NCBI GenBank assembly: GCA_026004435.1
Contig: BPJD01000001.1
Location: forward strand, 62,001-126,000
Direction of reading: 5' to 3'
Length of the DNA: 64,000 nucleotides
DNA from: Patescibacteria group bacterium
GTDB lineage: Bacteria > Patescibacteriota > Microgenomatia > UBA1406 > GWC2-37-13
This document shows, in pieces, positions 1 through 64,000 of this stretch. Position numbers and translations under genes: made by a program. Under the pieces are notes generated by a model. It saw only the letters and a list, made by a program, of their open reading frames with translations. It was not told the DNA's origin and searched no databases. Positions within the stretch are counted from its first letter, which is position 1. Every line of letters begins with the position of its first letter.

Positions 1-205
1 GAAATGTCAGTATTGGTAAGGCTGTATCTTCTTGTTTGTATTTTTGGCTTATTCTTCTCATTTTGGTTTTTCCCACTATAGACAAATTAACTACACCAGA
101 ATTTATCTGCGCTTTAGTCAATTTATCCGCCAGAACTTGTTTTAGGAATTTTCTGTTAATTTTATATCTTGATGAACAAAAAATATTTACTTTGATATTA
201 CTCAT
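1..205 (-). CDS. ybeY: Endoribonuclease YbeY (N-terminal part, cut by window edge)
   Basis: Sixty-eight N-terminal residues are visible before the window ends. The stretch VVNLSIVGKTKMRRISQKY followed by KQEDTALPILTF matches the conserved N-terminal third of YbeY (family pattern: VSIV, then KM, then N-KY, then a T-D/P-VLSF segment). YbeY is a metal-dependent endoribonuclease in 16S rRNA maturation and ribosome quality control; its catalytic histidine motif lies outside the window. The ATG overlaps the end of rpsU by 8 nt (ATGAGTAA), so the two are translationally coupled. That coupling of a small-subunit protein to a 16S maturation enzyme fits their shared role. Confidence 0.8.
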   Translation of the reverse strand, partial: MSNIKVNIFCSSRYKINRKFLKQVLADKLTKAQINSGVVNLSIVGKTKMRRISQKYKQEDTALPILTF

Positions 206-395
206 CTTTTTTTTGTCGTCTAATTTTTTTTAAATAATTCCATCTTTTTTTGGTTTCTTTTTTTAAGGTTGATGGTTTGATATAAAATAAGCGCTTTTTG
301 TACTCGTCTACAATGTTTTCTTCAAGAAATGTTTTTACAAATTTGCGCAACATTGAGTCTTTGTTTTCATCTTTATCTTTTTTTACAAAAACCAT
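198..395 (-). CDS. rpsU: Ribosomal protein bS21
   Basis: The 65-aa basic protein has the bS21 signature: an acidic patch and DSMLRKF near residue 14, an EEN-I segment, then YKKRLFYIKPS and a Lys/Arg-rich tail. bS21 sits on the 30S platform next to the 3' end of 16S rRNA. The ATG is preceded by an exceptionally strong Shine-Dalgarno sequence, which most genes in this window lack. A possible -10 (TATAAT on the minus strand) lies inside the 3' end of the upstream DHH-type gene, giving a leader of roughly 50 nt. The gene overlaps ybeY by 8 nt at its 3' end. Length is normal for the family. Confidence 0.88.
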   Translation of the reverse strand: MVFVKKDKDENKDSMLRKFVKTFLEENIVDEYKKRLFYIKPSTLKKETKKRWNYLKKIRRQKKDE

Positions 396-406
396 AAAAA
401 ATACTC

Positions 407-416
407 CACCTCCTTT
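407..416 (-). promoter_or_regulatory. Strong Shine-Dalgarno sequence of rpsU
   Basis: On the minus strand the sequence reads AAAGGAGGTG, a full complement of the usual 16S 3' end. GGAGG ends 13 nt before the ATG. No comparable SD was seen at the roughly 20 other starts inspected (proS, cmk, rseP, rpsB, rpmI, rplT, pheS, pheT, galU, tig and others), so it is an exception for this genome segment. Confidence 0.85.
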
Positions 417-455
417 TTATTTTTTAACTTAATATTTTAGCAGTCTTTTATTTTA

Positions 456-1301
456 TTATATTTGTTTTAAAACTTCAATCAGCTGTGGCAGTTTGAGTTT
501 AGTTGGCGTATAGTTTGGTGATTTTAGAGTTCCATTAAGCAGAATTTTTTTTGATTGGTGCAGAAACCAGCGAGTGTCTGGTTCTAACTCTTTCAGCTTT
601 TTATAGGTTTTCGTTAAGTCAATCTTAGATTCAGGGTGTGCCTTGATTTTGACTATTTTTCTGTTTTTGTCGTACCTTAAAACTAGGCTGTAACCTGATT
701 TTAAGGCAATCTGAGAGGTAACTTCATTGGAAGAAATTACTGCTAAGCCTTTGCCTTCAGTTGTGTTGAAAACATAGGCATTTTTTAACTCTTTTTCTGC
801 TCTTATTTTGTTTTTTAAGATATTTAAAACTCCCTCTAAAGCTAAAAATCCAAACTCTGTTGTTTGCCAGTCATTGGTTAGTTTTATCTTTACTCCTTCA
901 ATGATCTGATGTAGTAAAAATTCATAAATATCTGCTGTTGGGTCTTCTAAGGTTACTTCTTGAAAGTTGTCAAAAAAGGTTACTATTTTTGTTAATCTTT
1001 TAACTGCTTGTTTTTCAATTCCAGTTAGGTATTTTTGTTTAACTAGGTGTTTATAGACTCTTTCTGTAGCAGATGTTTTTGTTTTAAGCTGGTGGTGGTC
1101 AAATCTGCCTAGCCCTGTATCTGTGTGAATGATATTTGGATCTGAGTCAGGCTTCTCTTTATTTAAAGTTTCTCCTGCTGGAACAAACTTAATTTCAGCC
1201 AGCTTCCAGCCGGGAAGGTATTTTTTTATCAGCCAAGTTGAGGCTACTGCATCTAAATCAGGCCAGGTGTGTGTTACTATTATCTTTTTTGATTTTATCA
1301 T
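456..1301 (-). CDS. DHH-superfamily / MYG1-like metal-dependent phosphoesterase
   Basis: A 281-aa protein. Near the N-terminus it has VTHTWPDLDAVASTWL, a DHH motif-I-like loop (Asp-x-Asp), and around residue 65 HTDTGLGRFDHHQ, which closely resembles the V-D-x-G-x(n)-FDHHQ motif of MYG1/UPF0160 proteins; SATERVYKHL follows at the position of the MYG1 SAAGLVYKH segment. MYG1 relatives are 3'-5' RNA exonucleases, and DHH proteins in general are metal-dependent phosphoesterases. The substrate here is unknown. The gene lies 8 nt after proS, so it is probably the last gene of the rpsB operon. A cytosolic enzyme is expected: there is no signal peptide or membrane segment. Confidence 0.6.
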   Translation of the reverse strand: MIKSKKIIVTHTWPDLDAVASTWLIKKYLPGWKLAEIKFVPAGETLNKEKPDSDPNIIHTDTGLGRFDHHQLKTKTSATERVYKHLVKQKYLTGIEKQAVKRLTKIVTFFDNFQEVTLEDPTADIYEFLLHQIIEGVKIKLTNDWQTTEFGFLALEGVLNILKNKIRAEKELKNAYVFNTTEGKGLAVISSNEVTSQIALKSGYSLVLRYDKNRKIVKIKAHPESKIDLTKTYKKLKELEPDTRWFLHQSKKILLNGTLKSPNYTPTKLKLPQLIEVLKQI

Positions 1302-1309
1302 CTGCTATG

Positions 1310-2734
1310 TTAATATGATTTTGCAATTATCCATTCTCGTTTGGCTGGTTTGCCGCAGTAAAAACAGGTTCTATTATCATCTTGATTTAAGTTATCCAGC
1401 TCAACTACTCTGCTTACTGCTTTTGTGTCGTCTTTGATTTTAGCTTCGCAAAGTTTTGACTCACACCAGTAGGCTTTGGCAAATTTTTTCTGGTTTATAG
1501 CTTTAATAAACTCTTCTTTTGTCTCTACTTTTTGCAGGAGTTTCTGTTTCTTCTTTCTAAAGGCTGTCAATAAATCTGTTTGAAGTTCATCAAGCAGTTT
1601 TGCTATTTCTTGTCTGCAGTTTTGCTGGTTAATGTTGATTTTGTTGTCTCTGTTTCTAATTTTCAATGTTAATTGTTTTGACTGACTCTCTTTTTTGCCT
1701 ATTTCTATAATTAATGGAGCTCCTTTAAGCTCCCAGTTGGTTATTCTCCAGCCTAGTCCTTTTTTGAGTTTAAGATCAGTTCTTACTCTGAAATCGTTTG
1801 AAAGATCCTGTTCTAATTTTTTGGTAAGACTTAAGACTTTATTATCATTAGTTACTGGTAAAAGTATTATTTGGTATGGAGCTATCTTGGGCGGCAAAAT
1901 CAAACCTTTATCATCGCCATGAGCTAAAAATAATGCTCCCAGTGTTCTGGTTGATAACCCCCATGAAGTTTGCCAGACATAGATTAGTTGATTGTCTTTG
2001 TTAAGCACTTGGATATTGAAGGCTTTAGAAAAGTTTTGTCCAAGATTATGAGATGTTGCTGATTGAATAGATTTCCCATTTTCAACAGGTGTTTCTATGG
2101 CATAGGTTTCATCAGCTCCGGCAAATTTTTCTGCAGAGCTTTTTTGACCTATGAATGGCTCTATTGCTAAATAATCAGTATAAAGTTTGTAGTACCAGTT
2201 CAGTGCTTTAAGTACCATTTTTTTTGCCAAGTCATTGCTTAGGTGGGCAGTGTGGCCTTCCTGCCAAAGAAACTCAGAGGTTCGCAAAAATGGATAGGTT
2301 CGTTTTTCCCATCTGACTACACTGCACCATTGGTTTATCTTAAGCGGAAGATCTTGATAAGATTTTAGCCATTTTGAAAAGGTAGCATACATAATAGTCT
2401 CTGATGTTGGCCTGACAACAAGTGGTTCTTTTAGTTTTTCTCCGCCTCCAATTGTAACTATGGCCAGTTCAGGACTAAAGCCTTTAACATGTGTCTTCTC
2501 TTTTTCCAAAAGCGAGTAGGGTATAAATAAAGGAAAGTAGGCATTCTCTACGCCGTCTTGTTTAAACCAGTTGTCAAGTGTTTTTTGGATCTGTTCCCAG
2601 ATGGCATATGCGTATGGTTTAAACACAATTGTTCCTTTGGCATAGGAGTAGTCAGCTAACTCTGCCAGCTCCATTAATTGCAAGTACCAGTTTGATATGT
2701 TTTTACTCTTTGGCGTAAGTTTTGTTTTATTCAT
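1310..2734 (-). CDS. proS: Prolyl-tRNA synthetase, archaeal/eukaryote-like type
   Basis: A 474-aa class II synthetase that charges tRNA-Pro. Class II motif 2 region RWEKRTYPFLRTSEFLWQEG and the motif 1 area (GTIVFKPYAYAIWEQIQ) are clear; motif 3 is in GWGLSTRTLGALFLAHGDDKG-type sequence (TSWGLSTRTLGALFL). The anticodon-binding domain follows from about residue 285. The C-terminus carries a Cys-rich knuckle (CESKLCEAKI, then CFYCGKPAKREW) and ends in Tyr, as in ProS type 3. The bacterial YbaK-like editing insertion is absent. This short archaeal-type ProS is common in CPR bacteria. It overlaps cmk by 4 nt within the ribosomal operon. Confidence 0.93.
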   Translation of the reverse strand: MNKTKLTPKSKNISNWYLQLMELAELADYSYAKGTIVFKPYAYAIWEQIQKTLDNWFKQDGVENAYFPLFIPYSLLEKEKTHVKGFSPELAIVTIGGGEKLKEPLVVRPTSETIMYATFSKWLKSYQDLPLKINQWCSVVRWEKRTYPFLRTSEFLWQEGHTAHLSNDLAKKMVLKALNWYYKLYTDYLAIEPFIGQKSSAEKFAGADETYAIETPVENGKSIQSATSHNLGQNFSKAFNIQVLNKDNQLIYVWQTSWGLSTRTLGALFLAHGDDKGLILPPKIAPYQIILLPVTNDNKVLSLTKKLEQDLSNDFRVRTDLKLKKGLGWRITNWELKGAPLIIEIGKKESQSKQLTLKIRNRDNKININQQNCRQEIAKLLDELQTDLLTAFRKKKQKLLQKVETKEEFIKAINQKKFAKAYWCESKLCEAKIKDDTKAVSRVVELDNLNQDDNRTCFYCGKPAKREWIIAKSY

Positions 2735-3264
2735 AGTTGTGTTAGTTTGTTAAGAACTAAGTTTAATGTTTCTTGAGCATTGTGTTTGCTTGTGTCTATA
2801 ATCAGGTTATAAATTTTTTCATTCCAGAAATCAGTTGTATTATATAATCTCTGCCAAACAGCAAGGTTTTTGCTTTCTCTAGTTTCTATTTCTTTTTTTG
2901 CCTGATCAAAACTTAAATTCTCTCTTTGTGCAAATCTTTTTATTCTTAAGTTTTCATCTGAACAGACTAGCAGGACCTTTAATACTTTTGAGTTGTTTTT
3001 AGCTGTATACCCTGCCAGCCAGCCTTCTATTACCCAGTGGGTTTCGTTTTCCAGTAGTTTTTGAGTTTTTTTCTCAAGCATTCTGTGAATATTGTCTTCT
3101 GCTAAATCTGCTGATGGTGATATATTTTCTTTAGTAATCTCTCTTATTATCTGTCCTGTTGATCTAAACTTCCAGCCTTGAGGACTAAGCTGCTTTTTTA
3201 GGTTTTCAAACAATGTAGTTGTTCCTACGGCAATTTTGCCTGAGATAGTTATATTTTTGTACAT
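2731..3264 (-). CDS. cmk: Cytidylate kinase-like nucleoside monophosphate kinase
   Basis: A 177-aa P-loop kinase. ITISGKIAVGTTT (residues 5-17) is a Walker A of the archaeal/AAA_17-type CMP kinase, with GTT in place of GKT/GKS. WVIEGWLAGY corresponds to the monophosphate-binding region, and the RFAQRENLSFDQAKKEIETRE helix carries the lid arginines. The family transfers phosphate from ATP to CMP/dCMP. Length (about 180 aa) fits the compact archaeal-type Cmk rather than the 220-aa bacterial form. The stop overlaps the proS start by 4 nt, and rseP ends 6 nt upstream. Another NMP kinase specificity cannot be excluded. Confidence 0.75.
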   Translation of the reverse strand: MYKNITISGKIAVGTTTLFENLKKQLSPQGWKFRSTGQIIREITKENISPSADLAEDNIHRMLEKKTQKLLENETHWVIEGWLAGYTAKNNSKVLKVLLVCSDENLRIKRFAQRENLSFDQAKKEIETRESKNLAVWQRLYNTTDFWNEKIYNLIIDTSKHNAQETLNLVLNKLTQL

Positions 3265-3270
3265 AACATT

Positions 3271-4326
3271 TTAAAGGAAAAACCGTTTAATATCTTCAAT
3301 TGAGATTATTATAACAAGTGTTATAAGTATTGCAAAACCTGCGGCATTTACCCAGTGCTCTACTTTTTTGTTAACTCTTTTGCCTGTAAGCCACTCATAG
3401 ATAACAAAAACAATTCTGCCGCCGTCAAGGGCTGGAAATGGCAGGATATTAACAACAGCTAAGTTAAATGAGAGCAAGGCTATTACATAAAGATAGTAAT
3501 TTAGTCCAACACTTGAGGCATCTGAGACAATTCTGGCTATGCCTATAGGACCTGTTATATTGGTTGTGTCTGCTTGGCCTGCTAAAGCCTCAATTATTAA
3601 ATTAGATATGCTTTTTACTATCATTATTGTTGTATTGTATGACTCTATTAATCCGTAGTATGGAGCTTGGTACCAGTTGTATTTTTTATTTTCAAAGGTT
3701 TTTAGTACTACTCCCAATGCTCCCTGATCTTTAGGCGGGTTCTCTCTTGGAGTAATGTTAATCTGAATGTCTTTATTGTTTCTGATTACAATGAGAGTAA
3801 TTTGTTTGCCTTTGTGTTTGTTTACAGTATCAATAAACTCTGGTACTGATTCTATGTAACTTGTTCTTCCATCTGTTTTTATTGCTTTTACTATATCTTT
3901 AGGCTGTAGTCCTGAGACTTCAGCTGGAGAGTTTTTGGCTATTTCTTGAATCTCTACCTTTGTTGTTGGTAAAGGTATGCCTTGTGTGAACAAAAACGAT
4001 ATTAAAACCCAGCCTAAAAGAAAGTTGCCTATAACTCCTGCGGTTAAGACTGCGATTTTTTGCCAAGGTTTTTTGTTAACAAATGCCTTGTTTTTTTCTT
4101 TTGTTATTTTTTCGTTGTGCTCTTCACCGTAGACTTTAACAAAGCCTCCTAAAGGCAAAGCGTTTATGGAGTAAACAGTCTCTTTAGTTTTAATTCTAAA
4201 TAAAGTAGGCGGAAAGCCGATGCCAAACTCCTCTACTTTTATGCCAAATAATTTCGCAGTTAAAAAATGCCCTAATTCATGAATTAAAACCAAAATAAAT
4301 ATTGCTATTAGAAAATCAAAGATCAT
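3271..4326 (-). CDS. rseP: RIP metalloprotease RseP-like (site-2 protease)
   Basis: A 351-aa integral membrane zinc protease. HELGH at residues 16-20 in the first transmembrane segment is the catalytic HExxH. FGIGFPPTLF follows, then a transmembrane segment (LTAGVIGNFLLGWVLISFLF), a single PDZ domain (about residues 125-195, IQEIAKNSPAEVSGLQPKDIV), and the NILPFPALDGGRI motif that supplies the third zinc ligand in the third membrane segment. The family cleaves transmembrane substrates such as anti-sigma factors and remnant signal peptides. It sits 18 nt downstream of frr, the usual neighbourhood in bacteria (frr-uppS-cdsA-dxr-rseP), with the intervening lipid genes missing here. Confidence 0.92.
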   Translation of the reverse strand: MIFDFLIAIFILVLIHELGHFLTAKLFGIKVEEFGIGFPPTLFRIKTKETVYSINALPLGGFVKVYGEEHNEKITKEKNKAFVNKKPWQKIAVLTAGVIGNFLLGWVLISFLFTQGIPLPTTKVEIQEIAKNSPAEVSGLQPKDIVKAIKTDGRTSYIESVPEFIDTVNKHKGKQITLIVIRNNKDIQINITPRENPPKDQGALGVVLKTFENKKYNWYQAPYYGLIESYNTTIMIVKSISNLIIEALAGQADTTNITGPIGIARIVSDASSVGLNYYLYVIALLSFNLAVVNILPFPALDGGRIVFVIYEWLTGKRVNKKVEHWVNAAGFAILITLVIIISIEDIKRFFL

Positions 4327-4344
4327 AGATTTATAGTTAAATTA

Positions 4345-4905
4345 TTAAACGGTTGCCAACTCAGACTCTTTTCTTGTTTTTATATCTTGGATCTTTTCAT
4401 TAAGGTCTTTGTTTATTTTATCTATTTCTTCAAAAAGCCTGAATTTTTCCTCTTCTGGTATCTCTTTGTTGTCAGTTGATGTTTTTATTATCTTTCTCAC
4501 TCTGTCTCTTTCTTGTCTTATAAATTCTCTGTGTTCCTCTACTATTTTTCCTACTAATTTTATATACTTTTGTCTTTGTTCCTCTGTTAAAGGAGGAATC
4601 TTTATAATTAGTTGTTTTCCCTGCAATACTGCTCTAAAGCCTAGTTCGCTCTGATTGAGACTGGTTTCAATCTCTTGTATGATTGTTGGATCAAAAGGTA
4701 TTACCAGCAATGTTTGTGGGTCTTGAGTGGTTATTGTTGCAATCTCAATTAATCTTAGTTGGGTTGAGCCTTGATAAACAGTTACTTTTATGTTCTCAAG
4801 CAGCGCTGGTGAGGCTCTTCCTGTTCTGATGCTTAATAATTCTTGTTTTAGCTTTTCTATTATTGCTAGTGAGTTTTGTTTGAATTCTGTGATTAGTTCA
4901 TTCAT
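4345..4905 (-). CDS. frr: Ribosome recycling factor
   Basis: A 186-aa protein with the RRF signature: LLSIRTGRASPALLENIKV at about residues 23-41, then ATITTQDPQTLLVIPFD and a long helical C-terminal half (KYIKLVGKIVEEHREFIRQERD). RRF works with EF-G to split post-termination ribosomes. Its start overlaps tsf by 8 nt. In most bacteria pyrH separates tsf from frr; here the two are directly fused in arrangement. A weak GGAG lies 14 nt before the ATG. Confidence 0.96.
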   Translation of the reverse strand: MNELITEFKQNSLAIIEKLKQELLSIRTGRASPALLENIKVTVYQGSTQLRLIEIATITTQDPQTLLVIPFDPTIIQEIETSLNQSELGFRAVLQGKQLIIKIPPLTEEQRQKYIKLVGKIVEEHREFIRQERDRVRKIIKTSTDNKEIPEEEKFRLFEEIDKINKDLNEKIQDIKTRKESELATV

Positions 4906-5380
4906 TTTTGGTTTGCAATTCTCCTAAAACCCATCTTTGAGCTCTTGAGACTTTAATGTTTTCTCCTAATTTCAGTATAGCGTCGTTAATAAGGTCTTGG
5001 ATTTTTTTCTTAGGATCTTTTATAAACTCTTGATTTAAAAATTCTTTTATTGATTTAAACTCTAAGGAAGCTGCTTGTTGCGCTAAGTTTTTGCCAAGTT
5101 CAATAAAGTCTTGACTATTGGCCACAAAATCAGTTTGAGATAAGATTTCTACAAAGCCGGCAAATTTGCCGTTATGATGAACATAAGAAAATATTTTACC
5201 CTCAGATGTTTCGTTTGCTTTGGCTTTTTCAATTTTTTTAGCTCCTTGTTGAATTAAAATTTTCCTTGCTTGATCCAAGTCTCCGTTTGCCTCAATTAAG
5301 GCTTGTCTGCAAACTGCATAAGATACATCTGTTTCTTCTCTAAGCTGTTTTATTTTGTTAATATCAACTTTTTTTTGCAT
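4898..5380 (-). CDS. tsf: Elongation factor Ts (short form)
   Basis: A 160-aa EF-Ts. The N-terminal UBA-like domain carries IKQLREETDVSYAVCRQAL and DLDQARKIL; the core then has GKIFSYVHHNGKFAGFVEILSQTDFVANSQDF, the TDFV motif that contacts EF-Tu. At 160 aa it is far shorter than the 283-aa E. coli protein and retains only one core subdomain, like other minimal EF-Ts proteins. EF-Ts exchanges GDP on EF-Tu. It overlaps rpsB by 17 nt and frr by 8 nt, so the three are a tightly coupled translation unit. Confidence 0.94.
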   Translation of the reverse strand: MQKKVDINKIKQLREETDVSYAVCRQALIEANGDLDQARKILIQQGAKKIEKAKANETSEGKIFSYVHHNGKFAGFVEILSQTDFVANSQDFIELGKNLAQQAASLEFKSIKEFLNQEFIKDPKKKIQDLINDAILKLGENIKVSRAQRWVLGELQTKNE

Positions 5381-6074
5381 TTTTTTTACCTTCCAGATAA
5401 CTTGTTATTATTTCCTCAGTTATTTTTTTTACAACTTCAGCAAAGTCATCGTTTGCTGGTATTGGATAATCAATGACACTTGGGTCAACATTAGTGTCTG
5501 TAATAGCAATTGTTGGTATGTTAAGTTTTTTTGCTTCACTTACTGCATTTTGCTCTTTTCTTATATCTACAATATATAAAGCCGCGGGAATATCATCAAT
5601 AGTTTTAATGCCGCCATAGAGCTGGTCTAATTTGTTCATCTCCTTTTCCAGTTTAAGTCTTTCGTGTTTTGGTCTTTTGGCCCAAGCATTGTTGTTATAA
5701 TCTTTTATAAGTTTGTTTAGCCTTTCAATATTCTTTTTTAAGGTATCAAAGTTGGTTAAAAGTCCGGGAAGCCATTTTTTGTTTATGTACAAAAGATTAT
5801 TGTTTTGGCACAGCTCCTTAATGATCTGGCCTATGTTTTGTTTTGTTCCAACAAATAAAATCTCTTTTTGCTCCCTGCCTAATTTTTTAGCAAACTCTTT
5901 AGCTTTTTTGAGATAATCTACTGTTTTTGTAAGATCAATTAGGGCAATATTATTCTCTATTTTGAAAATATAGGCTTTTTTAGCTTTAGGGTGAGTTTTC
6001 TTTTTAATATGGCCAATATATGCCTTTTTTTCAAATAGTTCTTGGATTAGTGGATCAATTGCTGTATTTGACAT
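5364..6074 (-). CDS. rpsB: Ribosomal protein uS2
   Basis: A 236-aa uS2. Recognisable blocks are YIGHIKKKTHPKAKKAYIF near the N-terminus (family: G-HFGH-TRRWNPKM), ILFVGTKQNIGQII, NKKWLPGLLTNFDT, and IPTIAITDTNVDPSVIDYPIPANDD, a hallmark of S2. uS2 binds late on the back of the 30S subunit. This is the first gene of the rpsB-tsf-frr operon. A weak promoter (TTGAAG, 17 nt, TATCAT) can be drawn upstream on the minus strand. The ATG lacks an SD. Confidence 0.97.
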   Translation of the reverse strand: MSNTAIDPLIQELFEKKAYIGHIKKKTHPKAKKAYIFKIENNIALIDLTKTVDYLKKAKEFAKKLGREQKEILFVGTKQNIGQIIKELCQNNNLLYINKKWLPGLLTNFDTLKKNIERLNKLIKDYNNNAWAKRPKHERLKLEKEMNKLDQLYGGIKTIDDIPAALYIVDIRKEQNAVSEAKKLNIPTIAITDTNVDPSVIDYPIPANDDFAEVVKKITEEIITSYLEGKKNAKKS

Positions 6075-6383
6075 AAGCTAATATTTTAACAGGAGTTTTT
6101 TTTATTTTCAATGATAAATAGTTTTAAAACTTCAAATGCAACAAATGTGTCTATGTTAGCTTATTATATTGTAGTAAAAAGCCATAAGGTTTCAAAACAA
6201 TAAGAATCTTTAGATTTGGTTAGATAAAAAGACTTTTTATCTAGAGATAAATAAAAATTTCAAAAGTATGAAGATTGCTAAGTTTGATCTGTTCTTATGA
6301 GTTTAAGTAAAAAATAGAGTTTAGTTAATAGTATCAAGATCAAATGAGACTTTTACATAGAGATAATCAAATTTGTGTGTTAA
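6075..6383. other. Intergenic region upstream of rpsB
   Basis: About 310 nt of AT-rich sequence without a convincing gene. It holds a near-perfect 21-nt palindrome at 6222-6242 (AGATAAAAAG, centre A, CTTTTTATCT), which could be the terminator of the TrpR-like gene or a protein-binding site. The 26-bp operator-like palindrome at 6384-6409 abuts its right end. Confidence 0.5.
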
Positions 6384-6409
6384 TGTTCAGTTGATTATCC
6401 AATTAAACA
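6384..6409. promoter_or_regulatory. 26-bp palindrome, copy 1 (overlaps stop of TrpR-like gene)
   Basis: Plus-strand half-sites TGTTCAGTTG and CAATTAAACA flank the centre ATTATC. The TGA stop of the TrpR-like gene (6387-6389) lies inside it, so the palindrome also encodes the last residues FNWIIN. It is one of four copies in the window and lies about 310 nt upstream of rpsB. Confidence 0.7.
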
Positions 6410-6875
6410 TCCAACATTTTTCTCTTTTTTTCCTTTTTTCGTGTTCTATTTTTAGATTCCAGTGTCCTTTTTTGATGCCAGCTTGTATAAAAAAATCAGC
6501 AAAAATATCCTCAAAGAAATGCAAAATCTTTTCTTTTTTAAGAATGTCATTAATAATTTTTTTAAGTTTTGAGTTTTTTTTCTTTTCTGTTAACCAACGG
6601 TATTTTGCTACTGTAGCCCTAGAAACCTTAAGATATTTGCATATACCTTCAGTGTCAGCTTTTTTGATGATAAGATAAATTAATGCAATTCTTTTGGCAA
6701 TCATTATCTGTTCAGTAGTAGAAAGCAAATCTTTTTTTAGTTGAAGAAATTCCTCCTCAGTTTTTGCTTTTTTTAAAATCTCATATAAAAGTTTAAAAGT
6801 TTTTGCCATTTTTTCTTTATTTACAGGTCTTTTTGATATATTCGGAATTTTAAAAATGTTTAATTGATTACTCAA
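6387..6875 (-). CDS. TrpR/YerC-like transcriptional repressor
   Basis: A 162-aa helical protein whose residues about 22-100 fit the Trp-repressor/YerC-YecD superfamily. AKTEEEFLQLKKDLLSTTEQ corresponds to the FLRDLCTP.E block, then IAKRIALIYLIIKK, and ADTEGICKYLKVSRATVAKY is the helix-turn-helix (family: Y.EIa..TGASTATIsRV). A basic, non-family extension of about 60 residues follows. The start is TTG at 6875; an internal ATG at residue 23 would still include the HTH core. Two copies of a 26-bp palindrome overlap its start and stop codons, suggesting autoregulation. The co-repressor is unknown, and nothing shows it is tryptophan. Confidence 0.7.
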   Translation of the reverse strand: MSNQLNIFKIPNISKRPVNKEKMAKTFKLLYEILKKAKTEEEFLQLKKDLLSTTEQIMIAKRIALIYLIIKKADTEGICKYLKVSRATVAKYRWLTEKKKNSKLKKIINDILKKEKILHFFEDIFADFFIQAGIKKGHWNLKIEHEKRKKREKCWMFNWIIN

Positions 6876-6882
6876 CTCAACA
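6857..6882. promoter_or_regulatory. 26-bp palindrome, copy 2 (operator over TrpR-like start codon)
   Basis: Half-sites TGTTTAATTG and CAACTCAACA flank the centre ATTACT. The TTG start codon at 6873-6875 lies inside it. A minus-strand promoter is likely just upstream, with an extended -10 TGCTATTTT (TATTTT at 6902-6897) and TTAACA 17 nt before it, so the site would cover about +5 to +30. That is a typical autorepression position. Confidence 0.65.
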
Positions 6883-6997
6883 AGGATTTAAAGGTAAAAA
6901 TAGCAAAATTTATTTTCTTTGTTAACAAGTCAAATGGTATTCTTCAATAAGCTAAGTAGTATTTTTCAATTTTTACTATATTAAGTATTGAGGTATG

Positions 6998-7741
6998 TTA
7001 AGCAAAAAGTCTTGGAAAAGAGAGCTTAATAACAAAATATTCTTGTGGGCAAATAGGTTTCAAAGACAGAAACTGAACAGCTCTTTTATCTATGGAATAA
7101 GAACAATTGTTGTTTTCACCTTGATAACTACTGGTAAAACATTCTAACTCAGGCTGGCTCGGCAAATTATCGGGCAAAATAAATGTTGCCTCAACCTTTT
7201 CTATAGGAACTGTCCAATCTTCTCCAAGAATACTCCAGTAAAGCTGATCCTTATCGTCTAAATATCTAAAAGATCCTTTTGCTCTGTATCTTATGATATA
7301 CTTTTGCCTGCCAGTAAAAAGCTTTTCTCCACCTCCTATCCGGATGTCAACTGTTTCATCTGATTTTTCTGAATAAAAATGTTGCTTATTTCCATTTTTG
7401 TCTACTACTTCTAATTCAGATATATCCATTTCATATTCATCTAGACCAATTCTAAAGACATAGGGAATATAACGATAAAAGAAATGTTCATAATTTTTAC
7501 CAAAATCATAATCTATCTCTTCCTCGACCTTAATTTCAGAAGAAGGGAAAACCCAGATTTTAGCTTTAAAGCTTTTTGCTATCTTGTCATTAGGAGAGGT
7601 AACAGAATAATATCGTTCTTGGATGGTTGTAATTGAGTAATTAACTGATTCTGTTATTTTGATCTCTAATGCCTTAATAGAGGAAACTAATCCGATCAAG
7701 AGTAGAAATATAAAAACCTTAAAAACTCTTGTCATTTTCAT
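6998..7741 (-). CDS. Secreted DUF2207-type protein lacking the membrane tail
   Basis: A 247-aa exported protein: residues 1-25 form a signal peptide or anchor (VFKVFIFLLLIGLVSS), followed by a beta-rich domain with KAKIWVFPSSEIKVEEEIDYDFG, FFYRYIPYVF and KYIIRYRAKGSFRYLDDKDQLYWSILGEDWTVPIEKVEATFILP. This order (YDFG, then YRA-GA, then D-LYWN--G--W-VPI) is the extracellular domain of DUF2207 predicted membrane proteins. Typical members continue with transmembrane helices and a Gly-rich tail; this one stops after the domain. Function is unknown. It sits upstream of the TrpR-like gene, in the same orientation, 122 nt away. Confidence 0.6.
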   Translation of the reverse strand: MKMTRVFKVFIFLLLIGLVSSIKALEIKITESVNYSITTIQERYYSVTSPNDKIAKSFKAKIWVFPSSEIKVEEEIDYDFGKNYEHFFYRYIPYVFRIGLDEYEMDISELEVVDKNGNKQHFYSEKSDETVDIRIGGGEKLFTGRQKYIIRYRAKGSFRYLDDKDQLYWSILGEDWTVPIEKVEATFILPDNLPSQPELECFTSSYQGENNNCSYSIDKRAVQFLSLKPICPQEYFVIKLSFPRLFA

Positions 7742-7849
7742 TAAATTTTAGCAGATTTATTAAAAAATGGAGATGTCCACACTAGATGTGGATCAATGAT
7801 ACTCAATTTTATTTTTAAACTAGGTTTTATTATAATTGGTTTTGAGTTT

Positions 7850-8572
7850 ATGAGTATTAAACTAAAAAAATACCCGGAGACTCTTATTATTCCAGTATAC
7901 AATGAAGAACGAACAATTGAGTTTGTGTTAAAACAACTGATATCATTTGATCTGTTTTCTGAGATTATTGTCGTTGATGATGGCTCTTTGGATAATTCTT
8001 TATCAATACTTAAAAGGTACTCAGACAAGATTAAGATTATTGAGCTAAAAAAGAATTTTGGTAAGGCTTATGCTGTTTGCAGAGCAGTAGAGTCAGCATC
8101 TTTTGATTATATAGTTTTTTGCGATGCTGATTTGACTTCTTTCACTAGAAAGCACTTTGAGTCTCTTATTGCTCCGTTGAATTATGATCTGGCTGATCAG
8201 GTTCTGGCTATTAGAGAGTCTGATTATAACATATTTGCCAAGCTGACTGGAGAAAGAGCATACAGAAAAAAAGATTTAGTTAAGCATATAAAAAAAGTTG
8301 AGCACAGCAGGTTTAGTCTGGAGGTGTATCTTAACTCAGTGTTTAAAACAAAAAGAACTTACTTATTTTATTATCCTGGATTAAAGCAGTTAGGCAAGTC
8401 CAACAGCTGGATAGGCAAAATTCTTTTATTTGATGAGTATGTTAAGGAGGCTGATGAGATTTTAAAAGAAATTGCAAAACTAAATTATAAAAGTCGTGAC
8501 ATTAATCTGATGAAAAAACTTAAAGACAATATTAATAAATTTATAGGAAAACTTAAAAACATTAAGGCTTAA
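7850..8572 (+). CDS. Family 2 glycosyltransferase
   Basis: A GT-A fold enzyme. LIIPVYNEERTIEFVLKQL is followed by IIVVDDGSLDNSL and the DxD-type FCDADLTSF. It transfers a sugar from a nucleotide donor, probably onto a lipid or surface glycan. The DxD region is followed by a shortened acceptor domain (about 240 aa in total) and no C-terminal membrane helix. The ATG at 7850 is preferred to one at 7796 because a TATAAT at 7831-7836 lies 13 nt before it. The gene opens the surface glycan island. Confidence 0.8.
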   Translation: MSIKLKKYPETLIIPVYNEERTIEFVLKQLISFDLFSEIIVVDDGSLDNSLSILKRYSDKIKIIELKKNFGKAYAVCRAVESASFDYIVFCDADLTSFTRKHFESLIAPLNYDLADQVLAIRESDYNIFAKLTGERAYRKKDLVKHIKKVEHSRFSLEVYLNSVFKTKRTYLFYYPGLKQLGKSNSWIGKILLFDEYVKEADEILKEIAKLNYKSRDINLMKKLKDNINKFIGKLKNIKA

Positions 8573-8669
8573 ACCACTATGGGATTCCAACCCTTTTGTT
8601 TATATTGGTTTATTTTTATTCCTATAGTATGAATGAGTTTAAGTTGCTATAGGTATTTATTATATAACT

Positions 8670-10190
8670 ATGTTTTATAGTGATCAGTTTTTAGAAAAAA
8701 TTGTAGATGTTTTTAGGGAGGGTTATCTGTTGGTTTCAGATTTTGGTAGGTCAAGGTTTGTATTACCTTATGTAAGAGTAAATAGTTTTTTGCGTAGAGC
8801 AGACAACTTGACTGATCCAAAGGTGTTTAGGTCAGTTTTACTTAAACAAAGTTTGTCTAAAATATTAACTAACCAATGCTCTATTAGTTTTGTAACATAT
8901 GCGGCAAGTCCTCATACTACAGAGAAAATAGTGTTTAATCAAAAAACTATGCCTGGTCATTTTATTGTTTGGTGGATGAAGTCTAAAAATAAAAGTAAAC
9001 AGATTAAAGATCTAAAAAGGTTTGATTTTATTAAGTTATCAACATCTAGTTTGAGACACAATAAGCAGACTATAGATTTAATTGCTAAAAACATAGCGTT
9101 TTGCATTGATGTCTTTCTGACAAACTGTTCTCAACTCAAAGTTTTTCACGACAGAGGAATTTTATCTGATTATTTGACAATTTATGGTTTAGTTGGTTAT
9201 TCTCTGCCTGATTCTAGAAAAAGGTATGGTTTTTCTAGGGGATCTCAGAGTTCTCCCGAAGGCCATTTAAATATCGTACTTCATCAATTTAAAAAATATG
9301 TTGATTTATCTGTTTTGAAAAAACCCAAAGCAGATGAATGGCTTAAGCATTTGGGTCCAGTTGATACTGTTGTCTATAATCTTTTTAGGCTTGAGATTTC
9401 TGAAATCAACTCTTTGATTATTCAAGGCTTGGGGTATCATAATTTTTCTGTTGGTTTTGATAAAAATTGGCAGATATATGATACAAAAAAAAAGGTAAGT
9501 TTTTTTGAGGGGTTTTATATCTATTTTGATGAAAGGTTAGAAATATCAGATGTGTTGTTGATTCTTTCAAAATTAGTTAGATTTTACAATAAGTTGTATT
9601 ATCTGCTTAGCAAATATTTTAAAAAATTTTATCAATCATTTAACCTGCCTGAAAAACAAGAAATAATTCGTATTGAATTCCTGAAGTCAGTAGAAGAATT
9701 TCTGTTGAAGATTGATCTTAATTCTGGTAAAAATAATTGGCAACGGTCAGCTGAAAAATTTGTTGATTTTACCCTATCTCTTGCTCCCACATTTTTACAA
9801 GTAAAAAACTGGGTTCGTTATTCTAAAAAAAACAAGGAGAACCTTAAAATATTGTATCAAATCTATGTGGAAGAAAAGAAAAAATTGTCATTAGAGAGTT
9901 ATCAAAATAAATTAGTAAAAATGTTTATGCGTAAATATAATCTTGATAAAATTTCTGCATCTGCTCTATTAAGAATGAAATTGGATCTTTATAAAGAAGA
10001 ATCTGAATGGCAGACCATTCAGTTTACTATGCCAGAAACCATCTCTTTGTCTTATCTTATTTCTGATTACATTTATAAAGATGGTAAGGTCTATGCAGGT
10101 AAGTTAAGCATAGCTCCTCGTTTAATGACTCAAAAAGGTGTTTTTGAAGATTTGGCTGGAGTAATTATTCAAAGAGAAGCAGGTATTTAG
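8670..10190 (+). CDS. Uncharacterised 506-aa protein of the glycan island
   Basis: I do not recognise a family. The protein is soluble (no signal peptide or clear transmembrane helix) with a conserved-looking core: PGHFIVWWMKS near residue 96, LSDYLTIYGLVGYSLPDSR, then SRGSQSSPEGHLNIVLHQF near residue 192. The two histidine-containing motifs (PGH-IVWW and SPEGHLNIVLH) could form an active site. The C-terminal 200 residues are helical and Lys-rich. It lies between two glycosyltransferase genes on the same strand, so a role in glycan or precursor metabolism is a guess from context. An inverted repeat CCTATAG/CTATAGG (8621-8627, 8647-8653) precedes it. Confidence 0.5.
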   Translation: MFYSDQFLEKIVDVFREGYLLVSDFGRSRFVLPYVRVNSFLRRADNLTDPKVFRSVLLKQSLSKILTNQCSISFVTYAASPHTTEKIVFNQKTMPGHFIVWWMKSKNKSKQIKDLKRFDFIKLSTSSLRHNKQTIDLIAKNIAFCIDVFLTNCSQLKVFHDRGILSDYLTIYGLVGYSLPDSRKRYGFSRGSQSSPEGHLNIVLHQFKKYVDLSVLKKPKADEWLKHLGPVDTVVYNLFRLEISEINSLIIQGLGYHNFSVGFDKNWQIYDTKKKVSFFEGFYIYFDERLEISDVLLILSKLVRFYNKLYYLLSKYFKKFYQSFNLPEKQEIIRIEFLKSVEEFLLKIDLNSGKNNWQRSAEKFVDFTLSLAPTFLQVKNWVRYSKKNKENLKILYQIYVEEKKKLSLESYQNKLVKMFMRKYNLDKISASALLRMKLDLYKEESEWQTIQFTMPETISLSYLISDYIYKDGKVYAGKLSIAPRLMTQKGVFEDLAGVIIQREAGI

Positions 10191-10211
10191 TTGATTTTTC
10201 TTTTAACTTGA

Positions 10212-10217
10212 TACAAT
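10212..10217 (+). promoter_or_regulatory. -10 box of leaderless-type promoter (GT4 gene)
   Basis: TACAAT ends 7 nt before the ATG at 10225, so the transcript would start at or next to the start codon. Confidence 0.5.
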
Positions 10218-10224
10218 AAGCATA

Positions 10225-11160
10225 ATGAGAATTGTTTTCTTAACACCTAGTTTTTATCCAGAGGTTGGGGGTGTTGAAACTCATTGTTTTCAGGTTGGTA
10301 AGAGGTTGGTTAAGTTAGGCCATAGGGTAACTGTTATAACAGCTGTTAAAAATAAACAATTGCCTAACTCTGAGGTTATCTCTGGCATAGTTGTGAAGCG
10401 GTTTAATTTCAAGCAAGTAAAGTATCTAGGTTTAGTTGATATTTGGCTAAGACTAATAAGATTTTACAGTATTTTTAAATCAGCAGATATAATCCATATT
10501 CATGATGTTGTTATTTGGTATTTGCCTTTAAGACTTCTCCTTTTTAATAAAAAAGTCTACTCTACTTTCCATGGCTGGGAAGGAAAGTATCCGATTCCTT
10601 TAAAAAATATTTTATTGAAAAAATTTAGTCGGGCTGTAGTTCATAAGGTTATTTGTATAGGAAGTTTTATTGAGAAATATTATGGAGTTTCTGCTGATAA
10701 GGTTATTTATGGTGGAGTTGATTTAAATAAATTCTGTTCAGGCAAAAAAGTTAAAGGTAGTCTTGTTTATTTGGGCAGGCTAGAACAAGATACAGGTTTG
10801 CTGACATTTTTAAACTGGTATAAAAAACATAAGTTAGATTATCCTGATTTAGTTTTTTGTGGAGATGGAAGCCTGAATAAAATCTGCAAAGATTATGGCA
10901 GGGTTTTAGGTTTTGTTGATCCGGCAAAGATACTTAAAACAGCAGAGATTTGTGTCCCGGGCGGTTTTTTATCTGCTTTAGAGGCTTTAGCTTGTGGTTG
11001 TAAGATAAAGCTGTTTTGGCATAATCCTGTTAAAAAGGATTACTGGCTGCTTTCGCCTTTTTATGAACTTCAGTTTTCTCAAAAAAACTTAAAAGCATTT
11101 TTACAAAAATCAGATTGGTCTAATATTGTGAAAATTTATCTTAAGTTATGGGAAAGATAA
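10225..11160 (+). CDS. Family 4 glycosyltransferase (GT-B)
   Basis: A 311-aa enzyme. The N-terminal domain has the classic GT4 opening RIVFLTPSFYPEVGGVETHC and IIHIHDVV; the C-terminal donor domain has SLVYLGRLEQDTGLLTFLNWY and VPGGFLSALEALACGCKI, a variant of the E-x7-E nucleotide-sugar site. It is somewhat short for the family (usually 350-400 aa) because the donor domain is trimmed. It likely adds a hexose to a lipid-linked or surface glycan at the cytoplasmic face. It overlaps the next glycosyltransferase by 13 nt, indicating an operon. Confidence 0.85.
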   Translation: MRIVFLTPSFYPEVGGVETHCFQVGKRLVKLGHRVTVITAVKNKQLPNSEVISGIVVKRFNFKQVKYLGLVDIWLRLIRFYSIFKSADIIHIHDVVIWYLPLRLLLFNKKVYSTFHGWEGKYPIPLKNILLKKFSRAVVHKVICIGSFIEKYYGVSADKVIYGGVDLNKFCSGKKVKGSLVYLGRLEQDTGLLTFLNWYKKHKLDYPDLVFCGDGSLNKICKDYGRVLGFVDPAKILKTAEICVPGGFLSALEALACGCKIKLFWHNPVKKDYWLLSPFYELQFSQKNLKAFLQKSDWSNIVKIYLKLWER

Positions 11161-12125
11161 TCAAGGATACAGCTTTGGGAATATGCGTCTTTAATGAGGA
11201 GAAAACTTTAGATAAGACCTTAAGTTCAATTTTAGAGCAGTCAGCTTATCCTGAGAAAGTAATTATTGTTGATGGAGGTTCGACAGATAATACTCTTAAA
11301 ATAATTAATAGTTTTAAATCACAGTTTAAGGCAAAAAAAATAAAGTTTAATCAATTAATTTGTAAGGGCAGTTTAGCCGAGAGTAGAAATCTAGTTGTTA
11401 AGACAGCCTCAACTGAGATCATTGCCTTTACAGATGCTGGCTGTTATGCAAAAAAAAGTTGGTTTAGAGATCTTGTTTCTTGTCTACTTAACAGCTCTGA
11501 TGTTGAGATATCTGCTGGTTTTTATACTATGGCAACTAAGTCTCATTTTAGCCAAGCCTATGCTTGTTTTGTGGGTGTTTTGCCAAAGTATCTAGATGAA
11601 TATAGATTTTTGCCTTCCACAAGATCTGTTGCTATTAGAAGAACTGTTTTTGAAAAAATTGGATTGTTTAATGAGAAACTAAAGGTTGGTGAGGATACAG
11701 AATTCTTTTATAGAGCGGTTAAGCACAATATGAAAATTAAGGTATGCAAAAGCGCTCAAGTTGTTTGGTTTGAGCTGGCAGACATTAATTTATTTTCAGC
11801 CGCAAAGAAATTTTACAACTATGCTAAAGCAGATGCTTTAACTGGAATTATCTGGCATCCGAAGCAGGGTTTTTCTACGCACTTTATAAAAATACTTAGC
11901 GTTTATATAAGGTATCTTTTTTTTATTTTTTTAGTTTTTGTTAAATGGCAGTGGTTCTTTATAATTTATGGTATTTATCTTTTTTATTGTTATAATAAGT
12001 TTTTAAAAGAAAAAATTCCAGTAAGAACAAGAATTTATTTTCCTTTAATTCAGGTATTATCTGATTTTGCTGTAATGGCTGGTTTTTTTAATGGTTATAT
12101 TAGTGCTAAATTAAATCAAAATTAA
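11148..12125 (+). CDS. Family 2 glycosyltransferase with C-terminal membrane segments
   Basis: A 325-aa GT-A enzyme. LGICVFNEEKTLDKTLSSIL, VIIVDGGSTDNTL and FTDAGCYAKKSWFRDLV give the nucleotide-binding and acidic metal-site regions; FLPSTRSVAIRRTVFEKIGLFNEKLKVGEDTEFFYRA is the acceptor-side ED motif. The last 75 residues form two hydrophobic helices (IRYLFFIFLVFVKWQWFFIIYGIYLF), so it is probably membrane-attached. The start overlaps the preceding GT4 gene by 13 nt. It probably extends a surface polysaccharide or lipid-linked oligosaccharide. Confidence 0.85.
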   Translation: MGKIIKDTALGICVFNEEKTLDKTLSSILEQSAYPEKVIIVDGGSTDNTLKIINSFKSQFKAKKIKFNQLICKGSLAESRNLVVKTASTEIIAFTDAGCYAKKSWFRDLVSCLLNSSDVEISAGFYTMATKSHFSQAYACFVGVLPKYLDEYRFLPSTRSVAIRRTVFEKIGLFNEKLKVGEDTEFFYRAVKHNMKIKVCKSAQVVWFELADINLFSAAKKFYNYAKADALTGIIWHPKQGFSTHFIKILSVYIRYLFFIFLVFVKWQWFFIIYGIYLFYCYNKFLKEKIPVRTRIYFPLIQVLSDFAVMAGFFNGYISAKLNQN

Positions 12126-12129
12126 GTTA

Positions 12130-12880
12130 ATGATATCAAGGTCAGAACAACTTAAAAAATTATTTACTAATTCTTCACCTACTGAAGCAGAATTAATGTC
12201 GGTCTTGGATAATTAAGTATTGCCTAGAAATCTATTATATTGCTTATTAGATCTTTTGTCAAAAATTAGGGTATATGAAGTTGTAGCCTTAACTGGTATA
12301 TCTGATTTAGATTCTGACAAAATTAGGTTAAGTAAAATTTTGGATGATGATTACAATAAATTGATGTTTAGTGTCTTGAGAAAATTATTAGCTTTAAAAA
12401 AACTGTCTGCTGAAAATTTGGAGGATGTTATAAAAAATGCGGTAGTTTCAATTAAAAATTTTATAGATACAGAGAAAAAAAATATTATTGGACTTCTAGG
12501 TATTTATTTTATTTGTGACTTTTCATCTTTGGAAAAGAAAAATCACCTACAATTAATTGAAAAATTTTTAGCTGCCTATTTTTTTTTATAATACTTTTGG
12601 AACTTATTATAATCTGGAAATTTTATCTCTAGATGATAAAAGAAATTTAGATGAGATAATCAGATACATAAGTCAAGAAATTTTAGATATTATTTTTGAA
12701 AGTTTAAAGATTAATAACATTGTAAGTTTAGAGGGTGACCTGTCTCTTTATAGAGAGTCTGAGTTTTCTATAGCTTATTTAGGATTGCTGGCAAGCTTTA
12801 AGAGTAAAGTTTCTGCATCTATTAATGATTTTTTAAAAAAAGTTGATAATCTTAAGGAAATAAGAGAAAGGTTATTTTAA
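12130..12880 (+). pseudogene. Disrupted gene for an unknown helical protein
   Basis: One reading frame starts at ATG 12130 (MISRSEQLKKLF...), meets an in-frame TAA at 12214-12216, and continues in the same frame to 12591. At a run of nine T (12579-12587) the frame changes, and an open frame then runs to TAA at 12880 (NTFGTYYNLEILSLDDKRNL ... KKVDNLKEIRERLF). Joined, it would encode about 250 residues of amphipathic helices. I do not recognise the family. Either the gene is decaying, or the nonamer T run is a sequencing error or slippage site and the stop is a genuine mutation. Confidence 0.6.
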
Positions 12881-12901
12881 ACTTTCTTTTAAGTTATCTT
12901 T

Positions 12902-14566
12902 ATGAAAAAATTAAATCTTGGCTGTGGGCAGGATTATAAAATAGGTTGGGTTAATGTTGATGCTGATCATAATGTAAAAGCTGATTTATACTTTGATGTA
13001 GCAAAAAAATTTCCCTTGAAAGATGAGTCTTTTGATTATATTTTAGCTCAAGATGTTCTAGAGCATCTTACTTTTCAGCAGGCAAAAATTTTTCTTTCTG
13101 AGTGCAAAAGAGTTTTGCGTGTTAATGGTGTTTTAGAAATTAGGGTTCCTAATTTATTTGATATTTTCAAAAGATTTAAGTCTGACCCAGAGGTTTTGTT
13201 TAAGTTTATCTACGGCAACACAGAGTCTCATAGCATTTATGGCCTTCATAAATATGGATACACGCTTAATACTCTTAAAAAACATCTTGCTTTGGCAGGT
13301 TTTAAGGTTATTGAGTCAAAATATAAGACTACTAATTTAATTGTAAAGTCTAAAAAAATCAAGTTTCCAAAACTTAAGTTTAGACTGGTCATAAGTTTGC
13401 TGGATTCAGGAGGCTATGGTGGATCTGAGATGTTTTTGTTGTCTTTGGCAAAAGAGATTAATCAAAGTTATAAAGTTCAGTTTCTAACACTTAATAATCA
13501 TCTGATTAACTCGAAACTAAAGTCAAATAAAATCAAATTTACATCTATTGGTTTTAGAAATGATTTAATAGGAGGCTTTAAGGGCTTGATAAAATTTTTT
13601 TTACTACTTCCCTATTCTATTTTTAGTTATCTTAATATTTTAAAGGAATTAAAAAACAATGGTTATCAATCTATTCTTTTGCCGGGTTTTACTGATAAAA
13701 TCTTAATTACACCTTTGGCAAAACTGCTGGGGTTTGATGTAATTTGGCTGCAGTATGCTCCATTGGGAGATTTGTTAAAAAAATTTTTTTATCTGCCTAA
13801 AGTTCTATATAGAATATCAGTCAGGTTTGTTGATTTGTTAGTCTGTCCAACTAATTATGCTAAAACCAAGATTATACCTGAGTTGAGATTATCTGAAAGC
13901 AAAATCAGACAAATACCTTGCGGAACTGTTTTATTGTCAAGAGTGCAAAAAAAATCATATTTGTCAAAAAGAGAAACTTTAAGAAAAAAATTGAACTTAA
14001 AAGGTTTTGTTGCAGGTTGTGTATCTCGTTTGGATAAAGATAAAGGCCAAGATGTTTTGATAAAATCAGCTGTATATCTAAAAAGAAAGCTGCCGGAATT
14101 TACAATTGTTATAGTTGGGCAAGGCGGGCAGGAAGTCTATCTTAAAAGCTTAGTTAATAAACTTGGTTTACAGCAGTATGTTAGGTTTACTGAATTTTAT
14201 GAAGATGTCTACGAAATATTAAGCTGTTTTGATTTATTTGTATTCCCAACAAGGTGGGGTTTAGAGGGTTTTGGTTTGGCTCCGTTTGAGGCTGTGGCAG
14301 TTGGTATTCCAGTTATTTTAGCTGATCACCCTGTCTTAAGAGAGATCTGGAAGAATCAAGACTGGTTTTTTAAGCCTACTCCAAAGATTTTAGCTAAAAA
14401 AATCTATCAGATCTATAATTTAGACAAACAAGAAATCATTGTCCAACAAAAACAACTGCTTAGGCAGTATGATATTAAAAAAATTTCAAAGTTGTATCTT
14501 GAAGAATTGTTGAACTTAGCTAAAATCAGATCAATTTTGATTAAAGCATATAAAGTAAAACTTTAA
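12902..14566 (+). CDS. Fusion: SAM methyltransferase + family 4 glycosyltransferase
   Basis: A 554-aa two-domain protein. Residues 1-145 form a class I methyltransferase: KLNLGCGQDYKIGWVNVD is motif I, FDYILAQDVLEHL is the motif typical of Methyltransf_11, and ECKRVLRVNGVLEIRVPN is motif post-III. Residues about 165-540 form a GT-B glycosyltransferase: LVISLLDSGGYGGSEMFLLSL, then CVSRLDKDKGQDVLIKSA, then FPTRWGLEGFGLAPFEAVAV, the donor-site E-x7-E. The pairing suggests glycan extension coupled to O-methylation or chain capping. No linker stop or frameshift is seen. It lies in the glycan island between a disrupted gene and a DPM1-like gene. Confidence 0.85.
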   Translation: MKKLNLGCGQDYKIGWVNVDADHNVKADLYFDVAKKFPLKDESFDYILAQDVLEHLTFQQAKIFLSECKRVLRVNGVLEIRVPNLFDIFKRFKSDPEVLFKFIYGNTESHSIYGLHKYGYTLNTLKKHLALAGFKVIESKYKTTNLIVKSKKIKFPKLKFRLVISLLDSGGYGGSEMFLLSLAKEINQSYKVQFLTLNNHLINSKLKSNKIKFTSIGFRNDLIGGFKGLIKFFLLLPYSIFSYLNILKELKNNGYQSILLPGFTDKILITPLAKLLGFDVIWLQYAPLGDLLKKFFYLPKVLYRISVRFVDLLVCPTNYAKTKIIPELRLSESKIRQIPCGTVLLSRVQKKSYLSKRETLRKKLNLKGFVAGCVSRLDKDKGQDVLIKSAVYLKRKLPEFTIVIVGQGGQEVYLKSLVNKLGLQQYVRFTEFYEDVYEILSCFDLFVFPTRWGLEGFGLAPFEAVAVGIPVILADHPVLREIWKNQDWFFKPTPKILAKKIYQIYNLDKQEIIVQQKQLLRQYDIKKISKLYLEELLNLAKIRSILIKAYKVKL

Positions 14567-14696
14567 TAATTAAATTATAAAAGTTTTTAAGCTGTTTTTG
14601 TCTGCTATAATTATTTAGTTATTAGTAAGTTTTGTTTTAAACGCTCTATTTTTTTAGTTTATTGTATTAGTTTTTAACTAATTGTTTATTTAAAAA

Positions 14697-15416
14697 ATGA
14701 TTTTTAAAACAGTATCTATTGTTATCCCTGTTTATAATGAAGAAAAATTTATTGAAGCAACTATTAAAAAAGTATTAAAGGCAGACAGTTGTGCTTTAAA
14801 AAAGGAGATTATTGTAGTAGATGATTGTTCTACAGATAAAACTAGGCAGATTTTAAGACTGTTGAAAAAAAAGCATAAAGAACTACAACTAATTTTTAAA
14901 GAAAAGAATGAAGGCAAAGGATCAGCCTTAAAGTTGGGTTTTTTAAGATCAAAAGGTGATATTGTCTTAATTCAAGACGCTGACTTAGAGTATAATCCAG
15001 ATGATTATCCAAATCTTTTGGAACCTTTTTTAAAAAATCAGGCTGATGTTGTCTATGGTTCACGCTTTATCTCAGATCGTCCTCACAGGGTACTTTATTT
15101 CTGGCATTATGTAGCAAATCTATTTCTTACACTTTTGTCAAATGCACTTACAAACCTTAACCTTACTGATATGGAATCAGGCTACAAAGTTTTTAAAGGA
15201 GATTTAATAAGAAAAATAGCGCCAAAACTTGAGTCAAAGCGTTTTGGTTTTGAACCTGAGATAACAGCCAGAATTGCAAAGATAAAAGGAATAAAGATCT
15301 ATGAGGTTGGAATCTCCTACTGGGGAAGAACCTATGAAGAAGGTAAAAAGATAAATTGGAAGGATGGGGTTAGAGCTGTCTGGGAGATTGTTAATTATAA
15401 TTTGCTTTTAAAATGA
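14697..15416 (+). CDS. Dolichyl-phosphate mannose synthase-like family 2 glycosyltransferase
   Basis: A 239-aa GT-A enzyme of the DPM1 type. VSIVIPVYNEEKFIEATIKK, EIIVVDDCSTDKTRQIL, KNEGKGSALKLGF and IQDADLEYNPDDYPNLL (DAD metal site) are all present, followed by VVYGSRF and the GYKVFKGDLIR and RFGFEPEITARI motifs typical of polyprenyl-phosphate glycosyltransferases. There is no C-terminal GtrA-like membrane domain. The expected product is a polyprenyl-phosphate sugar, the donor used by GT-C/PMT enzymes. Several of those lie directly downstream on the other strand, so a pathway link is likely. Confidence 0.88.
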   Translation: MIFKTVSIVIPVYNEEKFIEATIKKVLKADSCALKKEIIVVDDCSTDKTRQILRLLKKKHKELQLIFKEKNEGKGSALKLGFLRSKGDIVLIQDADLEYNPDDYPNLLEPFLKNQADVVYGSRFISDRPHRVLYFWHYVANLFLTLLSNALTNLNLTDMESGYKVFKGDLIRKIAPKLESKRFGFEPEITARIAKIKGIKIYEVGISYWGRTYEEGKKINWKDGVRAVWEIVNYNLLLK

Positions 15417-15566
15417 AAGAAAACAACTTTAAAGCTTTTTTTGAAAAAAAGATTTGCTTTATTCATTTTTTTATTCTTTACTCCATACTTTCTTGAAAAC
15501 AAGCCTATAAACCCCAAAGATATGCAGTTTGTAGTTTTTTTAGTTTTTAAGCTCTATTGTTTTAAC

Positions 15567-16952
15567 TTAAATTAGGTTCTTGTCTTCAAAATATTCCAAG
15601 TGTTTTATAAAAATAAGAAAAATTAGCGGCATTAATTGTAGAAATAACCTTTCAAAGCTTGCAAAGAATTGATTAGTGAAATTAAATGGAGTTATTAAAT
15701 AAAAGGCTATGTAAAAACTAAATTGCAGGATTGGTAAAATGATCACGCTAACTTTTTTAAATTCTTTATTAACCAGCAAAGTTGCTGTTGAGAAAACTAA
15801 AAATCCCAAAATTATCCAAAAAAATAATCCAAACCTGCTTGTATCCAAAAGTTCTGTTATTATCAAATTAGTAACAGTTTTTCCACGAGTTATTATCTCG
15901 ATAAAATTAAAAACGCTTTCTTCTGCATACAAATTTAATCCATTTTTTCTAACATATAGATACCATAGGCTAAACGGAGTTATGCTTAAAATAAAATAGA
16001 ACACCAAACTGTAATTAAACTTAAACTGTTTTTTTAGAAGAGATGAAATAGTAAAAAACACAAATGCAAAAATAACAAATGGCAAAGCCTCATACTTAAT
16101 TGTTAAAGCTAATCCAGCCATAATACAAGCAAATATAGAAGAAAATTTTAATAAATTGTCTTTTTTATTTTCTAAAAAGTCACAATAAAGATAGAATAAC
16201 AACAGAAAAACAAAGCCTAAAGGTAGATCAGAGTATCCATTGTTAGAATACATTATAAAAACAGGACTTAAGAAATAGGAAAACAAAGAGAGAACCTTTA
16301 AATAAAAAAACTTAGTTTTTTTTTGAAAAAACAAACCTAAAAAAAATAAAAAGATAACTAAGTAAAAACTTAAATAATAAAACTTTATGGCTTGATCATT
16401 AATTGATCCAATTATTCTATAAAAGAATGCAACTATTAAAGGTAACCCCAACGGATAGGCTTTGTGTGAGTAAAGATACTCCAGCTTGGCATTAAAAAGC
16501 AGGGCATCTTCAAAACTATTTGTTAAAAATAAAGCTTTTGCTTTAAGAAACCAAATTGCTACTGTGTCCCAAGCATATAAGAAAGAAAATAACGATTCCT
16601 TTATTAGTGATGAAAAAAATAATAAGAGTGCAAGTATTGTTAATAGTTCTTTATGAAACCTAATTAGGTTTTTATTTATTTTTATTTTTAGGATAAAAAT
16701 TATAAGACTTGGAGTTATTAAAATAAGATAAAGATTAAAATTAGCTAAATTACCTAATCCGAAATAATAAAGAATTGTTAAAACAAGAATTAAAAAAAAG
16801 TTACCTAAAGCAAAGTCAAAAGCCAATCTTATAAAAAAGTGGTTTCTATTAAAGAATTTACTAAAAAACAAATGAATTAATGTATCTCCAATAATAAATA
16901 TAGAGATGACAAAAAATACTGCTTGAAGATATTCAAATAAATTACTTAACAT
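15567..16952 (-). CDS. Multi-pass membrane protein, GT-C glycosyltransferase-like
   Basis: About 461 aa with 10 or more transmembrane segments. An acidic first-loop-like motif (YAWDTVAIWFLKAKAL) and YSHKAYPLGLPLIVAFFYRIIG resemble the catalytic lumenal loop of PMT/ArnT-type enzymes that use polyprenyl-phosphate sugars. Function beyond that is inference. A TTG at 16979 would lengthen the protein, but the ATG at 16952 is preferred because it overlaps the preceding gene by only 11 nt. It is convergent with the DPM1-like gene, which could supply its donor. Confidence 0.6.
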   Translation of the reverse strand: MLSNLFEYLQAVFFVISIFIIGDTLIHLFFSKFFNRNHFFIRLAFDFALGNFFLILVLTILYYFGLGNLANFNLYLILITPSLIIFILKIKINKNLIRFHKELLTILALLLFFSSLIKESLFSFLYAWDTVAIWFLKAKALFLTNSFEDALLFNAKLEYLYSHKAYPLGLPLIVAFFYRIIGSINDQAIKFYYLSFYLVIFLFFLGLFFQKKTKFFYLKVLSLFSYFLSPVFIMYSNNGYSDLPLGFVFLLLFYLYCDFLENKKDNLLKFSSIFACIMAGLALTIKYEALPFVIFAFVFFTISSLLKKQFKFNYSLVFYFILSITPFSLWYLYVRKNGLNLYAEESVFNFIEIITRGKTVTNLIITELLDTSRFGLFFWIILGFLVFSTATLLVNKEFKKVSVIILPILQFSFYIAFYLITPFNFTNQFFASFERLFLQLMPLIFLIFIKHLEYFEDKNLI

Positions 16953-17511
16953 AAAAAACAAAAAACTGATATTCCTCAACTCTTCTATTCACTAAGATAT
17001 AATCTTTTTCGCTTTTAATAGAAATTCTATTTAGAAACTTTTTAGATTGAGGATATAGTAATAAAACATCCTTATCTGAAATCAGATAGGCTCCTTTTTC
17101 TAACTTGCTGGTTAAAATATCATTAATACTTATTTCTTTGGGTAAATTAGGATACATAAAATAATTTAAATAAACCTCTGGTTCTGTAAGATAAACCTTT
17201 ATATCTTTATTTTTGAGTTCAGGTTTGTACTTATGTAAAAGTAATGTTGAAGTTTCATCTAAAAATTTCTCGTTTTGATCAAAAAAAATTGTGTAGATTT
17301 TTTTATTATTCTTTTGAGAGTCTTTAGTGATTTGGTAAAGTTCCCAGTAGGGATGTTGACCTTGAATCTGTTCATATAAGTTATTGTCTTTTAAATTGAC
17401 ATAGTTTAATATTTTCCCGAAATTGTTTTCATAGAAATAAAATTGTTTTAAAGAGATAAGAAAGTAAAAAAACACAGGTAAAACTAAAAGATTTTTTGAA
17501 TTTGAATTCAT
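16942..17511 (-). CDS. Hypothetical single-pass membrane protein
   Basis: A 189-aa protein with one N-terminal hydrophobic segment (LLVLPVFFYFLISLKQFYFY) and a soluble, Lys/Tyr-rich domain predicted outside (QGQHPYWELYQITKDSQ ... YLISDKDVLLLYP). I do not recognise a family. The architecture recalls the soluble C-terminal domain of some GT-C proteins, and its stop overlaps the start of the following GT-C-like gene by 11 nt, so the two may be a split enzyme or a pair of subunits. Confidence 0.55.
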   Translation of the reverse strand: MNSNSKNLLVLPVFFYFLISLKQFYFYENNFGKILNYVNLKDNNLYEQIQGQHPYWELYQITKDSQKNNKKIYTIFFDQNEKFLDETSTLLLHKYKPELKNKDIKVYLTEPEVYLNYFMYPNLPKEISINDILTSKLEKGAYLISDKDVLLLYPQSKKFLNRISIKSEKDYILVNRRVEEYQFFVFYVK

Positions 17512-17612
17512 AACGCTAAATTAGGTTCTTATTAACTTTTTGTTTTATCATATTCAAAACATATAATTTGTTCAGATTTTATTTTTTTATAATTTATCTT
17601 GTTTTGGAAATT

Positions 17613-19229
17613 TCACATTGTTACAAAAACATTAAAAATCCCTAACCCAGAAATACTTTTAATTGAGTCTATTTGTTTTACCTTAGTGTAAAGATTAGGG
17701 TCGCAGATGCTGGAGAACAAAATTAATGAGTTTTTATCTAATTTATCTATATCTTGTTGGTCAGGGCAGTCTTTGGGAATAAACAAAACATTTTCTATTT
17801 TTGGAAAATACATTTTATTAATTTTTCCAATAAGCTCTTTAGAATAATTTGAGGTGTGATAAAGATAATAAACCGGAAACCAACCAGTTACAAACATTTG
17901 TACAGAATTATATTTATTTTTATTTTCTTTTATGTAAAGGGCTGCATACTGGTTTGCTTCACTTCTATGCAAAGAGCTGTAAACTGAAACATGACCAAAA
18001 TAGTTATGAGTAAAATTAATGAACTCTATAGCAAGAATCAAAAAACTTAAGCCCAAAAATATTTTACTATGTTTTGAAAAGATTTTAATCCAAAAGTATA
18101 AACCAATTGTAAATAATAATGTTAAAGGAAGAATCATCCCAATACTTCTGTGCATATGTATGGCATGTTCATAAGTTAATGCGGCTGGAACAGGAGTTGC
18201 AAATAAAAGAAAGATTATAAAAATAAAAACAACAGGAGAAAGAGGCAGTTGTTTGTTTTTAACATTTGCTAGTATCAACCCAAAAGACACAAGCCCGAAA
18301 TAAAAATAGATTAATCCGCTATTTGGGTATCTATACCAGGCTGGGTTTGCGTTTTCTCCCATAAACAAATAAGTTGGTGAAAAATAGTTTAAGTATTGCT
18401 TTAAAAAATCTTGTACAAAAAAGACTAATTTGTTGTGAAAAACCCTTGCAGTGAGTATTGATTTATCATCAAAAATAAATTGATTATAATAATCCATATT
18501 TTTGGTTATTTCGTTTAATATTGAGGTTTGCTTAAGTCTGGCTCCTCCCCAGTCTGTTGTGCTAATCCAGAAAGTTAAAAAAAAGAAAAAAATAGTAAAT
18601 GCAACTGTGCTTTTGTGGAACTTTTTAAATTCGAATTTATCTATTAGAACCAATGCAAGATAGCTTAAAGGTACAATAAGTCTAAAAGATGGATAAGAAA
18701 GATAGGAAAGCAAAAAAAAAGCAAAAGCTAGGGTTGATCTTTTTGGTTTATTTTTAGCTGAAAAGTAATAAGCCAAAGCAGTTGTAAAGAAAAATAATGC
18801 CAAGATCCCTTCAGCTGATGTGCGCGAGAACACAATATGCCAAGGCATAATTGCTAAGAAAAAAGCTGATATTAAAGCTAGAGATTCTTTTTTAAAAATA
18901 TGCAAACTTAAATAAAAGATTGATACAACCGTTAATGCCCCAAAAAAAGCAATGACTATGCGTGCTCCAAAAACATTGTCTCCAAAAATAAGACTGCCTA
19001 ATCCTGAAAAGTACATTGGTAAAACAGGCGGATAATCGCCCCATTTATCAAAGTAAAATATTGGCCAAGTGTTGCCGTAAAAATCTTTGCCATTCAAAAT
19101 AATGAACTTTCCCATATAGGCATTTGCCGCCTCATCCTGATGAAAACCAACAGGAACAGAAGAAAGATTATAAATGCGCAAAAACAAGGCTAATAAAAAA
19201 ATAATAAAAATTAGAATTTTGTTAGACAT
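17613..19229 (-). CDS. PMT/GT39-like membrane glycosyltransferase
   Basis: A 538-aa protein with an N-terminal transmembrane helix followed by VPVGFHQDEAANAYMGKFI, the acidic first loop (DE) that is the catalytic signature of PMT-2/GT39 enzymes. WGDYPPVLPMYFSGLGSLIFG and about ten further membrane helices follow, then a soluble C-terminal domain of about 140 aa. The family transfers mannose or another sugar from a polyprenyl-phosphate donor to protein or glycan outside the membrane. It is divergent from the disrupted gene at 19275 and shares a short promoter region with it. Confidence 0.8.
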   Translation of the reverse strand: MSNKILIFIIFLLALFLRIYNLSSVPVGFHQDEAANAYMGKFIILNGKDFYGNTWPIFYFDKWGDYPPVLPMYFSGLGSLIFGDNVFGARIVIAFFGALTVVSIFYLSLHIFKKESLALISAFFLAIMPWHIVFSRTSAEGILALFFFTTALAYYFSAKNKPKRSTLAFAFFLLSYLSYPSFRLIVPLSYLALVLIDKFEFKKFHKSTVAFTIFFFFLTFWISTTDWGGARLKQTSILNEITKNMDYYNQFIFDDKSILTARVFHNKLVFFVQDFLKQYLNYFSPTYLFMGENANPAWYRYPNSGLIYFYFGLVSFGLILANVKNKQLPLSPVVFIFIIFLLFATPVPAALTYEHAIHMHRSIGMILPLTLLFTIGLYFWIKIFSKHSKIFLGLSFLILAIEFINFTHNYFGHVSVYSSLHRSEANQYAALYIKENKNKYNSVQMFVTGWFPVYYLYHTSNYSKELIGKINKMYFPKIENVLFIPKDCPDQQDIDKLDKNSLILFSSICDPNLYTKVKQIDSIKSISGLGIFNVFVTM

Positions 19230-19274
19230 CTTAATTAATTTATGTTTTTTAAAAATATAGTATACTAAAATTTT

Positions 19275-20367
19275 ATGAAAAACAGGTTGTTTTATCTTGT
19301 TTTAGGTTTAAGTCTACTGATTTCCTTTGTCACAATTATATATAATCCCTTTATATTTTGGTGAAATATTATTTCACACAGATATAGCTAGAGATTTATT
19401 GCTTTTAGATGAAATTCAAATAAAAAAGCTTATTTTGATAGGTCCTAGAGCCAGTGGTCTTGATGGTTTTTTTCATGGACCTTTATGGCTTTATCTGAAT
19501 ATCCCTTTTTATATTTTGGGTAAAAGTGATCCTATTGTCTTAGGTGTAGGATGGGTTATTCTCGCTTTTGCTTTTCTTTCCATTCCTTTTTGGATATCAA
19601 AATCAAACAAATTAATAAAACCCTCTATATTAGCACTCTTCATAACTTTTTTCTTATCAATTTTTGCCACGCATATAAAAGGGTTATATAACCCTTATGG
19701 TGCGCTTTTTTTGATTGTTCCTTTGATTTTAACTCTTTTTATTTATATTAATAATTTAAACGAAGTCTCTTTATTATTATTTTTTTTGTTTTTGGGAATG
19801 ATTGTTCATTTTCAGATAGCTGTAGCTGGCCCTATATTTTTGGCAAGTTTACCTATTATATTATTTAAGATTTTCAAACATAAAAAGTTTTTGCATCTAA
19901 GGTCTATTTTGGTATTTTTATTAATAGTATCCAATTATTTATTATTTGACCTTAGGCATAGTTTTCAATTAAGTAAGGCAGTTTTAAAGTATGTCTCAGG
20001 TAGTACGGAATCGGTTCCTCTTGATCTGAATACAATGTTAAATAATAGATATAGTCTAATTACAAATGATGGCATCTATATTTTTGGCAAAAACAAATTT
20101 TTGAATTCTTTTGTTTTTTATTTATTTTTGTTTACAGCTTTAGGTTTAATATATAAAAGATACTTAAGAAAAACAAAAATTGATTCAGAAGAAAGTCTCT
20201 TTATTGTAAGTTTTTACATCTTTCTTTCTTTTTATTGTCTTTCATTAATCCATAAAGGCTGGTTGTTAGATCATTATTATTTGCCAATTATAAGTATTCC
20301 GATTTTATTAGTTGCAATAGGAACTAAATTATGTATGAATTTTTTTACAGATTTTAATTTCGCTTGA
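19275..20367 (+). pseudogene. GT-C-like membrane protein with N-terminal frameshift
   Basis: The ATG at 19275 opens a signal-anchor (MKNRLFYLVLGLSLLISFV TIIYNP) preceded by TATACT 8 nt upstream, but this frame ends at a TGA near 19363. The rest of the protein is in another frame from about 19350: YFGEILFHTDIARDLLLLDEI, LIGPRASGLDGFFHGPLWLY and seven or eight membrane helices to 20367. The break falls in CCCTTTATATTTTGG; one extra base would explain it, since NPFYFGE would be the natural junction. The product also seems short at the C-terminus for a GT-C enzyme. Inactivation or a sequencing error are both possible. Confidence 0.6.
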
Positions 20368-20445
20368 TAGTATGAATAACTTTGTAATTAAAAATTTTTA
20401 AATGTTTAGTGTATAATTTATGATCTTTTAATAAGTTGTTTGATA

Positions 20446-21461
20446 ATGGAACGATTTAGTTCTTGTGCCATTTTATATAATCCTAAATCTGGTTTTGGCA
20501 GAGCAAAGGAGATAGCAGGTAATCTTGCAGGTAATCTTGCAGGTGTTGTTCTATATGATGTGACTGCCTCTGATTTTGATAAATCAACAGCTTATCAATT
20601 AGGAATTTCTGATCAATTAAGAATTTCTGTTGGTGGTGATGAAACTCATGTAAGGTTGATGCAAGGATTAAACGGATCATATATTCTTCTTCCAGGAGGT
20701 CAGCAAAATGTATTGCCCAAAGTTTTAGGCACAAGCAATGTTGATACTATTTTAAGGGGTTAAGAAACAATTCTTTAGATGGAGATTTTGTCCCTATAAG
20801 ATATGTTAGACTGCCCGATAGATATTTGGCTGTTTGGTATGTTGAGTTTTCTGCTTTGACTACTTTGGGTCAGGCGCTTTTAACTAGGATGGAGATTATC
20901 AGATCGGCAATGAATCCTTGGTCGGCTTTGCCATCTTTGAGGCGGGTTTTATCAGCAACTGCAAGAGGATTATCTGCCTTTTTATCAGCAGTAGATTTTC
21001 TGTCAAATAACTACGATTACTATGATCCTAATGATCTGTTATTAGAAATATTATTGTCTTCTGAAAATGTCTTAAGAGTTTTGGGCGGCATTGTGCTTTT
21101 GCCTCCTTTTTTTGCATACGGTAGAGCTATGTATCAAGGGATTCCTGATATTGATCCTAACTATCCTGTTTTAATCGCTCATTTACCTAGTGAAAGAATG
21201 ATGGCTTCAAGGGTTGGATTTATTCTGCATTTGCTGGCTCATATTATTGATACTGGCTTTTCACAGTTAAACCGTAGAGAAACTCCTTTTGGCACAATTG
21301 GATATTTTCCATTAGACAATAATGGTATTTCTGTAGATTCTAATGGAAGACAAATTAGATATAGTAGAGACTCTATTCCTGGCAGTCAAAATATTGAATT
21401 TAAACAATGGGCTATTAAGCCAAATCAGTCTTCAGCTCGTGTGTTTAGAGCGAGTCGATAA
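20446..21461 (+). pseudogene. Lipid kinase (DAGK-like) gene split by a frameshift
   Basis: The first part (20446-20763) has CAILYNPKSGFGRAKEIAGN, ISVGGDETHVRLMQGL and ILLPGGQQNVLPKVLG. These match the NP-G, GGDGT and lgilP-GT-N motifs of diacylglycerol/sphingosine kinases, though GGDGT is GGDET. The frame ends at TAA 20761 after a GGGG run. One base shifted, it continues open as LRNNSLDGDFVPIRYVRLPDRYLAV ... to 21461, without a start codon of its own at the junction. An internal 12-bp tandem repeat gives AGNLAGNLAG. Its 3' end overlaps convergent rnhB by 30 nt. The altered GGDGT and the frameshift suggest decay. Confidence 0.6.
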
Positions 21462-22091
21462 AACTTTGTTTAAAAAAGATTGTCTGTGGAGTTTAGATAC
21501 ACCGTATTTTTTTATGGCTGTGATATGTTTTGCTGTTCCGTAACCTTTGTTGTTGATCCAGTCGTACATTGGCAGTTTGGTATGAATTATTTCCATAATT
21601 TTATCTCTGGTAACTTTAGCATAAATTGCTGATAAAGCTATTGTAGCTGATAAGTTGTCTCCTGATTTAATCGGAACTATAGTGATATTTTCTCGGTTAT
21701 GCTCTATATTAAAAAAATCAGTTAATAACACTATTTTTTTCTTTGGGTATTTTTTTGTAAGAAGTTTTATTAATTTTGTTAAACTCTTTTTATAACATAA
21801 AGAAATGCCGAGTTTATCTATTCTTTTGTTTGAATTATGCAGTATTATTTTTTCTGCCAAATATTTTTTAGTTTTTTGTATTAAGTCAAATCTTTTTTTA
21901 GGAGTGAGTTTTTTGGAGTCTTTGATGCCAAGCTTTAATATTGGAGATGTGTTGTTAATAAACTCTTTTTTTAGGCAAAGACAGCATAGTGTCAAGGGGC
22001 CTGCTAGAGATCCTCTGCCTACTTCATCTATGCCAAAGATTAGGTCTGATTTTGTTTTATACTGGAGTTCAACTGAAAAATCAGGCTTCAT
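21432..22091 (-). CDS. rnhB: Ribonuclease HII
   Basis: A 219-aa RNase HII, which removes ribonucleotides and RNA primers from DNA. FGIDEVGRGSLAGPLTL carries the first catalytic Asp-Glu, LGIKDSKKLTPKKR the second conserved block, and SGDNLSATIALSAIYAKVTRD the later catalytic Asp region, followed by YDWINNKGYGTAKHITAIKKYG. It overlaps galU by 11 nt and so is co-transcribed with it. Its 3' end overlaps the convergent lipid-kinase remnant. Confidence 0.95.
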   Translation of the reverse strand: MKPDFSVELQYKTKSDLIFGIDEVGRGSLAGPLTLCCLCLKKEFINNTSPILKLGIKDSKKLTPKKRFDLIQKTKKYLAEKIILHNSNKRIDKLGISLCYKKSLTKLIKLLTKKYPKKKIVLLTDFFNIEHNRENITIVPIKSGDNLSATIALSAIYAKVTRDKIMEIIHTKLPMYDWINNKGYGTAKHITAIKKYGVSKLHRQSFLNKVLSTRSKHTS

Positions 22092-22980
22092 TAGCTATAA
22101 CTGATTTTAAAAAATCTCTAAACTCTCCGTTTACATCAGGATGCTTTAAGGCAAACTCAACAACTGTTTTTAAATACTCTATTTTGTTGCCCGTATCATA
22201 GTATTTTCCGTTTTTAATCTCAACAGCATAGACTTTTTTATTGTCTTGTATCATTAGTTTTAGGGCATCATTATAATAAAGTTCTTGTCCTTCTCTAAGA
22301 TTTCTTAAGGCAGTATCTAAATAATCAAAGATATCAGGAGTTAATACAAATCCTGATACAGTTGCCAGATCTGAAGGAGCATTACTTTTTCCGGGTTTTT
22401 CTATTAGTGTTTCTACATCAATTATGCCAGGCTCTATCTCTTTTCCTGCGGCAAAGCCGTATCTGTCGTACTCTTCATCTTTTTTAACCTTTATACTAGC
22501 CAAACAAGAGGCTTGGTATTTTTCATAGGCTTGAATTAATTGTTTAAACCTTGAGGGTTCTGCGGCTATAAAATCATCACTCCAAGTATAGATAAATGGC
22601 TCATCTCCTATTAGGTGACGAACATTCAGTAATGGAGTGCCATTGCCATACGGACCTTTTTGACGAACATAAATAAAGTTGGCTAACTCAGAGATCTGAT
22701 TAATCTGTTCAAGCAGATGTCGTTTTTTTTCTCCTCCCATTTTAAGATTCTCAATTAAATCCTTGCTTGGAGTGTCAAAGTGATCTTCTATGGTTCTTTT
22801 ATGATAGCCGGTAACTATGATTATATCTGATATTCCAGCATCAACTAATTCTTCAACTACATACTGAATTATTGGTTTATCAACAATTGGAAGCATTTCT
22901 TTTGGCATTGCTTTTGTCTGAGGCAAAAATCGTGTACCAAATCCTGCTGCTGGTATTACTGCTTTGGTTATTTTTGTCAT
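22081..22980 (-). CDS. galU: UTP-glucose-1-phosphate uridylyltransferase
   Basis: A 299-aa nucleotidyltransferase that makes UDP-glucose. The nucleotide loop VIPAAGFGTRFLPQTKAMPKEMLPI is followed by VDKPIIQYVVEE, IIIVTGYHKRTIEDHF, RQKGPYGNGTPLLNVRHLIGDEPFIYTWSDDF and YDTGNKIEYLKT, all diagnostic for GalU. The product feeds the glycosyltransferases of the surrounding island. It overlaps rnhB by 11 nt and lies 5 nt downstream of a small secreted Ig-like gene, so the three form an operon. Confidence 0.96.
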   Translation of the reverse strand: MTKITKAVIPAAGFGTRFLPQTKAMPKEMLPIVDKPIIQYVVEELVDAGISDIIIVTGYHKRTIEDHFDTPSKDLIENLKMGGEKKRHLLEQINQISELANFIYVRQKGPYGNGTPLLNVRHLIGDEPFIYTWSDDFIAAEPSRFKQLIQAYEKYQASCLASIKVKKDEEYDRYGFAAGKEIEPGIIDVETLIEKPGKSNAPSDLATVSGFVLTPDIFDYLDTALRNLREGQELYYNDALKLMIQDNKKVYAVEIKNGKYYDTGNKIEYLKTVVEFALKHPDVNGEFRDFLKSVIANEA

Positions 22981-22985
22981 AGAAG

Positions 22986-23396
22986 TTACTCAAACTTAAC
23001 ACTAATTTTTTTTTGAATTTGAATATTATCAACTATAGCAGTGATATTTGCAACTCCGGGTTGAGTTGAGCTGAGATAAAAAGATGCCCTGCCGTTTTCA
23101 TCACTTATGATAAATGAGGGTGTTGTTGTGCCTAATGTTGTTTGTATTGAGACTCTTTTGTCTTTTAAGGGAATATCATTTTCGTTTCTAACAAAAACAT
23201 CTATGCGGGCCTTTTGGTTATCATTGATATTTATTTTTACAGGGTAAGCAATTACTATAGTCTTTTCAGCAGATGGGGTGTAATACTTCTCAGCTCTTGT
23301 CAGAGATAAAAGTTGTTCTTGGAAAAAAAGAGCAAAGGAAAAAAATAGAGAGAATAAAAAAAAGGCTCCAGCAAGGAATAGGAATTTTTTATCCAT
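22986..23396 (-). CDS. Small exported Ig-like (Big_1-type) protein
   Basis: A 136-aa protein: residues 5-30 are a signal-anchor (LFLAGAFFLFSLFFSFALFF). One immunoglobulin-like domain follows, with DVFVRNENDIPLKDKRVSIQTTLGTTTPSFIISDENGRASFYLSSTQPG. The pattern V-D-x-G-x-A and a final TAIVDNIQIQKKISVKF match bacterial Ig-like domain 1 (invasin-type). It is probably a short surface or membrane-tethered protein. It is the first gene of the operon with galU and rnhB. Binding partner unknown. Confidence 0.7.
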   Translation of the reverse strand: MDKKFLFLAGAFFLFSLFFSFALFFQEQLLSLTRAEKYYTPSAEKTIVIAYPVKININDNQKARIDVFVRNENDIPLKDKRVSIQTTLGTTTPSFIISDENGRASFYLSSTQPGVANITAIVDNIQIQKKISVKFE

Positions 23397-23484
23397 ACCT
23401 TAATTTTATCAAAGAATTTTTTTTGTTTGCAACAATAAAATGTTAATTCGCATTGATTTTGCCTAGTTTTTAGGCTGACTTGCT

Positions 23485-24954
23485 CTATTTTCGTTTTAGA
23501 ACATAGACATTGTTTTTCTGATAAATAACTTTGTAATTTGGATTTTTAAGTATAGTTTCAAAAAATTGGTCTTTTTTTTCAAAATCAAGGCCTAAAAAAT
23601 TATTTGGGTTTTGTCCTTCTCTTAAATCAAATAATATGAAATCAGGATCAAAACTTTCCCAACCTGGTCTTAAAATAAAGACTTCCTGATGAAAGAAGCG
23701 GGAGGTTAGGTTGTGTTGGGCTGCTACTTTAGCATTTTTTGGAATTAGACTTATAGGTTCTTCAAGATATTCAAAATTATATTTATGTTTGTAAAATACT
23801 GGGTTGAAGGCCAGTAAAAAAGGACCATGTAATATAAATCTAAACAAAACCACGCTTGTTATAAACAAACACATTACTGAAAGGCACATTGTTTGGTAAT
23901 TAAATGTTTTTTTTATATTGTTTAGTGCAAATACTGTTGACATAAATAATGTAGGAGCTATTTCAGCATTATAGTGTAAACCTAAGATATATCTGTCGCT
24001 TAAGCTCCTAACAACAATATCCAAAAATATTATGGGCAAAAGTTTTAATTGCAATAGCGGCAAAAAAAAGAAGCTTGCCATATTCCAAAACAGATTTATC
24101 AAAACTTGTTTATCAATTATTTTTTGCCAAAGTCTTATAAATGTCGTGTTAATGCTATACTCTTCTAAATAATAGTAATGTCCGCTGGAAAAGTATGGAA
24201 TTATTAATTTGGTAGTTATTAGTCCATAAAATACTGAGTAAAAAAAAGATAAAACAGCTATTTTTTTCCATTTGGGATTATATAGAAAAATAAAGATTGA
24301 TATGCCAATACCTAAAAAGGCTAGTGTTTCTTTAAAACCCAAAGTAATTATAAAAAATATCCAGTAAAAAAATGCTTTTTTATTAACTATAAAATAGTAT
24401 GTTAATGATAAGAATAGTGTCATAACTGTTACATCTTGAAAACCATGATAAGCTGCGTTTTGCAAACCGTAGTATAAGAAATAAGCTGTTAAAACAATTA
24501 TAGATGCTAATCTGCCCAAGAACTTTCTGCCAATTAAATATAGCACAAATCCGCTTAATCCTATGACTATATTATGTGCTATTAGTAATGCTTGGCTTTT
24601 GTCAGTGAACAGGTAAATAATTGAAAACAGAAAGATACTTGGATTAAAATGATCTGCCCAGATCCATTTTCCGCTTACTCTAAAATGATCTATAATTGGA
24701 GCTTTAAACTGAGCTGCCCGCCATATGGCCTGATCAAAGATGCCAAAGTCATAGTACCAAATATCATACTGCCAAAATCTATTTAATGAGATTATACTGC
24801 CTAATATGGCAAAACAAATACTTAATAAAAAAGCAGTTATATCAAAGATATTATTTTTGTTAATTTTGTTAAGGTTAAAAACAGTTTTGCAGATAAATTT
24901 ATTTTTAAAGATTTTGTTTAGATTGATATTGTGTCGAAAGATGTTAATTTTCAT
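23485..24954 (-). CDS. DUF2079 multi-pass membrane protein
   Basis: A 489-aa protein with about ten transmembrane helices. WYYDFGIFDQAIWRAAQF, then DHFRVSGKWIWADHFNPSIFLF, then LGRLASIIVLTAYFLYYGLQNAAYHGFQDVT match DUF2079, a GT-C-like family in which D-GIFDQ and HFSP motifs sit in the outer loop. The C-terminal part is soluble (NLTSRFFHQEVFILRPGWES). A role in surface glycosylation is likely by fold and neighbourhood, but no substrate is known. It reads towards the galU operon from its own promoter region. Confidence 0.75.
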   Translation of the reverse strand: MKINIFRHNINLNKIFKNKFICKTVFNLNKINKNNIFDITAFLLSICFAILGSIISLNRFWQYDIWYYDFGIFDQAIWRAAQFKAPIIDHFRVSGKWIWADHFNPSIFLFSIIYLFTDKSQALLIAHNIVIGLSGFVLYLIGRKFLGRLASIIVLTAYFLYYGLQNAAYHGFQDVTVMTLFLSLTYYFIVNKKAFFYWIFFIITLGFKETLAFLGIGISIFIFLYNPKWKKIAVLSFFYSVFYGLITTKLIIPYFSSGHYYYLEEYSINTTFIRLWQKIIDKQVLINLFWNMASFFFLPLLQLKLLPIIFLDIVVRSLSDRYILGLHYNAEIAPTLFMSTVFALNNIKKTFNYQTMCLSVMCLFITSVVLFRFILHGPFLLAFNPVFYKHKYNFEYLEEPISLIPKNAKVAAQHNLTSRFFHQEVFILRPGWESFDPDFILFDLREGQNPNNFLGLDFEKKDQFFETILKNPNYKVIYQKNNVYVLKRK

Positions 24955-25204
24955 TTATTGATTAGGTTTATAATTGGATTTGTCTTGTTCTGGTTTTAGG
25001 ATAATTTATATGAAATATTATAACAGCAATTTATTATCAATTTTTTTAATTTTCACAGTTAAAAATTTAATTTAACTTATTTGCAGAAAGAATACAGTTT
25101 TAGATTATATCTCCCAAATTTAATTCTTGAAGTTGCGTGTTTATAAAGGTTATTTGTTAAGATTAAAGATATCTAAAATATTGTAAGTTGTCAAATTTTC
25201 TCTA
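24955..25204. other. Intergenic AT-rich region
   Basis: About 250 nt between the DUF2079 gene start and a decayed membrane gene. A TATAAA on the minus strand near 24970 could serve the DUF2079 gene. No gene or structured RNA was seen. Confidence 0.4.
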
Positions 25205-25531
25205 ATGAAAAAATCAAATTACTTAATAGCTTTAGGAAAAAATATATTATCACTCTGTTTATAACCTTTTTATTGATAGGGCTAATATTTTTGATTATTT
25301 ATATTGTTATTAATACTAGATCGTTTTTATTTGCAATTTTAGAACTTTATTTTCTTATGAGATTGTACTTTATTTCTTTTGTTGGTTGGCAGTATTTGTC
25401 TTTTAAATTGTTGTGTTTTGTTTGATTCTAAAGAGTTTAGGTATAGTTTTTATCTTTATGCTTTTCTTTTTAATATATTAATAGGTGTTTTAATTACCCC
25501 AGTTATTTTCGTACCTTTGCCAATCTTTTGA
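25205..25531 (+). pseudogene. Remnant of a small membrane protein gene
   Basis: ATG 25205 opens MKKSNYLIALGKNILSLCL and stops at TAA. A second frame from about 25258 reads FITFLLIGLIFLIIYIV ... FVGWQYLSFKLLCFV and stops at TGA; a third segment, back in the first frame, reads DSKEFRYSFYLYAFLFNILIGVLITPVIFVP to TGA at 25529-25531. Joined, these give about 110 hydrophobic residues with three or four membrane helices. Two compensating frameshifts suggest a decayed gene, but the AT-rich composition makes chance hydrophobic reading possible. Confidence 0.35.
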
Positions 25532-25611
25532 TAATTAAATATTAAGATTAACTTTAGCGTCCCTCATTGGCTTTTCAGGTTGTTTAAGTATAGTATATAT
25601 CTAAGTTATAT

Positions 25612-25617
25612 TATAAT
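25612..25617 (+). promoter_or_regulatory. -10 box of leaderless-type promoter (pseudouridine synthase)
   Basis: TATAAT ends 9 nt before the ATG at 25627. Confidence 0.5.
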
Positions 25618-25626
25618 ATCATTGAA

Positions 25627-26337
25627 ATGAAAGTGCGTATTAATAAATATCTTGCTGCTTGCGGTTTAGGTTCTCGAAGAAGAGTTGAAAATTATATTAA
25701 TCAAAGAAAGGTAAGCATAAATGGCAAGCTGGCAAGACTTTATGACTATGTTTATCCTGAGGCTGATACTGTAATGGTTGGAGGAAAAATTGTTAAACCT
25801 AAAAGTTTTGAGTATTACATTTTAAATAAGCCTAAAGGTATTGTTTCAACAACAAAAGATGAGTTTGACAGGAAAACAGTTTTAGATTTTGTCAGATCAA
25901 GGTCAAAACAAAGTTTAAAGATTGCAGGCAGACTTGATATTAATACTACAGGTTTGGTTTTATTAACCAATGACAGCAGATTAGTTGAAAAAATAATAGG
26001 CCCTAAAAGCAGTGTTCCTAAGACTTATAAAGTTTTGGTAGCTGGAGATTTGTCTCAAAATCAGATTAACAGACTGCAGACAGGTGTTGATCTAGGGGGC
26101 TATATTACTAAAAAGGCTAAAATTAACAATATCAAAAGGTTTTCCGGAAAAACTGAGTTTGAGATTACTCTTTATGAAGGTAAAAATCATCAGATAAAAC
26201 GAATGTGCGAAAGAGTTAAGCTGTCATTTTTAGATTTGCAAAGAATTTCAATAGGAAAGCTGATGTTAGGGTGTCTTGCAATTGGTCAGGTGAAAAAACT
26301 TAAAGCAGAGTTCATTGCTAAAGCATTTGATCTTTAA
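25627..26337 (+). CDS. rluB: Pseudouridine synthase, RsuA/RluB family
   Basis: A 236-aa enzyme. The N-terminal S4 RNA-binding domain (VRINKYLAACGLGSRRRVENYI) is followed by the catalytic domain with YILNKPKGIVSTTKD and GRLDINTTGLVLLTND, where Asp of GRLD is the catalytic residue, then GKNHQIKRMCE. It converts a uridine in rRNA to pseudouridine: in 23S rRNA for RluB, in 16S rRNA for RsuA. The subfamily cannot be settled from motifs alone; the length fits RluB/RsuA equally. It has a leaderless-type promoter and is convergent with the tmk-like gene, leaving only 5 nt between them. Confidence 0.88.
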   Translation: MKVRINKYLAACGLGSRRRVENYINQRKVSINGKLARLYDYVYPEADTVMVGGKIVKPKSFEYYILNKPKGIVSTTKDEFDRKTVLDFVRSRSKQSLKIAGRLDINTTGLVLLTNDSRLVEKIIGPKSSVPKTYKVLVAGDLSQNQINRLQTGVDLGGYITKKAKINNIKRFSGKTEFEITLYEGKNHQIKRMCERVKLSFLDLQRISIGKLMLGCLAIGQVKKLKAEFIAKAFDL

Positions 26338-26342
26338 AACTG

Positions 26343-27341
26343 CTAGTGTAATTTTAAGTTGGAGTTAACACAATCAACAATAGCTTGGTGAACTTCTTTT
26401 ATTGATTTTAATTTGTTGTTTTCTATGCATTTTATTCTTTTCCAATGTCTAAATAGGTTACATAAGTAAAGATACATTTTTCTTGTTTTTCTTTGGTAAT
26501 CTGTAAGCTCTTCTGTTAAATCATAGCCTTGTTTTTTTAAATAATCCCTTTTTTTCTTTTTTTGTATAAGTTTTTGGGATGTCTCTGTTTTTACATCAAG
26601 GTAAATAGTTAGGTCTTCCAAAGGAAGCAGGTTGGTTTTGTACTCAAGATCTATTATCCAGTTGATAAACTTCATTTGTTGGTCTGGTGGTTTTCTTACT
26701 GTTTGAAAAGCCAGACTTGAACTGGTATAGCGGTTGCAGATAATTATCGTATCTTGCAGTAGTAGTTGTCTTATTTCTTCTGCTACAGTTTGTCTGTCTT
26801 GGGCGTAAACTATTGATATGATCTCAGGGCTAATTTGATCTAATTCTCCAAATTCTTTGTTTAAAAATCTTGCAATTGTTTCGCCATAAATTGATCCAAA
26901 GTACTGTGGGAAGTCATACAGCTTAACTTTTTCCCCTTTTATCTTAAAATACTCAACCAGCAAATCGCTTTGTGTTTTTTTGCCGGATCCGTCTCCACCG
27001 TCTATTACTATAATTTTTCCTTTTCTGATTTGTTGGAATTTTAGATGGTCTGCAAATTTTTTAATAACATAATCTAAGTTGTCAGTATCATAAAATCTTT
27101 GATAAATATAGAACTCAGGATAGTTAAATTCAAGTTTTTTGTACTCTTTTCCTTTTTTAATTAGTCGCAAAATAGGCTTTTTTTGTTTTAATAAATCCTG
27201 AATGTCGTAAATTTCTAAGGCAGAATCGATTATAAAAAAATCTTTTAGTTTATCTCTTGTTTCAATAAGATTAATGCCAGCTAAAATTTTTCTAACCTTA
27301 CTTTCAAGTTTTTTGTTTTTGAGCAAAAGCTGAACCTTCAT
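26343..27341 (-). CDS. tmk: Thymidylate kinase with an extra N-terminal domain
   Basis: About 332 aa. The C-terminal 220 residues form a dTMP kinase: IIVIDGGDGSGKKTQSDLLVEYF is the P-loop, YDFPQYFGSIYGETIARFL the dTMP-binding segment, and IICNRYTSSSLAFQ the DR(Y/W)-like motif. The first 110 residues (MKVQLLLKNKKLESKVRKIL ... LRLIKKGKEYKKLEF) are an additional domain I do not recognise. The start is ambiguous: TTG 27365, ATG 27362 or ATG 27341. All overlap the end of the Clp-type ATPase gene by 38-62 nt, an unusually long overlap. Confidence 0.75.
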   Translation of the reverse strand: MKVQLLLKNKKLESKVRKILAGINLIETRDKLKDFFIIDSALEIYDIQDLLKQKKPILRLIKKGKEYKKLEFNYPEFYIYQRFYDTDNLDYVIKKFADHLKFQQIRKGKIIVIDGGDGSGKKTQSDLLVEYFKIKGEKVKLYDFPQYFGSIYGETIARFLNKEFGELDQISPEIISIVYAQDRQTVAEEIRQLLLQDTIIICNRYTSSSLAFQTVRKPPDQQMKFINWIIDLEYKTNLLPLEDLTIYLDVKTETSQKLIQKKKKRDYLKKQGYDLTEELTDYQRKTRKMYLYLCNLFRHWKRIKCIENNKLKSIKEVHQAIVDCVNSNLKLH

Positions 27342-29487
27342 TTGCTTTAGCCAAAATTGCATCAATTATTCTCTTCTCTACTTTTTCTGCAATTACTCTT
27401 TCAACCTCTCTGGCTCCGAATTTTTTATAGTTGGTATTTGAAAATAGATTATCCCAGTCAATCTGATTTATGTCAAATTTTATTTTGATCTTTTGTTTTT
27501 CTTCATAGGCTCTGATGATCTTTGCAACTTTATTCTTGGCAATCTGAATAATTATCTCTTTTGGCAATGGCTTGTAAAGTATTATGCCGTCAAATCTGTT
27601 TAATAATTCAGGAGAAAAGATTTTATTATCTATTAGTCTTTGTATAAAGCTGTTTTTATCTGTAGTTTCATCAATTTGATCTGCTAAGGCATTTGATGTT
27701 GCTATAATAAAAGAGAATCTGAAATCAATTTTTTCTCCAAAATCCGTTGTTAAGTAGCCTTCATCTAAAACTGTCATAAAAAGCTCCTGAATCTCTTTAT
27801 TGGTTTTTTCAAACTCATCCAGCAGTAGGACATTGTATTTGTTGGTTCTTAACTTGATCTCAAGATCAGATTGAATATTTGCCTCTTTATTGCCTAAGAT
27901 GTATGACGGATGATTAACAGTAGTCATATCTAATCTTACAATTTTATCTGGTGAGCCAAAAAAAACCTCTGCAATTGTTTTTGCTGTATGAGTTTTACCG
28001 ACTCCAGTTGGGCCTAATAAGAGAAAACTGCCAAAAGGTTTTTTGTTTTTGCCTAGATTTAATGCTGCTTTTTTAAGAGCAAAAGACAAGTCTTTCACAG
28101 CTTGCGTTTGGTAAAGAATTTTTTTGTTTAAGGTTGATTCTATATGTATTAGTTTTCTTTTTATATTTTGAAAAATTAAAGCTGTGTTATCTTGTGTTTT
28201 AATAAAGTTTTCTATAGTTTCTGGCTTTATTATTTTTACCGTATTTTTAAGCGCAAAAGAGATCAGTTCTTCTGTAAATTTAAATAATTTTTCTGGAAAA
28301 GGAATGTCAGTAATATAATAATCTGCACTGTCTACAATTGAACAGACAGCCTCGTAGGTAAAGATAATGTTATATTTATCTTCATAATAAAAACATTTAT
28401 TAAGCATTATTGTTTTTGCTTGATCTTTGGTTACTGGCTGTAGATTAATTGTTGTAAACACTTTATCAATTAGGCTGTATCTTTGTTTGATCTCAAGATA
28501 TCTGTAGGATTCCAATGTCGTTATAATGTGCAGACTTTTAGATTCAAGTAAAGAGTTTATGATACTGCTGATATTAAACAATTTGTTGTCAAAATAATCA
28601 AATAAATCATCTATAACCAAGATGATATTTCCTGCATATTCAGCCTCTTTTATTATTTTTTCTATTGTTTTAGTGTTTTCAAGCAGGTTTGATGAGTTAA
28701 GCAGATTGGTCAGATTAAGTTTAAAAACTCTGTAATCATCTAATCTGTTTTTGCACTCGTTGTTATAAATTTTTTTGACCATAGCATAGATTAAACTGTG
28801 TTTACCAACTCCGTTTTCACCTAAAATAATTGTGTTTGAACCTTGATCGTTTAGCAGAGATAAAGTCAGGCTGTTTAATTCATTCTCTCGGTCTATTATT
28901 TCTGTTAAATTTGCCACAAATGTTCTTTTAGTTAGCTCCTCTGCATATTTCTCAATTGTTGGAACATAGCCGTGATCCCAGTCAACTGCAATAGGTTTAA
29001 GTTTAAAAAACCAGTTTAGCCAAGTATGATGATGGTAGTTATGCTTATGTTTAAGGTATATATCAAACCAGTCATCACCTGCTTGGAGGTGCTTGGTTTC
29101 TAAAACTCTGAGTTTTAAAAACTCTTTTTTTAGTTTTAAGATTCTTTTGGCATAAGGGTTGATTAGTTCTTGAATGTTGTAGCAGGCAAATAAAATTAAG
29201 TACAGTACAAAAAATACTGGTAGAAAAAGCAGTACAATAAATTGAACTAAGCCGTAGATTATCAGTACAGTTAATCTTATTAGAAAACCTAAAAGTATTG
29301 AGATTAGGTTAAAAATTAAATCTGATATGAACGACTCGCTTTTGTATCTTCCATTGCTAAAAACAGCTGTCTTCTTCCAAGGATAAAACAAGGTAAATAA
29401 CAGTTTGTTTACTGAAAAAAAATACGGCAAAAACAACAGCAGTTTAAAATAAGATGAAAAGAAATCAGATATAGGATTCTTGATCAT
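27304..29487 (-). CDS. Membrane-anchored Clp-type AAA+ ATPase
   Basis: A 727-aa protein. The N-terminal 110 residues hold two hydrophobic zones (residues 10-35 and 55-105: LISILLGFLIRLTVLIIYGL ...), replacing the soluble Clp_N domain. NBD1 has GENGVGKHS (about 222-230) and IILVIDD; NBD2 has GPTGVGKTHT (about 492-501), VLLLDEFEK and a sensor/arginine-finger region SPELLNRFDGIILYKPL, then a D2-small C-terminal domain with FGAREVERVI. It therefore resembles a ClpA/ClpC-like unfoldase tethered to the membrane. No ClpP-binding loop was identified. Partner and substrate are unknown, but the long overlap with the tmk-like gene implies co-translation. Confidence 0.85.
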   Translation of the reverse strand: MIKNPISDFFSSYFKLLLFLPYFFSVNKLLFTLFYPWKKTAVFSNGRYKSESFISDLIFNLISILLGFLIRLTVLIIYGLVQFIVLLFLPVFFVLYLILFACYNIQELINPYAKRILKLKKEFLKLRVLETKHLQAGDDWFDIYLKHKHNYHHHTWLNWFFKLKPIAVDWDHGYVPTIEKYAEELTKRTFVANLTEIIDRENELNSLTLSLLNDQGSNTIILGENGVGKHSLIYAMVKKIYNNECKNRLDDYRVFKLNLTNLLNSSNLLENTKTIEKIIKEAEYAGNIILVIDDLFDYFDNKLFNISSIINSLLESKSLHIITTLESYRYLEIKQRYSLIDKVFTTINLQPVTKDQAKTIMLNKCFYYEDKYNIIFTYEAVCSIVDSADYYITDIPFPEKLFKFTEELISFALKNTVKIIKPETIENFIKTQDNTALIFQNIKRKLIHIESTLNKKILYQTQAVKDLSFALKKAALNLGKNKKPFGSFLLLGPTGVGKTHTAKTIAEVFFGSPDKIVRLDMTTVNHPSYILGNKEANIQSDLEIKLRTNKYNVLLLDEFEKTNKEIQELFMTVLDEGYLTTDFGEKIDFRFSFIIATSNALADQIDETTDKNSFIQRLIDNKIFSPELLNRFDGIILYKPLPKEIIIQIAKNKVAKIIRAYEEKQKIKIKFDINQIDWDNLFSNTNYKKFGAREVERVIAEKVEKRIIDAILAKANEGSAFAQKQKT

Positions 29488-29533
29488 ATTATGATCATTC
29501 TAATCAATATCTGCCCATTTTGCCAGATATTTT

Positions 29534-30001
29534 TTATTGTTTTAGCTCTCCTATATAAAAGTTTTCAAGATTTTCTCTTGCTCTTTCAGAGTGGGGTGTT
29601 CTGCTTCCCATTGGTTTGGTTTCAAACAACTCAGTTGCGTCTTTGCCACAGCCCTGCAAAATGGCATCTCCACCGGGGTGTCTGCTGATAAAGTCTGTAA
29701 CATTGTAGACTTTATTGTGTATTGCCATCCAACAGTCGTCTTTCGTTGAGTGTTGAGCTACTTCTTCAAGTGTGTACATCATTGTTTCAGGACTGCTTGA
29801 ACCACTGTTGTCTTCAGTTGCTGATGCCTCTGATGTTGGCTGGGTGTCCTCGGTTTCTGATTGAGGTGCTGATGTTTCAGTATTTACTGTTCTTGATGCA
29901 GCCTCTTGTGTTCTTTGGCGGTTAACAATATAAATAACTGCAATTAAAAGCAGAGTTAGTACAACAGCTGTTGTTATGATTACTGTTTTTGTTTTATCCA
30001 T
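29534..30001 (-). CDS. Membrane-anchored cytochrome b5-like haem protein
   Basis: A 155-aa protein: residues 5-27 are a signal-anchor (TVIITTAVVLTLLLIAVIYIV). A Ser/Thr/Glu-rich linker of about 45 residues follows, then a cytochrome b5 domain: YTLEEVAQHSTKDDCWMAIHNKVYNVTDFI, HPGGDAILQGCGKDATELF and a terminal YIGEL. His of HPGG is one axial haem ligand; the second is expected in the HSERA segment. The domain is probably outside the cell. The redox partner is unknown; a ferric-reductase-like membrane protein is encoded at 62.0 kb. The gene lies just downstream of a 98-aa membrane protein. Confidence 0.85.
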   Translation of the reverse strand: MDKTKTVIITTAVVLTLLLIAVIYIVNRQRTQEAASRTVNTETSAPQSETEDTQPTSEASATEDNSGSSSPETMMYTLEEVAQHSTKDDCWMAIHNKVYNVTDFISRHPGGDAILQGCGKDATELFETKPMGSRTPHSERARENLENFYIGELKQ

Positions 30002-30049
30002 TGTATTAATTAGTTTATAACTTTAGTTTAACTAATTCCCGTATCTAAT

Positions 30050-30346
30050 TTAAGTTTCTGGCAATTCTTCTGTCTCAATTTCCAAACCTCCTGTAAGTTT
30101 AGCAGTTATATTATAAATTACTGAAATAGCAAATCCAGTTAAAAAGCCAACAATTGTGTAAATTATTGGGAGGCTAAATATAATTTCAGTTAAGCCAGAT
30201 TTTGTTCCTGTGTTTGAATCTTTTTCTAAAAATAAATCAATTAACAATAACACAACAGCTATTATTAATGAACCAATGCAAAAGGCAAGACCATAAGATT
30301 TTGCCATCTGCATTATTCCTAATTTTTTTATTCTTAACTTTGCCAT
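30050..30346 (-). CDS. Small two-helix membrane protein (DUF3566-like)
   Basis: A 98-aa protein with a basic N-terminus (MAKLRIKKLGIMQMAK), a membrane helix (YGLAFCIGSLIIAVVLLLIDLFL), a short polar loop, and a second helix (IFSLPIIYTIVGFLTGFAISVIYN) followed by ITAKLTGGLEIE. The layout and the final Y-x-x-A-x-x-x-GG-E-E resemble DUF3566-type proteins; this is a resemblance only. Function is unknown. It could form a small operon with the cytochrome b5-like gene 48 nt downstream. Confidence 0.55.
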   Translation of the reverse strand: MAKLRIKKLGIMQMAKSYGLAFCIGSLIIAVVLLLIDLFLEKDSNTGTKSGLTEIIFSLPIIYTIVGFLTGFAISVIYNITAKLTGGLEIETEELPET

Positions 30347-30402
30347 TTTTTATAATATATAAAATTTTAGTCAAATGCAATATTCTCAATTAGCAAAAGT
30401 TG

Positions 30403-31053
30403 TCATATAAGAGTGAACTGCAGGTAATAGATTTTTTTACCTTCTTTTACTGCTAAGTTTTGGTACTTTGTTTCTTGTATTATTTCTTTGTAATCTGGGT
30501 GGTTTTTAAGAATTTCGTCACTGAAGATGTCCTCTGATTTAACTAGTATTTTTGCCTTTGCTTGTTTTAGACAATCTAGTGTAAAGTAGTAAAGCGCTTT
30601 ATTGTCTGTTTTAAAGTTTATTTTTGCTCCTCTTTGGCTGATTTTTTTATAAACAGCTAAAAAATCTAGGTTTGTTAGTCTGTGTTTTGTTTGTTTTTTT
30701 CTTTCAAAAGGATCAGGAAAAACTATCCAAATACCTGCGGCTTTTTTTAAGTTAAAAATATTAATTAAGTTCTCTACTCTTTCTCTTAAAAATACTGCAT
30801 TATTGAGTTTTTGCTCTTTGGCTTTTTTTGCTCCCCAGACTAATCTGTTTGATCTAAAATCCACTGCTATACAGAGAGCCTTATTATTTTTTTGCGCAAG
30901 GTAAAGCGTGTACTCTCCTCTGCCGGCTGCCAATTCGAGCAAGATTTTATTGTAGGAGACTAGTTTCTTTTTCAGCTTATTTAGGTTTTGGTTATCAAAG
31001 GTGTTGTCAAGGGTTTTAAACTCTAAAAATTTTTTAGTTTTGGCTCTGCTCAT
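30403..31053 (-). CDS. trmB: tRNA (guanine-N7-)-methyltransferase
   Basis: A 216-aa SAM-dependent enzyme that makes m7G46 in tRNA. LLELAAGRGEYTLYLAQKN is the SAM-binding motif I, CIAVDFRSNRLVWGAKKA motif II, and IWIVFPDPFERKKQTKHRLTN the family hallmark (FPDPW.K.-H.KRR). KTDNKALYYFTLDCL follows. The stop codon of the preceding mscS-like gene touches its start (1-nt overlap), so they are co-transcribed. The Phe in DPF instead of DPW is a tolerated variation. Confidence 0.92.
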   Translation of the reverse strand: MSRAKTKKFLEFKTLDNTFDNQNLNKLKKKLVSYNKILLELAAGRGEYTLYLAQKNNKALCIAVDFRSNRLVWGAKKAKEQKLNNAVFLRERVENLINIFNLKKAAGIWIVFPDPFERKKQTKHRLTNLDFLAVYKKISQRGAKINFKTDNKALYYFTLDCLKQAKAKILVKSEDIFSDEILKNHPDYKEIIQETKYQNLAVKEGKKIYYLQFTLI

Positions 31054-32102
31054 TAGTTAGAGTTTTTCAAATAAATTGTCTGGCTTGGATAGGCAAACTC
31101 AATTGATTCTTTTTCAAAACCCTGTTTTATGGCAAAGTTAATTTTTTCTTGGGTTGCTAAATAGGTCAAATAGTTAAAGTCTGTTAAATAGTAAACAGCC
31201 TCAATGATTAGAGCTGAGTCACCAAATGACTTAAATACTACCCAGTCTATTTTATCAACTTGTTTTTCAGCCTTAATCGCCTCTTTAATAATTTTGATTG
31301 CTTTTTTAAGCTTCTCATTGCTGATGCTATACTCTACTCCAATTTTTAAAGAGACTCTTCTATTTTTTATTCTGCCGTAATTTTCTACAACTGTTTCGGT
31401 AAGTTCTTTATTGGGTATAACAACTTCTTGGCCTTCAAGGGAAGTGATTCTTGTTGTTTTAATTCCAATATGTTTAACAACTCCTTTGTTTTGCCCAACC
31501 ACAATATAATCATCTATTTCAAACGGCTTGTCAAAAAAAATAGAAAATGAGGCAAAGATATCAGATAAGATGTTTTGCAAAGCAAAGGCTACAGCAATAC
31601 CTCCAATACCTAGTCCGGCTATTAAGGTTGAGACATTAAACCCAAGATTCTGCAGTGTCATTAAGGCAAGCAGAACCCAGACGCTTATTTTAACTAGTCT
31701 TTTAATAAGTATTAATAAGGTAGTATCTATTTTCTCTGTTTTATTACTGGTTATATCTTTATAAACAGCATCAATTATTCTGTTGGAGATCTTGGCTATT
31801 TCTATTATTAATGCAATAAGGATAGCTGAGTTAAGAATATTGTCTGTTTCAAGGGGCAGATCGGCAAAAAATTTAGAAGTTATTTTCAAAGACAACAGTA
31901 GTATTAAGTAATTAGGTAGTTTTGCCACTGACTCAATAATTTCATCATCAAACTTAAACCCTTTGGTTTTTTTAGTTAAGTTATGCAGATATTTGCTTAT
32001 CAGGTCTTTGCCAGCCTCAATCAACAAGTAAAAAGCAATTGTTAAAATGACTAAGTTTAAGTAGCTGTTATAAATGTGTTCAAGTAATTCAAGAATTTGC
32101 AT
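31053..32102 (-). CDS. mscS: MscS-family mechanosensitive channel
   Basis: A 349-aa membrane protein. Four predicted N-terminal helices precede the pore helix: VSTLIAGLGIGGIAVAFALQNILSDIFASFSIFFDKPF is the MscS TM3 plus the start of the beta domain, with the Gly/Ala packing typical of the pore. FEIDDYIVVGQNKGVVKHIGIKTTRITSLEGQEVVIPNKEL follows. The family opens under membrane tension to release osmolytes. A TATAAT (32110-32115, read on the minus strand) lies 7 nt before the ATG, another leaderless-type promoter. It overlaps trmB by 1 nt. Confidence 0.93.
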   Translation of the reverse strand: MQILELLEHIYNSYLNLVILTIAFYLLIEAGKDLISKYLHNLTKKTKGFKFDDEIIESVAKLPNYLILLLSLKITSKFFADLPLETDNILNSAILIALIIEIAKISNRIIDAVYKDITSNKTEKIDTTLLILIKRLVKISVWVLLALMTLQNLGFNVSTLIAGLGIGGIAVAFALQNILSDIFASFSIFFDKPFEIDDYIVVGQNKGVVKHIGIKTTRITSLEGQEVVIPNKELTETVVENYGRIKNRRVSLKIGVEYSISNEKLKKAIKIIKEAIKAEKQVDKIDWVVFKSFGDSALIIEAVYYLTDFNYLTYLATQEKINFAIKQGFEKESIEFAYPSQTIYLKNSN

Positions 32103-32109
32103 AGACTAA

Positions 32110-32115
32110 ATTATA
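32110..32115 (-). promoter_or_regulatory. -10 box of leaderless-type promoter (mscS)
   Basis: Minus-strand TATAAT ends 7 nt before the ATG at 32102. Confidence 0.5.
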
Positions 32116-32142
32116 CAAGAAAATATTAGTTGGTTAATTCTG

Positions 32143-32664
32143 TTAGGTTTGTAAAAACAGTTTTGCTCCATTTATGAAGTCTCTTAAATCAGATAAACTT
32201 AGTCTAATACTTATCTGATTTTGATCTGTGGCTGATCTGCAACTCTGAATTATCTTCATTTTAATTTCTATTGCTTTATCAATTAGTTTTTCATAATCAA
32301 CTTCAGTTTTTTTTCTTCTAATGATTGCTGCGGTGAATTGGTTAATCTGGTTTCCAAGGATATCTTCAATTGCAGACACTATGTTTGAGTATTCCTTTGC
32401 TTGAAAATCTGGATCATTAGAACAGATTGTATACCAATTAGTTACAGTCGGTCCAACATCAATTTCAGTCTTATCTGACGGTTCTTGATTTTCTGTTGAT
32501 TTTATTTTTTCTTCTAACAGTTCAATTAGTCTTCTTGTAAAAATTGTATGATAAGTTTCAGATTTTTGGCTCTCCTGATTGTTTTTTTCATCTTTATCAT
32601 TTGTTTTATTTCCTTCTCTTACTTTTCCTATTGAGAAATCTTCTGAATTTTGATTTGGTTCCAT
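32143..32664 (-). CDS. Hypothetical soluble protein
   Basis: A 173-aa protein I do not recognise. The first 35 residues are charged and probably disordered (NKTNDKDEKNNQESQ). The rest is mixed helix, with SNIVSAIEDILGNQINQFTAAIIRRKK and LSLSDLRDFINGAKLF. There is no signal peptide or membrane helix. A TATAAT on the minus strand lies about 20 nt before the ATG and faces the promoter of tRNA-Ile. The reading frame has no frameshift and the same codon use as its neighbours, so it is probably real. Confidence 0.5.
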   Translation of the reverse strand: MEPNQNSEDFSIGKVREGNKTNDKDEKNNQESQKSETYHTIFTRRLIELLEEKIKSTENQEPSDKTEIDVGPTVTNWYTICSNDPDFQAKEYSNIVSAIEDILGNQINQFTAAIIRRKKTEVDYEKLIDKAIEIKMKIIQSCRSATDQNQISIRLSLSDLRDFINGAKLFLQT

Positions 32665-32742
32665 ATTTAATTTATTTAAACTTATTATATGTTATAATAA
32701 CATTAATTTGTTAAGTTTGAACAAGTCTTAAATCATTTGCCA

Positions 32743-32816
32743 GCGCGCGTAGCTCAGTTGGTTAGAGCGCAGTCCTGATAAGACTGAGGTCGATGGTTCG
32801 AGTCCATCCGCGCGCA
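32743..32816 (+). tRNA. tRNA-Ile (GAU)
   Basis: The cloverleaf folds fully. Acceptor GCGCGCG pairs with CGCGCGC (32809-32815) and A is the discriminator. D-arm is GCTC/GAGC, anticodon stem CAGTC/GACTG with loop CTGATAA (anticodon GAT), and the T-arm is GATGG/CCATC around TTCGAGT. CCA is not encoded. A TATAAT at 32693-32698 can start the transcript about 40 nt upstream. Confidence 0.96.
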
Positions 32817-32864
32817 CAGACAAAAGTCGAAAAGTTTGACTATTTTAATAACTGCTTAGTTTCA

Positions 32865-33308
32865 TTAAAACATGCTTTCGAGTGATTTATTTATATCTTC
32901 AAGTTCTTGAATTATTTTTCCAACAGCTTGACTTATTTGTGCAACATTTGCATTATTTTGTAATGCAGCATATGTATTTTTTAGTAGGTTAATTGAATTA
33001 TTTAGAATTGATATAAGGTTTTCTTTTTCTACTTTAGTAGAAAAGTAGCTTTGATTTTGTAATGCTTCTTTGTGGCCTTCGTTTACTAAATTTTCTATAT
33101 TATCTGTTGATTTTTTGAGATTTAAGATATCTTTTATTCCTCTAATTATATTTTCTATTTTTATTAGTGTTGTTTCAAGTATGTCTAAAGATTCTTGTTG
33201 GGCAGATGGATCAGAAAAAATTTCAAAATATAAATTTAATACAGATATATTATTTGCTAATTCTTGAAACAATATATATATGTGGCTTATCTTTTCTTGT
33301 TCTTGCAT
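32865..33308 (-). CDS. Hypothetical helical protein
   Basis: A 147-aa, almost entirely alpha-helical protein (LNLYFEIFSDPSAQQ, LETTLIKIENIIRGIKDIL, NLVNEGHKEALQNQ) with possible coiled-coil segments. No known family recognised and no signal peptide. It ends immediately downstream of the tRNA-Ile gene, convergently. It starts 1 nt after the polyprenyl synthase stop, so it is the second gene of that operon. Any role in isoprenoid metabolism is only suggested by position. Confidence 0.5.
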   Translation of the reverse strand: MQEQEKISHIYILFQELANNISVLNLYFEIFSDPSAQQESLDILETTLIKIENIIRGIKDILNLKKSTDNIENLVNEGHKEALQNQSYFSTKVEKENLISILNNSINLLKNTYAALQNNANVAQISQAVGKIIQELEDINKSLESMF

Positions 33309-33309
33309 T

Positions 33310-34365
33310 TTAATTAGATCTTGTTGTTAAAAACTCAATAAATTCTAGTATTAATAGTTTAAGTGTTTTGGGTAGACTGGTTTGCTGAAGTTTGCTATTA
33401 ATATTGTTTTTTAATTTCAATATCTGATTATTAATTTTAATAAAAGCAGCTGAGTTTTTAAATTTGTCTCTTATGAAATTAATCTCATCTTGAGTAAGGT
33501 TTTTGTTGCCAAAGTATTTTTGCAACTCAGTTTTAAGATTAGGATCAAGCAGAATATATTGTCTTATTAATGTTTTTTTGTTTTCTCTTATATCTGATCC
33601 TTTATCTTTGCCAGTTTCATCAGATAAAAACCCTATAAGATCATCGGTTATCTGAAATAACACGCCTAAAGTCTCAAGTATCTCTATAAAGTTTTTGTTT
33701 TTGTAAGTTTTATTATTTAAAAGAATTAATGCCGCTGAGATCGGCAGTACAAATGTGTAGCTTGCTGTTTTATTAAGATACACCTTGTAGATTTCATCAG
33801 TCTCAGGCTCATAACTGGTTTGACCAAACAAAATATCATTGTATTGGCCGTCTGCAACCTTAAGATAAATATCAAGCATAAAATCAATTAATTTGGCTTT
33901 GTTTTTATTTTCAATTTTTTGCAAAAGCCTGAAGCAGTAAAAATATATCAGGTCACCTAAATCAAGCGACAGTGATTTTCCCAGCTCAACTGCGTTATGT
34001 GAAATGTCTCTGTATTTATATTTAAAATAAATATGAACTGTCTTCATTCCTCTTCTTTTGTTATCATTATCAACAATATCATCGTGAATTAGCAAAGCTG
34101 TGTGCATTAACTCAAAAAACGCAGATAACAGCAGGAAATCTTTGGGATAGGTAGTGTTGGTTAGGTTGTTTTCCTTAAAAATGTCGTAAATTATTAAAAC
34201 TAAACCACCCCTTACAGATTTTCCATTTAGGCAAAATTTTTTAAAATAGGCTAAATCTTGACTAATTCTTTTGTTCTTAGTCTGCTTAATTAGTTTATCT
34301 ACAGCTAATATTACTTGTTGATCAACTATTGCCTTTTTATTTTTTAAAAGCTGAATAAGATCCAT
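33310..34365 (-). CDS. Polyprenyl (E)-prenyl diphosphate synthase
   Basis: A 351-aa trans-isoprenyl diphosphate synthase. ALLIHDDIVDNDNKRRGMKTVH is the first aspartate-rich motif (here DDIVD), VRGGLVLIIYDIF the isopentenyl-binding start, and FQITDDLIGFLSDETGKDKGSDI the second Asp-rich motif. The enzyme condenses IPP onto allylic diphosphates to make GGPP or longer chains, possibly for the polyprenyl-phosphate carriers used by the surface glycan genes. Product length cannot be told from motifs with certainty. It is followed by a hypothetical gene with 1-nt spacing. Confidence 0.88.
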   Translation of the reverse strand: MDLIQLLKNKKAIVDQQVILAVDKLIKQTKNKRISQDLAYFKKFCLNGKSVRGGLVLIIYDIFKENNLTNTTYPKDFLLLSAFFELMHTALLIHDDIVDNDNKRRGMKTVHIYFKYKYRDISHNAVELGKSLSLDLGDLIYFYCFRLLQKIENKNKAKLIDFMLDIYLKVADGQYNDILFGQTSYEPETDEIYKVYLNKTASYTFVLPISAALILLNNKTYKNKNFIEILETLGVLFQITDDLIGFLSDETGKDKGSDIRENKKTLIRQYILLDPNLKTELQKYFGNKNLTQDEINFIRDKFKNSAAFIKINNQILKLKNNINSKLQQTSLPKTLKLLILEFIEFLTTRSN

Positions 34366-34499
34366 AATAAATTTTATTTCTTTGTCGCAGTAGTTTAATT
34401 AATCATTCTGCTTTGTTAAAATAAACAGGATATGACAAAGTTTGAGATTATCAACATAGATCCTTTGTCAAAACAGTTGGCTAAATCTGGATCAAGAGC
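34366..34499. other. Intergenic region with an orphan 23-codon frame
   Basis: ATG 34432 opens MTKFEIINIDPLSKQLAKSG and stops at TAA after 23 codons. It precedes the TrmH remnant and may be part of the same decayed gene, but I see no family match. Confidence 0.3.
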
Positions 34500-34684
34500 T
34501 TAAAAAGCGAAAAGAAAAAAATATGCTGTTGGTTTGGCAATGAGAAAGAAGCCTTATCAGAGTATGTTGTAAACAACTCTGATATTATAGATTATCAATT
34601 CCTATGTACGGGTTTGTCCAAAGTCTTAATTTATCTGTATCTGTCGGCATTATTTTGTATTTTCTGAGGTATATTAAACACTAA
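34500..34684 (+). pseudogene. Remnant of a TrmH/SpoU tRNA 2'-O-methyltransferase gene
   Basis: Around 34524 one frame reads CCWFGNEKEALSEYVVNNSDII, the motif-II region of SpoU methyltransferases (FGNE-G-S). A shift of one base near 34594 restores IPMYGFVQSLNLSVSVGIILYFLRYI, motif III (IPM-G-V-SLNVSVA), up to TAA 34684. The N-terminal two-thirds is missing or unrecognisable. SpoU enzymes methylate the ribose of tRNA or rRNA. The truncation and frameshift make it a decayed gene. Confidence 0.75.
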
Positions 34685-34774
34685 TGATATCTTCTCCGGA
34701 GGTAAAAAAATTGTTTGACAAACTTAATAATTTATTTTAAACTTTAACTATTACAAATTCAGTAAAAGTAAATT

Positions 34775-35359
34775 ATGCAGTATACACTTCCTAACTTAAA
34801 TTATGAATACAATGCTTTAGAGCCATACATTGATGAGCAAACAATGATGATTCATCATACTAAACATCATCAAGCTTATATTGATAAATTAAACTCTGTA
34901 TTGCAGAATCACCCTGAAATTGCAGATGAACCTGTTGAGGAACTATTGGGTAATTTAGAAGGACTGGATATACCTGACTCTGATAAAACCTTAATCAGAA
35001 ATCATGGAGGAGGTTATCTAAATCACAACTTGTTTTGGGAGGTTATGTCGCCTAAAAAGGATGTAGATGAACAGCTTCTTGCAGATATTGAAAATAAGTT
35101 CGGTAGTTTGAGTGAGTTTAAACAAGAGTTTGAAAATACTGCTGTATCATTGTTTGGAAGCGGCTGGGTCTATTTGGTAAGAGACAATCATAATAATCTG
35201 CAGATCATTTCTTTGCCTAATCAGGATTCACCTTATTTGAAAGGCTTAACTCCTGTTTTTGGCATTGATGTCTGGGAGCATGCTTATTATTTAAAGTATC
35301 AAAACCGCAGGGCTGAGTATGTATCAAATTGGTGGAATGTGTTAAAGCTGCTGCCTTAA
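34775..35359 (+). CDS. sodA: Superoxide dismutase, Fe/Mn type
   Basis: A 194-aa SOD. The metal ligands are recognisable: His27 in MMIHHTKHHQAYIDKLN, His in GGGYLNHNLFWEVM, and Asp and His in DVWEHAYYLKYQNRRAEY. NQDSP at the Gln-146 position is usual for Mn-binding or cambialistic enzymes. There is no signal peptide, so it should be cytosolic. An SOD suggests exposure to oxygen in an otherwise fermentative lineage. It stands alone, between a decayed methyltransferase and convergent ychF. Confidence 0.94.
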   Translation: MQYTLPNLNYEYNALEPYIDEQTMMIHHTKHHQAYIDKLNSVLQNHPEIADEPVEELLGNLEGLDIPDSDKTLIRNHGGGYLNHNLFWEVMSPKKDVDEQLLADIENKFGSLSEFKQEFENTAVSLFGSGWVYLVRDNHNNLQIISLPNQDSPYLKGLTPVFGIDVWEHAYYLKYQNRRAEYVSNWWNVLKLLP

Positions 35360-35416
35360 ATTAGAGTCTTTTACTTGTAGCTAAAAGATTAATTAGAACA
35401 GTTGTTATTTTGCTGT

Positions 35417-36547
35417 TTATTTGCCTATATTGAACTCAACTACTTCGTTTTCCTGCATTATATACTCTCTGCCCTCAATCCTGATTTTGCCTTTTGTTTT
35501 ACAGTTGTTCCAGCCTTGGTACTGTATAAAATCCTCAACTTTAACTACTTTAGCTGAGATCATAAGTTTTTCAAAATCAGAGTGGATTACTCCTGCAGCT
35601 TGTTGGGCAGAACTGCCTTTTATTATTGTCCAAGCTCTAACCTCCTTTTTGCCTGCTGTGTAAAAACTCATAAGGCCTAGTGTGTTGTAGGCTGTTTTGA
35701 TTAATCTTTCCAAAGCTGGTTTTTCTAAACCATATTCTTTAAGCAGTATCTGCTGTTCTTCAGGCGTAAATCCTGCCAGATCCATCTCTAATTTGTTGTT
35801 CATTACAATTATTTTTTCCTTTGGTTCATTAAGCAATTTCTGATAATAAGCTGTAAGCTGGTCTAGATCATTTTTCTGAAGTTTTTCTTCATCTATATTT
35901 ACAACAAAGATCTCCTCTTTGGCTGTAAGCAGGTTTAACTGTTTTGCTGTACTCTGCAGGATCTGCTTTTTGTTGGGGTTTTCTTCTTGTTCAATTATGT
36001 TTTTTATCCAGACTCCCCTTTCCAGTCCTTGTTTAAACAGCTGTACTGCAGTCCACCTTTCTTTTTCTAGTAGATTCAACTTTCCTTTCGGTTCTTTTTG
36101 TTTGTTGAGTGTTTCAAGGTCTTTTAAAGCAAGTTCAATTCTTATAACTTCAAGGTCTGTTTTAGGATCGCTGGCTCCTTCTCTTATTATATTTTCGTCG
36201 TCAAAGTCTCTTAGAATGTGGCATATTGCAGTAACCTCTCTTATATGTGATAAAAATTGATTGCCTAGACCTTCTCCTTTGTGTGCGCCTTTTACTAATC
36301 CTGCTATATCAATAAAAGTAACTGTTGCTGGTATAATTGGAGGCGGTTCTTTAAGTTGCTCTTCATTTTTGACAATATCAGATAGTGGTTTAAGCCAAGG
36401 GTCAGGTACATCAACTATGCCTGTGTTTGGCTCTATAGTTGCAAAAGGATAATTGGCGGTTAAAGCCTGCTGTTTTTTAAGAACAGCATTAAATAGTGTT
36501 GATTTGCCAACATTTGGAAAACCAACAATGCCGACTGATAATTTCAT
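35417..36547 (-). CDS. ychF: Redox-regulated GTPase/ATPase YchF
   Basis: A 376-aa Obg-family P-loop protein. VGIVGFPNVGKSTLFNAV is the P-loop, YPFATIEPNTGIVDVPD the switch I region, and FIDIAGLVKGAHKGEGLGNQFLSHIREV the family hallmark. The C-terminal TGS domain ends with MQENEVVEFNIGK. YchF binds the ribosome and hydrolyses ATP in preference to GTP. A minus-strand TATAAT ends 6 nt before the ATG, divergent from the methyltransferase gene. Confidence 0.96.
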   Translation of the reverse strand: MKLSVGIVGFPNVGKSTLFNAVLKKQQALTANYPFATIEPNTGIVDVPDPWLKPLSDIVKNEEQLKEPPPIIPATVTFIDIAGLVKGAHKGEGLGNQFLSHIREVTAICHILRDFDDENIIREGASDPKTDLEVIRIELALKDLETLNKQKEPKGKLNLLEKERWTAVQLFKQGLERGVWIKNIIEQEENPNKKQILQSTAKQLNLLTAKEEIFVVNIDEEKLQKNDLDQLTAYYQKLLNEPKEKIIVMNNKLEMDLAGFTPEEQQILLKEYGLEKPALERLIKTAYNTLGLMSFYTAGKKEVRAWTIIKGSSAQQAAGVIHSDFEKLMISAKVVKVEDFIQYQGWNNCKTKGKIRIEGREYIMQENEVVEFNIGK

Positions 36548-36553
36548 ACAGCT

Positions 36554-36559
36554 ATTATA
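36554..36559 (-). promoter_or_regulatory. -10 box of leaderless-type promoter (ychF)
   Basis: Minus-strand TATAAT ends 6 nt before the ATG at 36547. Confidence 0.5.
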
Positions 36560-36595
36560 TTACAACAGACTGTATTTTTGCTGTAATTTCTTTGC

Positions 36596-36601
36596 TATAA
36601 T
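36596..36601 (+). promoter_or_regulatory. -10 box of leaderless-type promoter (methyltransferase)
   Basis: TATAAT ends 6 nt before GTG 36608 (9 nt before the second GTG at 36611). Confidence 0.5.
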
Positions 36602-36607
36602 TTTAAG

Positions 36608-37345
36608 GTGGTGCTGAATCTAAAGCGATTTTATAATAAATATCATAAAAAGAATAAAGAATATTTTAAGGTTATATCTGATAATAACTTTACTTATTTT
36701 TATTTAACCAAACTGTTATCAACTAAAGAAGTAAATAACTGCCAAACTTTTTTGGATATAGGCTGTGGCGTTGGGACTTTGTCTTTATATCTTGCAGAAA
36801 AAGGCAAAACTGTCTTGGGGATAGATGTTTCTTCAAGAGCTGTCAGAATTGCCAATAGAGCTAAAAAACATCTGGGTTTAAAAAATGTAGCTTTTAAGAC
36901 TGTTTCTTTAGAGGAGTTTGCTGTTTTTGAAAAATTTGACGCTGTCTTGTTGGTAGAGGTTTTGGAGCATATTAAAAATGATCAACTTATGCTTAATAAA
37001 ATAAATAATTTATTGCGCAGGAATGGTTTGTTAATTTTAACTACTCCCAGCAAGAGCAGCATAATGTACAAGTTGGGTTTTTATAACAATTTTGATCAAA
37101 GAGTTGGTCACTTGAGGCGGTATACTAAGTCTGAAGTTGAGCAAATGCTTAACAAGTCAGGATATAAAATTGTTTACCTAACTGAAAAAGAAAGTCTGTT
37201 AAGATCTCTGTTGTTCACAACAGGTTTTGGTTTTTTAATCAAATTTATTAAAGGCCCGTTTGTTAGGTTTTTGCATTTTATTGATGAGGCGTTGGGTAAA
37301 TTCTTGGGTTATACAGATATTCTGGTGATTGCTCAAAAAGTTTAG
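36608..37345 (+). CDS. Class I SAM-dependent methyltransferase
   Basis: A 245-aa enzyme of the UbiG/Methyltransf_11 type. [33 protein letters not shown] holds motif I and the acidic residue of beta-2; [16 protein letters not shown] is the post-I/motif II region, followed by [34 protein letters not shown] is typical of methyltransferases acting on small molecules or lipid-linked substrates. The true substrate is unknown. It starts with GTG or a second GTG, right behind a -10 box. It is convergent with the aminotransferase, with 2 nt between them. Confidence 0.8.
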
Positions 37346-37347
37346 TT

Positions 37348-38169
37348 TTAAGCTGTTTGAGTTATTGTTTTGTACTCATTAATTAAGATTTTAGTAATTT
37401 TGCCGGGTTTGCCTTTGCCTATTTTTATGCCGTCTATCTGTACAACAGGCATAATCTCTTTGTTTGATGCGGTTATAAAAGCCTCTTGAAATCTTTTTAT
37501 ATCTGCAGTTTTAATTGGAGTTTGTTTATGTTTTATGTTAAGTCTTTGAGCAATCTTTAAAACTAAGTTTCTTACAGTACCTATAAGGATATTGTCTTTT
37601 GGAGTTATTAAGATATTGTCAATTACTGCAAAGAAGTTGCTTGTTACGCATTCGTATAAATAGTTTTTGTCAGTATATAATGCCTCTACTGCTCCTTGTT
37701 TTCTGGCTTTTTCAAGAGCTATGACTCCTGCAGTATAGTTTAATGTTTTTGCTTCAGGCAAGACTCTGGAAAATTCAGTTGTGATAAGTTTTATACCTTC
37801 TGTATAATACTTTTTTGGGTAGTTGACAGCTTTTTTAAATAATACCATAAAGTTTGGTCTACTTGGCGTGATAGCATCTTGAGAAACTCCGCCTGTTTGA
37901 ATAATTCGAATGCTTAACTCTGATGGTGGGTTTCTTTTGATGCCTTCAGTTATTATGTTCTTGATCTTTAGTTTAGAGTACTTTGGTTTTAGCCCTAAGA
38001 TTTTAATTGAGTTAAAAAATCTATCAAGATGTTCATTAAGTAAAAAAGGTTGTCTGTTGTAAGTTCTTAAAAAGTCAAAAACTCCAAAACCTCTTAAAAC
38101 AGCAAGATCAAACACACTGATTTTGGCTTCTTTGTCTGTTATCCATATAGAGTTTATAAAATGATACAT
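37348..38169 (-). CDS. Class IV PLP aminotransferase (IlvE/Dat-like)
   Basis: A 273-aa PLP-fold IV enzyme. ISVFDLAVLRGFGVFDFLRTY opens the family; LSIRIIQTGGVSQDAIT and KTLNYTAGVIALEKARKQGAVEALY (with the catalytic-Lys-like region) follow, then TSNFFAVIDNILITP and EAFITASNKEIMPVVQIDG. Members make branched-chain amino acids, D-amino acids or 4-amino-4-deoxychorismate-derived products. D-alanine aminotransferase would suit peptidoglycan synthesis, but specificity is not readable. The gene lies directly downstream of the tRNA-Arg gene on the same strand and may be co-transcribed with it. Confidence 0.85.
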   Translation of the reverse strand: MYHFINSIWITDKEAKISVFDLAVLRGFGVFDFLRTYNRQPFLLNEHLDRFFNSIKILGLKPKYSKLKIKNIITEGIKRNPPSELSIRIIQTGGVSQDAITPSRPNFMVLFKKAVNYPKKYYTEGIKLITTEFSRVLPEAKTLNYTAGVIALEKARKQGAVEALYTDKNYLYECVTSNFFAVIDNILITPKDNILIGTVRNLVLKIAQRLNIKHKQTPIKTADIKRFQEAFITASNKEIMPVVQIDGIKIGKGKPGKITKILINEYKTITQTA

Positions 38170-38176
38170 AATTATG

Positions 38177-38248
38177 AGCCTCTGGGAGGAATCGAACCTC
38201 CATCTGTGGTTCCGAAGACCACTGCTTTATCCATTAAGCTACAGAGGC
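38177..38248 (-). tRNA. tRNA-Arg (UCG)
   Basis: On the minus strand, acceptor GCCTCTG pairs with CAGAGGC. The D-arm is GCTT/AAGC, the anticodon stem GTGGT/ACCAC with loop CTTCGGA (anticodon TCG), and the T-arm GGAGG/CCTCC around TTCGATT. The discriminator appears to be T and CCA is not encoded. It lies 7 nt upstream of the aminotransferase gene. Confidence 0.93.
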
Positions 38249-38310
38249 AAAATAAAAAATTTATGGTAAATTACTAAACTATTATATCAGTTATTTTTTA
38301 GGTTTTAAGT

Positions 38311-38631
38311 ATGTTTGAGTCTGGTATTAAAAATAGTAAATACCCAAGTTATGATTCATTTTTCCATTTTCTTAACCTTGAGGTGATTTCCTTAATTTCA
38401 GAACTGCAGCAAATGCTAAGTTATTTATCAATAATTAATGATTCTTTATCTTATTATGAGAATGTGCTGGCTGATCTTGATCCTTTGTCAGATAATTTTT
38501 TTAGCATTTATTTAGTTTATGAACTTTTGAAAAGAGAACAAATGATACAGGAGGCAAATATAGCTTCTATCTGTCAAGAACTGCAACATAGTTATGCTAA
38601 ATTTTTTTATAGCCAAAATCAAAATAATTAA
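38311..38631 (+). CDS. Hypothetical helical protein
   Basis: A 106-aa protein I do not recognise. It is strongly helical (LNLEVISLISELQQMLSYLSI, LVYELLKREQMIQEANIASICQEL) with heptad-like leucines, no signal peptide and no membrane helix. It is isolated: divergent from tRNA-Arg, and followed by 450 nt with a 26-bp palindrome 70 nt beyond its stop. Codon use matches neighbouring genes. Small size leaves some doubt that it is translated. Confidence 0.45.
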   Translation: MFESGIKNSKYPSYDSFFHFLNLEVISLISELQQMLSYLSIINDSLSYYENVLADLDPLSDNFFSIYLVYELLKREQMIQEANIASICQELQHSYAKFFYSQNQNN

Positions 38632-38702
38632 GGATCTTACCCGATTAACTTAAACTTTCTTAACAATTTATTAAATTTACATCATTTAATTTAACCTGCT
38701 TT

Positions 38703-38728
38703 TGTTCAGTTTATTATCCAACTGAACA
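38703..38728. promoter_or_regulatory. 26-bp palindrome, copy 3
   Basis: Half-sites TGTTCAGTTT and CAACTGAACA flank the centre ATTATC. It is nearly identical to the sites at the TrpR-like gene. It lies 72 nt after the stop of the helical protein and 380 nt before the DUF11 gene. Confidence 0.65.
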
Positions 38729-38891
38729 TTAAATAAAATTGTTTTTTTTATTCTTGAAGTTTGCGGAATTTTATTAAACCTAAGACGACCCTATTATTCA
38801 ATGCAAAAGCTTCACTTTTTAATGTAGTCAAATGGACAAGGTTTAATAATTAAGAGGGCGTATCAGTCTAAAATAATTCGCTTTAAAGATT

Positions 38892-39011
38892 ATGTTAAAA
38901 ATTATACTTTGTTTATTTTTATTGAATAACTATAAGATTTTAAGGCAGTTGTTGCTTTGTCTTGGATTAGGTTTGTTGTTTTGGTTAATTTTGCGGTTTG
39001 TTTTTATTTAG
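38892..39011 (+). CDS. Possible 39-aa hydrophobic small protein
   Basis: ATG 38892 to TAG 39011 encodes MLKIILCLFLLNNYKILRQL followed by LLCLGLGLLFWLILRFVFI, a plausible membrane helix. It has no SD and no known family. In sequence this AT-rich, hydrophobic frames arise by chance, so confidence is low. Confidence 0.25.
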   Translation: MLKIILCLFLLNNYKILRQLLLCLGLGLLFWLILRFVFI

Positions 39012-39069
39012 AATCTTTTGTTGTCTTTTTAGCAACCATATTACTTGTTGATTTTTAAAAACTATATGA

Positions 39070-39075
39070 TATAAT
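39070..39075 (+). promoter_or_regulatory. -10 box of leaderless-type promoter (DUF11 protein)
   Basis: TATAAT ends 7 nt before the ATG at 39083. Confidence 0.5.
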
Positions 39076-39082
39076 TACGGTT

Positions 39083-39721
39083 ATGAAAAAAATACTTATA
39101 GTTTTTTTTACTAGTATTGCCTATTTTTTTGCTAGCACACTTGTGCTTGCCAGCGGACAGTATGGTCAGTATGGATCACCTAGTTATGTTTCTTCTTTAT
39201 TAATTGACAAATTAGTTGTTAATCCTGCAACTGGAGAGTATGTAGATAATTTGTCAGTCTCTGACAACAAATTTGCTCCGTTATCTTATGTTTATTTTAA
39301 GCTAACTGTAAAAAATACTGGTAATGTAGATATTGCTGGAGTTAAGGTAATTGATTATTTGCCTAGTTATTTAGAGTATGCAGATGATAAAGGTGAGTAT
39401 GATGCCAGTACCAGACAGCTTAAGATTGAGATGGGTGATTTTAGGGTTGATGAAACCAAGTCTGTAATTTTTAAGGCAAGAGTTGTTTCAGCCAATAATC
39501 TGCCTGCTGAAAAAAGTGTTCTTTGTTTAATCAATAGGGCAGTTGTAGTCTTTGATAATCAGGAAAAAGACTTAGACACTGCTCAATTTTGTGTAGAAAA
39601 AACAGCTGCAGCTCCTGCAAAAGAAACAAAAGAAATGCCAAAAGCAGGTACATCTATTCCTGTTTTTGCATTAATGTCTTTAGCTTTTGGCTATATTGTA
39701 AAAAAGCAGCTCTCTGTTTAA
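39083..39721 (+). CDS. Surface protein with DUF11 domain and C-terminal anchor
   Basis: A 212-aa exported protein: signal peptide at residues 1-24 (ILIVFFTSIAYFFASTLVLASG). A DUF11-type Ig-like domain follows, with SYVYFKLTVKNTGNVDIAGVKVIDYLPSYLEY and the G-F-V-E-K-x-F-A/V pattern. An Ala/Lys/Glu linker leads to MPKAGTSIPVFALMSLAFGYIVKKQL, resembling an LPxTG-type sorting or anchor segment (MPKAG, hydrophobic helix, basic tail). It is probably displayed on the cell surface. No sortase gene is present in the window. It lies between palindrome copies 3 and 4. Confidence 0.72.
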   Translation: MKKILIVFFTSIAYFFASTLVLASGQYGQYGSPSYVSSLLIDKLVVNPATGEYVDNLSVSDNKFAPLSYVYFKLTVKNTGNVDIAGVKVIDYLPSYLEYADDKGEYDASTRQLKIEMGDFRVDETKSVIFKARVVSANNLPAEKSVLCLINRAVVVFDNQEKDLDTAQFCVEKTAAAPAKETKEMPKAGTSIPVFALMSLAFGYIVKKQLSV

Positions 39722-39805
39722 TTGGTTTAATTCCTATTATTCATTAACTTCGCTCTTAGAGTAGATAGATTAAAGCCACTGATTATTTTTTTTTCTTTTT
39801 CGTGA

Positions 39806-39811
39806 TATAAT
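39806..39811 (+). promoter_or_regulatory. -10 box of the tRNA-Val genes
   Basis: TATAAT ends 10 nt before the mature 5' end of the first tRNA-Val, so transcription would start within a few nucleotides of it. Confidence 0.5.
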
Positions 39812-39821
39812 AATAGTGTTT

Positions 39822-39898
39822 GGTCGGTTAGCTCAGCTGGCTAGAGCGTCCCGTTGACATCGGGGAGGTCGGGGGTTCGAGTCCCTCACCGACCACCA
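39822..39898 (+). tRNA. tRNA-Val (GAC), CCA encoded
   Basis: Acceptor GGTCGGT pairs with ACCGACC, the discriminator is A and CCA is encoded at 39896-39898. D-arm is GCTC/GAGC, anticodon stem TCCCG/CGGGG with loop TTGACAT (anticodon GAC), T-arm GGGGG/CCCTC around TTCGAGT. It is a near-twin of the next tRNA. Confidence 0.95.
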
Positions 39899-39907
39899 GA
39901 GAAGTTA

Positions 39908-39981
39908 GGCCGTTTAGCTCAGCTGGCTAGAGCGTCCCGCTTACATCGGGGAGGTCGGGGGTTCGAGTCCCTCAGCGGCCA
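39908..39981 (+). tRNA. tRNA-Val (UAC)
   Basis: Acceptor GGCCGTT pairs with AGCGGCC (one G-U pair) and the discriminator is A; CCA is not encoded. Loop CTTACAT gives anticodon TAC. Its D-arm, anticodon stem and T-arm are identical to those of tRNA-Val (GAC) 9 nt upstream. The pair is probably co-transcribed. Confidence 0.95.
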
Positions 39982-40013
39982 CAGAACTAGCCAAAAATAC
40001 TTAAAGGATTTTA

Positions 40014-40019
40014 TATAAT
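40014..40019 (+). promoter_or_regulatory. -10 box of leaderless-type promoter (holA-like)
   Basis: TATAAT ends 6 nt before the ATG at 40026. Confidence 0.5.
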
Positions 40020-40025
40020 TTGTTT

Positions 40026-40706
40026 ATGATAAAACTTATCTGCGGAGAAGATGAGACTTCTGCTTATAATTTTTACTCTGAGCTTAAAAATAAATTTTTA
40101 GCTAAAGGTTATCGAGTTTTTCAAGGTGATTCTGATAATTTTTTTGATATCATAGCAAAAGTTGAGTATTCCTCTACCCTTTTTGGTCAAAAAAACGCCT
40201 TTTTTTTTCAGGGTCTTCTAAAAAAACTTGGCAAAAACAAGGATTTTCTCAGACTGCTTGAGTTTTTTAAAAAATCATCTGCTGATTATTTGGTTATTAT
40301 TGATTTAGTAGATGAAAAAACAGCCTTAAAGTTTTTGGATTCAAAAAATGTCGTAAATTTTTCATATCCGGATACGCTTTGGAGTTTGCTTGATAATTTT
40401 TCTCCTGCAAAAAAAGAGTTTTTTTTGCAAAAATTTAATGAAGTAAGTAAAAATACTGCAATTGAGCTGATTTTCTTTATGCTGGCAAGACGAACCAGAG
40501 AGTTGATCTTAGCCAAAGAAGATCAGCTTCAGGCAACGCCCTTTTGGCTGAAGAATAAACTGAAAAAACAGGCTCAGGACTGGAGCTTGGCTAAACTTAA
40601 TGCGTTTATTGATCATTTTCATACAATTGATCTGCGAGTAAAGACCTCTGCAACGCCATATTCCCTAAAGGATCTGCTTGAGATAGTCTTCTACTTTGGG
40701 CTTTAG
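40026..40706 (+). CDS. holA: DNA polymerase III delta subunit-like (HolA), short form
   Basis: About 226 aa. KLICGEDETSAYNFYSELK is the usual N-terminal opening (a degenerate P-loop region), FFDIIAKVEYSSTLFGQKNAFFFQGL follows, and the C-terminal third has LIFFMLARRTRELILAKED, PFWLKNKLKKQAQDWSLAKLNAFIDHF and LDLRVKTSA-type sequence (IDLRVKTSATPYSLKDLLE). HolA opens the sliding clamp in the clamp loader. At about 226 aa it is shorter than the 340-aa E. coli protein; such short forms occur in CPR genomes. ATG 40026 is preferred to TTG 40020 because of the -10 box. Confidence 0.75.
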   Translation: MIKLICGEDETSAYNFYSELKNKFLAKGYRVFQGDSDNFFDIIAKVEYSSTLFGQKNAFFFQGLLKKLGKNKDFLRLLEFFKKSSADYLVIIDLVDEKTALKFLDSKNVVNFSYPDTLWSLLDNFSPAKKEFFLQKFNEVSKNTAIELIFFMLARRTRELILAKEDQLQATPFWLKNKLKKQAQDWSLAKLNAFIDHFHTIDLRVKTSATPYSLKDLLEIVFYFGL

Positions 40707-40843
40707 TTTTAAATTTTTGCTTAGAAAGATCTCAAATGGCAATGTGTCTGTATTATGTAGGGATTTTAAAATTTTTAAGACTTCTTGAGTATCTCAAAAA
40801 TAAACTTAAAATTGCAAAAAATAAACAAAATCAAAGTGTAAGA

Positions 40844-40869
40844 TGTTTAGTTGGATAATCAACTGAACA
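40844..40869. promoter_or_regulatory. 26-bp palindrome, copy 4
   Basis: Half-sites TGTTTAGTTG and CAACTGAACA, with the centre GATAAT, read on the plus strand; the asymmetric centre matches the other copies when read on the minus strand. So it is inverted relative to copy 3. It lies about 140 nt after holA and 520 nt before the phosphomannomutase gene. Confidence 0.65.
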
Positions 40870-41020
40870 CTTATTCAATAAAATATCTTATACAAAAGGT
40901 TAAAATTTCTCATTTGTTTGCATAAGTTCTTCTTTAAGTTTTAGTATTGAATTTTTTGTTAATAGAATTATCCTTAGGTATTTTTACTCTTGTATAGATG
41001 AGTTGTCATTAATCTTTTAT

Positions 41021-41130
41021 AGGCTTCTTAAAAGTATTTTGTAAACTCAAAATTATTTGTTAGTACTTCTTTTATTTTCTATTAATGGGTATTCTGAATA
41101 ACTTAACAAATATCAAAGTCGAAGAAGCCT
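41021..41130. repeat. Nested inverted repeats (possible RNA hairpin or small element)
   Basis: Outer arms AGGCTTCTT (41021-41029) and AAGAAGCCT (41122-41130) pair perfectly. Inside, TATTTGTTA pairs with TAACAAATA. The AT-rich interior is otherwise weakly structured. It could be a hairpin RNA, a transcription terminator or a decayed miniature element. Confidence 0.35.
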
Positions 41131-41390
41131 AATTTTGTCTTGTACACTATAGCAAATGATATCTTTTTGTATACTTGATTGCTGTGATTATATGCCCTTT
41201 ATACTAAAAATTAAATTTTAAACTGCAGTATTTTTGCAATAAAATTATTTATCTTTTTTTGATAAGCTTTGTTATATGTTGTTATATGTTTATACCTATG
41301 TTGTAGAATAATCTTAACTTGACTTGATTTTTTTTCTTTAATGAATTAAAGTATGATAAAGTAATATATTATAAATTTTGAAGTTTTATT

Positions 41391-42803
41391 ATGATAAACC
41401 CTTCAATTTTTAAAGCCTATGATATCAGAGGTGTTTATGACAAAGATTTTTCAGCAGATGATGTTGAGAAAATCATTAGAGGTATTTACAAATTTTTTTC
41501 AGAGTACTTTGGCAGTCAAGAATTGGTTATCAGCCTTGGTAGAGATATGCGCAACTCTTCTCCAGAGATATACCAGAAAGCCTTGAACACGCTTTTGCAT
41601 TATCCTGTTAAGGTGCTTGATTTGGATCTCTGTTCTACTCCAGGATTTTATTACTCTGTTTTAAAGCTGTCGGCTGATGCTGGTATTCAGATAACTGCTT
41701 CGCATAATGCAGGCGAGTACAATGGCATTAAGTTTGTTATGAGAAAGGGTGATAGGATTATTAAGGTTTCAGGAGCTTTTGGTATGGATCAGGTTAAGGA
41801 GGCTGTTTTATCAGAAAGTTTTGTGCCGTATCAGGAAAAAATAGGAAAAAAAGAAAGTCATCATCACTTTGATAATATTTATGTGCAGGATACTATTGCT
41901 TATATGGGTAATCCAACTTATACCAAAAAGTATAAAATCGCTGTTGATACAGCAAATGCTATGGGAATTTTGTATCTTAGGCCTTTTTTTGAACGCTACA
42001 GCCAAAACTTTCAGGTGAATTATATTAATCAGGACCTAGATGGCAGTTTTCCAGCTCACTTAGCTGATCCATTGGTAGCTGAGAATTTAAAACCTTTGCA
42101 GGAGTTGGTAAAAAAAACATCTTCGGATTTGGGTGTTGCTCCGGATGGTGATGGAGACAGGATTTTTTTTGTTGATAATCAGTTTAATATTATTAACCCG
42201 ACCTTAGTTACTGCTTTAATCTCTGATTATGCTTTTTCAGATAACAAATCTTATACAGTTGTTGTTGATGTAAGGTATACCAGAAATGTTGAGGCTATCT
42301 GTAAAAAATATAATAAGAACTTGACTTTAGTCAGGGTTGGTCACTCTTTTATTACAGAAAAAGTCAATGAACAAAAGGCTTATTTTGCAGGTGAGTCATC
42401 GGGCCATTATTATTTTTATGATTTTGGTGGAGCTGAAAACTCTCTTTTAGTGCTGATGTATATGCTTAAGGCTATAGATGAAAAAAATAAGCCTGTTTTT
42501 GAGATTGTGAATTCTTATGCTGCAAGTTTTGAGTCTGGAGAGTATAACTTTGTTTTGCCTGACAATTTAACAGCTGATCAGCTGTTTAATAAATTAAAAA
42601 AGTTGTACAAAGATGCTCAAGTGCTGGAAATTGATGGATTTACTGCTGAGTTTTCAAACTGGAGGTTTAATTTTAGATCATCAAATACTGAGCCTTTGGT
42701 TAGGCTTAATCTTGAGGCTGATTCAAAGGATCTGTTAAAAAGCAAACTTAATGAACTGCAAGAGTTTTTGCGCAGTAATGGTTTGCGTCCTAAGGTAGAA
42801 TAG
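41391..42803 (+). CDS. manB: Phosphomannomutase/phosphoglucomutase
   Basis: A 470-aa alpha-D-phosphohexomutase. FKAYDIRGVY opens the protein; QITASHNAGEYNGIKFV is the active-site phosphoserine loop (TASHN), VAPDGDGDRIFFVD the metal-binding loop, and FAGESSGHYYFYDFGGAEN the sugar-binding loop. FRSSNTEPLVRLNLEA is the phosphate-binding loop of domain 4. It interconverts hexose 1- and 6-phosphates, giving mannose-1-P or glucose-1-P for nucleotide sugar synthesis, upstream of GalU and the glycosyltransferases. It follows a long regulatory-looking intergenic region. Confidence 0.95.
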   Translation: MINPSIFKAYDIRGVYDKDFSADDVEKIIRGIYKFFSEYFGSQELVISLGRDMRNSSPEIYQKALNTLLHYPVKVLDLDLCSTPGFYYSVLKLSADAGIQITASHNAGEYNGIKFVMRKGDRIIKVSGAFGMDQVKEAVLSESFVPYQEKIGKKESHHHFDNIYVQDTIAYMGNPTYTKKYKIAVDTANAMGILYLRPFFERYSQNFQVNYINQDLDGSFPAHLADPLVAENLKPLQELVKKTSSDLGVAPDGDGDRIFFVDNQFNIINPTLVTALISDYAFSDNKSYTVVVDVRYTRNVEAICKKYNKNLTLVRVGHSFITEKVNEQKAYFAGESSGHYYFYDFGGAENSLLVLMYMLKAIDEKNKPVFEIVNSYAASFESGEYNFVLPDNLTADQLFNKLKKLYKDAQVLEIDGFTAEFSNWRFNFRSSNTEPLVRLNLEADSKDLLKSKLNELQEFLRSNGLRPKVE

Positions 42804-42837
42804 ATTTATCTAACAAGAAAAAATACTTCAAATAAGG

Positions 42838-42843
42838 TATAAT
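42838..42843 (+). promoter_or_regulatory. -10 box of leaderless-type promoter (membrane protein)
   Basis: TATAAT ends 7 nt before the ATG at 42851. Confidence 0.5.
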
Positions 42844-42850
42844 ATGATCT

Positions 42851-44470
42851 ATGTCTAAATCTACTCAGGAGAGCATCAAGCTGTCTGTTTATACAAAGGC
42901 ATTGATTGATTTGCTCAAAAGCATAAAACCAAAACCTAAAGCAGATGAGTTGTCTAAGGTTGAAGTTTCTTCTACTGCTTCTTTTTTTGGCTTATTTTAT
43001 GAAAAACTACGCAACTCGATTGAGTACAAAGAACAAAACTTGATCAGAAGATCTGCGATAGAAAGAATCTTGAAAAGAAGATTAGCTCTTAATCCTACAG
43101 GTAAAGATGAAGCTGAGAACTTAATTCGGGAATTGTTGTGGGCAAGGTACTTTCCTCCTGGTTCTTTAACTTATTCAGACATCTCTCAGGTCCAGCAATT
43201 ATTAGATAAATACATAGTTTTTTATAGAAAAACAGCCAGAGGGAAATCCAGGCAGGATAAGATTTTGATCTCAGAGTTTATTATGTCTTTATTAAGCTGT
43301 GAGATTGAAGAAACTTTAGCCCCTGAGCAATCTCTTAAGCAGGAGTACTTTAATTACTTTGTTTTTCAGGTGCTTAAAGGCAGAATCAAGTTTGAGGATC
43401 TAACCGATGAAAGTCTGCAGGAACTTTATGTTTTTGCGGCTGTTGACAAAACCTTTTCCAAATCAGATACTCATTATCTGCGTTATCATATCTTTAAACT
43501 GCTTTACGGCAGATTGCAAGATTTAAGTCAGTCTGATTTGAATAAATTAGCTCTTACTTTTTTAAAAGAAATAAAGTTGATTAACTCAGCTATATCAAGC
43601 TCTTATCTGGATCAGCTTTCAAAATTTGTCAAATTTGATCGTCCTGCTTTTTATATTTTACAGGATCTTTTTGATCAGAATCTTAAAGATATTGAAAGAA
43701 TTTTGACCAATGAGGCTGTTTTAAGAGAAAAAGTAGTTGAGATCTGCAATATGAGGTATGAACAGACTCAAAAAAAATTGTCTTCAGCTGCGTTTAAAAG
43801 TTTGGTATATGTTTTTGTTACCAAGATGTTGTTTGCCATAATTTTAGAGTTTCCTTTATCTGCGTTTTTGTATGGTCAGGTTGAGTATTTTCCTATAGTA
43901 ATTAACTCCTTGTTTCCTCCAACTCTACTTTACATTATAGTCAGCTTAACCAACGTGCCCTCTCATGATAATACAGAAAGAATTTATGAAAGAATTGTAG
44001 ATATTATCAATGCTGACGCAAGTTATGAGAGAGCTAAAGTTTTTGTAACAAGAAAACCTAAAGAAAAAAAACCAATTCTAAAGTTAGGTTTTACTATTTT
44101 TTACGGCTTTACATTTTTTGTTGTCTTATTGTTAATATCTAATCTTTTAGATTTGCTAAACTTTAATTTAATCAGCAAGTCTTTGTTTATTTTTTTTGTA
44201 AGCGTAGTCAGCTTTTTTGCTTATAGAGTAAGAGGTATAGCCAATGAGTATAGAGTGATTTATAAAAGACCTATTTTTAGCCCGATTATTGATTTTTTTT
44301 CAATGCCAATACTGTCTTTAGGCAAGTTTTTTAGTCAGGAAATAGGCAGACTTAATTTTTTTATAATTATCTTTGATTTTCTTATTGAGGCTCCGTTTAA
44401 ACTTTTGGTTGAGATTATAGAAGAATGGGTGCGGTTTGTCCGCACTAAAAAAGAAGAGATTATGCCTTAG
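42851..44470 (+). CDS. Uncharacterised 539-aa membrane protein
   Basis: I do not recognise the family. The first 310 residues are soluble and helical, Lys/Leu/Glu-rich (KQEYFNYFVFQVLKGRIKFEDL, FDRPAFYILQDLFDQNL). Residues about 325-375 hold two hydrophobic helices around FPIVINSLFPPTLLYIIVSL, then a cytosolic-looking loop with PSHDNTERIYERIVDIIN and two more helices at 415-460 (ILKLGFTIFYGFTFFVVLLL). A re-entrant amphipathic region follows to the end. The gene is intact, has its own promoter and the same codon use as its neighbours. Possibly an envelope assembly factor; that is a guess. Confidence 0.55.
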   Translation: MSKSTQESIKLSVYTKALIDLLKSIKPKPKADELSKVEVSSTASFFGLFYEKLRNSIEYKEQNLIRRSAIERILKRRLALNPTGKDEAENLIRELLWARYFPPGSLTYSDISQVQQLLDKYIVFYRKTARGKSRQDKILISEFIMSLLSCEIEETLAPEQSLKQEYFNYFVFQVLKGRIKFEDLTDESLQELYVFAAVDKTFSKSDTHYLRYHIFKLLYGRLQDLSQSDLNKLALTFLKEIKLINSAISSSYLDQLSKFVKFDRPAFYILQDLFDQNLKDIERILTNEAVLREKVVEICNMRYEQTQKKLSSAAFKSLVYVFVTKMLFAIILEFPLSAFLYGQVEYFPIVINSLFPPTLLYIIVSLTNVPSHDNTERIYERIVDIINADASYERAKVFVTRKPKEKKPILKLGFTIFYGFTFFVVLLLISNLLDLLNFNLISKSLFIFFVSVVSFFAYRVRGIANEYRVIYKRPIFSPIIDFFSMPILSLGKFFSQEIGRLNFFIIIFDFLIEAPFKLLVEIIEEWVRFVRTKKEEIMP

Positions 44471-44487
44471 TTTTGTTTATTTTTATC

Positions 44488-45312
44488 CTATAAAAGGTTA
44501 ATCTCAGTTCCCGGCATTGGGTAATTAAATATTGCTGCTGCGTTTTTATCAGTTCTTGTTTTTTCAAAGTCAAGCCTTACTGCAATCTCTAAAAAAGGAT
44601 TGTCGGGTTTGCCTGAAGAGCCCGGGAAAATAACTAATTTGTTTGGTTCTTGCCCAAACATATTATCTGTAAAAACAGCTTTTTGTTTAATCCCATTAAT
44701 TTCAATAATTATCTGCTGGTTAAGATTAGCCTTTCCTTTAAAATCATCTGCTGTAATTGTTGTTTTAATATTGCCGTAATTGTCAATATGGCCTACACGA
44801 AAGCCTCTAATCTCAGGGATATAGTTTACATCTATTTCTTCAAGCTCAAACTTTTGTTCTTGGCTTTCAAGCAGAGCAGAGATTATTCTTGGGTAGTTGT
44901 CTCGCGATCTAAACTGACTGCCTTTATCAAGCGGGGGGTAATAGAATAATCTCTGAACTTTATCTTTTACAAGTGAAAAGCTATAACCTGAGTTTGGCCC
45001 GATTACATAAGTCCCTGATGTTAAAAGAGCGATTACTCCTTTGGCTCCGTGACTTAATCTTACTCCTGTATCTGTGTGGTTTCTAAAATCTGTGTTTATA
45101 AAAAATACTGTGTTTTGCGGATTGCCGTATCGTTCAACTGTATTAGTTAATTGAAGCAAAAGAAAAGCTGTGTGAAAAGTTGATGGCTGTGATGAGACAA
45201 AACTAATATCAGCAAGATTATTGGTGTCTAAAAAGCCATCTATAGCTATTTTTACCTCTTGTTGGGCTAATGTGTCTTCAGCCCAGTCTGCTATGACAAT
45301 AAGTTTTTTCAT
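44488..45312 (-). CDS. SAM hydroxide adenosyltransferase-like protein (DUF62)
   Basis: A 274-aa protein. IADWAEDTLAQQEVKIAI replaces the usual TDFG--D-YVG opening. NTVFFINTDFRNH, GTYVIGPNSGYSFSLV (family: vaPDNGllt) and FRSRDNYPRIISALL (family: FHGRDIFaPaAA) follow, and the C-terminal domain has HIDNYGNIKTTITADDF and VIFPGSSG. Members hydrolyse S-adenosylmethionine to adenosine and methionine, or are fluorinases and chlorinases in a few actinobacteria. The altered N-terminal motif (DWAED) suggests a divergent member. It is co-transcribed with the chorismate-mutase-like gene, 4 nt upstream. Confidence 0.7.
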   Translation of the reverse strand: MKKLIVIADWAEDTLAQQEVKIAIDGFLDTNNLADISFVSSQPSTFHTAFLLLQLTNTVERYGNPQNTVFFINTDFRNHTDTGVRLSHGAKGVIALLTSGTYVIGPNSGYSFSLVKDKVQRLFYYPPLDKGSQFRSRDNYPRIISALLESQEQKFELEEIDVNYIPEIRGFRVGHIDNYGNIKTTITADDFKGKANLNQQIIIEINGIKQKAVFTDNMFGQEPNKLVIFPGSSGKPDNPFLEIAVRLDFEKTRTDKNAAAIFNYPMPGTEINLL

Positions 45313-45316
45313 AACT

Positions 45317-45613
45317 TTACTTAACTTTTAAACTTGTAATTTTTAAACTTTTGTGTTCAGATACTACCTGATCAAAAATTAGTCTGTATAATTTTGCAAT
45401 AAAACTTTTATTAATCTCCAGTTTTTTAGCTAAAGCCTGCATTTGCTCAATTTTTTCTTGTTCTCTGTTTATATCTTGTTCAGGTAGATTGTTTTTGGCT
45501 TTATACTCTCCAATCTGTCTGGTTATCGCAAATCTTTTGCTGAGAAGGTTTATTAGTTTGGCATCAATAGCATCAAGTTTTTCTCTTAAATTTAATAATT
45601 TATTAGATTTCAT
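45317..45613 (-). CDS. Chorismate mutase type II-like protein
   Basis: A 98-aa AroQ-fold protein. LREKLDAIDAKLINLLSKRFAITRQIGEYKAKNNLP matches helix 1 of AroQ (L-R--ID-iD-ll-LL--R), including the active-site Arg and Lys positions, and REQEKIEQMQALAKKLEI the second segment. AroQ rearranges chorismate to prephenate, but no other aromatic biosynthesis gene is visible, so it might be a stand-alone or regulatory relative. A minus-strand TATAAT lies 10 nt before the ATG; an inverted repeat (45631-45663) overlaps the upstream promoter area. Confidence 0.75.
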   Translation of the reverse strand: MKSNKLLNLREKLDAIDAKLINLLSKRFAITRQIGEYKAKNNLPEQDINREQEKIEQMQALAKKLEINKSFIAKLYRLIFDQVVSEHKSLKITSLKVK

Positions 45614-45630
45614 ATATTTATAAATTATAC

Positions 45631-45663
45631 AGCATAAAAAGATCTTTGCAGACTTTTTATGCT
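45631..45663. repeat. 11-bp inverted repeat between divergent genes
   Basis: AGCATAAAAAG (45631-45641) and CTTTTTATGCT (45653-45663) pair perfectly around an 11-nt loop; GACTTTTTT follows on the plus strand. It could be an operator over the -35 region of the chorismate-mutase-like gene, or a terminator-like leader hairpin for the lysozyme-like gene starting at 45731. Confidence 0.5.
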
Positions 45664-45730
45664 GACTTTTTTAAATTTTGTGTTAATCTTATAGCTATGA
45701 TCTAAATTTATTTATAATATTAAATAAGCT

Positions 45731-46357
45731 ATGATCAATATTTTAACTTTATTCAGTTTTAAAGGTTTTTCCTTCAAGTATTTTGTCTTTTTAAATGTGA
45801 TTTTTATATTTTTAGTTTTGTTAAATGTTAATTTTATAGTTATGGCTTATGAAGCCTCAAGCAGGGACAAAAAAATTAGACAGCTTGTTTATGAGTTTGA
45901 TGAGTTAAAGTCTGTGAACTACAATGCTCCTAATTTTTCTTTGAAGTCTGATTTTTCTTTATACGATGCCAGATCAGCTAACTTAAAAAAATTTATTCGC
46001 AAGTATTATCCTGAGTCTCCGCTTTATGATTTAAGCGATAAAATTGTTCAGATTTCAGACAAGTATGGCTTGGATTATAGACTTTTGGTTGCGATTGCTA
46101 TGCAGGAGTCTAATTTATGCAAAAGAATTCCTGAAAACTCCTATAATTGCTGGGGTTGGGGTATTTATGGCAGTACTGTTACTAGGTTTTCCAGTTATGA
46201 AGAAGGTATTGAAACAGTTGCCAGGGGTTTAAAGACCAATTATGTTGATAAGGGGTATAATACAATCTACTCTATAATGAGAAAGTATAATCCTTCATCT
46301 ACAGGCAGTTGGGGAAATGCAGTTTTAAGGTTCTTTTTAATTTTGGAGAATCTTTAA
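45731..46357 (+). CDS. Exported lysozyme-like transglycosylase-fold protein
   Basis: A 208-aa protein. A signal-anchor lies at residues 14-40 (YFVFLNVIFIFLVLLNVNFIV), followed by a lysozyme-like domain: ISDKYGLDYRLLVAIAMQESN with the catalytic-type Glu, then NSYNCWGWGIYGSTVTRFSSYEEGIETVARGLKTNYVDKGY. This resembles soluble lytic transglycosylase or glucosaminidase-like folds seen in Gram-positive cell-wall enzymes. It probably cuts peptidoglycan outside the cell. A TATAAT at 45713-45718 lies 12 nt before the ATG. It is convergent with the DUF gene at 46354, overlapping it by 4 nt. Confidence 0.72.
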   Translation: MINILTLFSFKGFSFKYFVFLNVIFIFLVLLNVNFIVMAYEASSRDKKIRQLVYEFDELKSVNYNAPNFSLKSDFSLYDARSANLKKFIRKYYPESPLYDLSDKIVQISDKYGLDYRLLVAIAMQESNLCKRIPENSYNCWGWGIYGSTVTRFSSYEEGIETVARGLKTNYVDKGYNTIYSIMRKYNPSSTGSWGNAVLRFFLILENL

Positions 46358-47037
46358 TTTGAGCTTCTTGCAAGTTTTAGCTCATCTGAAAAAGCATAAC
46401 TGTTTCCTTTTTTCTTTTTTAAAGATAAAAATAAAGAGCCTCGTTTTTGCATTTTGCCTCTGAAGGTTGCCAGCCAGCCTTTTGACTCAGCTGCTTTTTG
46501 TCTTAAGTCTCGTATTAAGCTTAGTAAAAACTCAAAAAAACTAATATCGTACTGGCCCAGTTTTTGATTCTTTTGATTGATTGTAGCTTTAGAGATGTTT
46601 TCTACCTCTGAGCTAAAACTTTCTGCTGTTTTTCTAAATGCCTCAATTTCCTGCCTTATGTTTTCAAGTATTTGTTCAATTCTTCTGGGCACTTCATACA
46701 TTTCTCTATACTCAAAAGCTGAAAATAGTTTTATTGGGCCTTCATTTGGTCTTAGTTTGAAATTTTTCTTAAAACTAGATTCTCTTTTTGTTGAGGTTTC
46801 TTCTGGTTTTTGAATATTCCTAATATCTTGAATAATGTTTTTATCTTTTTGCCTGTTATTTTGTAGATCAGTTTCTCTTTTAGATCCGGGAGTAATTAAC
46901 CCTATTAACTCCTTAAAAATACTGGCTCCCATACTGCCAAACTCTGAAACAGTTTGTTTGGCAATTTGAGGAACTAATTCTGTTGCCTGTTCAATCCCTG
47001 AACTGGCTGGATTACTATGGGATCTAACTTTTGACAT
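46354..47037 (-). CDS. Conserved hypothetical protein (possibly DUF5660)
   Basis: A 227-aa hydrophilic protein. A disordered N-terminal half (KRETDLQNNRQKDKNIIQDI) is followed by KLFSAFEYREMYEVPRRIEQILENIRQEI and SFFEFLLSLIRDLRQKAAESKGWL, and a basic C-terminus. It looks like a family found in Microgenomates genomes (perhaps DUF5660); I cannot verify this. There is no signal peptide. It is the last gene of the operon lysozyme-tig-this gene, 28 nt after tig. Confidence 0.5.
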   Translation of the reverse strand: MSKVRSHSNPASSGIEQATELVPQIAKQTVSEFGSMGASIFKELIGLITPGSKRETDLQNNRQKDKNIIQDIRNIQKPEETSTKRESSFKKNFKLRPNEGPIKLFSAFEYREMYEVPRRIEQILENIRQEIEAFRKTAESFSSEVENISKATINQKNQKLGQYDISFFEFLLSLIRDLRQKAAESKGWLATFRGKMQKRGSLFLSLKKKKGNSYAFSDELKLARSSN

Positions 47038-47065
47038 TGCAGCCTATTCTATAGGCTGTATTTTA

Positions 47066-47938
47066 CTATATGGATGTTAAAAATTCAAGTGTTTTTTGCT
47101 TTCTGAGGCTGGCTGCATAGTAATACAGCATTTCTTGGTTTTGCTTCTCTTTTTCCCAAGAATCTTTTTTTAGCAGTTTTTTTATTTCCTCAAGATCAAC
47201 AGTAATATTTTCCTTATCAGCAATCTCTGCTAATAAAAGTTCAACTTTATAAGCTGTTTTGATCTCATCAGCATATTTTTTTCTTAGTTGTTCTGCAGTG
47301 GTATTTTTGCTTACTAAGTATTCTTCAAACTTCATTCCAGCTTTCTTGATATCATCAATCAAGTCAGCTATTCTGTTTTTAACTTGTCTGTCTATGAAAA
47401 TTTGTGAGATTGACAGTTTTGTTTTATCAATTAAAGCATCTAAGATTTTATTCAGATACTCCTGCTTTTTTTTGACTTCGTCTTCTTTGTCTTTTATTTC
47501 TTTGCCAGGAAGCCAGATCTCATCTTTTTTGGCCTCTTTTTTGATATCTGTGACTATTTTTTTATAATCAGGCAATGTTATGGTTGGAGTTTGAATTATT
47601 ATGAGTTTAAATTTCCAGTCTTTACCTTCTCCAATATCAAGGTCCTCAATAATAGGTTCTGCAAATGGTTTCAAATCGTCTTTTTTAACCAGATCAACAT
47701 AAACATCAGAAAACACAATTCTGGCAACTTCATTGATAAGTTTTTCCGGAGAGATATTTTTTCTGGCAATGTCATCAGGAATTTTGCTTCCGTCTCTGAA
47801 ACCCGGAACTTTGAGCTGTTTTTTTAGGTTGGCTAATGCTTGTTCTTCTGCTTTTTTAACCTCTTTTTTTGCTACTGTAACATCGTAGATTTTTTCAGTT
47901 GGTTTTGATTTGGCTGTTTTTGCTGTATAACTGACCAT
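47066..47938 (-). CDS. tig: Trigger factor-like chaperone lacking the PPIase domain
   Basis: A 290-aa protein. The ribosome-binding domain is visible: EKIYDVTVAKKEVKKAEEQAL, KQLKVPGFRDGSKIPDDIARKNI (family: VPGFRKGKVP), then LKPFAEPIIEDLDIGEGKDWKFKLIIIQTPTITLPDYK. The FKBP-type PPIase domain (about 90 aa) is absent, and the C-terminal chaperone arm follows directly (IFIDRQVKNRIADLIDDIKKAGMKFEEYL). Trigger factor binds nascent chains at the ribosome exit; PPIase activity is dispensable for that. It is 6 nt downstream of the lysozyme-like gene and shares its promoter and leader hairpin. Confidence 0.82.
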   Translation of the reverse strand: MVSYTAKTAKSKPTEKIYDVTVAKKEVKKAEEQALANLKKQLKVPGFRDGSKIPDDIARKNISPEKLINEVARIVFSDVYVDLVKKDDLKPFAEPIIEDLDIGEGKDWKFKLIIIQTPTITLPDYKKIVTDIKKEAKKDEIWLPGKEIKDKEDEVKKKQEYLNKILDALIDKTKLSISQIFIDRQVKNRIADLIDDIKKAGMKFEEYLVSKNTTAEQLRKKYADEIKTAYKVELLLAEIADKENITVDLEEIKKLLKKDSWEKEKQNQEMLYYYAASLRKQKTLEFLTSI

Positions 47939-47944
47939 ACTTGA

Positions 47945-48496
47945 TTATTCTATAATATTGATTGACAAAATCAAATGCTGTTTTTTTTCTTCTCGGTTAA
48001 AGTCCTGAATTAATTTAGTTATTTTGTTGCTCCAGTTAGGGTCTTGAGCGTATATTTTGCCGATCTGGTAGATATCGTTAGTCCCGTATTTATTAATAGT
48101 TTCAGCTGTTTTTTTAATAGCTGATTCAATTGAGTCAAATTTATAATACCCCCCTGCATAACCAAAGGGGTTATTATTGGCTTTTATATATCTTTTGCCG
48201 AAACCAGACTCAACTCCTGCTATTGACGGCAGTAGATAACAATCAAATTCATAGTTGCTGCAGGTTTTGGCAAATTCATAAGCGTAGTGCCTTAAGGAAG
48301 AGTTGTGTTTTTCTAAAACAGATCTAATTGCATGTGTTTTAATAAACAGATCAGACTGTATAAACGGTTTCTCTTTTGGCAGTGCTTTGTCTGTAGTCAC
48401 TGCAGACTCACCCGCAACTTGGGCTGTTGCGGTTTGCGCAAAAATAAAAATAAAAATTAAACCGATTAGTATTTTTTCAAAAAGATTTGTGACCAT
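47945..48496 (-). CDS. Exported glucosaminidase/lysozyme-like protein
   Basis: About 183 aa. A signal peptide (EKILIGLIFIFIFAQTATAQ) precedes a glucosaminidase-like domain: YEFDCYLLPSIAGVESGFGKRYIKANNNPFGYAGGYYKFDSIESAIKKTA, with Glu of VESG as the likely acid. Such domains hydrolyse peptidoglycan glycan strands. ATG 48496 is chosen because the upstream TTG at 48520 lies inside the leader hairpin. The leader is unusual for this genome (consensus promoter plus terminator-like hairpin). It heads an operon with trigger factor. Confidence 0.75.
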   Translation of the reverse strand: MVTNLFEKILIGLIFIFIFAQTATAQVAGESAVTTDKALPKEKPFIQSDLFIKTHAIRSVLEKHNSSLRHYAYEFAKTCSNYEFDCYLLPSIAGVESGFGKRYIKANNNPFGYAGGYYKFDSIESAIKKTAETINKYGTNDIYQIGKIYAQDPNWSNKITKLIQDFNREEKKQHLILSINIIE

Positions 48497-48503
48497 AAAA
48501 AAA

Positions 48504-48548
48504 ATCCTAAAGCCTCCCAAATATTTGTAAGGTGGGAAACCTTAGGAT
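48504..48548 (-). terminator. Leader hairpin with U-tract (attenuator-like) before the lysozyme-tig operon
   Basis: On the minus strand, ATCCTAAGGTTTCCC (48548-48534) and GGGAGGCTTTAGGAT (48518-48504) pair over 15 bp including three or so G-U pairs, with a 15-nt loop. Eight T follow (48504-48497) and then the ATG at 48496-48494. The 3' arm contains GGGAGG and AGGA, SD-like sequences that the hairpin would hide. Confidence 0.7.
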
Positions 48549-48557
48549 CTGTTCTAA

Positions 48558-48585
48558 ATTATAGCATACACTATAAGATTGTCAA
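48558..48585 (-). promoter_or_regulatory. Consensus sigma-70-type promoter of the lysozyme-tig operon
   Basis: On the minus strand TTGACA (48585-48580), a 16-nt spacer and TATAAT (48563-48558) match the housekeeping consensus perfectly. Predicted transcription start is near 48551, a few nt before the hairpin. Confidence 0.75.
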
Positions 48586-48694
48586 GTACTATTTTAAAAA
48601 TGTGTATAAAAAAAAATAATAGGATAATTGACTGGTTTGCTTAATTGATATCATATTATATAATTAACAGTTATTTGCAGTTTTTCAAGTTTTT

Positions 48695-49996
48695 ATGTCT
48701 AAAAAAAGTTTTTTTGTTTACACCTTCGGCTGCAGGGTTAATCAGGCTGAGTCTGAGGCTATTGTGTCTGATTTTGTTAATAATGGTTTTTTTATTGATC
48801 AGACAAACCCTGAATTTTTTATAATTAACTCCTGCGCAGTTACTCAAAGAGCTGTGGCTGAGACCAGAAAGCTGATAAATAAAGTCAGAAGGGATCTGCC
48901 TGAGTCAAAGATAATCTTAACCGGCTGTTCTGCTAATTACTGGATGAGGACTGAAAATAAGGCTGTGCTTGAGAGTTTAGATTATGTTGTCCCAAATGTA
49001 GACAAAGATTATTTGTTTGATCTGATACAAAAACGATTTTTAAATCAAGGTAAGGTCAGCGAGTCAAATTTAAGCAAAAGGGTGCTTGTAAGCAAATACA
49101 GCAAATCAAAGAGAATTTTAATTAAGATACAGGACGGCTGTCATAGATTTTGCAGTTTTTGCATAGTTCCTTATCTTAGAGGTCTGCCAAAATCATATAA
49201 AATCAGTCAAATACTTGAGGTTTTAAACAGCAATACTTGGGCAAAGGAGGCAATTTTAACAGCTATCAATACAGAGGCATACGGCAGAGATACTAACGAA
49301 AGTTTTGTAGATCTTATTAAACAGGTTTTATCTAAAACAAAGCTTGAGAGAATTAGTTTTGGTTCTATTCACCCTTGGTCTTTATCTAATGATTTTCTTA
49401 AGCTGTATGCTGATATCAAGTCTGGTCAAGATAAATTTAGATTTGTGGATTACTTTCATATTCCTTTGCAGTCAGGTTCAAATAAAGTATTGTCTCTAAT
49501 GAAAAGAGAGTATAAAATTGAAGAGGTAGCGGATGCAATTATGAGTTTACATAAAATAAATCCTGATATTTATTTTGGCACAGATATAATAGTTGGTTTT
49601 CTGGAAGAGTCAGACAAAGATTTTGAAGATACTTATAGTATTCTTAAAAAACTTCCAATCTCTAAGTTTCATATTTTTAGGTACTCTAATAGGAAGCATA
49701 CTGCAGCTTATTATCTAAGTCAAAGATTAGAGGCTGTGCCTGATTCTATAAAAAAAAGCAGAGCTGAAAAGTTAATTAGATTAGGACAAGAAAAACTTTA
49801 CGCCTTCAAACAGAGTCTGATTAATAAAGAGTTCCCTGCTTTGATTTTGGCAAAGAAAAACAAAGGCTTTTATACAGGAGTGTTAAGCAATCAACTGCCT
49901 GTGTTAATTAAATCCGACAAAGTTGAGGTTGGTCAGATTTGTAATGTTGTCCCTTCTGACTTAATTAAGGGGGACTTAATTTGTCTTTCAAATTAA
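48695..49996 (+). CDS. mtaB: tRNA methylthiotransferase, MiaB/MtaB family
   Basis: A 433-aa radical SAM enzyme. The N-terminal UPF0004 domain has YTFGCRVNQAESEAIV, NSCAVTQRAVAETRK and LTGCSANYW, with three Cys for the auxiliary cluster. The radical SAM domain has IKIQDGCHRFCSFCIVPYLRG (CxxxCxxC). FHIPLQSGSNKVLSLMKREY and a C-terminal TRAM-like domain follow. GCRVNQAES (not GCQMN) and the AVT motif point to MtaB, which makes ms2t6A at position 37 of tRNAs with t6A. It has an AT-rich upstream region and a possible TTGACT/TATAAT-like promoter. Confidence 0.92.
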   Translation: MSKKSFFVYTFGCRVNQAESEAIVSDFVNNGFFIDQTNPEFFIINSCAVTQRAVAETRKLINKVRRDLPESKIILTGCSANYWMRTENKAVLESLDYVVPNVDKDYLFDLIQKRFLNQGKVSESNLSKRVLVSKYSKSKRILIKIQDGCHRFCSFCIVPYLRGLPKSYKISQILEVLNSNTWAKEAILTAINTEAYGRDTNESFVDLIKQVLSKTKLERISFGSIHPWSLSNDFLKLYADIKSGQDKFRFVDYFHIPLQSGSNKVLSLMKREYKIEEVADAIMSLHKINPDIYFGTDIIVGFLEESDKDFEDTYSILKKLPISKFHIFRYSNRKHTAAYYLSQRLEAVPDSIKKSRAEKLIRLGQEKLYAFKQSLINKEFPALILAKKNKGFYTGVLSNQLPVLIKSDKVEVGQICNVVPSDLIKGDLICLSN

Positions 49997-50020
49997 AAGT
50001 TATTTTTTGTATGTTTAATT

Positions 50021-51757
50021 ATGCAGCTTAAGAATTATGCTGTTTTGATTGAAAATAACAAAATATTGCAAGAGTTAAAAAAAGAATTTCCTTTTTTGTC
50101 TCCTGTTAATTTGGTTGATATTTATGCTGATCAATTGAACAGAAATTTGTATAACCATGTGTTATCTCATTGCAATAGATTGACAGAGCTTAAAAAAAAC
50201 ATTAACATATCAGATAAAGATTATTTTGAATCTTTGATTGCTATTTTTTATCATGACTGCGCAAAAGTTTTAGGTAAATTTGTCCGGAACAATATTAGTC
50301 TAAAAAAGATTCTGGCTTTGCAGTATGGTCATAGCATAGCGGCTAGGAGATTGTTTTTTTATTTTGATCAGCCTAGGATGGCTCATCACCTAAGGCACAA
50401 CTCCACAGATTTTGTCTTGGATATAGCAAATCGCAGGGTGACTATACCTCAGTTGCTTCTTAATGTGCTTGATAAGACAGATATATCTGGTAAAGTTGTT
50501 TCTGTTGAGGAAAAGTATGCTTCGATCTTACAGAAAATAGGACATCACAAAGAGTATGATGATTTCTCAGAAAAAATAGCCTGCAAATATATAACTAGAG
50601 TCTTGAAAACTAATTTTAACTTTAGGGAATACGAGTTTTTAGCAGATCAGAATATCCCCAGCATAAATGTCTTATTTTTACAGAGGTTTGATGGTAAATA
50701 TTGTCCTCCAATAGGCAAATATAAGGATACTAATTCTAATCTTAAGATTGCTGAGTTTTTAAGTCGTTGGGGGTATAATTCAGAAATTCTTCATGAAGGA
50801 AACTTTAAAAAAATTGCTTATGATGGATCTGTTAAAATTTTAGGCTGTGATAAAAACACTATAGATGATCTTTTGCCTATTTATGTTGCCAAAAAGGATC
50901 TAGTCTTAACAGAAGGGTCAACTAGAAGGTGCAAAGTTATTAGCAAAATTAAACCTGCTCTATCTGCTCAAGTTTTGTTGTTAAGAACCTTAGCTACAGG
51001 AAAATTCAGCAGAAGAAGGGCTTGCAATGCTTTATCTGCAGATGAGGTTTGGGTTATGACTGATGAGATGAAGTCTATAATTGAGCAGTCTTTTAATAAA
51101 TATTTTGGCAATAATAAAAAAGTTCCATCAGTTAAAGTTTTGCAAAGCGGGTATGATCCTAAGTATTTTTATGTGGATGAAAAAATTAAAAGAATTAAAG
51201 GTAAGATTGTCTATGTTGGGGCTGTTTCTAAAATAAAAGGAGTAGATATACTTTTAAAATCTTTTAAAAAAGTCAAGGCTAAACTAAGTTATGCGCAGTT
51301 GCATATAGTTGGTGATCCTTATATATATGGTTATATTAATAAATTTGATTTGTCTAAGCTGAAAAAGATTAATGGCGTTGTCTATCATGGAGTGTGTTCG
51401 GCTTCTGATGTTGCTAAACATTTAAAAACAGCTCATGTCGCTGTACTTGCGACAAGGATCTATGAGACTTTTGGCAAAGCGGCTCAGCAGGCTAGGTTGT
51501 GCGGTACAAAACTTATTGTATCCAAAAACGGATTTTTGCCTTTTCATGTTCAGAGTAAAGAAGAAGGCATTGTTCTGGATACTCTTAATGCAGACAGCCT
51601 CTCTGCGGCGTTGTTTAAGATACTATCAGAGGATCCTCAGACTGTGCCTCCTCCTATTGATCGTTATCACTTTTGGCGTATTACAGCCTTAGATTTTATA
51701 ACTCATTATAATCTGCTTTCACGCAGGGTTATACAGAAGCTTCAAAGGAGATCTTAA
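50021..51757 (+). CDS. Fusion: HD-type hydrolase domain + family 4 glycosyltransferase
   Basis: A 578-aa protein. Residues about 40-180 contain an HD-domain metal site: NHVLSHCNRLTELKK, then FYHDCAKVLGKF (HD pair), then GHSIAARRLFFYF and MAHHLRHNS. Residues about 290-560 form a GT-B glycosyltransferase: VWVMTDEMKSIIEQSF, IVYVGAVSKIKGVDILLKSF, HGVCSASDVAKHLKTAHVAV and TRIYETFGKAAQQARLCGTK in place of the E-x7-E motif. HD domains hydrolyse phosphomonoesters or nucleotides. The combination is unusual; it could link a nucleotide or sugar phosphatase activity to glycosyl transfer. It follows mtaB with 24 nt spacing. Confidence 0.75.
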   Translation: MQLKNYAVLIENNKILQELKKEFPFLSPVNLVDIYADQLNRNLYNHVLSHCNRLTELKKNINISDKDYFESLIAIFYHDCAKVLGKFVRNNISLKKILALQYGHSIAARRLFFYFDQPRMAHHLRHNSTDFVLDIANRRVTIPQLLLNVLDKTDISGKVVSVEEKYASILQKIGHHKEYDDFSEKIACKYITRVLKTNFNFREYEFLADQNIPSINVLFLQRFDGKYCPPIGKYKDTNSNLKIAEFLSRWGYNSEILHEGNFKKIAYDGSVKILGCDKNTIDDLLPIYVAKKDLVLTEGSTRRCKVISKIKPALSAQVLLLRTLATGKFSRRRACNALSADEVWVMTDEMKSIIEQSFNKYFGNNKKVPSVKVLQSGYDPKYFYVDEKIKRIKGKIVYVGAVSKIKGVDILLKSFKKVKAKLSYAQLHIVGDPYIYGYINKFDLSKLKKINGVVYHGVCSASDVAKHLKTAHVAVLATRIYETFGKAAQQARLCGTKLIVSKNGFLPFHVQSKEEGIVLDTLNADSLSAALFKILSEDPQTVPPPIDRYHFWRITALDFITHYNLLSRRVIQKLQRRS

Positions 51758-51835
51758 TTTAACTTAGCTTAATCACATTTTTTAACAGACATTCAACTGT
51801 ATTTGTTGTATTTTTTATATATTTTTATATATAAT

Positions 51836-52801
51836 ATGTTTATGATTTCTCAGGTGTATAAAAACAAACCGGTAATTATTTTTATTATTATAGTTTTGTT
51901 TTTGGTTTTGATTAGTTTTTTTCTTCCTTTAAATAACGGTCTGCAGTTTGCTGGTAAATCTTTGGGTTATACAGAGGATAACAGATTATTTTCAGATGTG
52001 CCTGATAATTTTTCAGACAAAGGCAGTGGTTCAGAGATTGTTTCTTTGCAGGCCACTGAGCCAAAGTTATCAGAGACTGCTGAATATAATGTTGGCACTA
52101 ATAGCACTAATCGTATGTATGAAAAAGGTTTGGCTGTTACACTTACTGTTTCAGATATACAAAGCTTCAATGATCATTTGAGTAATTTTGTAGCTTCTGT
52201 TGGAGGTTTTTTTATTGACAGGTCTTTATCTTATCCAGAAGAAAATTATTACGGCAGGGCTAGTTTTAGAGTACCTGCAGATAAAATAGGTCAGGTAAAA
52301 TCCTTTTTTAAAGGAAATTCCTTAAAAATTGTCTCTGAGGTTGAGTATAGTAATGATATAACAGACCGTTATATTGATATTACTCAAAGACTTAATCGAT
52401 TAACTGACACAAAAGAGCGATTAATAAAGTTGTACGAGTCAGCAAAAAGAACTGCTGATATAATTGAGATTCATAATCAGCTTCAGATGATTGAGACTGA
52501 GATTGAGTCTTTAGTTGGCAATGAGAGGTATCTTAAGGAATCAGCAAATACTTTGTTGGTTACTGTGTATTTCTCCAGTGATGAGTCGCGTTTGCCGTAT
52601 CTGCCGGATGCTAAGTTTAACCCTGTTTTAACCTTTAAAAAAGCAGTCAGGCTCTTGCTTGCTACTGTCTATAAATTATTTGACTTGTTAATCTATTTAA
52701 TTGTGTTTTCTGTTTTTATAATTCCAAGTTCCATTGTTTTTATATTTATCTATAGGTTCTTGCAAAAAAAGTTTTTTTCTAAATCTAGATCTTTAAATTA
52801 G
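51836..52801 (+). CDS. DUF4349 membrane protein
   Basis: About 321 aa. A signal-anchor (IIFIIIVLFLVLISFFLPL) precedes an extracytoplasmic domain. RMYEKGLAVTLTVSDIQSFNDHLSNFVASVGGFFIDRS, YGRASFRVPADKIGQVKSFF, ITDRYIDITQRLNRLTDTKERLIKLYESAKRTADIIEIHNQLQMIETEIESL match the DUF4349 core with its coiled-coil. A C-terminal transmembrane helix (LLIYLIVFSVFIIPSSIVFIF) and a basic tail end the protein. Function is unknown; the family is widespread in envelopes. ATG 51836 is preferred over TTG 51803, because TATAAT-like sequence precedes it by a few nucleotides. Confidence 0.75.
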   Translation: MFMISQVYKNKPVIIFIIIVLFLVLISFFLPLNNGLQFAGKSLGYTEDNRLFSDVPDNFSDKGSGSEIVSLQATEPKLSETAEYNVGTNSTNRMYEKGLAVTLTVSDIQSFNDHLSNFVASVGGFFIDRSLSYPEENYYGRASFRVPADKIGQVKSFFKGNSLKIVSEVEYSNDITDRYIDITQRLNRLTDTKERLIKLYESAKRTADIIEIHNQLQMIETEIESLVGNERYLKESANTLLVTVYFSSDESRLPYLPDAKFNPVLTFKKAVRLLLATVYKLFDLLIYLIVFSVFIIPSSIVFIFIYRFLQKKFFSKSRSLN

Positions 52802-52888
52802 TTTAGTTAGTAAACAAAATTGATTTTTAATCAACATATGTTTATAATATTTACTTGTTCTGGAATTAAAAATTAAGTTTGTTAAAAT

Positions 52889-53401
52889 CTGAAAAAAAAG
52901 AAAGAAAAAAGATACCTGGTAAATAATAGAATCTGGTTTAAGCAGCTTAGAGTTCTAGACAATCAGGGCAATAACTTGGGAGTTTTGAGCAAAGAAGAAG
53001 CCTTGGCTTTAGCTAACGAACAAGGAACAGATCTGGTTGTTATTGCAGAAAAAGCAGATCCGCCTGTAGCAAGGTTGATTGATTTTCACAAATTTTTGTA
53101 TAAAGAGAAAAAAAGAAAAAAGGAGGAAAAGAAAAAGGCAAAGCAAGTTGAGATTAAGGATTTAAGACTGTCTTTGCTTATTGCTGAGGCAGATAAGCAA
53201 AGATTAATACAAAAGGCTAAAGCATTTTTAAAAGAGGGAAATCAGGTTAAGTTCAATTTAGTTTTAAGAGGACGAGAAAGAGCTTTTAAAGATAAGGCTA
53301 TTGATCTATTAAATGAGATAGCTGGGTTTTTAACTGATGCTAAAATGATTAAAGAGCCAAGACTAGAAGGAAATGTTGTCAGAATGATAGTTTCAAAATA
53401 A
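52889..53401 (+). CDS. infC: Translation initiation factor IF-3 (apparent CUG start)
   Basis: The IF-3 N-domain reads KKKKEKRYLVNNRIWFKQLRVLDNQGNNLGVLSKEEALALANEQGTDLVVIAEKADPPVARLIDFHKF, and the C-domain has KDLRLSLLIAEADKQRLIQKAKAFLKEGNQVKFNLVLRGRE. IF-3 proofreads initiation codons. The only open reading frame that includes the conserved N-terminus starts after TAA at 52883-52885; within it the first near-cognate start is CTG 52889. ATG, GTG and TTG do not occur before TTG 52976, which would remove the conserved RVLD---LG block. The rpmI start lies 5 nt after its stop, giving the classical infC-rpmI-rplT operon. Confidence 0.88.
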   Translation: MKKKKEKRYLVNNRIWFKQLRVLDNQGNNLGVLSKEEALALANEQGTDLVVIAEKADPPVARLIDFHKFLYKEKKRKKEEKKKAKQVEIKDLRLSLLIAEADKQRLIQKAKAFLKEGNQVKFNLVLRGRERAFKDKAIDLLNEIAGFLTDAKMIKEPRLEGNVVRMIVSK

Positions 53402-53406
53402 TAATT

Positions 53407-53610
53407 ATGGCAAAAATAAAGCAAAAAGTAAGAAAATCAGCGCAAAAACGCTTTAAAATAACTGCAGGAGGCAAGGTCTTGCATAGATCGCAGGGTATTA
53501 GGCATTTAAGGTCTAATAAATCTAAAAAAAGAATCAGGAGAATGAAGCAGTTAAAAGAGATTGTCGGAGGCTATAAAGGCAAAATATTAAAAATGTTAGG
53601 TTTAAAATAA
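53407..53610 (+). CDS. rpmI: Ribosomal protein bL35
   Basis: A 67-aa basic protein: KIKQKVRKSAQKRFKITAGGKVLHRSQGIRHLRSNKSKKRIRRMKQ matches bL35 (family: MpKmKThkgaaKRFKvTgsGKikr-kag-rHll-kKs-krkR-lr). It belongs to the 50S subunit. It lies between infC (5 nt) and rplT (1 nt) in the standard operon. No SD precedes the ATG; coupling to infC is likely. Confidence 0.95.
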   Translation: MAKIKQKVRKSAQKRFKITAGGKVLHRSQGIRHLRSNKSKKRIRRMKQLKEIVGGYKGKILKMLGLK

Positions 53611-53611
53611 T

Positions 53612-53956
53612 ATGGTTAGGGTAAAATCTTTAAGCAGTAAAAAACACAAAAAAATCCTCAAACAGGCTAAAGGTTATAGAATGACGAGAAGAAAGCTGTT
53701 TAAAAAAGCTATGGAAGCTGTTTTGCATGCTGGTGAGTATGCTTTTGCTGGTAGAAAACAGAAAAAAAGACAGTTTAGATCTTTGTGGATACTTAGAATT
53801 AATAATGCAGTTAGAGAGCTGGGAGGAAAATATAGTAACTTTATTCATAATCTAAAAGAAAAAAATATCCAGATAGATCGCAAAATATTAGCCAAACTTG
53901 CCGTTGACCATCCCCAGTTTTTTAAGCAGGTTTTTGATAAAGCAAGTAAAAAATAA
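53612..53956 (+). CDS. rplT: Ribosomal protein bL20
   Basis: A 114-aa basic protein with the bL20 sequence: KHKKILKQAKGYRMTRRKLFKKAMEAVLHAGEYAFAGRKQKKRQFRSLWILRINNAVRELGGKYSNFIHNLKEKNIQIDRKILAKLAV. bL20 is an early assembly protein of the 50S subunit and in other bacteria represses infC-rpmI-rplT translation. The start is 1 nt after rpmI. The pheS gene follows after 43 nt. Confidence 0.97.
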   Translation: MVRVKSLSSKKHKKILKQAKGYRMTRRKLFKKAMEAVLHAGEYAFAGRKQKKRQFRSLWILRINNAVRELGGKYSNFIHNLKEKNIQIDRKILAKLAVDHPQFFKQVFDKASKK

Positions 53957-53999
53957 ACAGCAAGTTGCTGAATTTTGCAAATAATATTAGACTTGCAAT

Positions 54000-55037
54000 A
54001 TGGATATTTCAGATTATAAACAGAGATTTGATCAAAGAATTAAGCAAAAACTTTCTAAATCTGAACTGGAAGCGTTAAAGGTTGAGTATCTTGGCAGAAA
54101 AGGCATAATCAGACAACTCTTCTCTACTCTGGCAGGCTTAAGCTCCTTGGATAAAAAAAAAGTAGGACAGCAGATCAATGAGTTTAAGTTTTATATTGAG
54201 CAGAAATTATCAGAGTTAAACTCTAAATTAGTTGAGCCAACTCAGGAGTTTTTTGATCCAAGCCTGCCTAAAATAAAGATTAAGAAAGGATCCCTGCATC
54301 CTATAACTTATGCAGTGGAGGAAATTAGCAGTATTTTCTCCAAGATTAGTTTTGTTAGAATGTCGTATAATGAGGTTGAGTGGGAGTTTTACTCTTTTTC
54401 AGCTTTAAACATACCTGCTGATCATCCGGCTAGAGATGATGTTGAGACTTTTTTTCTAGATTATCCTGAAGACAAAAAGTATGGACATCTGATTTTAAGT
54501 CCTCATACCTCATCTGGTCAGGTGCGTGAGATGCTAAGATTAAAACAGCCTCCTGTTAGAATGATCAATATTGCCAAGTGCTACAGACCTAACTGGGACA
54601 CAACCCATACTCCGATGTTTCATCAGTTTGAAGGTCTGTGTATTGATAAAGGGATTAATATTACGCATCTTAAAGGTACTATAGATTATTTTGTTAAACA
54701 ATATTTTGGAGAGAATCGGCAGATTAGGCTAAGACCTTATGATTTCAGGTTTACTGAGCCTTCGTTCGAGATTGATATAAGTTGCGCTGTTTGTTCTGGA
54801 ACAGGCATATATAATGAAGAAAAATGTAGGGTTTGCAAATCAGGCTGGCTGGAGTTAGGCGGATCAGGTATGGTGCATCCTTATGTGTTAAGGTCAGGGG
54901 GTATTGATCCGGATATTTACTCTGGTTGGGCTTTTGGTTTTGGCATAGAAAGAGTTTTTTTGATGAAAGAAGGTTTGCAGGTTGATGATTTAAGAGTTTT
55001 TTACTCAGGCGATTTAAGGTTTTTATCTGAGTTTTAA
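54000..55037 (+). CDS. pheS: Phenylalanyl-tRNA synthetase alpha subunit
   Basis: A 345-aa class II catalytic subunit. The N-terminal coiled coil (VEYLGRKGIIRQLFSTLAG) is followed by LHPITYAVEEISSIFSKISF (motif 1), then LSPHTSSGQVREMLRLKQPP, CYRPNWDTTHTPMFHQFEGLCID (motif 2) and GWAFGFGIERVFLMKEG (motif 3). It charges tRNA-Phe together with PheT. An in-domain CxxC pair (CAVCSGTG ... CRVCKSGW) is an unusual zinc-knuckle-like insertion compared with most bacterial PheS. The gene is 9 nt before pheT. Confidence 0.96.
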   Translation: MDISDYKQRFDQRIKQKLSKSELEALKVEYLGRKGIIRQLFSTLAGLSSLDKKKVGQQINEFKFYIEQKLSELNSKLVEPTQEFFDPSLPKIKIKKGSLHPITYAVEEISSIFSKISFVRMSYNEVEWEFYSFSALNIPADHPARDDVETFFLDYPEDKKYGHLILSPHTSSGQVREMLRLKQPPVRMINIAKCYRPNWDTTHTPMFHQFEGLCIDKGINITHLKGTIDYFVKQYFGENRQIRLRPYDFRFTEPSFEIDISCAVCSGTGIYNEEKCRVCKSGWLELGGSGMVHPYVLRSGGIDPDIYSGWAFGFGIERVFLMKEGLQVDDLRVFYSGDLRFLSEF

Positions 55038-55046
55038 GTTTTACTT

Positions 55047-57035
55047 ATGAATATTAAACTGTCATATAATTGGATACAAGATTATTTTAAAACAGATCTT
55101 TCTGCGCAAGATTTTGCTGATAGATTGTCTTTGGTAGGGCCTTCAATTGAGCGCATTGAGAAGTTTTCAGATGACTTTGTTTTTGATATTGAGATAACTC
55201 CTAATAGAGTTGATATGGCCTGTGTTCTGGGCATAGCTCAGGAGGCTAATGCGGCTTTTAGCAGTAGTGAGGGCAAGTTTTTTAATCCATTTGCCAAGTT
55301 TAATTACTCTAAGTTTAAACAAGGTTTTTCAGGCTTGGGTCAAAACTTTGAAATATCATTGTTGTCTGATGGAGCAACCAGATATATTGCTGTAGCATTT
55401 TCAGGCGTTCGAGTTGGTCCTTCTCCTGATTTTATTGCTAAAAGATTAACTGCTGTAGGTATAAAGACTATTAACAATATTGTTGATATTTCAAACTATG
55501 TTATGCTGGAGTTGGGGCAGCCAAATCATATTTTTGATCTTAACCGGATAGCCAAAGCAGAACTTAAGATGAAAAGAATTGAAAAACCAGAAAAGATTAC
55601 TTTGCTTGATAACAGAACTGTAAGACTGGAAAAAGGAGACCTTGTGTTTATAGATGGAGATAAAAGATTGGTTGATCTTTGTGGTATTATGGGAGGCAGT
55701 CTTTCAAGTGTTGTAGATCAGACTGAAACTATCTTGATTACTGTGCCTGTCTACGACAAATTAAGTATTCGCAGAACCTCAATGAGACTTGGTATTAGAA
55801 CAGATGCTGCTGTTTTGTTTGAAAAAGGCATTGATGAAGAAAGATCTGAGTGGGCAGTAAAACTATTATGCGATCTGTTGTCAAAGTATGCTGGAGGCAG
55901 ACCTGCCTCAGAGATCTGGGACTTTTATCCAGAGCCCTATAAACCTATTAAAATTAAATCTGATTACCAAAGAATAGTTGAGTTAATTGGAGTTAAGATC
56001 AGCAGAGATCAAATTAAGACTATTCTTGAACGGTTAGGTTTTGCTGTTGAGATAGACTCAGATAAATTTGTTATTACAGTGCCTTTTTACAGGAAAAATG
56101 ATATAGCAACAGTTCAAGATATTGTAGAGGAAACAGCCAGAGTTTATGGCTATCATAAACTGCCTTCCAGATTATCTCCATTTGTGTTAGTTAAAGCTGA
56201 TGAAAAAATAGAAAAAGTTTTTGAATACCAGTCGAGGGTTAAGCATTTACTGGCAGATCTTGGATTTAATGAGGTAATGAATTACTCAATGACAGATGAG
56301 CAAACAATTAAAAAGTTTAGAGAAGATGTTAATAACTATTTAAAAATAACTGTTCCTATAAGTAAAAGGCTTGAGTATATGAGGCAGTATTTGTTTCCTT
56401 CTTTATTTGATAATGCCGTGGCTAATCAGGGGTTTGTTGATGAGTTTAAGTTGTTTGAGTTGGCAAAGGTATATTTTAAAAAGCCTTTGGTTGAGGAGCT
56501 GAGATTATCTATTTTGACATCAGCTGATTACTATTATCAACAGGCTGTAGTTAGACATATTTTTGAGTCTTTTAATATTTATGATTATGATTTTGTTCAG
56601 TCGCAGTATAGTTTTTTAGCCAGCAGGCAGGCAGATATTATTGTTAAAAACAAAGTGATTGGCTTCTGCGGAGAGTTAAAAGAGTCTTTGCCTGATACTA
56701 AGGTGTTTTCTGTTTCAGAGGTTAATTTTGAGGCTTTAGTTGAGTTAGCGGTTAAGATTAAGGCAGTTAAGCCTCTGCCAAAGTATGCAGTGATTAAGTT
56801 TGATCTTAACTTTGAGTTGACTGATAATTTAAAGTTTTCTGATATTAAAACTACTGCTTTTAAGCATCTTAAAAATCTTTATGATCTTGAGGTGGTTGAT
56901 GTTTATAAAAATAAGCGGCTTACTATCAGGTTTTTCTTTACCAGTTTTGATAAGAATTTAACTGAGGAGTTTGTTAAAAAACAAATGCGAAAATTAGTTG
57001 ATCTGCTGGGAGTATCGGATAAATTCAATTTCTAA
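55047..57035 (+). CDS. pheT: Phenylalanyl-tRNA synthetase beta subunit, minimal form
   Basis: A 662-aa PheT. B1 (MNIKLSYNWIQDYF) runs directly into FDIEITPNRVDMACVLGIAQE; the B2 (EMAPII-like OB tRNA-binding) domain of about 110 aa, present in most bacterial PheT, is missing. B3/B4 with RLTAVGIKTINNIVDISNYVMLELGQPNHIFD follow, then the B5 domain (IGVKISRDQIKTIL), the catalytic-like core (NEVMNYSMTDEQ) and a C-terminal FDX-ACB domain (AFKHLKNLYDLEVVDVYKNKRLTIRFFF). B3/B4 provides editing of misacylated Tyr-tRNA-Phe. It is convergent with the PBP gene. Confidence 0.95.
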   Translation: MNIKLSYNWIQDYFKTDLSAQDFADRLSLVGPSIERIEKFSDDFVFDIEITPNRVDMACVLGIAQEANAAFSSSEGKFFNPFAKFNYSKFKQGFSGLGQNFEISLLSDGATRYIAVAFSGVRVGPSPDFIAKRLTAVGIKTINNIVDISNYVMLELGQPNHIFDLNRIAKAELKMKRIEKPEKITLLDNRTVRLEKGDLVFIDGDKRLVDLCGIMGGSLSSVVDQTETILITVPVYDKLSIRRTSMRLGIRTDAAVLFEKGIDEERSEWAVKLLCDLLSKYAGGRPASEIWDFYPEPYKPIKIKSDYQRIVELIGVKISRDQIKTILERLGFAVEIDSDKFVITVPFYRKNDIATVQDIVEETARVYGYHKLPSRLSPFVLVKADEKIEKVFEYQSRVKHLLADLGFNEVMNYSMTDEQTIKKFREDVNNYLKITVPISKRLEYMRQYLFPSLFDNAVANQGFVDEFKLFELAKVYFKKPLVEELRLSILTSADYYYQQAVVRHIFESFNIYDYDFVQSQYSFLASRQADIIVKNKVIGFCGELKESLPDTKVFSVSEVNFEALVELAVKIKAVKPLPKYAVIKFDLNFELTDNLKFSDIKTTAFKHLKNLYDLEVVDVYKNKRLTIRFFFTSFDKNLTEEFVKKQMRKLVDLLGVSDKFNF

Positions 57036-57045
57036 TTGATTAAGT

Positions 57046-59655
57046 TTATGGCGTTGGAGTTGGCGAGAGAGCCTCTGTTGTTGGTGTTGGAGTTGGTGTG
57101 GTTTCAGCTGTTGGGGTTGGTGTGCTGGTTGGTTGTTGCTCTTGCCAGTCTTGATTGATGCCTAATCTTAATTTTGCTTCTTTTGTTTCTTTGTCTGTGA
57201 CTGCTTTAATTGTCAGAGTATAACTGCCATCTGTTAAGTTTAGTGCTTTAGTAAAACTGTTTTCTGGGTTTTTGATCTCATCTATTTTGTTTGAGTTTAT
57301 GTAAAACTCAATTTTTTCTAATTTGTTGTTGGTTAGGACTGTTCCTTTTATCTCAAAAGTGTTTGAAACTTTTTGTTTATCTTTTGGCTCTTTTATTATT
57401 AAGGTAGTACCTTCTACTTTATAATCAGATATTTCTTTTGGAGCCTTTAACTTTTCATCTCCATTTTCTTCAATCCATTTGTCTATTGCTTCCTGCCAGC
57501 GATTTTTTCCGTCTTTTGATAATGGATCCTGCTCTGTTATCACAATATAATCTTTTTCCTCATAATTGCCTGTGCGTATCTCATCCTCATTAGCTAGTTT
57601 ACCTGTAGTTTTTGAGATCTTAAGTTTTTTATAAAAGGGAGATATATTTTTAGGCTCTGTTCCCTTAATAAAATACTCTACTCTTTTGGGATGGTCTGGG
57701 TGAGGCAGTCCGCCCAAGTAGGCATCTATCTCTACTGCTATAACATCGTCTGGTTTTTGCATAATACCGTCTTGAAAACCATTGTTTAATGCATAAGTTA
57801 TAATTTTATTCCAGATTGGAGAAGCTCCTGTTATGCCTGAAGCAATTCGCGGGTTCATCTGCGAGTTGTCATTATTGCCTACCCAGACGCCAACAGTAAT
57901 GTCTTTTGTAAATCCTATAGTCCAGTTGTCTCTTTTGTCATTGGTTGTTCCTGTTTTTACTGCTGTTGTTTTTCCTCTTACATTTAGGTAAGAGTTTGGT
58001 CCAAAAGCTAAAAGCCTGGCGTTGTTGTCGCTTAGAATATGTGATATTAAAAATGCTACCTCTTTTGATAAAACCTGTTTTTTGGCAGGCTCTTGTTTTT
58101 GATAAATTTTTTTGCCGTTTGAGTCTGTTATTTCTAAAATAGCAATAGGATCAATTTTTTCTCCTCCTCTGGCAAAAACTGAGTAAGCTGAGGTTAACTC
58201 AAGCAGTCTTACTTCTCCGCCTCCTAATGTAATTGATAATCCAAATCTTTTTAGATTGTCTTTGGTTGGCTCAAAGGTTGTAATGCCCATATCGTATGCT
58301 TTTTGCAAAAATCTTTCTAATCCGTTTAAAGCTAGTAGTTTTACTGCTATTGTGTTGATAGAGTTGCCGAGAGCAAATCTCAACTGCATTGGTCCTCTGT
58401 ACTTTTCATCATAATTGACAGGAGTGTAATCATCTTTTCCATCAATATAAAAGGTTGTAAAAACATCCATCATTGTTGTTGCAGGAGTAAATCCATTCTC
58501 AAAGGCCAATGCATAAGTTATTGGTTTTACAGCAGACCCGGGTTGTCTTAAGGCTGTGGCAGCATTGAAGTTTCCGTATTTTTCATTGTTGTAATCATAT
58601 GATCCTACCATTGTTAGTATTTCTGCAGTTTTAGAATCTAAGATAACTGCTGCTCCATTGCTGACTTTATAATCAGCTAAAGACTCTATTTCTTCTTTTA
58701 AGATCTCTTGTGTTTTTTCCTGAAGTTTTAAGTCAAGTGTTGTTTTGATTTTTAAGCCTTGGTTAAAGACCTCTGGTCCATACTCTTGTTCAATAAGTTC
58801 CTTAACATAAAAAACAAAGTGTGGAGCTTTTATATCAATGCTGGACTGCTTGAATTTAATTGCATCCAGCTCTTTTACTGCTTTTTGTTCTTGGTCTTTG
58901 GTGATATAACCTTCTTCTCTCATTCTGCGCAGTACAGCTTGAGTTCTGGCTTTCCAAGCATTTTTTTCTCCAATTAAGGGTGAGTAGTACGATGGTCTCT
59001 GAGGCAGGCCGGCTAAAATTGCTGCTTCAGTTAAGTTAAGTTCTTTGGCTGATTTGCCAAAGTAGCCTTTTGCGGCTGATTCAATGCCGTAAAGAACACC
59101 GCCATAAGGATTTGAGTTAAGATACATCTCCAAGATCTCATCTTTGCTGTAGCGCCTTTCAACCTCAAAAGCTAGAAGAAACTCCTTGATTTTTCTTGAG
59201 ATTGTTCTTTCGGGCGTCAGCAATGAGTTTTTTATCAGTTGTTGGGTTATTGTAGAACCGCCTTGCTTTTTCCCTAAAAAAATAGTGTTTATGAATGCTC
59301 TTATTAAACCTTTTTCTGAGATGCCCTGATGTTTGTAAAAATCTGCATCTTCTATAGCTATGGTCGCCTGAATGGCGTACTTTGAGATGTTGTTAATTTT
59401 AACTGGAATGATATTTTTATTTTTAAAAAGTTCATATAAGATTTCTCCATTTCTGTCATAAAAAATTGAGCTGATCTCAGATTTTTGATTTAGTTTGGCT
59501 GGTGATGGCAGATCTTTTAGGTACCAAGCCAACACGCCTGTTACTGTTGCCATAAATCCCAAGATTAAAGCTACTGCTGCTATGATTATTCTTTTTCGGG
59601 TAAAGATGGCAGTTCTACTTTGTCTTTTGGCTGCAATTTTTTTGCTGATTTTCAT
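57046..59655 (-). CDS. mrcA: Class A penicillin-binding protein (PBP1A-like)
   Basis: An 869-aa bifunctional peptidoglycan synthase. A basic N-terminus and one membrane helix (IIAAVALILGFMATVTGVLAW) precede the GT51 glycosyltransferase: EDADFYKHQGISEKGLIRAF, GGSTITQQLIKN and RKIKEFLLAFEVERRYSKDEILEMYLN. The transpeptidase has SAVK (serine nucleophile in RQPGSAVKPITYAL), SIN in LGNSINTIAVKLL and KTGTT. A Pro/Thr repeat tail (PTPT) ends it. It builds and crosslinks peptidoglycan at the outer face. A TATAAT lies 7 nt before its ATG, within a palindrome shared with a divergent small gene. Confidence 0.95.
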   Translation of the reverse strand: MKISKKIAAKRQSRTAIFTRKRIIIAAVALILGFMATVTGVLAWYLKDLPSPAKLNQKSEISSIFYDRNGEILYELFKNKNIIPVKINNISKYAIQATIAIEDADFYKHQGISEKGLIRAFINTIFLGKKQGGSTITQQLIKNSLLTPERTISRKIKEFLLAFEVERRYSKDEILEMYLNSNPYGGVLYGIESAAKGYFGKSAKELNLTEAAILAGLPQRPSYYSPLIGEKNAWKARTQAVLRRMREEGYITKDQEQKAVKELDAIKFKQSSIDIKAPHFVFYVKELIEQEYGPEVFNQGLKIKTTLDLKLQEKTQEILKEEIESLADYKVSNGAAVILDSKTAEILTMVGSYDYNNEKYGNFNAATALRQPGSAVKPITYALAFENGFTPATTMMDVFTTFYIDGKDDYTPVNYDEKYRGPMQLRFALGNSINTIAVKLLALNGLERFLQKAYDMGITTFEPTKDNLKRFGLSITLGGGEVRLLELTSAYSVFARGGEKIDPIAILEITDSNGKKIYQKQEPAKKQVLSKEVAFLISHILSDNNARLLAFGPNSYLNVRGKTTAVKTGTTNDKRDNWTIGFTKDITVGVWVGNNDNSQMNPRIASGITGASPIWNKIITYALNNGFQDGIMQKPDDVIAVEIDAYLGGLPHPDHPKRVEYFIKGTEPKNISPFYKKLKISKTTGKLANEDEIRTGNYEEKDYIVITEQDPLSKDGKNRWQEAIDKWIEENGDEKLKAPKEISDYKVEGTTLIIKEPKDKQKVSNTFEIKGTVLTNNKLEKIEFYINSNKIDEIKNPENSFTKALNLTDGSYTLTIKAVTDKETKEAKLRLGINQDWQEQQPTSTPTPTAETTPTPTPTTEALSPTPTP

Positions 59656-59662
59656 AGGATTT

Positions 59663-59670
59663 ATTATAAT
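59663..59670. promoter_or_regulatory. Shared palindromic -10 region for divergent leaderless transcripts
   Basis: TTATTATAATAA is its own reverse complement, so TATAAT reads on both strands. On the plus strand it ends 8 nt before ATG 59679, and on the minus strand 7 nt before the PBP start at 59655. Confidence 0.5.
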
Positions 59671-59678
59671 AATTATCT

Positions 59679-59810
59679 ATGAAAATCAAAACTGTTAAAA
59701 GATTTCTTAAAAAAATATTTAGTTTAAAAAACTTAGTTAGATTGTTTGTTTTGCTTGCTGGACTAATGCTTTTGGCAACTAGTGTTGGTTTTTATTTTTT
59801 AGCCTTTTAA
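59679..59810 (+). CDS. Possible 43-aa small membrane protein
   Basis: ATG 59679 to TAA 59810 encodes a basic start (MKIKTVKRFLKKIFSLKNLV) followed by a membrane helix (RLFVLLAGLMLLATSVGFYF LAF). A leaderless-type -10 lies 8 nt upstream. It diverges from the PBP1A gene with only 23 nt between start codons. The coding pattern (positive-inside, one helix) is protein-like, but the small size limits confidence. It could be a PBP partner or regulator. Confidence 0.5.
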   Translation: MKIKTVKRFLKKIFSLKNLVRLFVLLAGLMLLATSVGFYFLAF

Positions 59811-59938
59811 GTTTTAATGGTGGTTTGAGTTTAGCCTGTTTTTCAGTTGTAAGTTCAATAATTTTGGTTGATCTTAAGTTTTAATTTTCTGCTTTAAGGT
59901 TGGGTTTTATTTAAGATCAAAAATGATATAGTATTGTT

Positions 59939-62029
59939 ATGAAGAACGCTGTTGACTGGTTCTGGCAAAGCATTGATAATTTGCCTGCTACCAGCCCTGT
60001 GACTATAAAAAGATTGAGATCGGTTGGAGTTGAGACCTTTTCAGATTTGCTTAATTACGCTCCTATTCGTTACTCTGATTTTAGTCAGGTTGTTAGTATT
60101 GAGAAATTAGCCGTAGGTCAAAAGGTTTCTGTAATTGGAGAGGTTGTTGATTTAAGGCAAGAAAGAACCAGAAAAGGTTTTACTATTCAAAAAGTTGTTG
60201 TTACAGATACGACTGGAGAGTTAACTTTGGTTTGGTTTAACCAAAGTTATTTATTAAGAACTATAAAAAAGGGGCAGATAATCTCAGCAAGCGGTGAGGT
60301 TAAGGCTTATTTATTTGATAGGTCTATGTTTGTTGAAGAGTTTGAGCTTGTTGATAAAACTAAGTATGAAAGGTTTCTTAATGGCCATCAGGCTGACTTT
60401 ATTCATACCCAAAGAATTATTCCTTATTACTCTGAAAAAAAAGGATTGTCTTCAAGAGTGATTAGAGAAAAAATATTTTATTTGCTGACACAGTTTGATC
60501 CTGAGTTTGAGTCTTTGCCTGAAGAAATTTTAAAGCAAAATAAGCTGGCTTCTTTATATCAGTCATATTCAAATATTCATTTTCCTGAAAACAGCAGGCT
60601 GTATAAATTAGCAAGAGACCGATTGGCTTTTGATGAGATTTTTGTCCTTAGTTTGGCTGGTGAGATCTACAGAAAAAACTGGCAAAATGAAAAAAAGCCT
60701 TACAAATTTATTTTATCTGATCAGATCAAACACAAGTTGACTGAATTGATAGCTTCTCTGCCCTTTCAGTTAACCAGCAGTCAGCATAAGGCAGTTGAGG
60801 CAGTTATTGCTGATATGCAAAAAGATACTGCAATGAATAGGTTTCTGCAGGGTGATGTAGGCTCTGGCAAAACTATTGTAGCAGTAATCAGCAGTTATTT
60901 TGCTTATCTGAATGGCTGTCAGACTTTAGTGATGGCTCCGACAGAGGTTCTGGCAGTTCAGCATTTTAAAAGTTTTCAGGCATTTTTAAAAAACTTTTCA
61001 GTTAAGATAGCTTTGCAGACAGGGAGCATAAAGACAATCAAAGATTATAACAAGAAGATAGCAGATTATGACATTATAATAGGAACTCACGCTTTGTTTA
61101 ATGAAAAACTAAAGTATGACAAAGTTGGTTTGGTTGTGATAGATGAGCAACAGAGGTTTGGAGTAATGCAAAGAGCTTTATTGCGGTCTAAGGGCATAAA
61201 TCCGCATCTGTTGACTATGACAGCTACTCCGATACCTAGAACTGTTACTTTAGTTTTGTTTGGCGAGCTTAACTTGTCTATTCTGGATAAGCCGCCGTCT
61301 GGCAGAAAACCTGTAAAAACATACTTTGTTCCTTTAGAAAAAAGACAGTCGGCCTATGACTGGATTAAAAAAAGGCTTAAGAAAAAAGAGCAGGTTTTTA
61401 TTGTTTGTCCTTTGATTGAAGATTCAGATCATGAGACTCTTGTAAATGTTAGGTCTGCTATTGCTGAGTATGAAAAAATCAAACAGATATTTTCAGAGTA
61501 CAAAGTAGGTCTTCTGCATGGCAGAATGAAGTCAAAAGAAAAGCAGCAGATACTGGCTGATTTTAAGGATCATAAATTTGATATTTTAGTCTCAACTCCT
61601 GTTATTGAGGTTGGCATAGATATTCCTAATGCTACTGTAATAGTTATTGAAGGAGCAGAAAGGTATGGTCTGTCTCAGCTTCATCAGTTAAGAGGCAGAG
61701 TTGGAAGGTCAGATAGGCAAAGTTATTGTTTGGTTTTTACAGAAAGCAAGTCTTCTGATGCTGTCTCAAGATTAAAATACTTTGCCAAAGAAAATAATGG
61801 TTTTAAACTGTCTGAGTATGATCTTAAAATGCGCGGGCCGGGAGAGGTTTTTGGTATAAGACAAAGTGGATATCTAAATGTCAAGTTTGCCTCGCTTTTG
61901 GATCTAAACCTTATTGAGAAAGCCTCAAAAGCAGTTTTAGACTTTATTGAAAACTGTAAGCTTGAGGAGTTCCCTATCTTAAAAAAATTAGTGTCTTACT
62001 ATGACTCAAAGTTAATTTCACGGGATTAG
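59939..62029 (+). CDS. recG: ATP-dependent DNA helicase RecG
   Basis: A 696-aa superfamily 2 helicase for replication-fork rescue and branch migration. The N-terminal wedge/OB domain (LRSVGVETFSDLLNYAPIRYSDFS, GEVVDLRQERTRKGFTIQ) is followed by QLTSSQHKAVEAVIADM, Walker A GDVGSGKT, the Walker B region VVIDEQQRFGVMQR and TATPIPRTVTL. The second RecA domain has LLHGRMKSKEKQQIL, VSTPVIEVGIDIPNATVIVIEGAERYGLSQLHQLRGRVGRSD. DEQQ replaces the usual DEQH. TATAGT lies 6 nt before the ATG, a leaderless-type promoter. Confidence 0.96.
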   Translation: MKNAVDWFWQSIDNLPATSPVTIKRLRSVGVETFSDLLNYAPIRYSDFSQVVSIEKLAVGQKVSVIGEVVDLRQERTRKGFTIQKVVVTDTTGELTLVWFNQSYLLRTIKKGQIISASGEVKAYLFDRSMFVEEFELVDKTKYERFLNGHQADFIHTQRIIPYYSEKKGLSSRVIREKIFYLLTQFDPEFESLPEEILKQNKLASLYQSYSNIHFPENSRLYKLARDRLAFDEIFVLSLAGEIYRKNWQNEKKPYKFILSDQIKHKLTELIASLPFQLTSSQHKAVEAVIADMQKDTAMNRFLQGDVGSGKTIVAVISSYFAYLNGCQTLVMAPTEVLAVQHFKSFQAFLKNFSVKIALQTGSIKTIKDYNKKIADYDIIIGTHALFNEKLKYDKVGLVVIDEQQRFGVMQRALLRSKGINPHLLTMTATPIPRTVTLVLFGELNLSILDKPPSGRKPVKTYFVPLEKRQSAYDWIKKRLKKKEQVFIVCPLIEDSDHETLVNVRSAIAEYEKIKQIFSEYKVGLLHGRMKSKEKQQILADFKDHKFDILVSTPVIEVGIDIPNATVIVIEGAERYGLSQLHQLRGRVGRSDRQSYCLVFTESKSSDAVSRLKYFAKENNGFKLSEYDLKMRGPGEVFGIRQSGYLNVKFASLLDLNLIEKASKAVLDFIENCKLEEFPILKKLVSYYDSKLISRD

Positions 62030-62031
62030 TT

Positions 62032-62715
62032 TTACAAAAACAGATAAAGATAAAAAATTATTGTTATAATTAAACCTCCTGTAAAAACAAATTTAGCTAA
62101 TTTTCTGTTTAAATACTCTGTGACTCTAAATATAAGTAAGAAAATGCAAAGTATAAAAATAATAAAGCTTAGGTCAGGCAGTGAGCTGTGAGTTGTCATC
62201 CAGATTTTCCATTTTGAGATATTCTTAAGCAGAAAGTGAATTATAACTAAAATAAACACAGTTCTTACTCCTCGATACTGAATCTTCCACCAAAGACTTC
62301 GAGGCAGTTTGGCAATAATCTTTTCAAAAGACAATATAAATAGTATGGTTAAAATAAGTATTGCAGTAATTGCGGCATAAAAACTGGGATTAAAGGTTTG
62401 AAAGTATCTGTTTAAGTTATAGTAATTAGGCAAAAATGACAAAAAAGTATGGATAACAGCAAAAATAAAGCCTGATATGCCAATCTCCTTTCTAAAGGAT
62501 ACCAGTATGTCCGGCCAGTTGTAAAGTCTGCTTAAAGGTCCGATGAACAAAACAGTGATTATAAGAAGTAAAGCTGTATTAGCCACAGCTTTGTTGATAA
62601 TGTATAAATTCAGAGTATTTTTTTGCAAAAATAGATAGAGAAGGCAGAGAAAGAAAAAATTCACGCCTAAAAAAAATCCAAACAAATACTCTAAAAATGT
62701 TTTTTTATCCTGCAT
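62032..62715 (-). CDS. Ferric-reductase-like transmembrane protein
   Basis: A 227-aa protein with six predicted membrane helices. GISGFIFAVIHTFLSFLPNYYNL and RGVRTVFILVIIHFLLKN each contain a His that could bind haem, and RSLWWKIQYRGVR is typical of ferric-reductase-like/MsrQ transmembrane domains. It could pass electrons across the membrane with two b-type haems. No flavin or NAD domain is attached. A cytochrome b5-like protein at 29.5 kb is a possible partner, though not adjacent. It is convergent with recG (2 nt gap). Confidence 0.65.
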   Translation of the reverse strand: MQDKKTFLEYLFGFFLGVNFFFLCLLYLFLQKNTLNLYIINKAVANTALLLIITVLFIGPLSRLYNWPDILVSFRKEIGISGFIFAVIHTFLSFLPNYYNLNRYFQTFNPSFYAAITAILILTILFILSFEKIIAKLPRSLWWKIQYRGVRTVFILVIIHFLLKNISKWKIWMTTHSSLPDLSFIIFILCIFLLIFRVTEYLNRKLAKFVFTGGLIITIIFYLYLFL

Positions 62716-62788
62716 ATTTAGATCTTAAATACTTAATCTTAAAAAGTAAAGCAGTATTTAAATTGCTTACCTTTTGGTTTAAATGCTG

Positions 62789-62794
62789 TACAAT
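62789..62794 (+). promoter_or_regulatory. -10 box of leaderless-type promoter (secreted protein)
   Basis: TACAAT ends 7 nt before the ATG at 62802. Confidence 0.5.
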
Positions 62795-62801
62795 TATAGT
62801 T

Positions 62802-64000
62802 ATGACAAAAGAAAAAATTATCAACTATATAAAGGTTGGTCTGATTTTAAGTTTGTCTTTGGTTTTGGTGCTTGTTTTAAATCGTTTTTTTATTGGCGAT
62901 ACTCCTTATCTAAACAAACCTGCTGTTGTAGCAATGATTGTAAAGACTCAAGGCTTGTTGTCTTCGATTGCTGATTTAGTATTACAATCTGAGGTTGATA
63001 CTGATAAAACCTCAGATAACTTAATCAGCCGAAATAATAAAGGCATTACTTGGCAGGAGCCTAAATTAAAGCCAACTGCTGTTATCTCAGATCTTAAGAC
63101 GAATACTGCAGAAATCAGGCCTAATGATTATTTAACTCAGTCAGAGTCTGATGGCAATTTAGATCAAACTAATAGAGTTGACCAGACTCAGACTAATAGA
63201 GTTGACCAGACTGAAACTAACAGAGTTGACCAGACTCAAACTAATAGAGTTGACCACAACTATGAATCTGATATTGTTGCTAATGATTATGGCAATGATT
63301 CAGTTGAAAATGAAACTTCACAAGTTAATCAGGAGACATCATTTTCAAGTTTTAGTTGTTCTAATCTTCCAGAAAAAAAATTTTCGCTTTTGTCTGCCAA
63401 TTACGAACCTGATAACTTTCCCTTAAGCGGCGATTTAAAATCAAATCCAGATGTTAATCTTTATTTGCGCGGCTTTGAGCCTAATAATGAAGCAAAGGAG
63501 CTGATTGACAGAACGCATAATTATGGTTTAGACTATATTGATCCTCCTCAGATCAGTACTGTGTTTAAGGATAAACAGCCTCAGATTGCAAATACTTATC
63601 ATATCTTTGAGTGGGATTTTAACAAAAAAAAATCTTTAGCTCCTCTAATAGCTACTCCAAACTTTAAGGTTCATATGTTAGGTCTTAAAGCAGTCCCGGG
63701 TGATAAGATCTATGCTCCTTATACCGGCAGATCAATCGGCAGTGGAAAAGCATACTTGGTTTTGTTTGCGGATTCAAATAATATTTTACTGACAAACTCA
63801 AGAGCAAATGCCTTAAACAGCGGGTATCTTGTTTATTTTTTAGATATCTGCGTTTATCCAAGCTTGGTCAATCTTTATAATTCTGCTGATTCTTCCGGCA
63901 GAACATCTTTGCCTGCCTTAGCAGTTGGTGAAGAGTTTGCTGTTTCAAGAACAAATGAGGTTAAGATCGTTGTCAGGGACTCTATGTCGTTTATGGATAT
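62802..64000 (+). CDS. Large exported protein with tandem repeats (3' end beyond window)
   Basis: The frame is open from ATG 62802 to the window end (399 codons). A basic start and signal-anchor (VGLILSLSLVLVLVLNRFF) lead to a Ser/Thr/Asn-rich region. From codon 123 there are about four copies of an 8-aa repeat, TNRVDQTQ. The later part is a folded domain: QIANTYHIFEWDF, KVHMLGLKAVPGDKIYAPYTGRSIG, YLVLFADSNNILLTNSRAN, DICVYPSLVNLYNSADSSGRTSLPALAVGEEFAVSRTNEVKIVVRD. This looks like a CPR-typical exported protein of unknown function. The C-terminus is not visible. Confidence 0.75.
   Translation, partial: MTKEKIINYIKVGLILSLSLVLVLVLNRFFIGDTPYLNKPAVVAMIVKTQGLLSSIADLVLQSEVDTDKTSDNLISRNNKGITWQEPKLKPTAVISDLKTNTAEIRPNDYLTQSESDGNLDQTNRVDQTQTNRVDQTETNRVDQTQTNRVDHNYESDIVANDYGNDSVENETSQVNQETSFSSFSCSNLPEKKFSLLSANYEPDNFPLSGDLKSNPDVNLYLRGFEPNNEAKELIDRTHNYGLDYIDPPQISTVFKDKQPQIANTYHIFEWDFNKKKSLAPLIATPNFKVHMLGLKAVPGDKIYAPYTGRSIGSGKAYLVLFADSNNILLTNSRANALNSGYLVYFLDICVYPSLVNLYNSADSSGRTSLPALAVGEEFAVSRTNEVKIVVRDSMSFMD
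63168..63255 (+). repeat. 24-bp in-frame tandem repeat (about 3.7 copies)
   Basis: Units start at 63168, 63192, 63216 and 63240; each reads ACTAATAGAGTTGACCAGAC plus 4 nt with a few substitutions, and encodes TNRVDQTQ or a variant. The unit is a multiple of 3, so copy-number change keeps the frame. Confidence 0.85.

Follow-up and report, generated by a model that had tools for sequence, protein, structure and literature searches.

What role is played by a small gene enclosed between two copies of one palindrome? The question is raised by a locus in the window, i.e., the whole stretch of 64,000 nucleotides analyzed here, which is part of a genome of 885 kb in 7 contigs (G000, 98% complete). 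The gene encodes a TrpR-like protein, and proteins of the TrpR fold are known from textbooks as repressors that act at promoter operators. The first-pass annotation of the window read the locus in this way, as an autoregulated repressor whose regulon would also include the neighboring rpsB operon.

The TrpR-Like Gene and Its Protein

The gene lies on the reverse strand (6387..6875) and encodes the long form of a TrpR-like DNA-binding protein, as indicated by the ORF, PF01371, the family alignment, and AlphaFold. The window protein itself matches PF01371 weakly (E 1.2e-4, under the curated cut-off), and the same family is matched by 14 of its 15 homologues. The AlphaFold model built from 48 relatives has a mean pLDDT of 82.8 for the window protein (a model made without an alignment is poor, at 52.5), and its best structural matches are TrpR crystal structures (E. 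coli TrpR; Z 8.9, 2.9 A over 101 residues). The TrpR fold comprises model residues 14-116, beyond which there is a C-terminal helical extension that ends in basic residues. The TrpR-like identity given in the first-pass annotation is upheld by the homologues and the model, which support a DNA-binding protein of the TrpR fold and of the PF01371 family. Searches of Pfam, NCBIfam, and the PDB also returned weak partial matches, to the IS3 transposase helix-turn-helix and others, and beyond these they identified no family of transposases or nucleases. In the same searches, the protein between the palindromes had no match to the HUH family, which means that the Y1 HUH transposase of REP/RAYT systems was not found here.

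The annotated start is a TTG codon. In the family alignment, the ATG of the relatives falls on an ATT codon near 6848, so the true start is probably nearer to this position, which would place the upstream palindrome about 8 bp before the start, as in the relatives.

The named relatives belong to Candidatus Roizmanbacteria, other Microgenomates, and some Parcubacteria-type lineages. Profile matches at E ≤ 1e-3, a count that takes in short YerC-type proteins as well, are present in 233 of the 373 genomes of the class, with up to 10 in one genome and none in 140. No relatives were found in viral contigs, on which ground a viral origin of the family was rejected, and a comparable TrpR-like family was not found in the open-access literature.

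Palindrome Copies in the Window and the Genome

The 26-bp palindromes that bracket the gene were confirmed at 6857..6882 (copy 2, TGTTTAATTGATTACTCAACTCAACA, 5' to the gene) and 6384..6409 (copy 1, TGTTCAGTTGATTATCCAATTAAACA, 3' to it), both unstranded, and their occurrence is beyond chance. As first described, copy 2 contains the TTG start and copy 1 the TGA stop, which is true of the annotated ORF, although the real start is probably further inside. In the homologous units, the 5' palindrome abuts the start or lies just upstream of it, and the 3' palindrome is mostly found 0-15 bp past the stop.

Within the window, TGTTNANTTG-N6-CAANTNAACA has three exact matches and one with a single mismatch, and a search allowing up to three mismatches gave 5 matches against 1.5 expected. 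Dispersed copies occur at 38703..38728 on the forward strand (one mismatch; intergenic, 71 bp past the stop of a 106-aa ORF, with flanks of repeat group B, described below) and at 40844..40869 on the reverse strand (intergenic, 137 bp past a stop, with a phosphomannomutase-like gene following at 521 bp). Upstream of the same phosphomannomutase-like gene, a copy with two mismatches is present in G001, a genome of the same genus.

In the genome as a whole, pattern searches with a free spacer recovered 14 copies, 12 of them exact and two with one mismatch, followed by a gap to the background of two to three mismatches. With the spacer fixed, 13 copies were found at ≤2 mismatches and none for a reversed control pattern. 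The central spacer is ATTATC in 12 of the 14 copies, a conservation overlooked in the first-pass annotation. All the copies are intergenic, save those of the bracket, which overlap both ends of the TrpR-like ORF. When the copies were mapped relative to gene starts, a check that the annotation had itself named, the nearest start was at least 150 bp downstream of the dispersed sites.

Around many of these copies there are larger imperfect repeats, which fall into two families (window 38631-39083 and 40706-41391; L017, L018, L020, L021, L023, L025). Group A repeats are about 280 bp long and 73% identical, and those of group B, with one copy in G001 (L026), extend over ~50 bp ahead of the site and 170 bp past it. 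An island of 4.1 kb (L017:4928-9072; G000 C1:38927-43071), which adjoins lexA-like/dinP-like and prfA-like genes, is enclosed by two direct repeats of group A; G001 is without this island, and the flanking genes are ~64 bp apart there.

Bracket Architecture across Patescibacteria

The conservation of the sites beside trpR-like genes in related genomes had also been named as a check, and it holds widely. The gene ends of 79 relatives were searched for two similar palindromic 26-mers, with the other ORFs of the same loci as controls, and the long (~147 aa) gene was found to be bracketed by a matching pair in 62 of the 79 homologous loci vs. 4 of 439 control ORFs; at a stricter cut (score ≥36), 55 loci and no control ORF were bracketed. 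The usual unit consists of a palindrome, 0-10 bp, the ORF, 0-15 bp, and the second palindrome. The bracket sequence varies by lineage (ACTACAATTAATTAATTAATTGTAGT, ATTACAATGTTTTAAAACATTGTAAT, ACTTCGATTATTCGAATAATCGAAGT, AGTCCAATCGATTAATCGATTGGACT, and many more), and no neighboring gene recurs among the homologous units.

The distances between palindromes correlate with those between proteins (Mantel r 0.42, which exceeds all 2000 permutations), a signal that is partly one of shared ancestry. At the level of single columns, no protein column stands out in its covariation with the DNA, those of the recognition helix included. On sequence grounds, the TrpR-fold protein and its lineage-private palindrome probably evolve as a pair. 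From the matching of bracket and slot sites, we strongly infer that the protein binds its own 26-bp palindrome, on which it would act as a dimer. Given that palindromes are tied to the protein across many genomes, autorepression through the 5' copy is plausible.

The ileS-rpmA-ParB-like-topA neighborhood hosts different unit subfamilies at different places (L074, L084, L099, L100), and at murC-yfiH (L104, L078) units with drifted palindromes occupy one locus, with differing cargo genes alongside. In several relatives murC-yfiH has no unit, and no solitary palindrome is present at the empty site (one locus), for which reason integration at the palindrome as a target was rejected.

Dispersed Private Sites in Relatives

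The pattern searches were extended to the palindromes of other lineages, with similarly private results. Copies of ATTACAATGTTTTAAAACATTGTAAT (≤3 mismatches) number 8 in G335, 4 in G016, and 3 in G019, each count including one or both bracket copies, and there are none in G187, G020, G010, and G027, which have other bracket types. The palindrome ACTTCAATCGATTAAACGATTGAAGT is present about 20 times in G187 and absent from seven other genomes, G000 among them. The palindrome type of G000 has several copies only in G004, whose homologue is the closest (63%), and one or two copies in G001, a genome that yielded no homologue. Thus, dispersed palindromes that match those at the gene, which a REP/RAYT system would also have, are present.

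The intergenic dispersed sites (n=37) fall between convergent (12), tandem (22), and divergent (3) genes, against 25% divergent expected (p 0.008), in classes that derive from our own ORF calls and in which two "convergent" sites in fact extend into the 3' ends of two genes. Outside G000, 13 sites start ≤12 bp from a stop codon, and a few dispersed sites do adjoin starts. In G187, most copies are intragenic, in genes whose names, as read from the sequences, are glycosyltransferases, queA, and murD-like, lysS-like, and miaB-like genes, with no obvious common function; nine of the in-gene copies have the same orientation and three the opposite one. The one reading frame in which no stop was found is used by the in-gene copies of the main inspected set, except for a secondary copy with two mismatches (L343), and by most of those in the other sets. 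In the inspected loci, no operon for amino-acid biosynthesis was recognised beside the sites. Most dispersed sites are other than promoter operators, given that divergent placement is rare and that sites at stops or in frame inside genes are unlike a promoter regulon.

One private palindrome of G219 (L260:1966) precedes a gene of the short YerC/TrpR type by 21 bp, which suggests cross-talk between the long and short forms.

Fixed Slots inside queA and a Glycosyltransferase Gene

The clearest intragenic sites are those of queA, which holds differing palindromes in one codon register, namely ATTACAATGTTTTAAAACATTGAAAT (G335, G019), ACTACATTATATTAATATAATGAAGT (G219, G016), ACTTCAATCGATTAAACGATTGAAGT (G187), TTTTCAGTTAATTAATCAACTGAAAA (G015), and ACTTCGATGTATCGATACATCGAAGT (G393). 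Six genomes have an intact queA site together with a known bracket, and in five of them the site agrees with the genome's own TrpR-like bracket at 24-26 of 26 positions, a total that none of 20,000 permutations of the genome labels reached, this slot and that of the glycosyltransferase described below having been spotted first and tested later on partly the same genomes. G335 and G019 agree throughout the slot (100% identity), against a mean of 63% for 26-bp windows, and slot identity is 69% where sister genes carry different palindromes. Among 22 queA genes, palindromes of ≥9/10 occur six times at the slot and three times elsewhere in 23,234 positions, counts that do not represent an unbiased sample, since the site-context loci were retrieved by searching for sites. 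In a QueA tree built without the slot, the genomes are not grouped by palindrome.

The palindrome adds no length to queA, nor does the one in a second slot, in a glycosyltransferase gene (G335, G187, G020, G006), so these in-gene copies are not insertions, and an origin like that of the Rickettsia palindromic elements was rejected. In G187, the 5' bracket and the queA and glycosyltransferase sites are identical (26/26). The first-pass annotation had held that its reading would be refuted by copies that were randomly scattered, lay within genes, or turned up in genomes without the gene; copies inside genes do occur in the relatives, but they are not randomly placed, given that their positions are fixed and that they carry the palindrome of the resident gene.

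The queA slots look decayed in G017 and G005, in which no long TrpR-like gene was found, and in G020, in which none of the matching type was found. There are two exceptions, i.e., G016, with an intact queA palindrome and no matching gene found in an assembly that is 90% complete, and G006, with a perfect palindrome in the glycosyltransferase slot and no long TrpR-like gene found; as the assemblies are incomplete, an absent gene is one that was not found. The presence of the TrpR-like gene vs. an intact queA palindrome alone gives p 0.057. A functional link to queuosine was rejected, because several genomes with the long gene, including G000, gave no queA match. It is tentatively proposed that the private 26-bp sites are written into fixed reading-frame slots of unrelated host genes with gene length kept, in which case a stretch of the enzyme would be set by a DNA site that changes with the resident DNA-binding protein, through a spread or rewriting that is templated and not insertional.

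Possible Roles of the Protein and Its Sites

A mechanism that brings these observations together begins with a TrpR-fold dimer that would bind a 26-bp palindrome private to its lineage and, by binding at both ends of its own gene, would keep expression low. The same protein would occupy a few (about 1-20) dispersed genomic sites, and, once the specificity had shifted in a lineage, the new palindrome would stand in the bracket and at the dispersed sites, coding ones such as that of queA among them. At the dispersed sites, the bound dimer may act as an obstacle on the DNA, i.e., a roadblock at gene ends and within genes, which is the leading reading, although a tentative one. The asymmetric centers speak against the pairing of protein and palindrome: ATTATC in G000 and ATTAAA, which is kept in the zero-mismatch copies of G187, are conserved exactly, to a degree that a symmetric dimer should not require, which hints at copying.

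Exact copying of the centers speaks for the closest rival, a possible REP/RAYT-like or otherwise selfish system, in which the palindrome is copied around the genome, perhaps through biased recombination or DNA uptake, and the bracketed TrpR-like gene is the helper (a "REPtron" without a Y1 transposase). Two copies of a palindrome around a gene, with further copies elsewhere in the genome, make up the REPtron layout; the units are patchily distributed, in varying contexts and with up to 10 matches to the family in a single genome, and missing at murC-yfiH in several relatives, and the larger repeats around many G000 copies also fit. On the other hand, the transposase or nuclease matches are only weak and partial, the queA and glycosyltransferase copies are not insertions, the empty murC-yfiH sites hold no solitary palindrome, and the copies per genome are few compared with REPs; the slots are common to different genera.

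It is less likely that the protein serves chromosome architecture or segregation, with sites similar to parS, matS, or Noc sites. Such a role would suit sites that avoid divergent promoters, fall past stops or inside genes, are low in number per genome, and have the gene beside them, but 140 of the 373 class genomes have no match and others hold several paralogues with different sites.

The classical repressor of the first-pass annotation is similarly doubtful. It has in its favor the TrpR fold, the 5' palindrome that abuts the start in many units, and the autoregulation through palindromes in HisR/TrpR relatives (PMC9413887). The distance of the dispersed sites from starts in G000, their position elsewhere, mostly at gene ends or inside genes, and the lack of a common pathway or a recurrent neighbor all speak against it. 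The proposed control of rpsB-tsf-frr-rseP-cmk-proS by copy 1, which lies ~310 bp from rpsB, was rejected, given that the neighbors of homologous units vary and that G001, with an rpsB 86% identical, has neither the gene nor the G000 palindrome there. Upstream of rpsB in G001 (L052:2647-2670), a genome in which the search for a long TrpR-like gene gave nothing, there is a palindrome-like GTTCAATCGATTAAACGATTGAGC similar to the G187 type, possibly the relic of another unit. A few units of other genomes (L069, L070, L103) are located within or next to the proS/cmk/rseP/frr/tsf block, though not in the same position, and on the other strand.

Finally, RNA hairpins (terminators or mRNA elements) bound by the protein would suit palindromes able to form 10-bp hairpins, many of them just past stop codons and some between convergent genes, but were rejected as very improbable, given that compensatory changes among the G000 sites are not above chance, that the in-gene copies of G187 have both orientations, that the inspected G335 copies have no T-tracts directly after them, and that the only Rfam hits in the searched loci were tRNAs.

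Comparison with Known Systems

The family described here is a TrpR-fold one expanded in bacteria with very small genomes, whose private sites bracket their own gene and extend into coding sequence at conserved positions. It offers dozens of natural protein-site pairs in which the evolution of DNA specificity can be studied, and a case, open to testing, in which protein sequence would be overridden by a DNA-binding site.

Lineage-specific palindromic motifs and autoregulation have been reported for HisR (YerC) (PMC9413887). The fold of model residues 14-116 and the Pfam family PF01371 are shared with TrpR and HisR, but the present protein has ~147 aa, against <100 aa, and a basic C-terminal helical extension. 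Its palindrome has 26 bp, and not 20 bp, and flanks both gene ends, and its dispersed sites lie at gene ends or inside genes, with no link to his or trp operons seen.

The REP/RAYT systems (REPtrons) likewise have a gene bracketed by palindromes that are present elsewhere in the genome. They differ from the present units in that a TrpR-fold protein is found here and no recognised Y1 HUH transposase, the copies are few, those inside genes arose without insertion, and the putative cognate pairs differ between the lineages of one family. If the sites do spread selfishly, they would form a REP-like system with an unexpected helper.

DNA uptake sequences (DUS/USS) occur in hundreds to thousands of copies, in frame within genes and at gene ends, and have lineage "dialects". 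These positions and the dialects are features that the present sites share; the present sites differ in being 26-bp palindromes of about 1-20 copies, tied to the small gene that they bracket.
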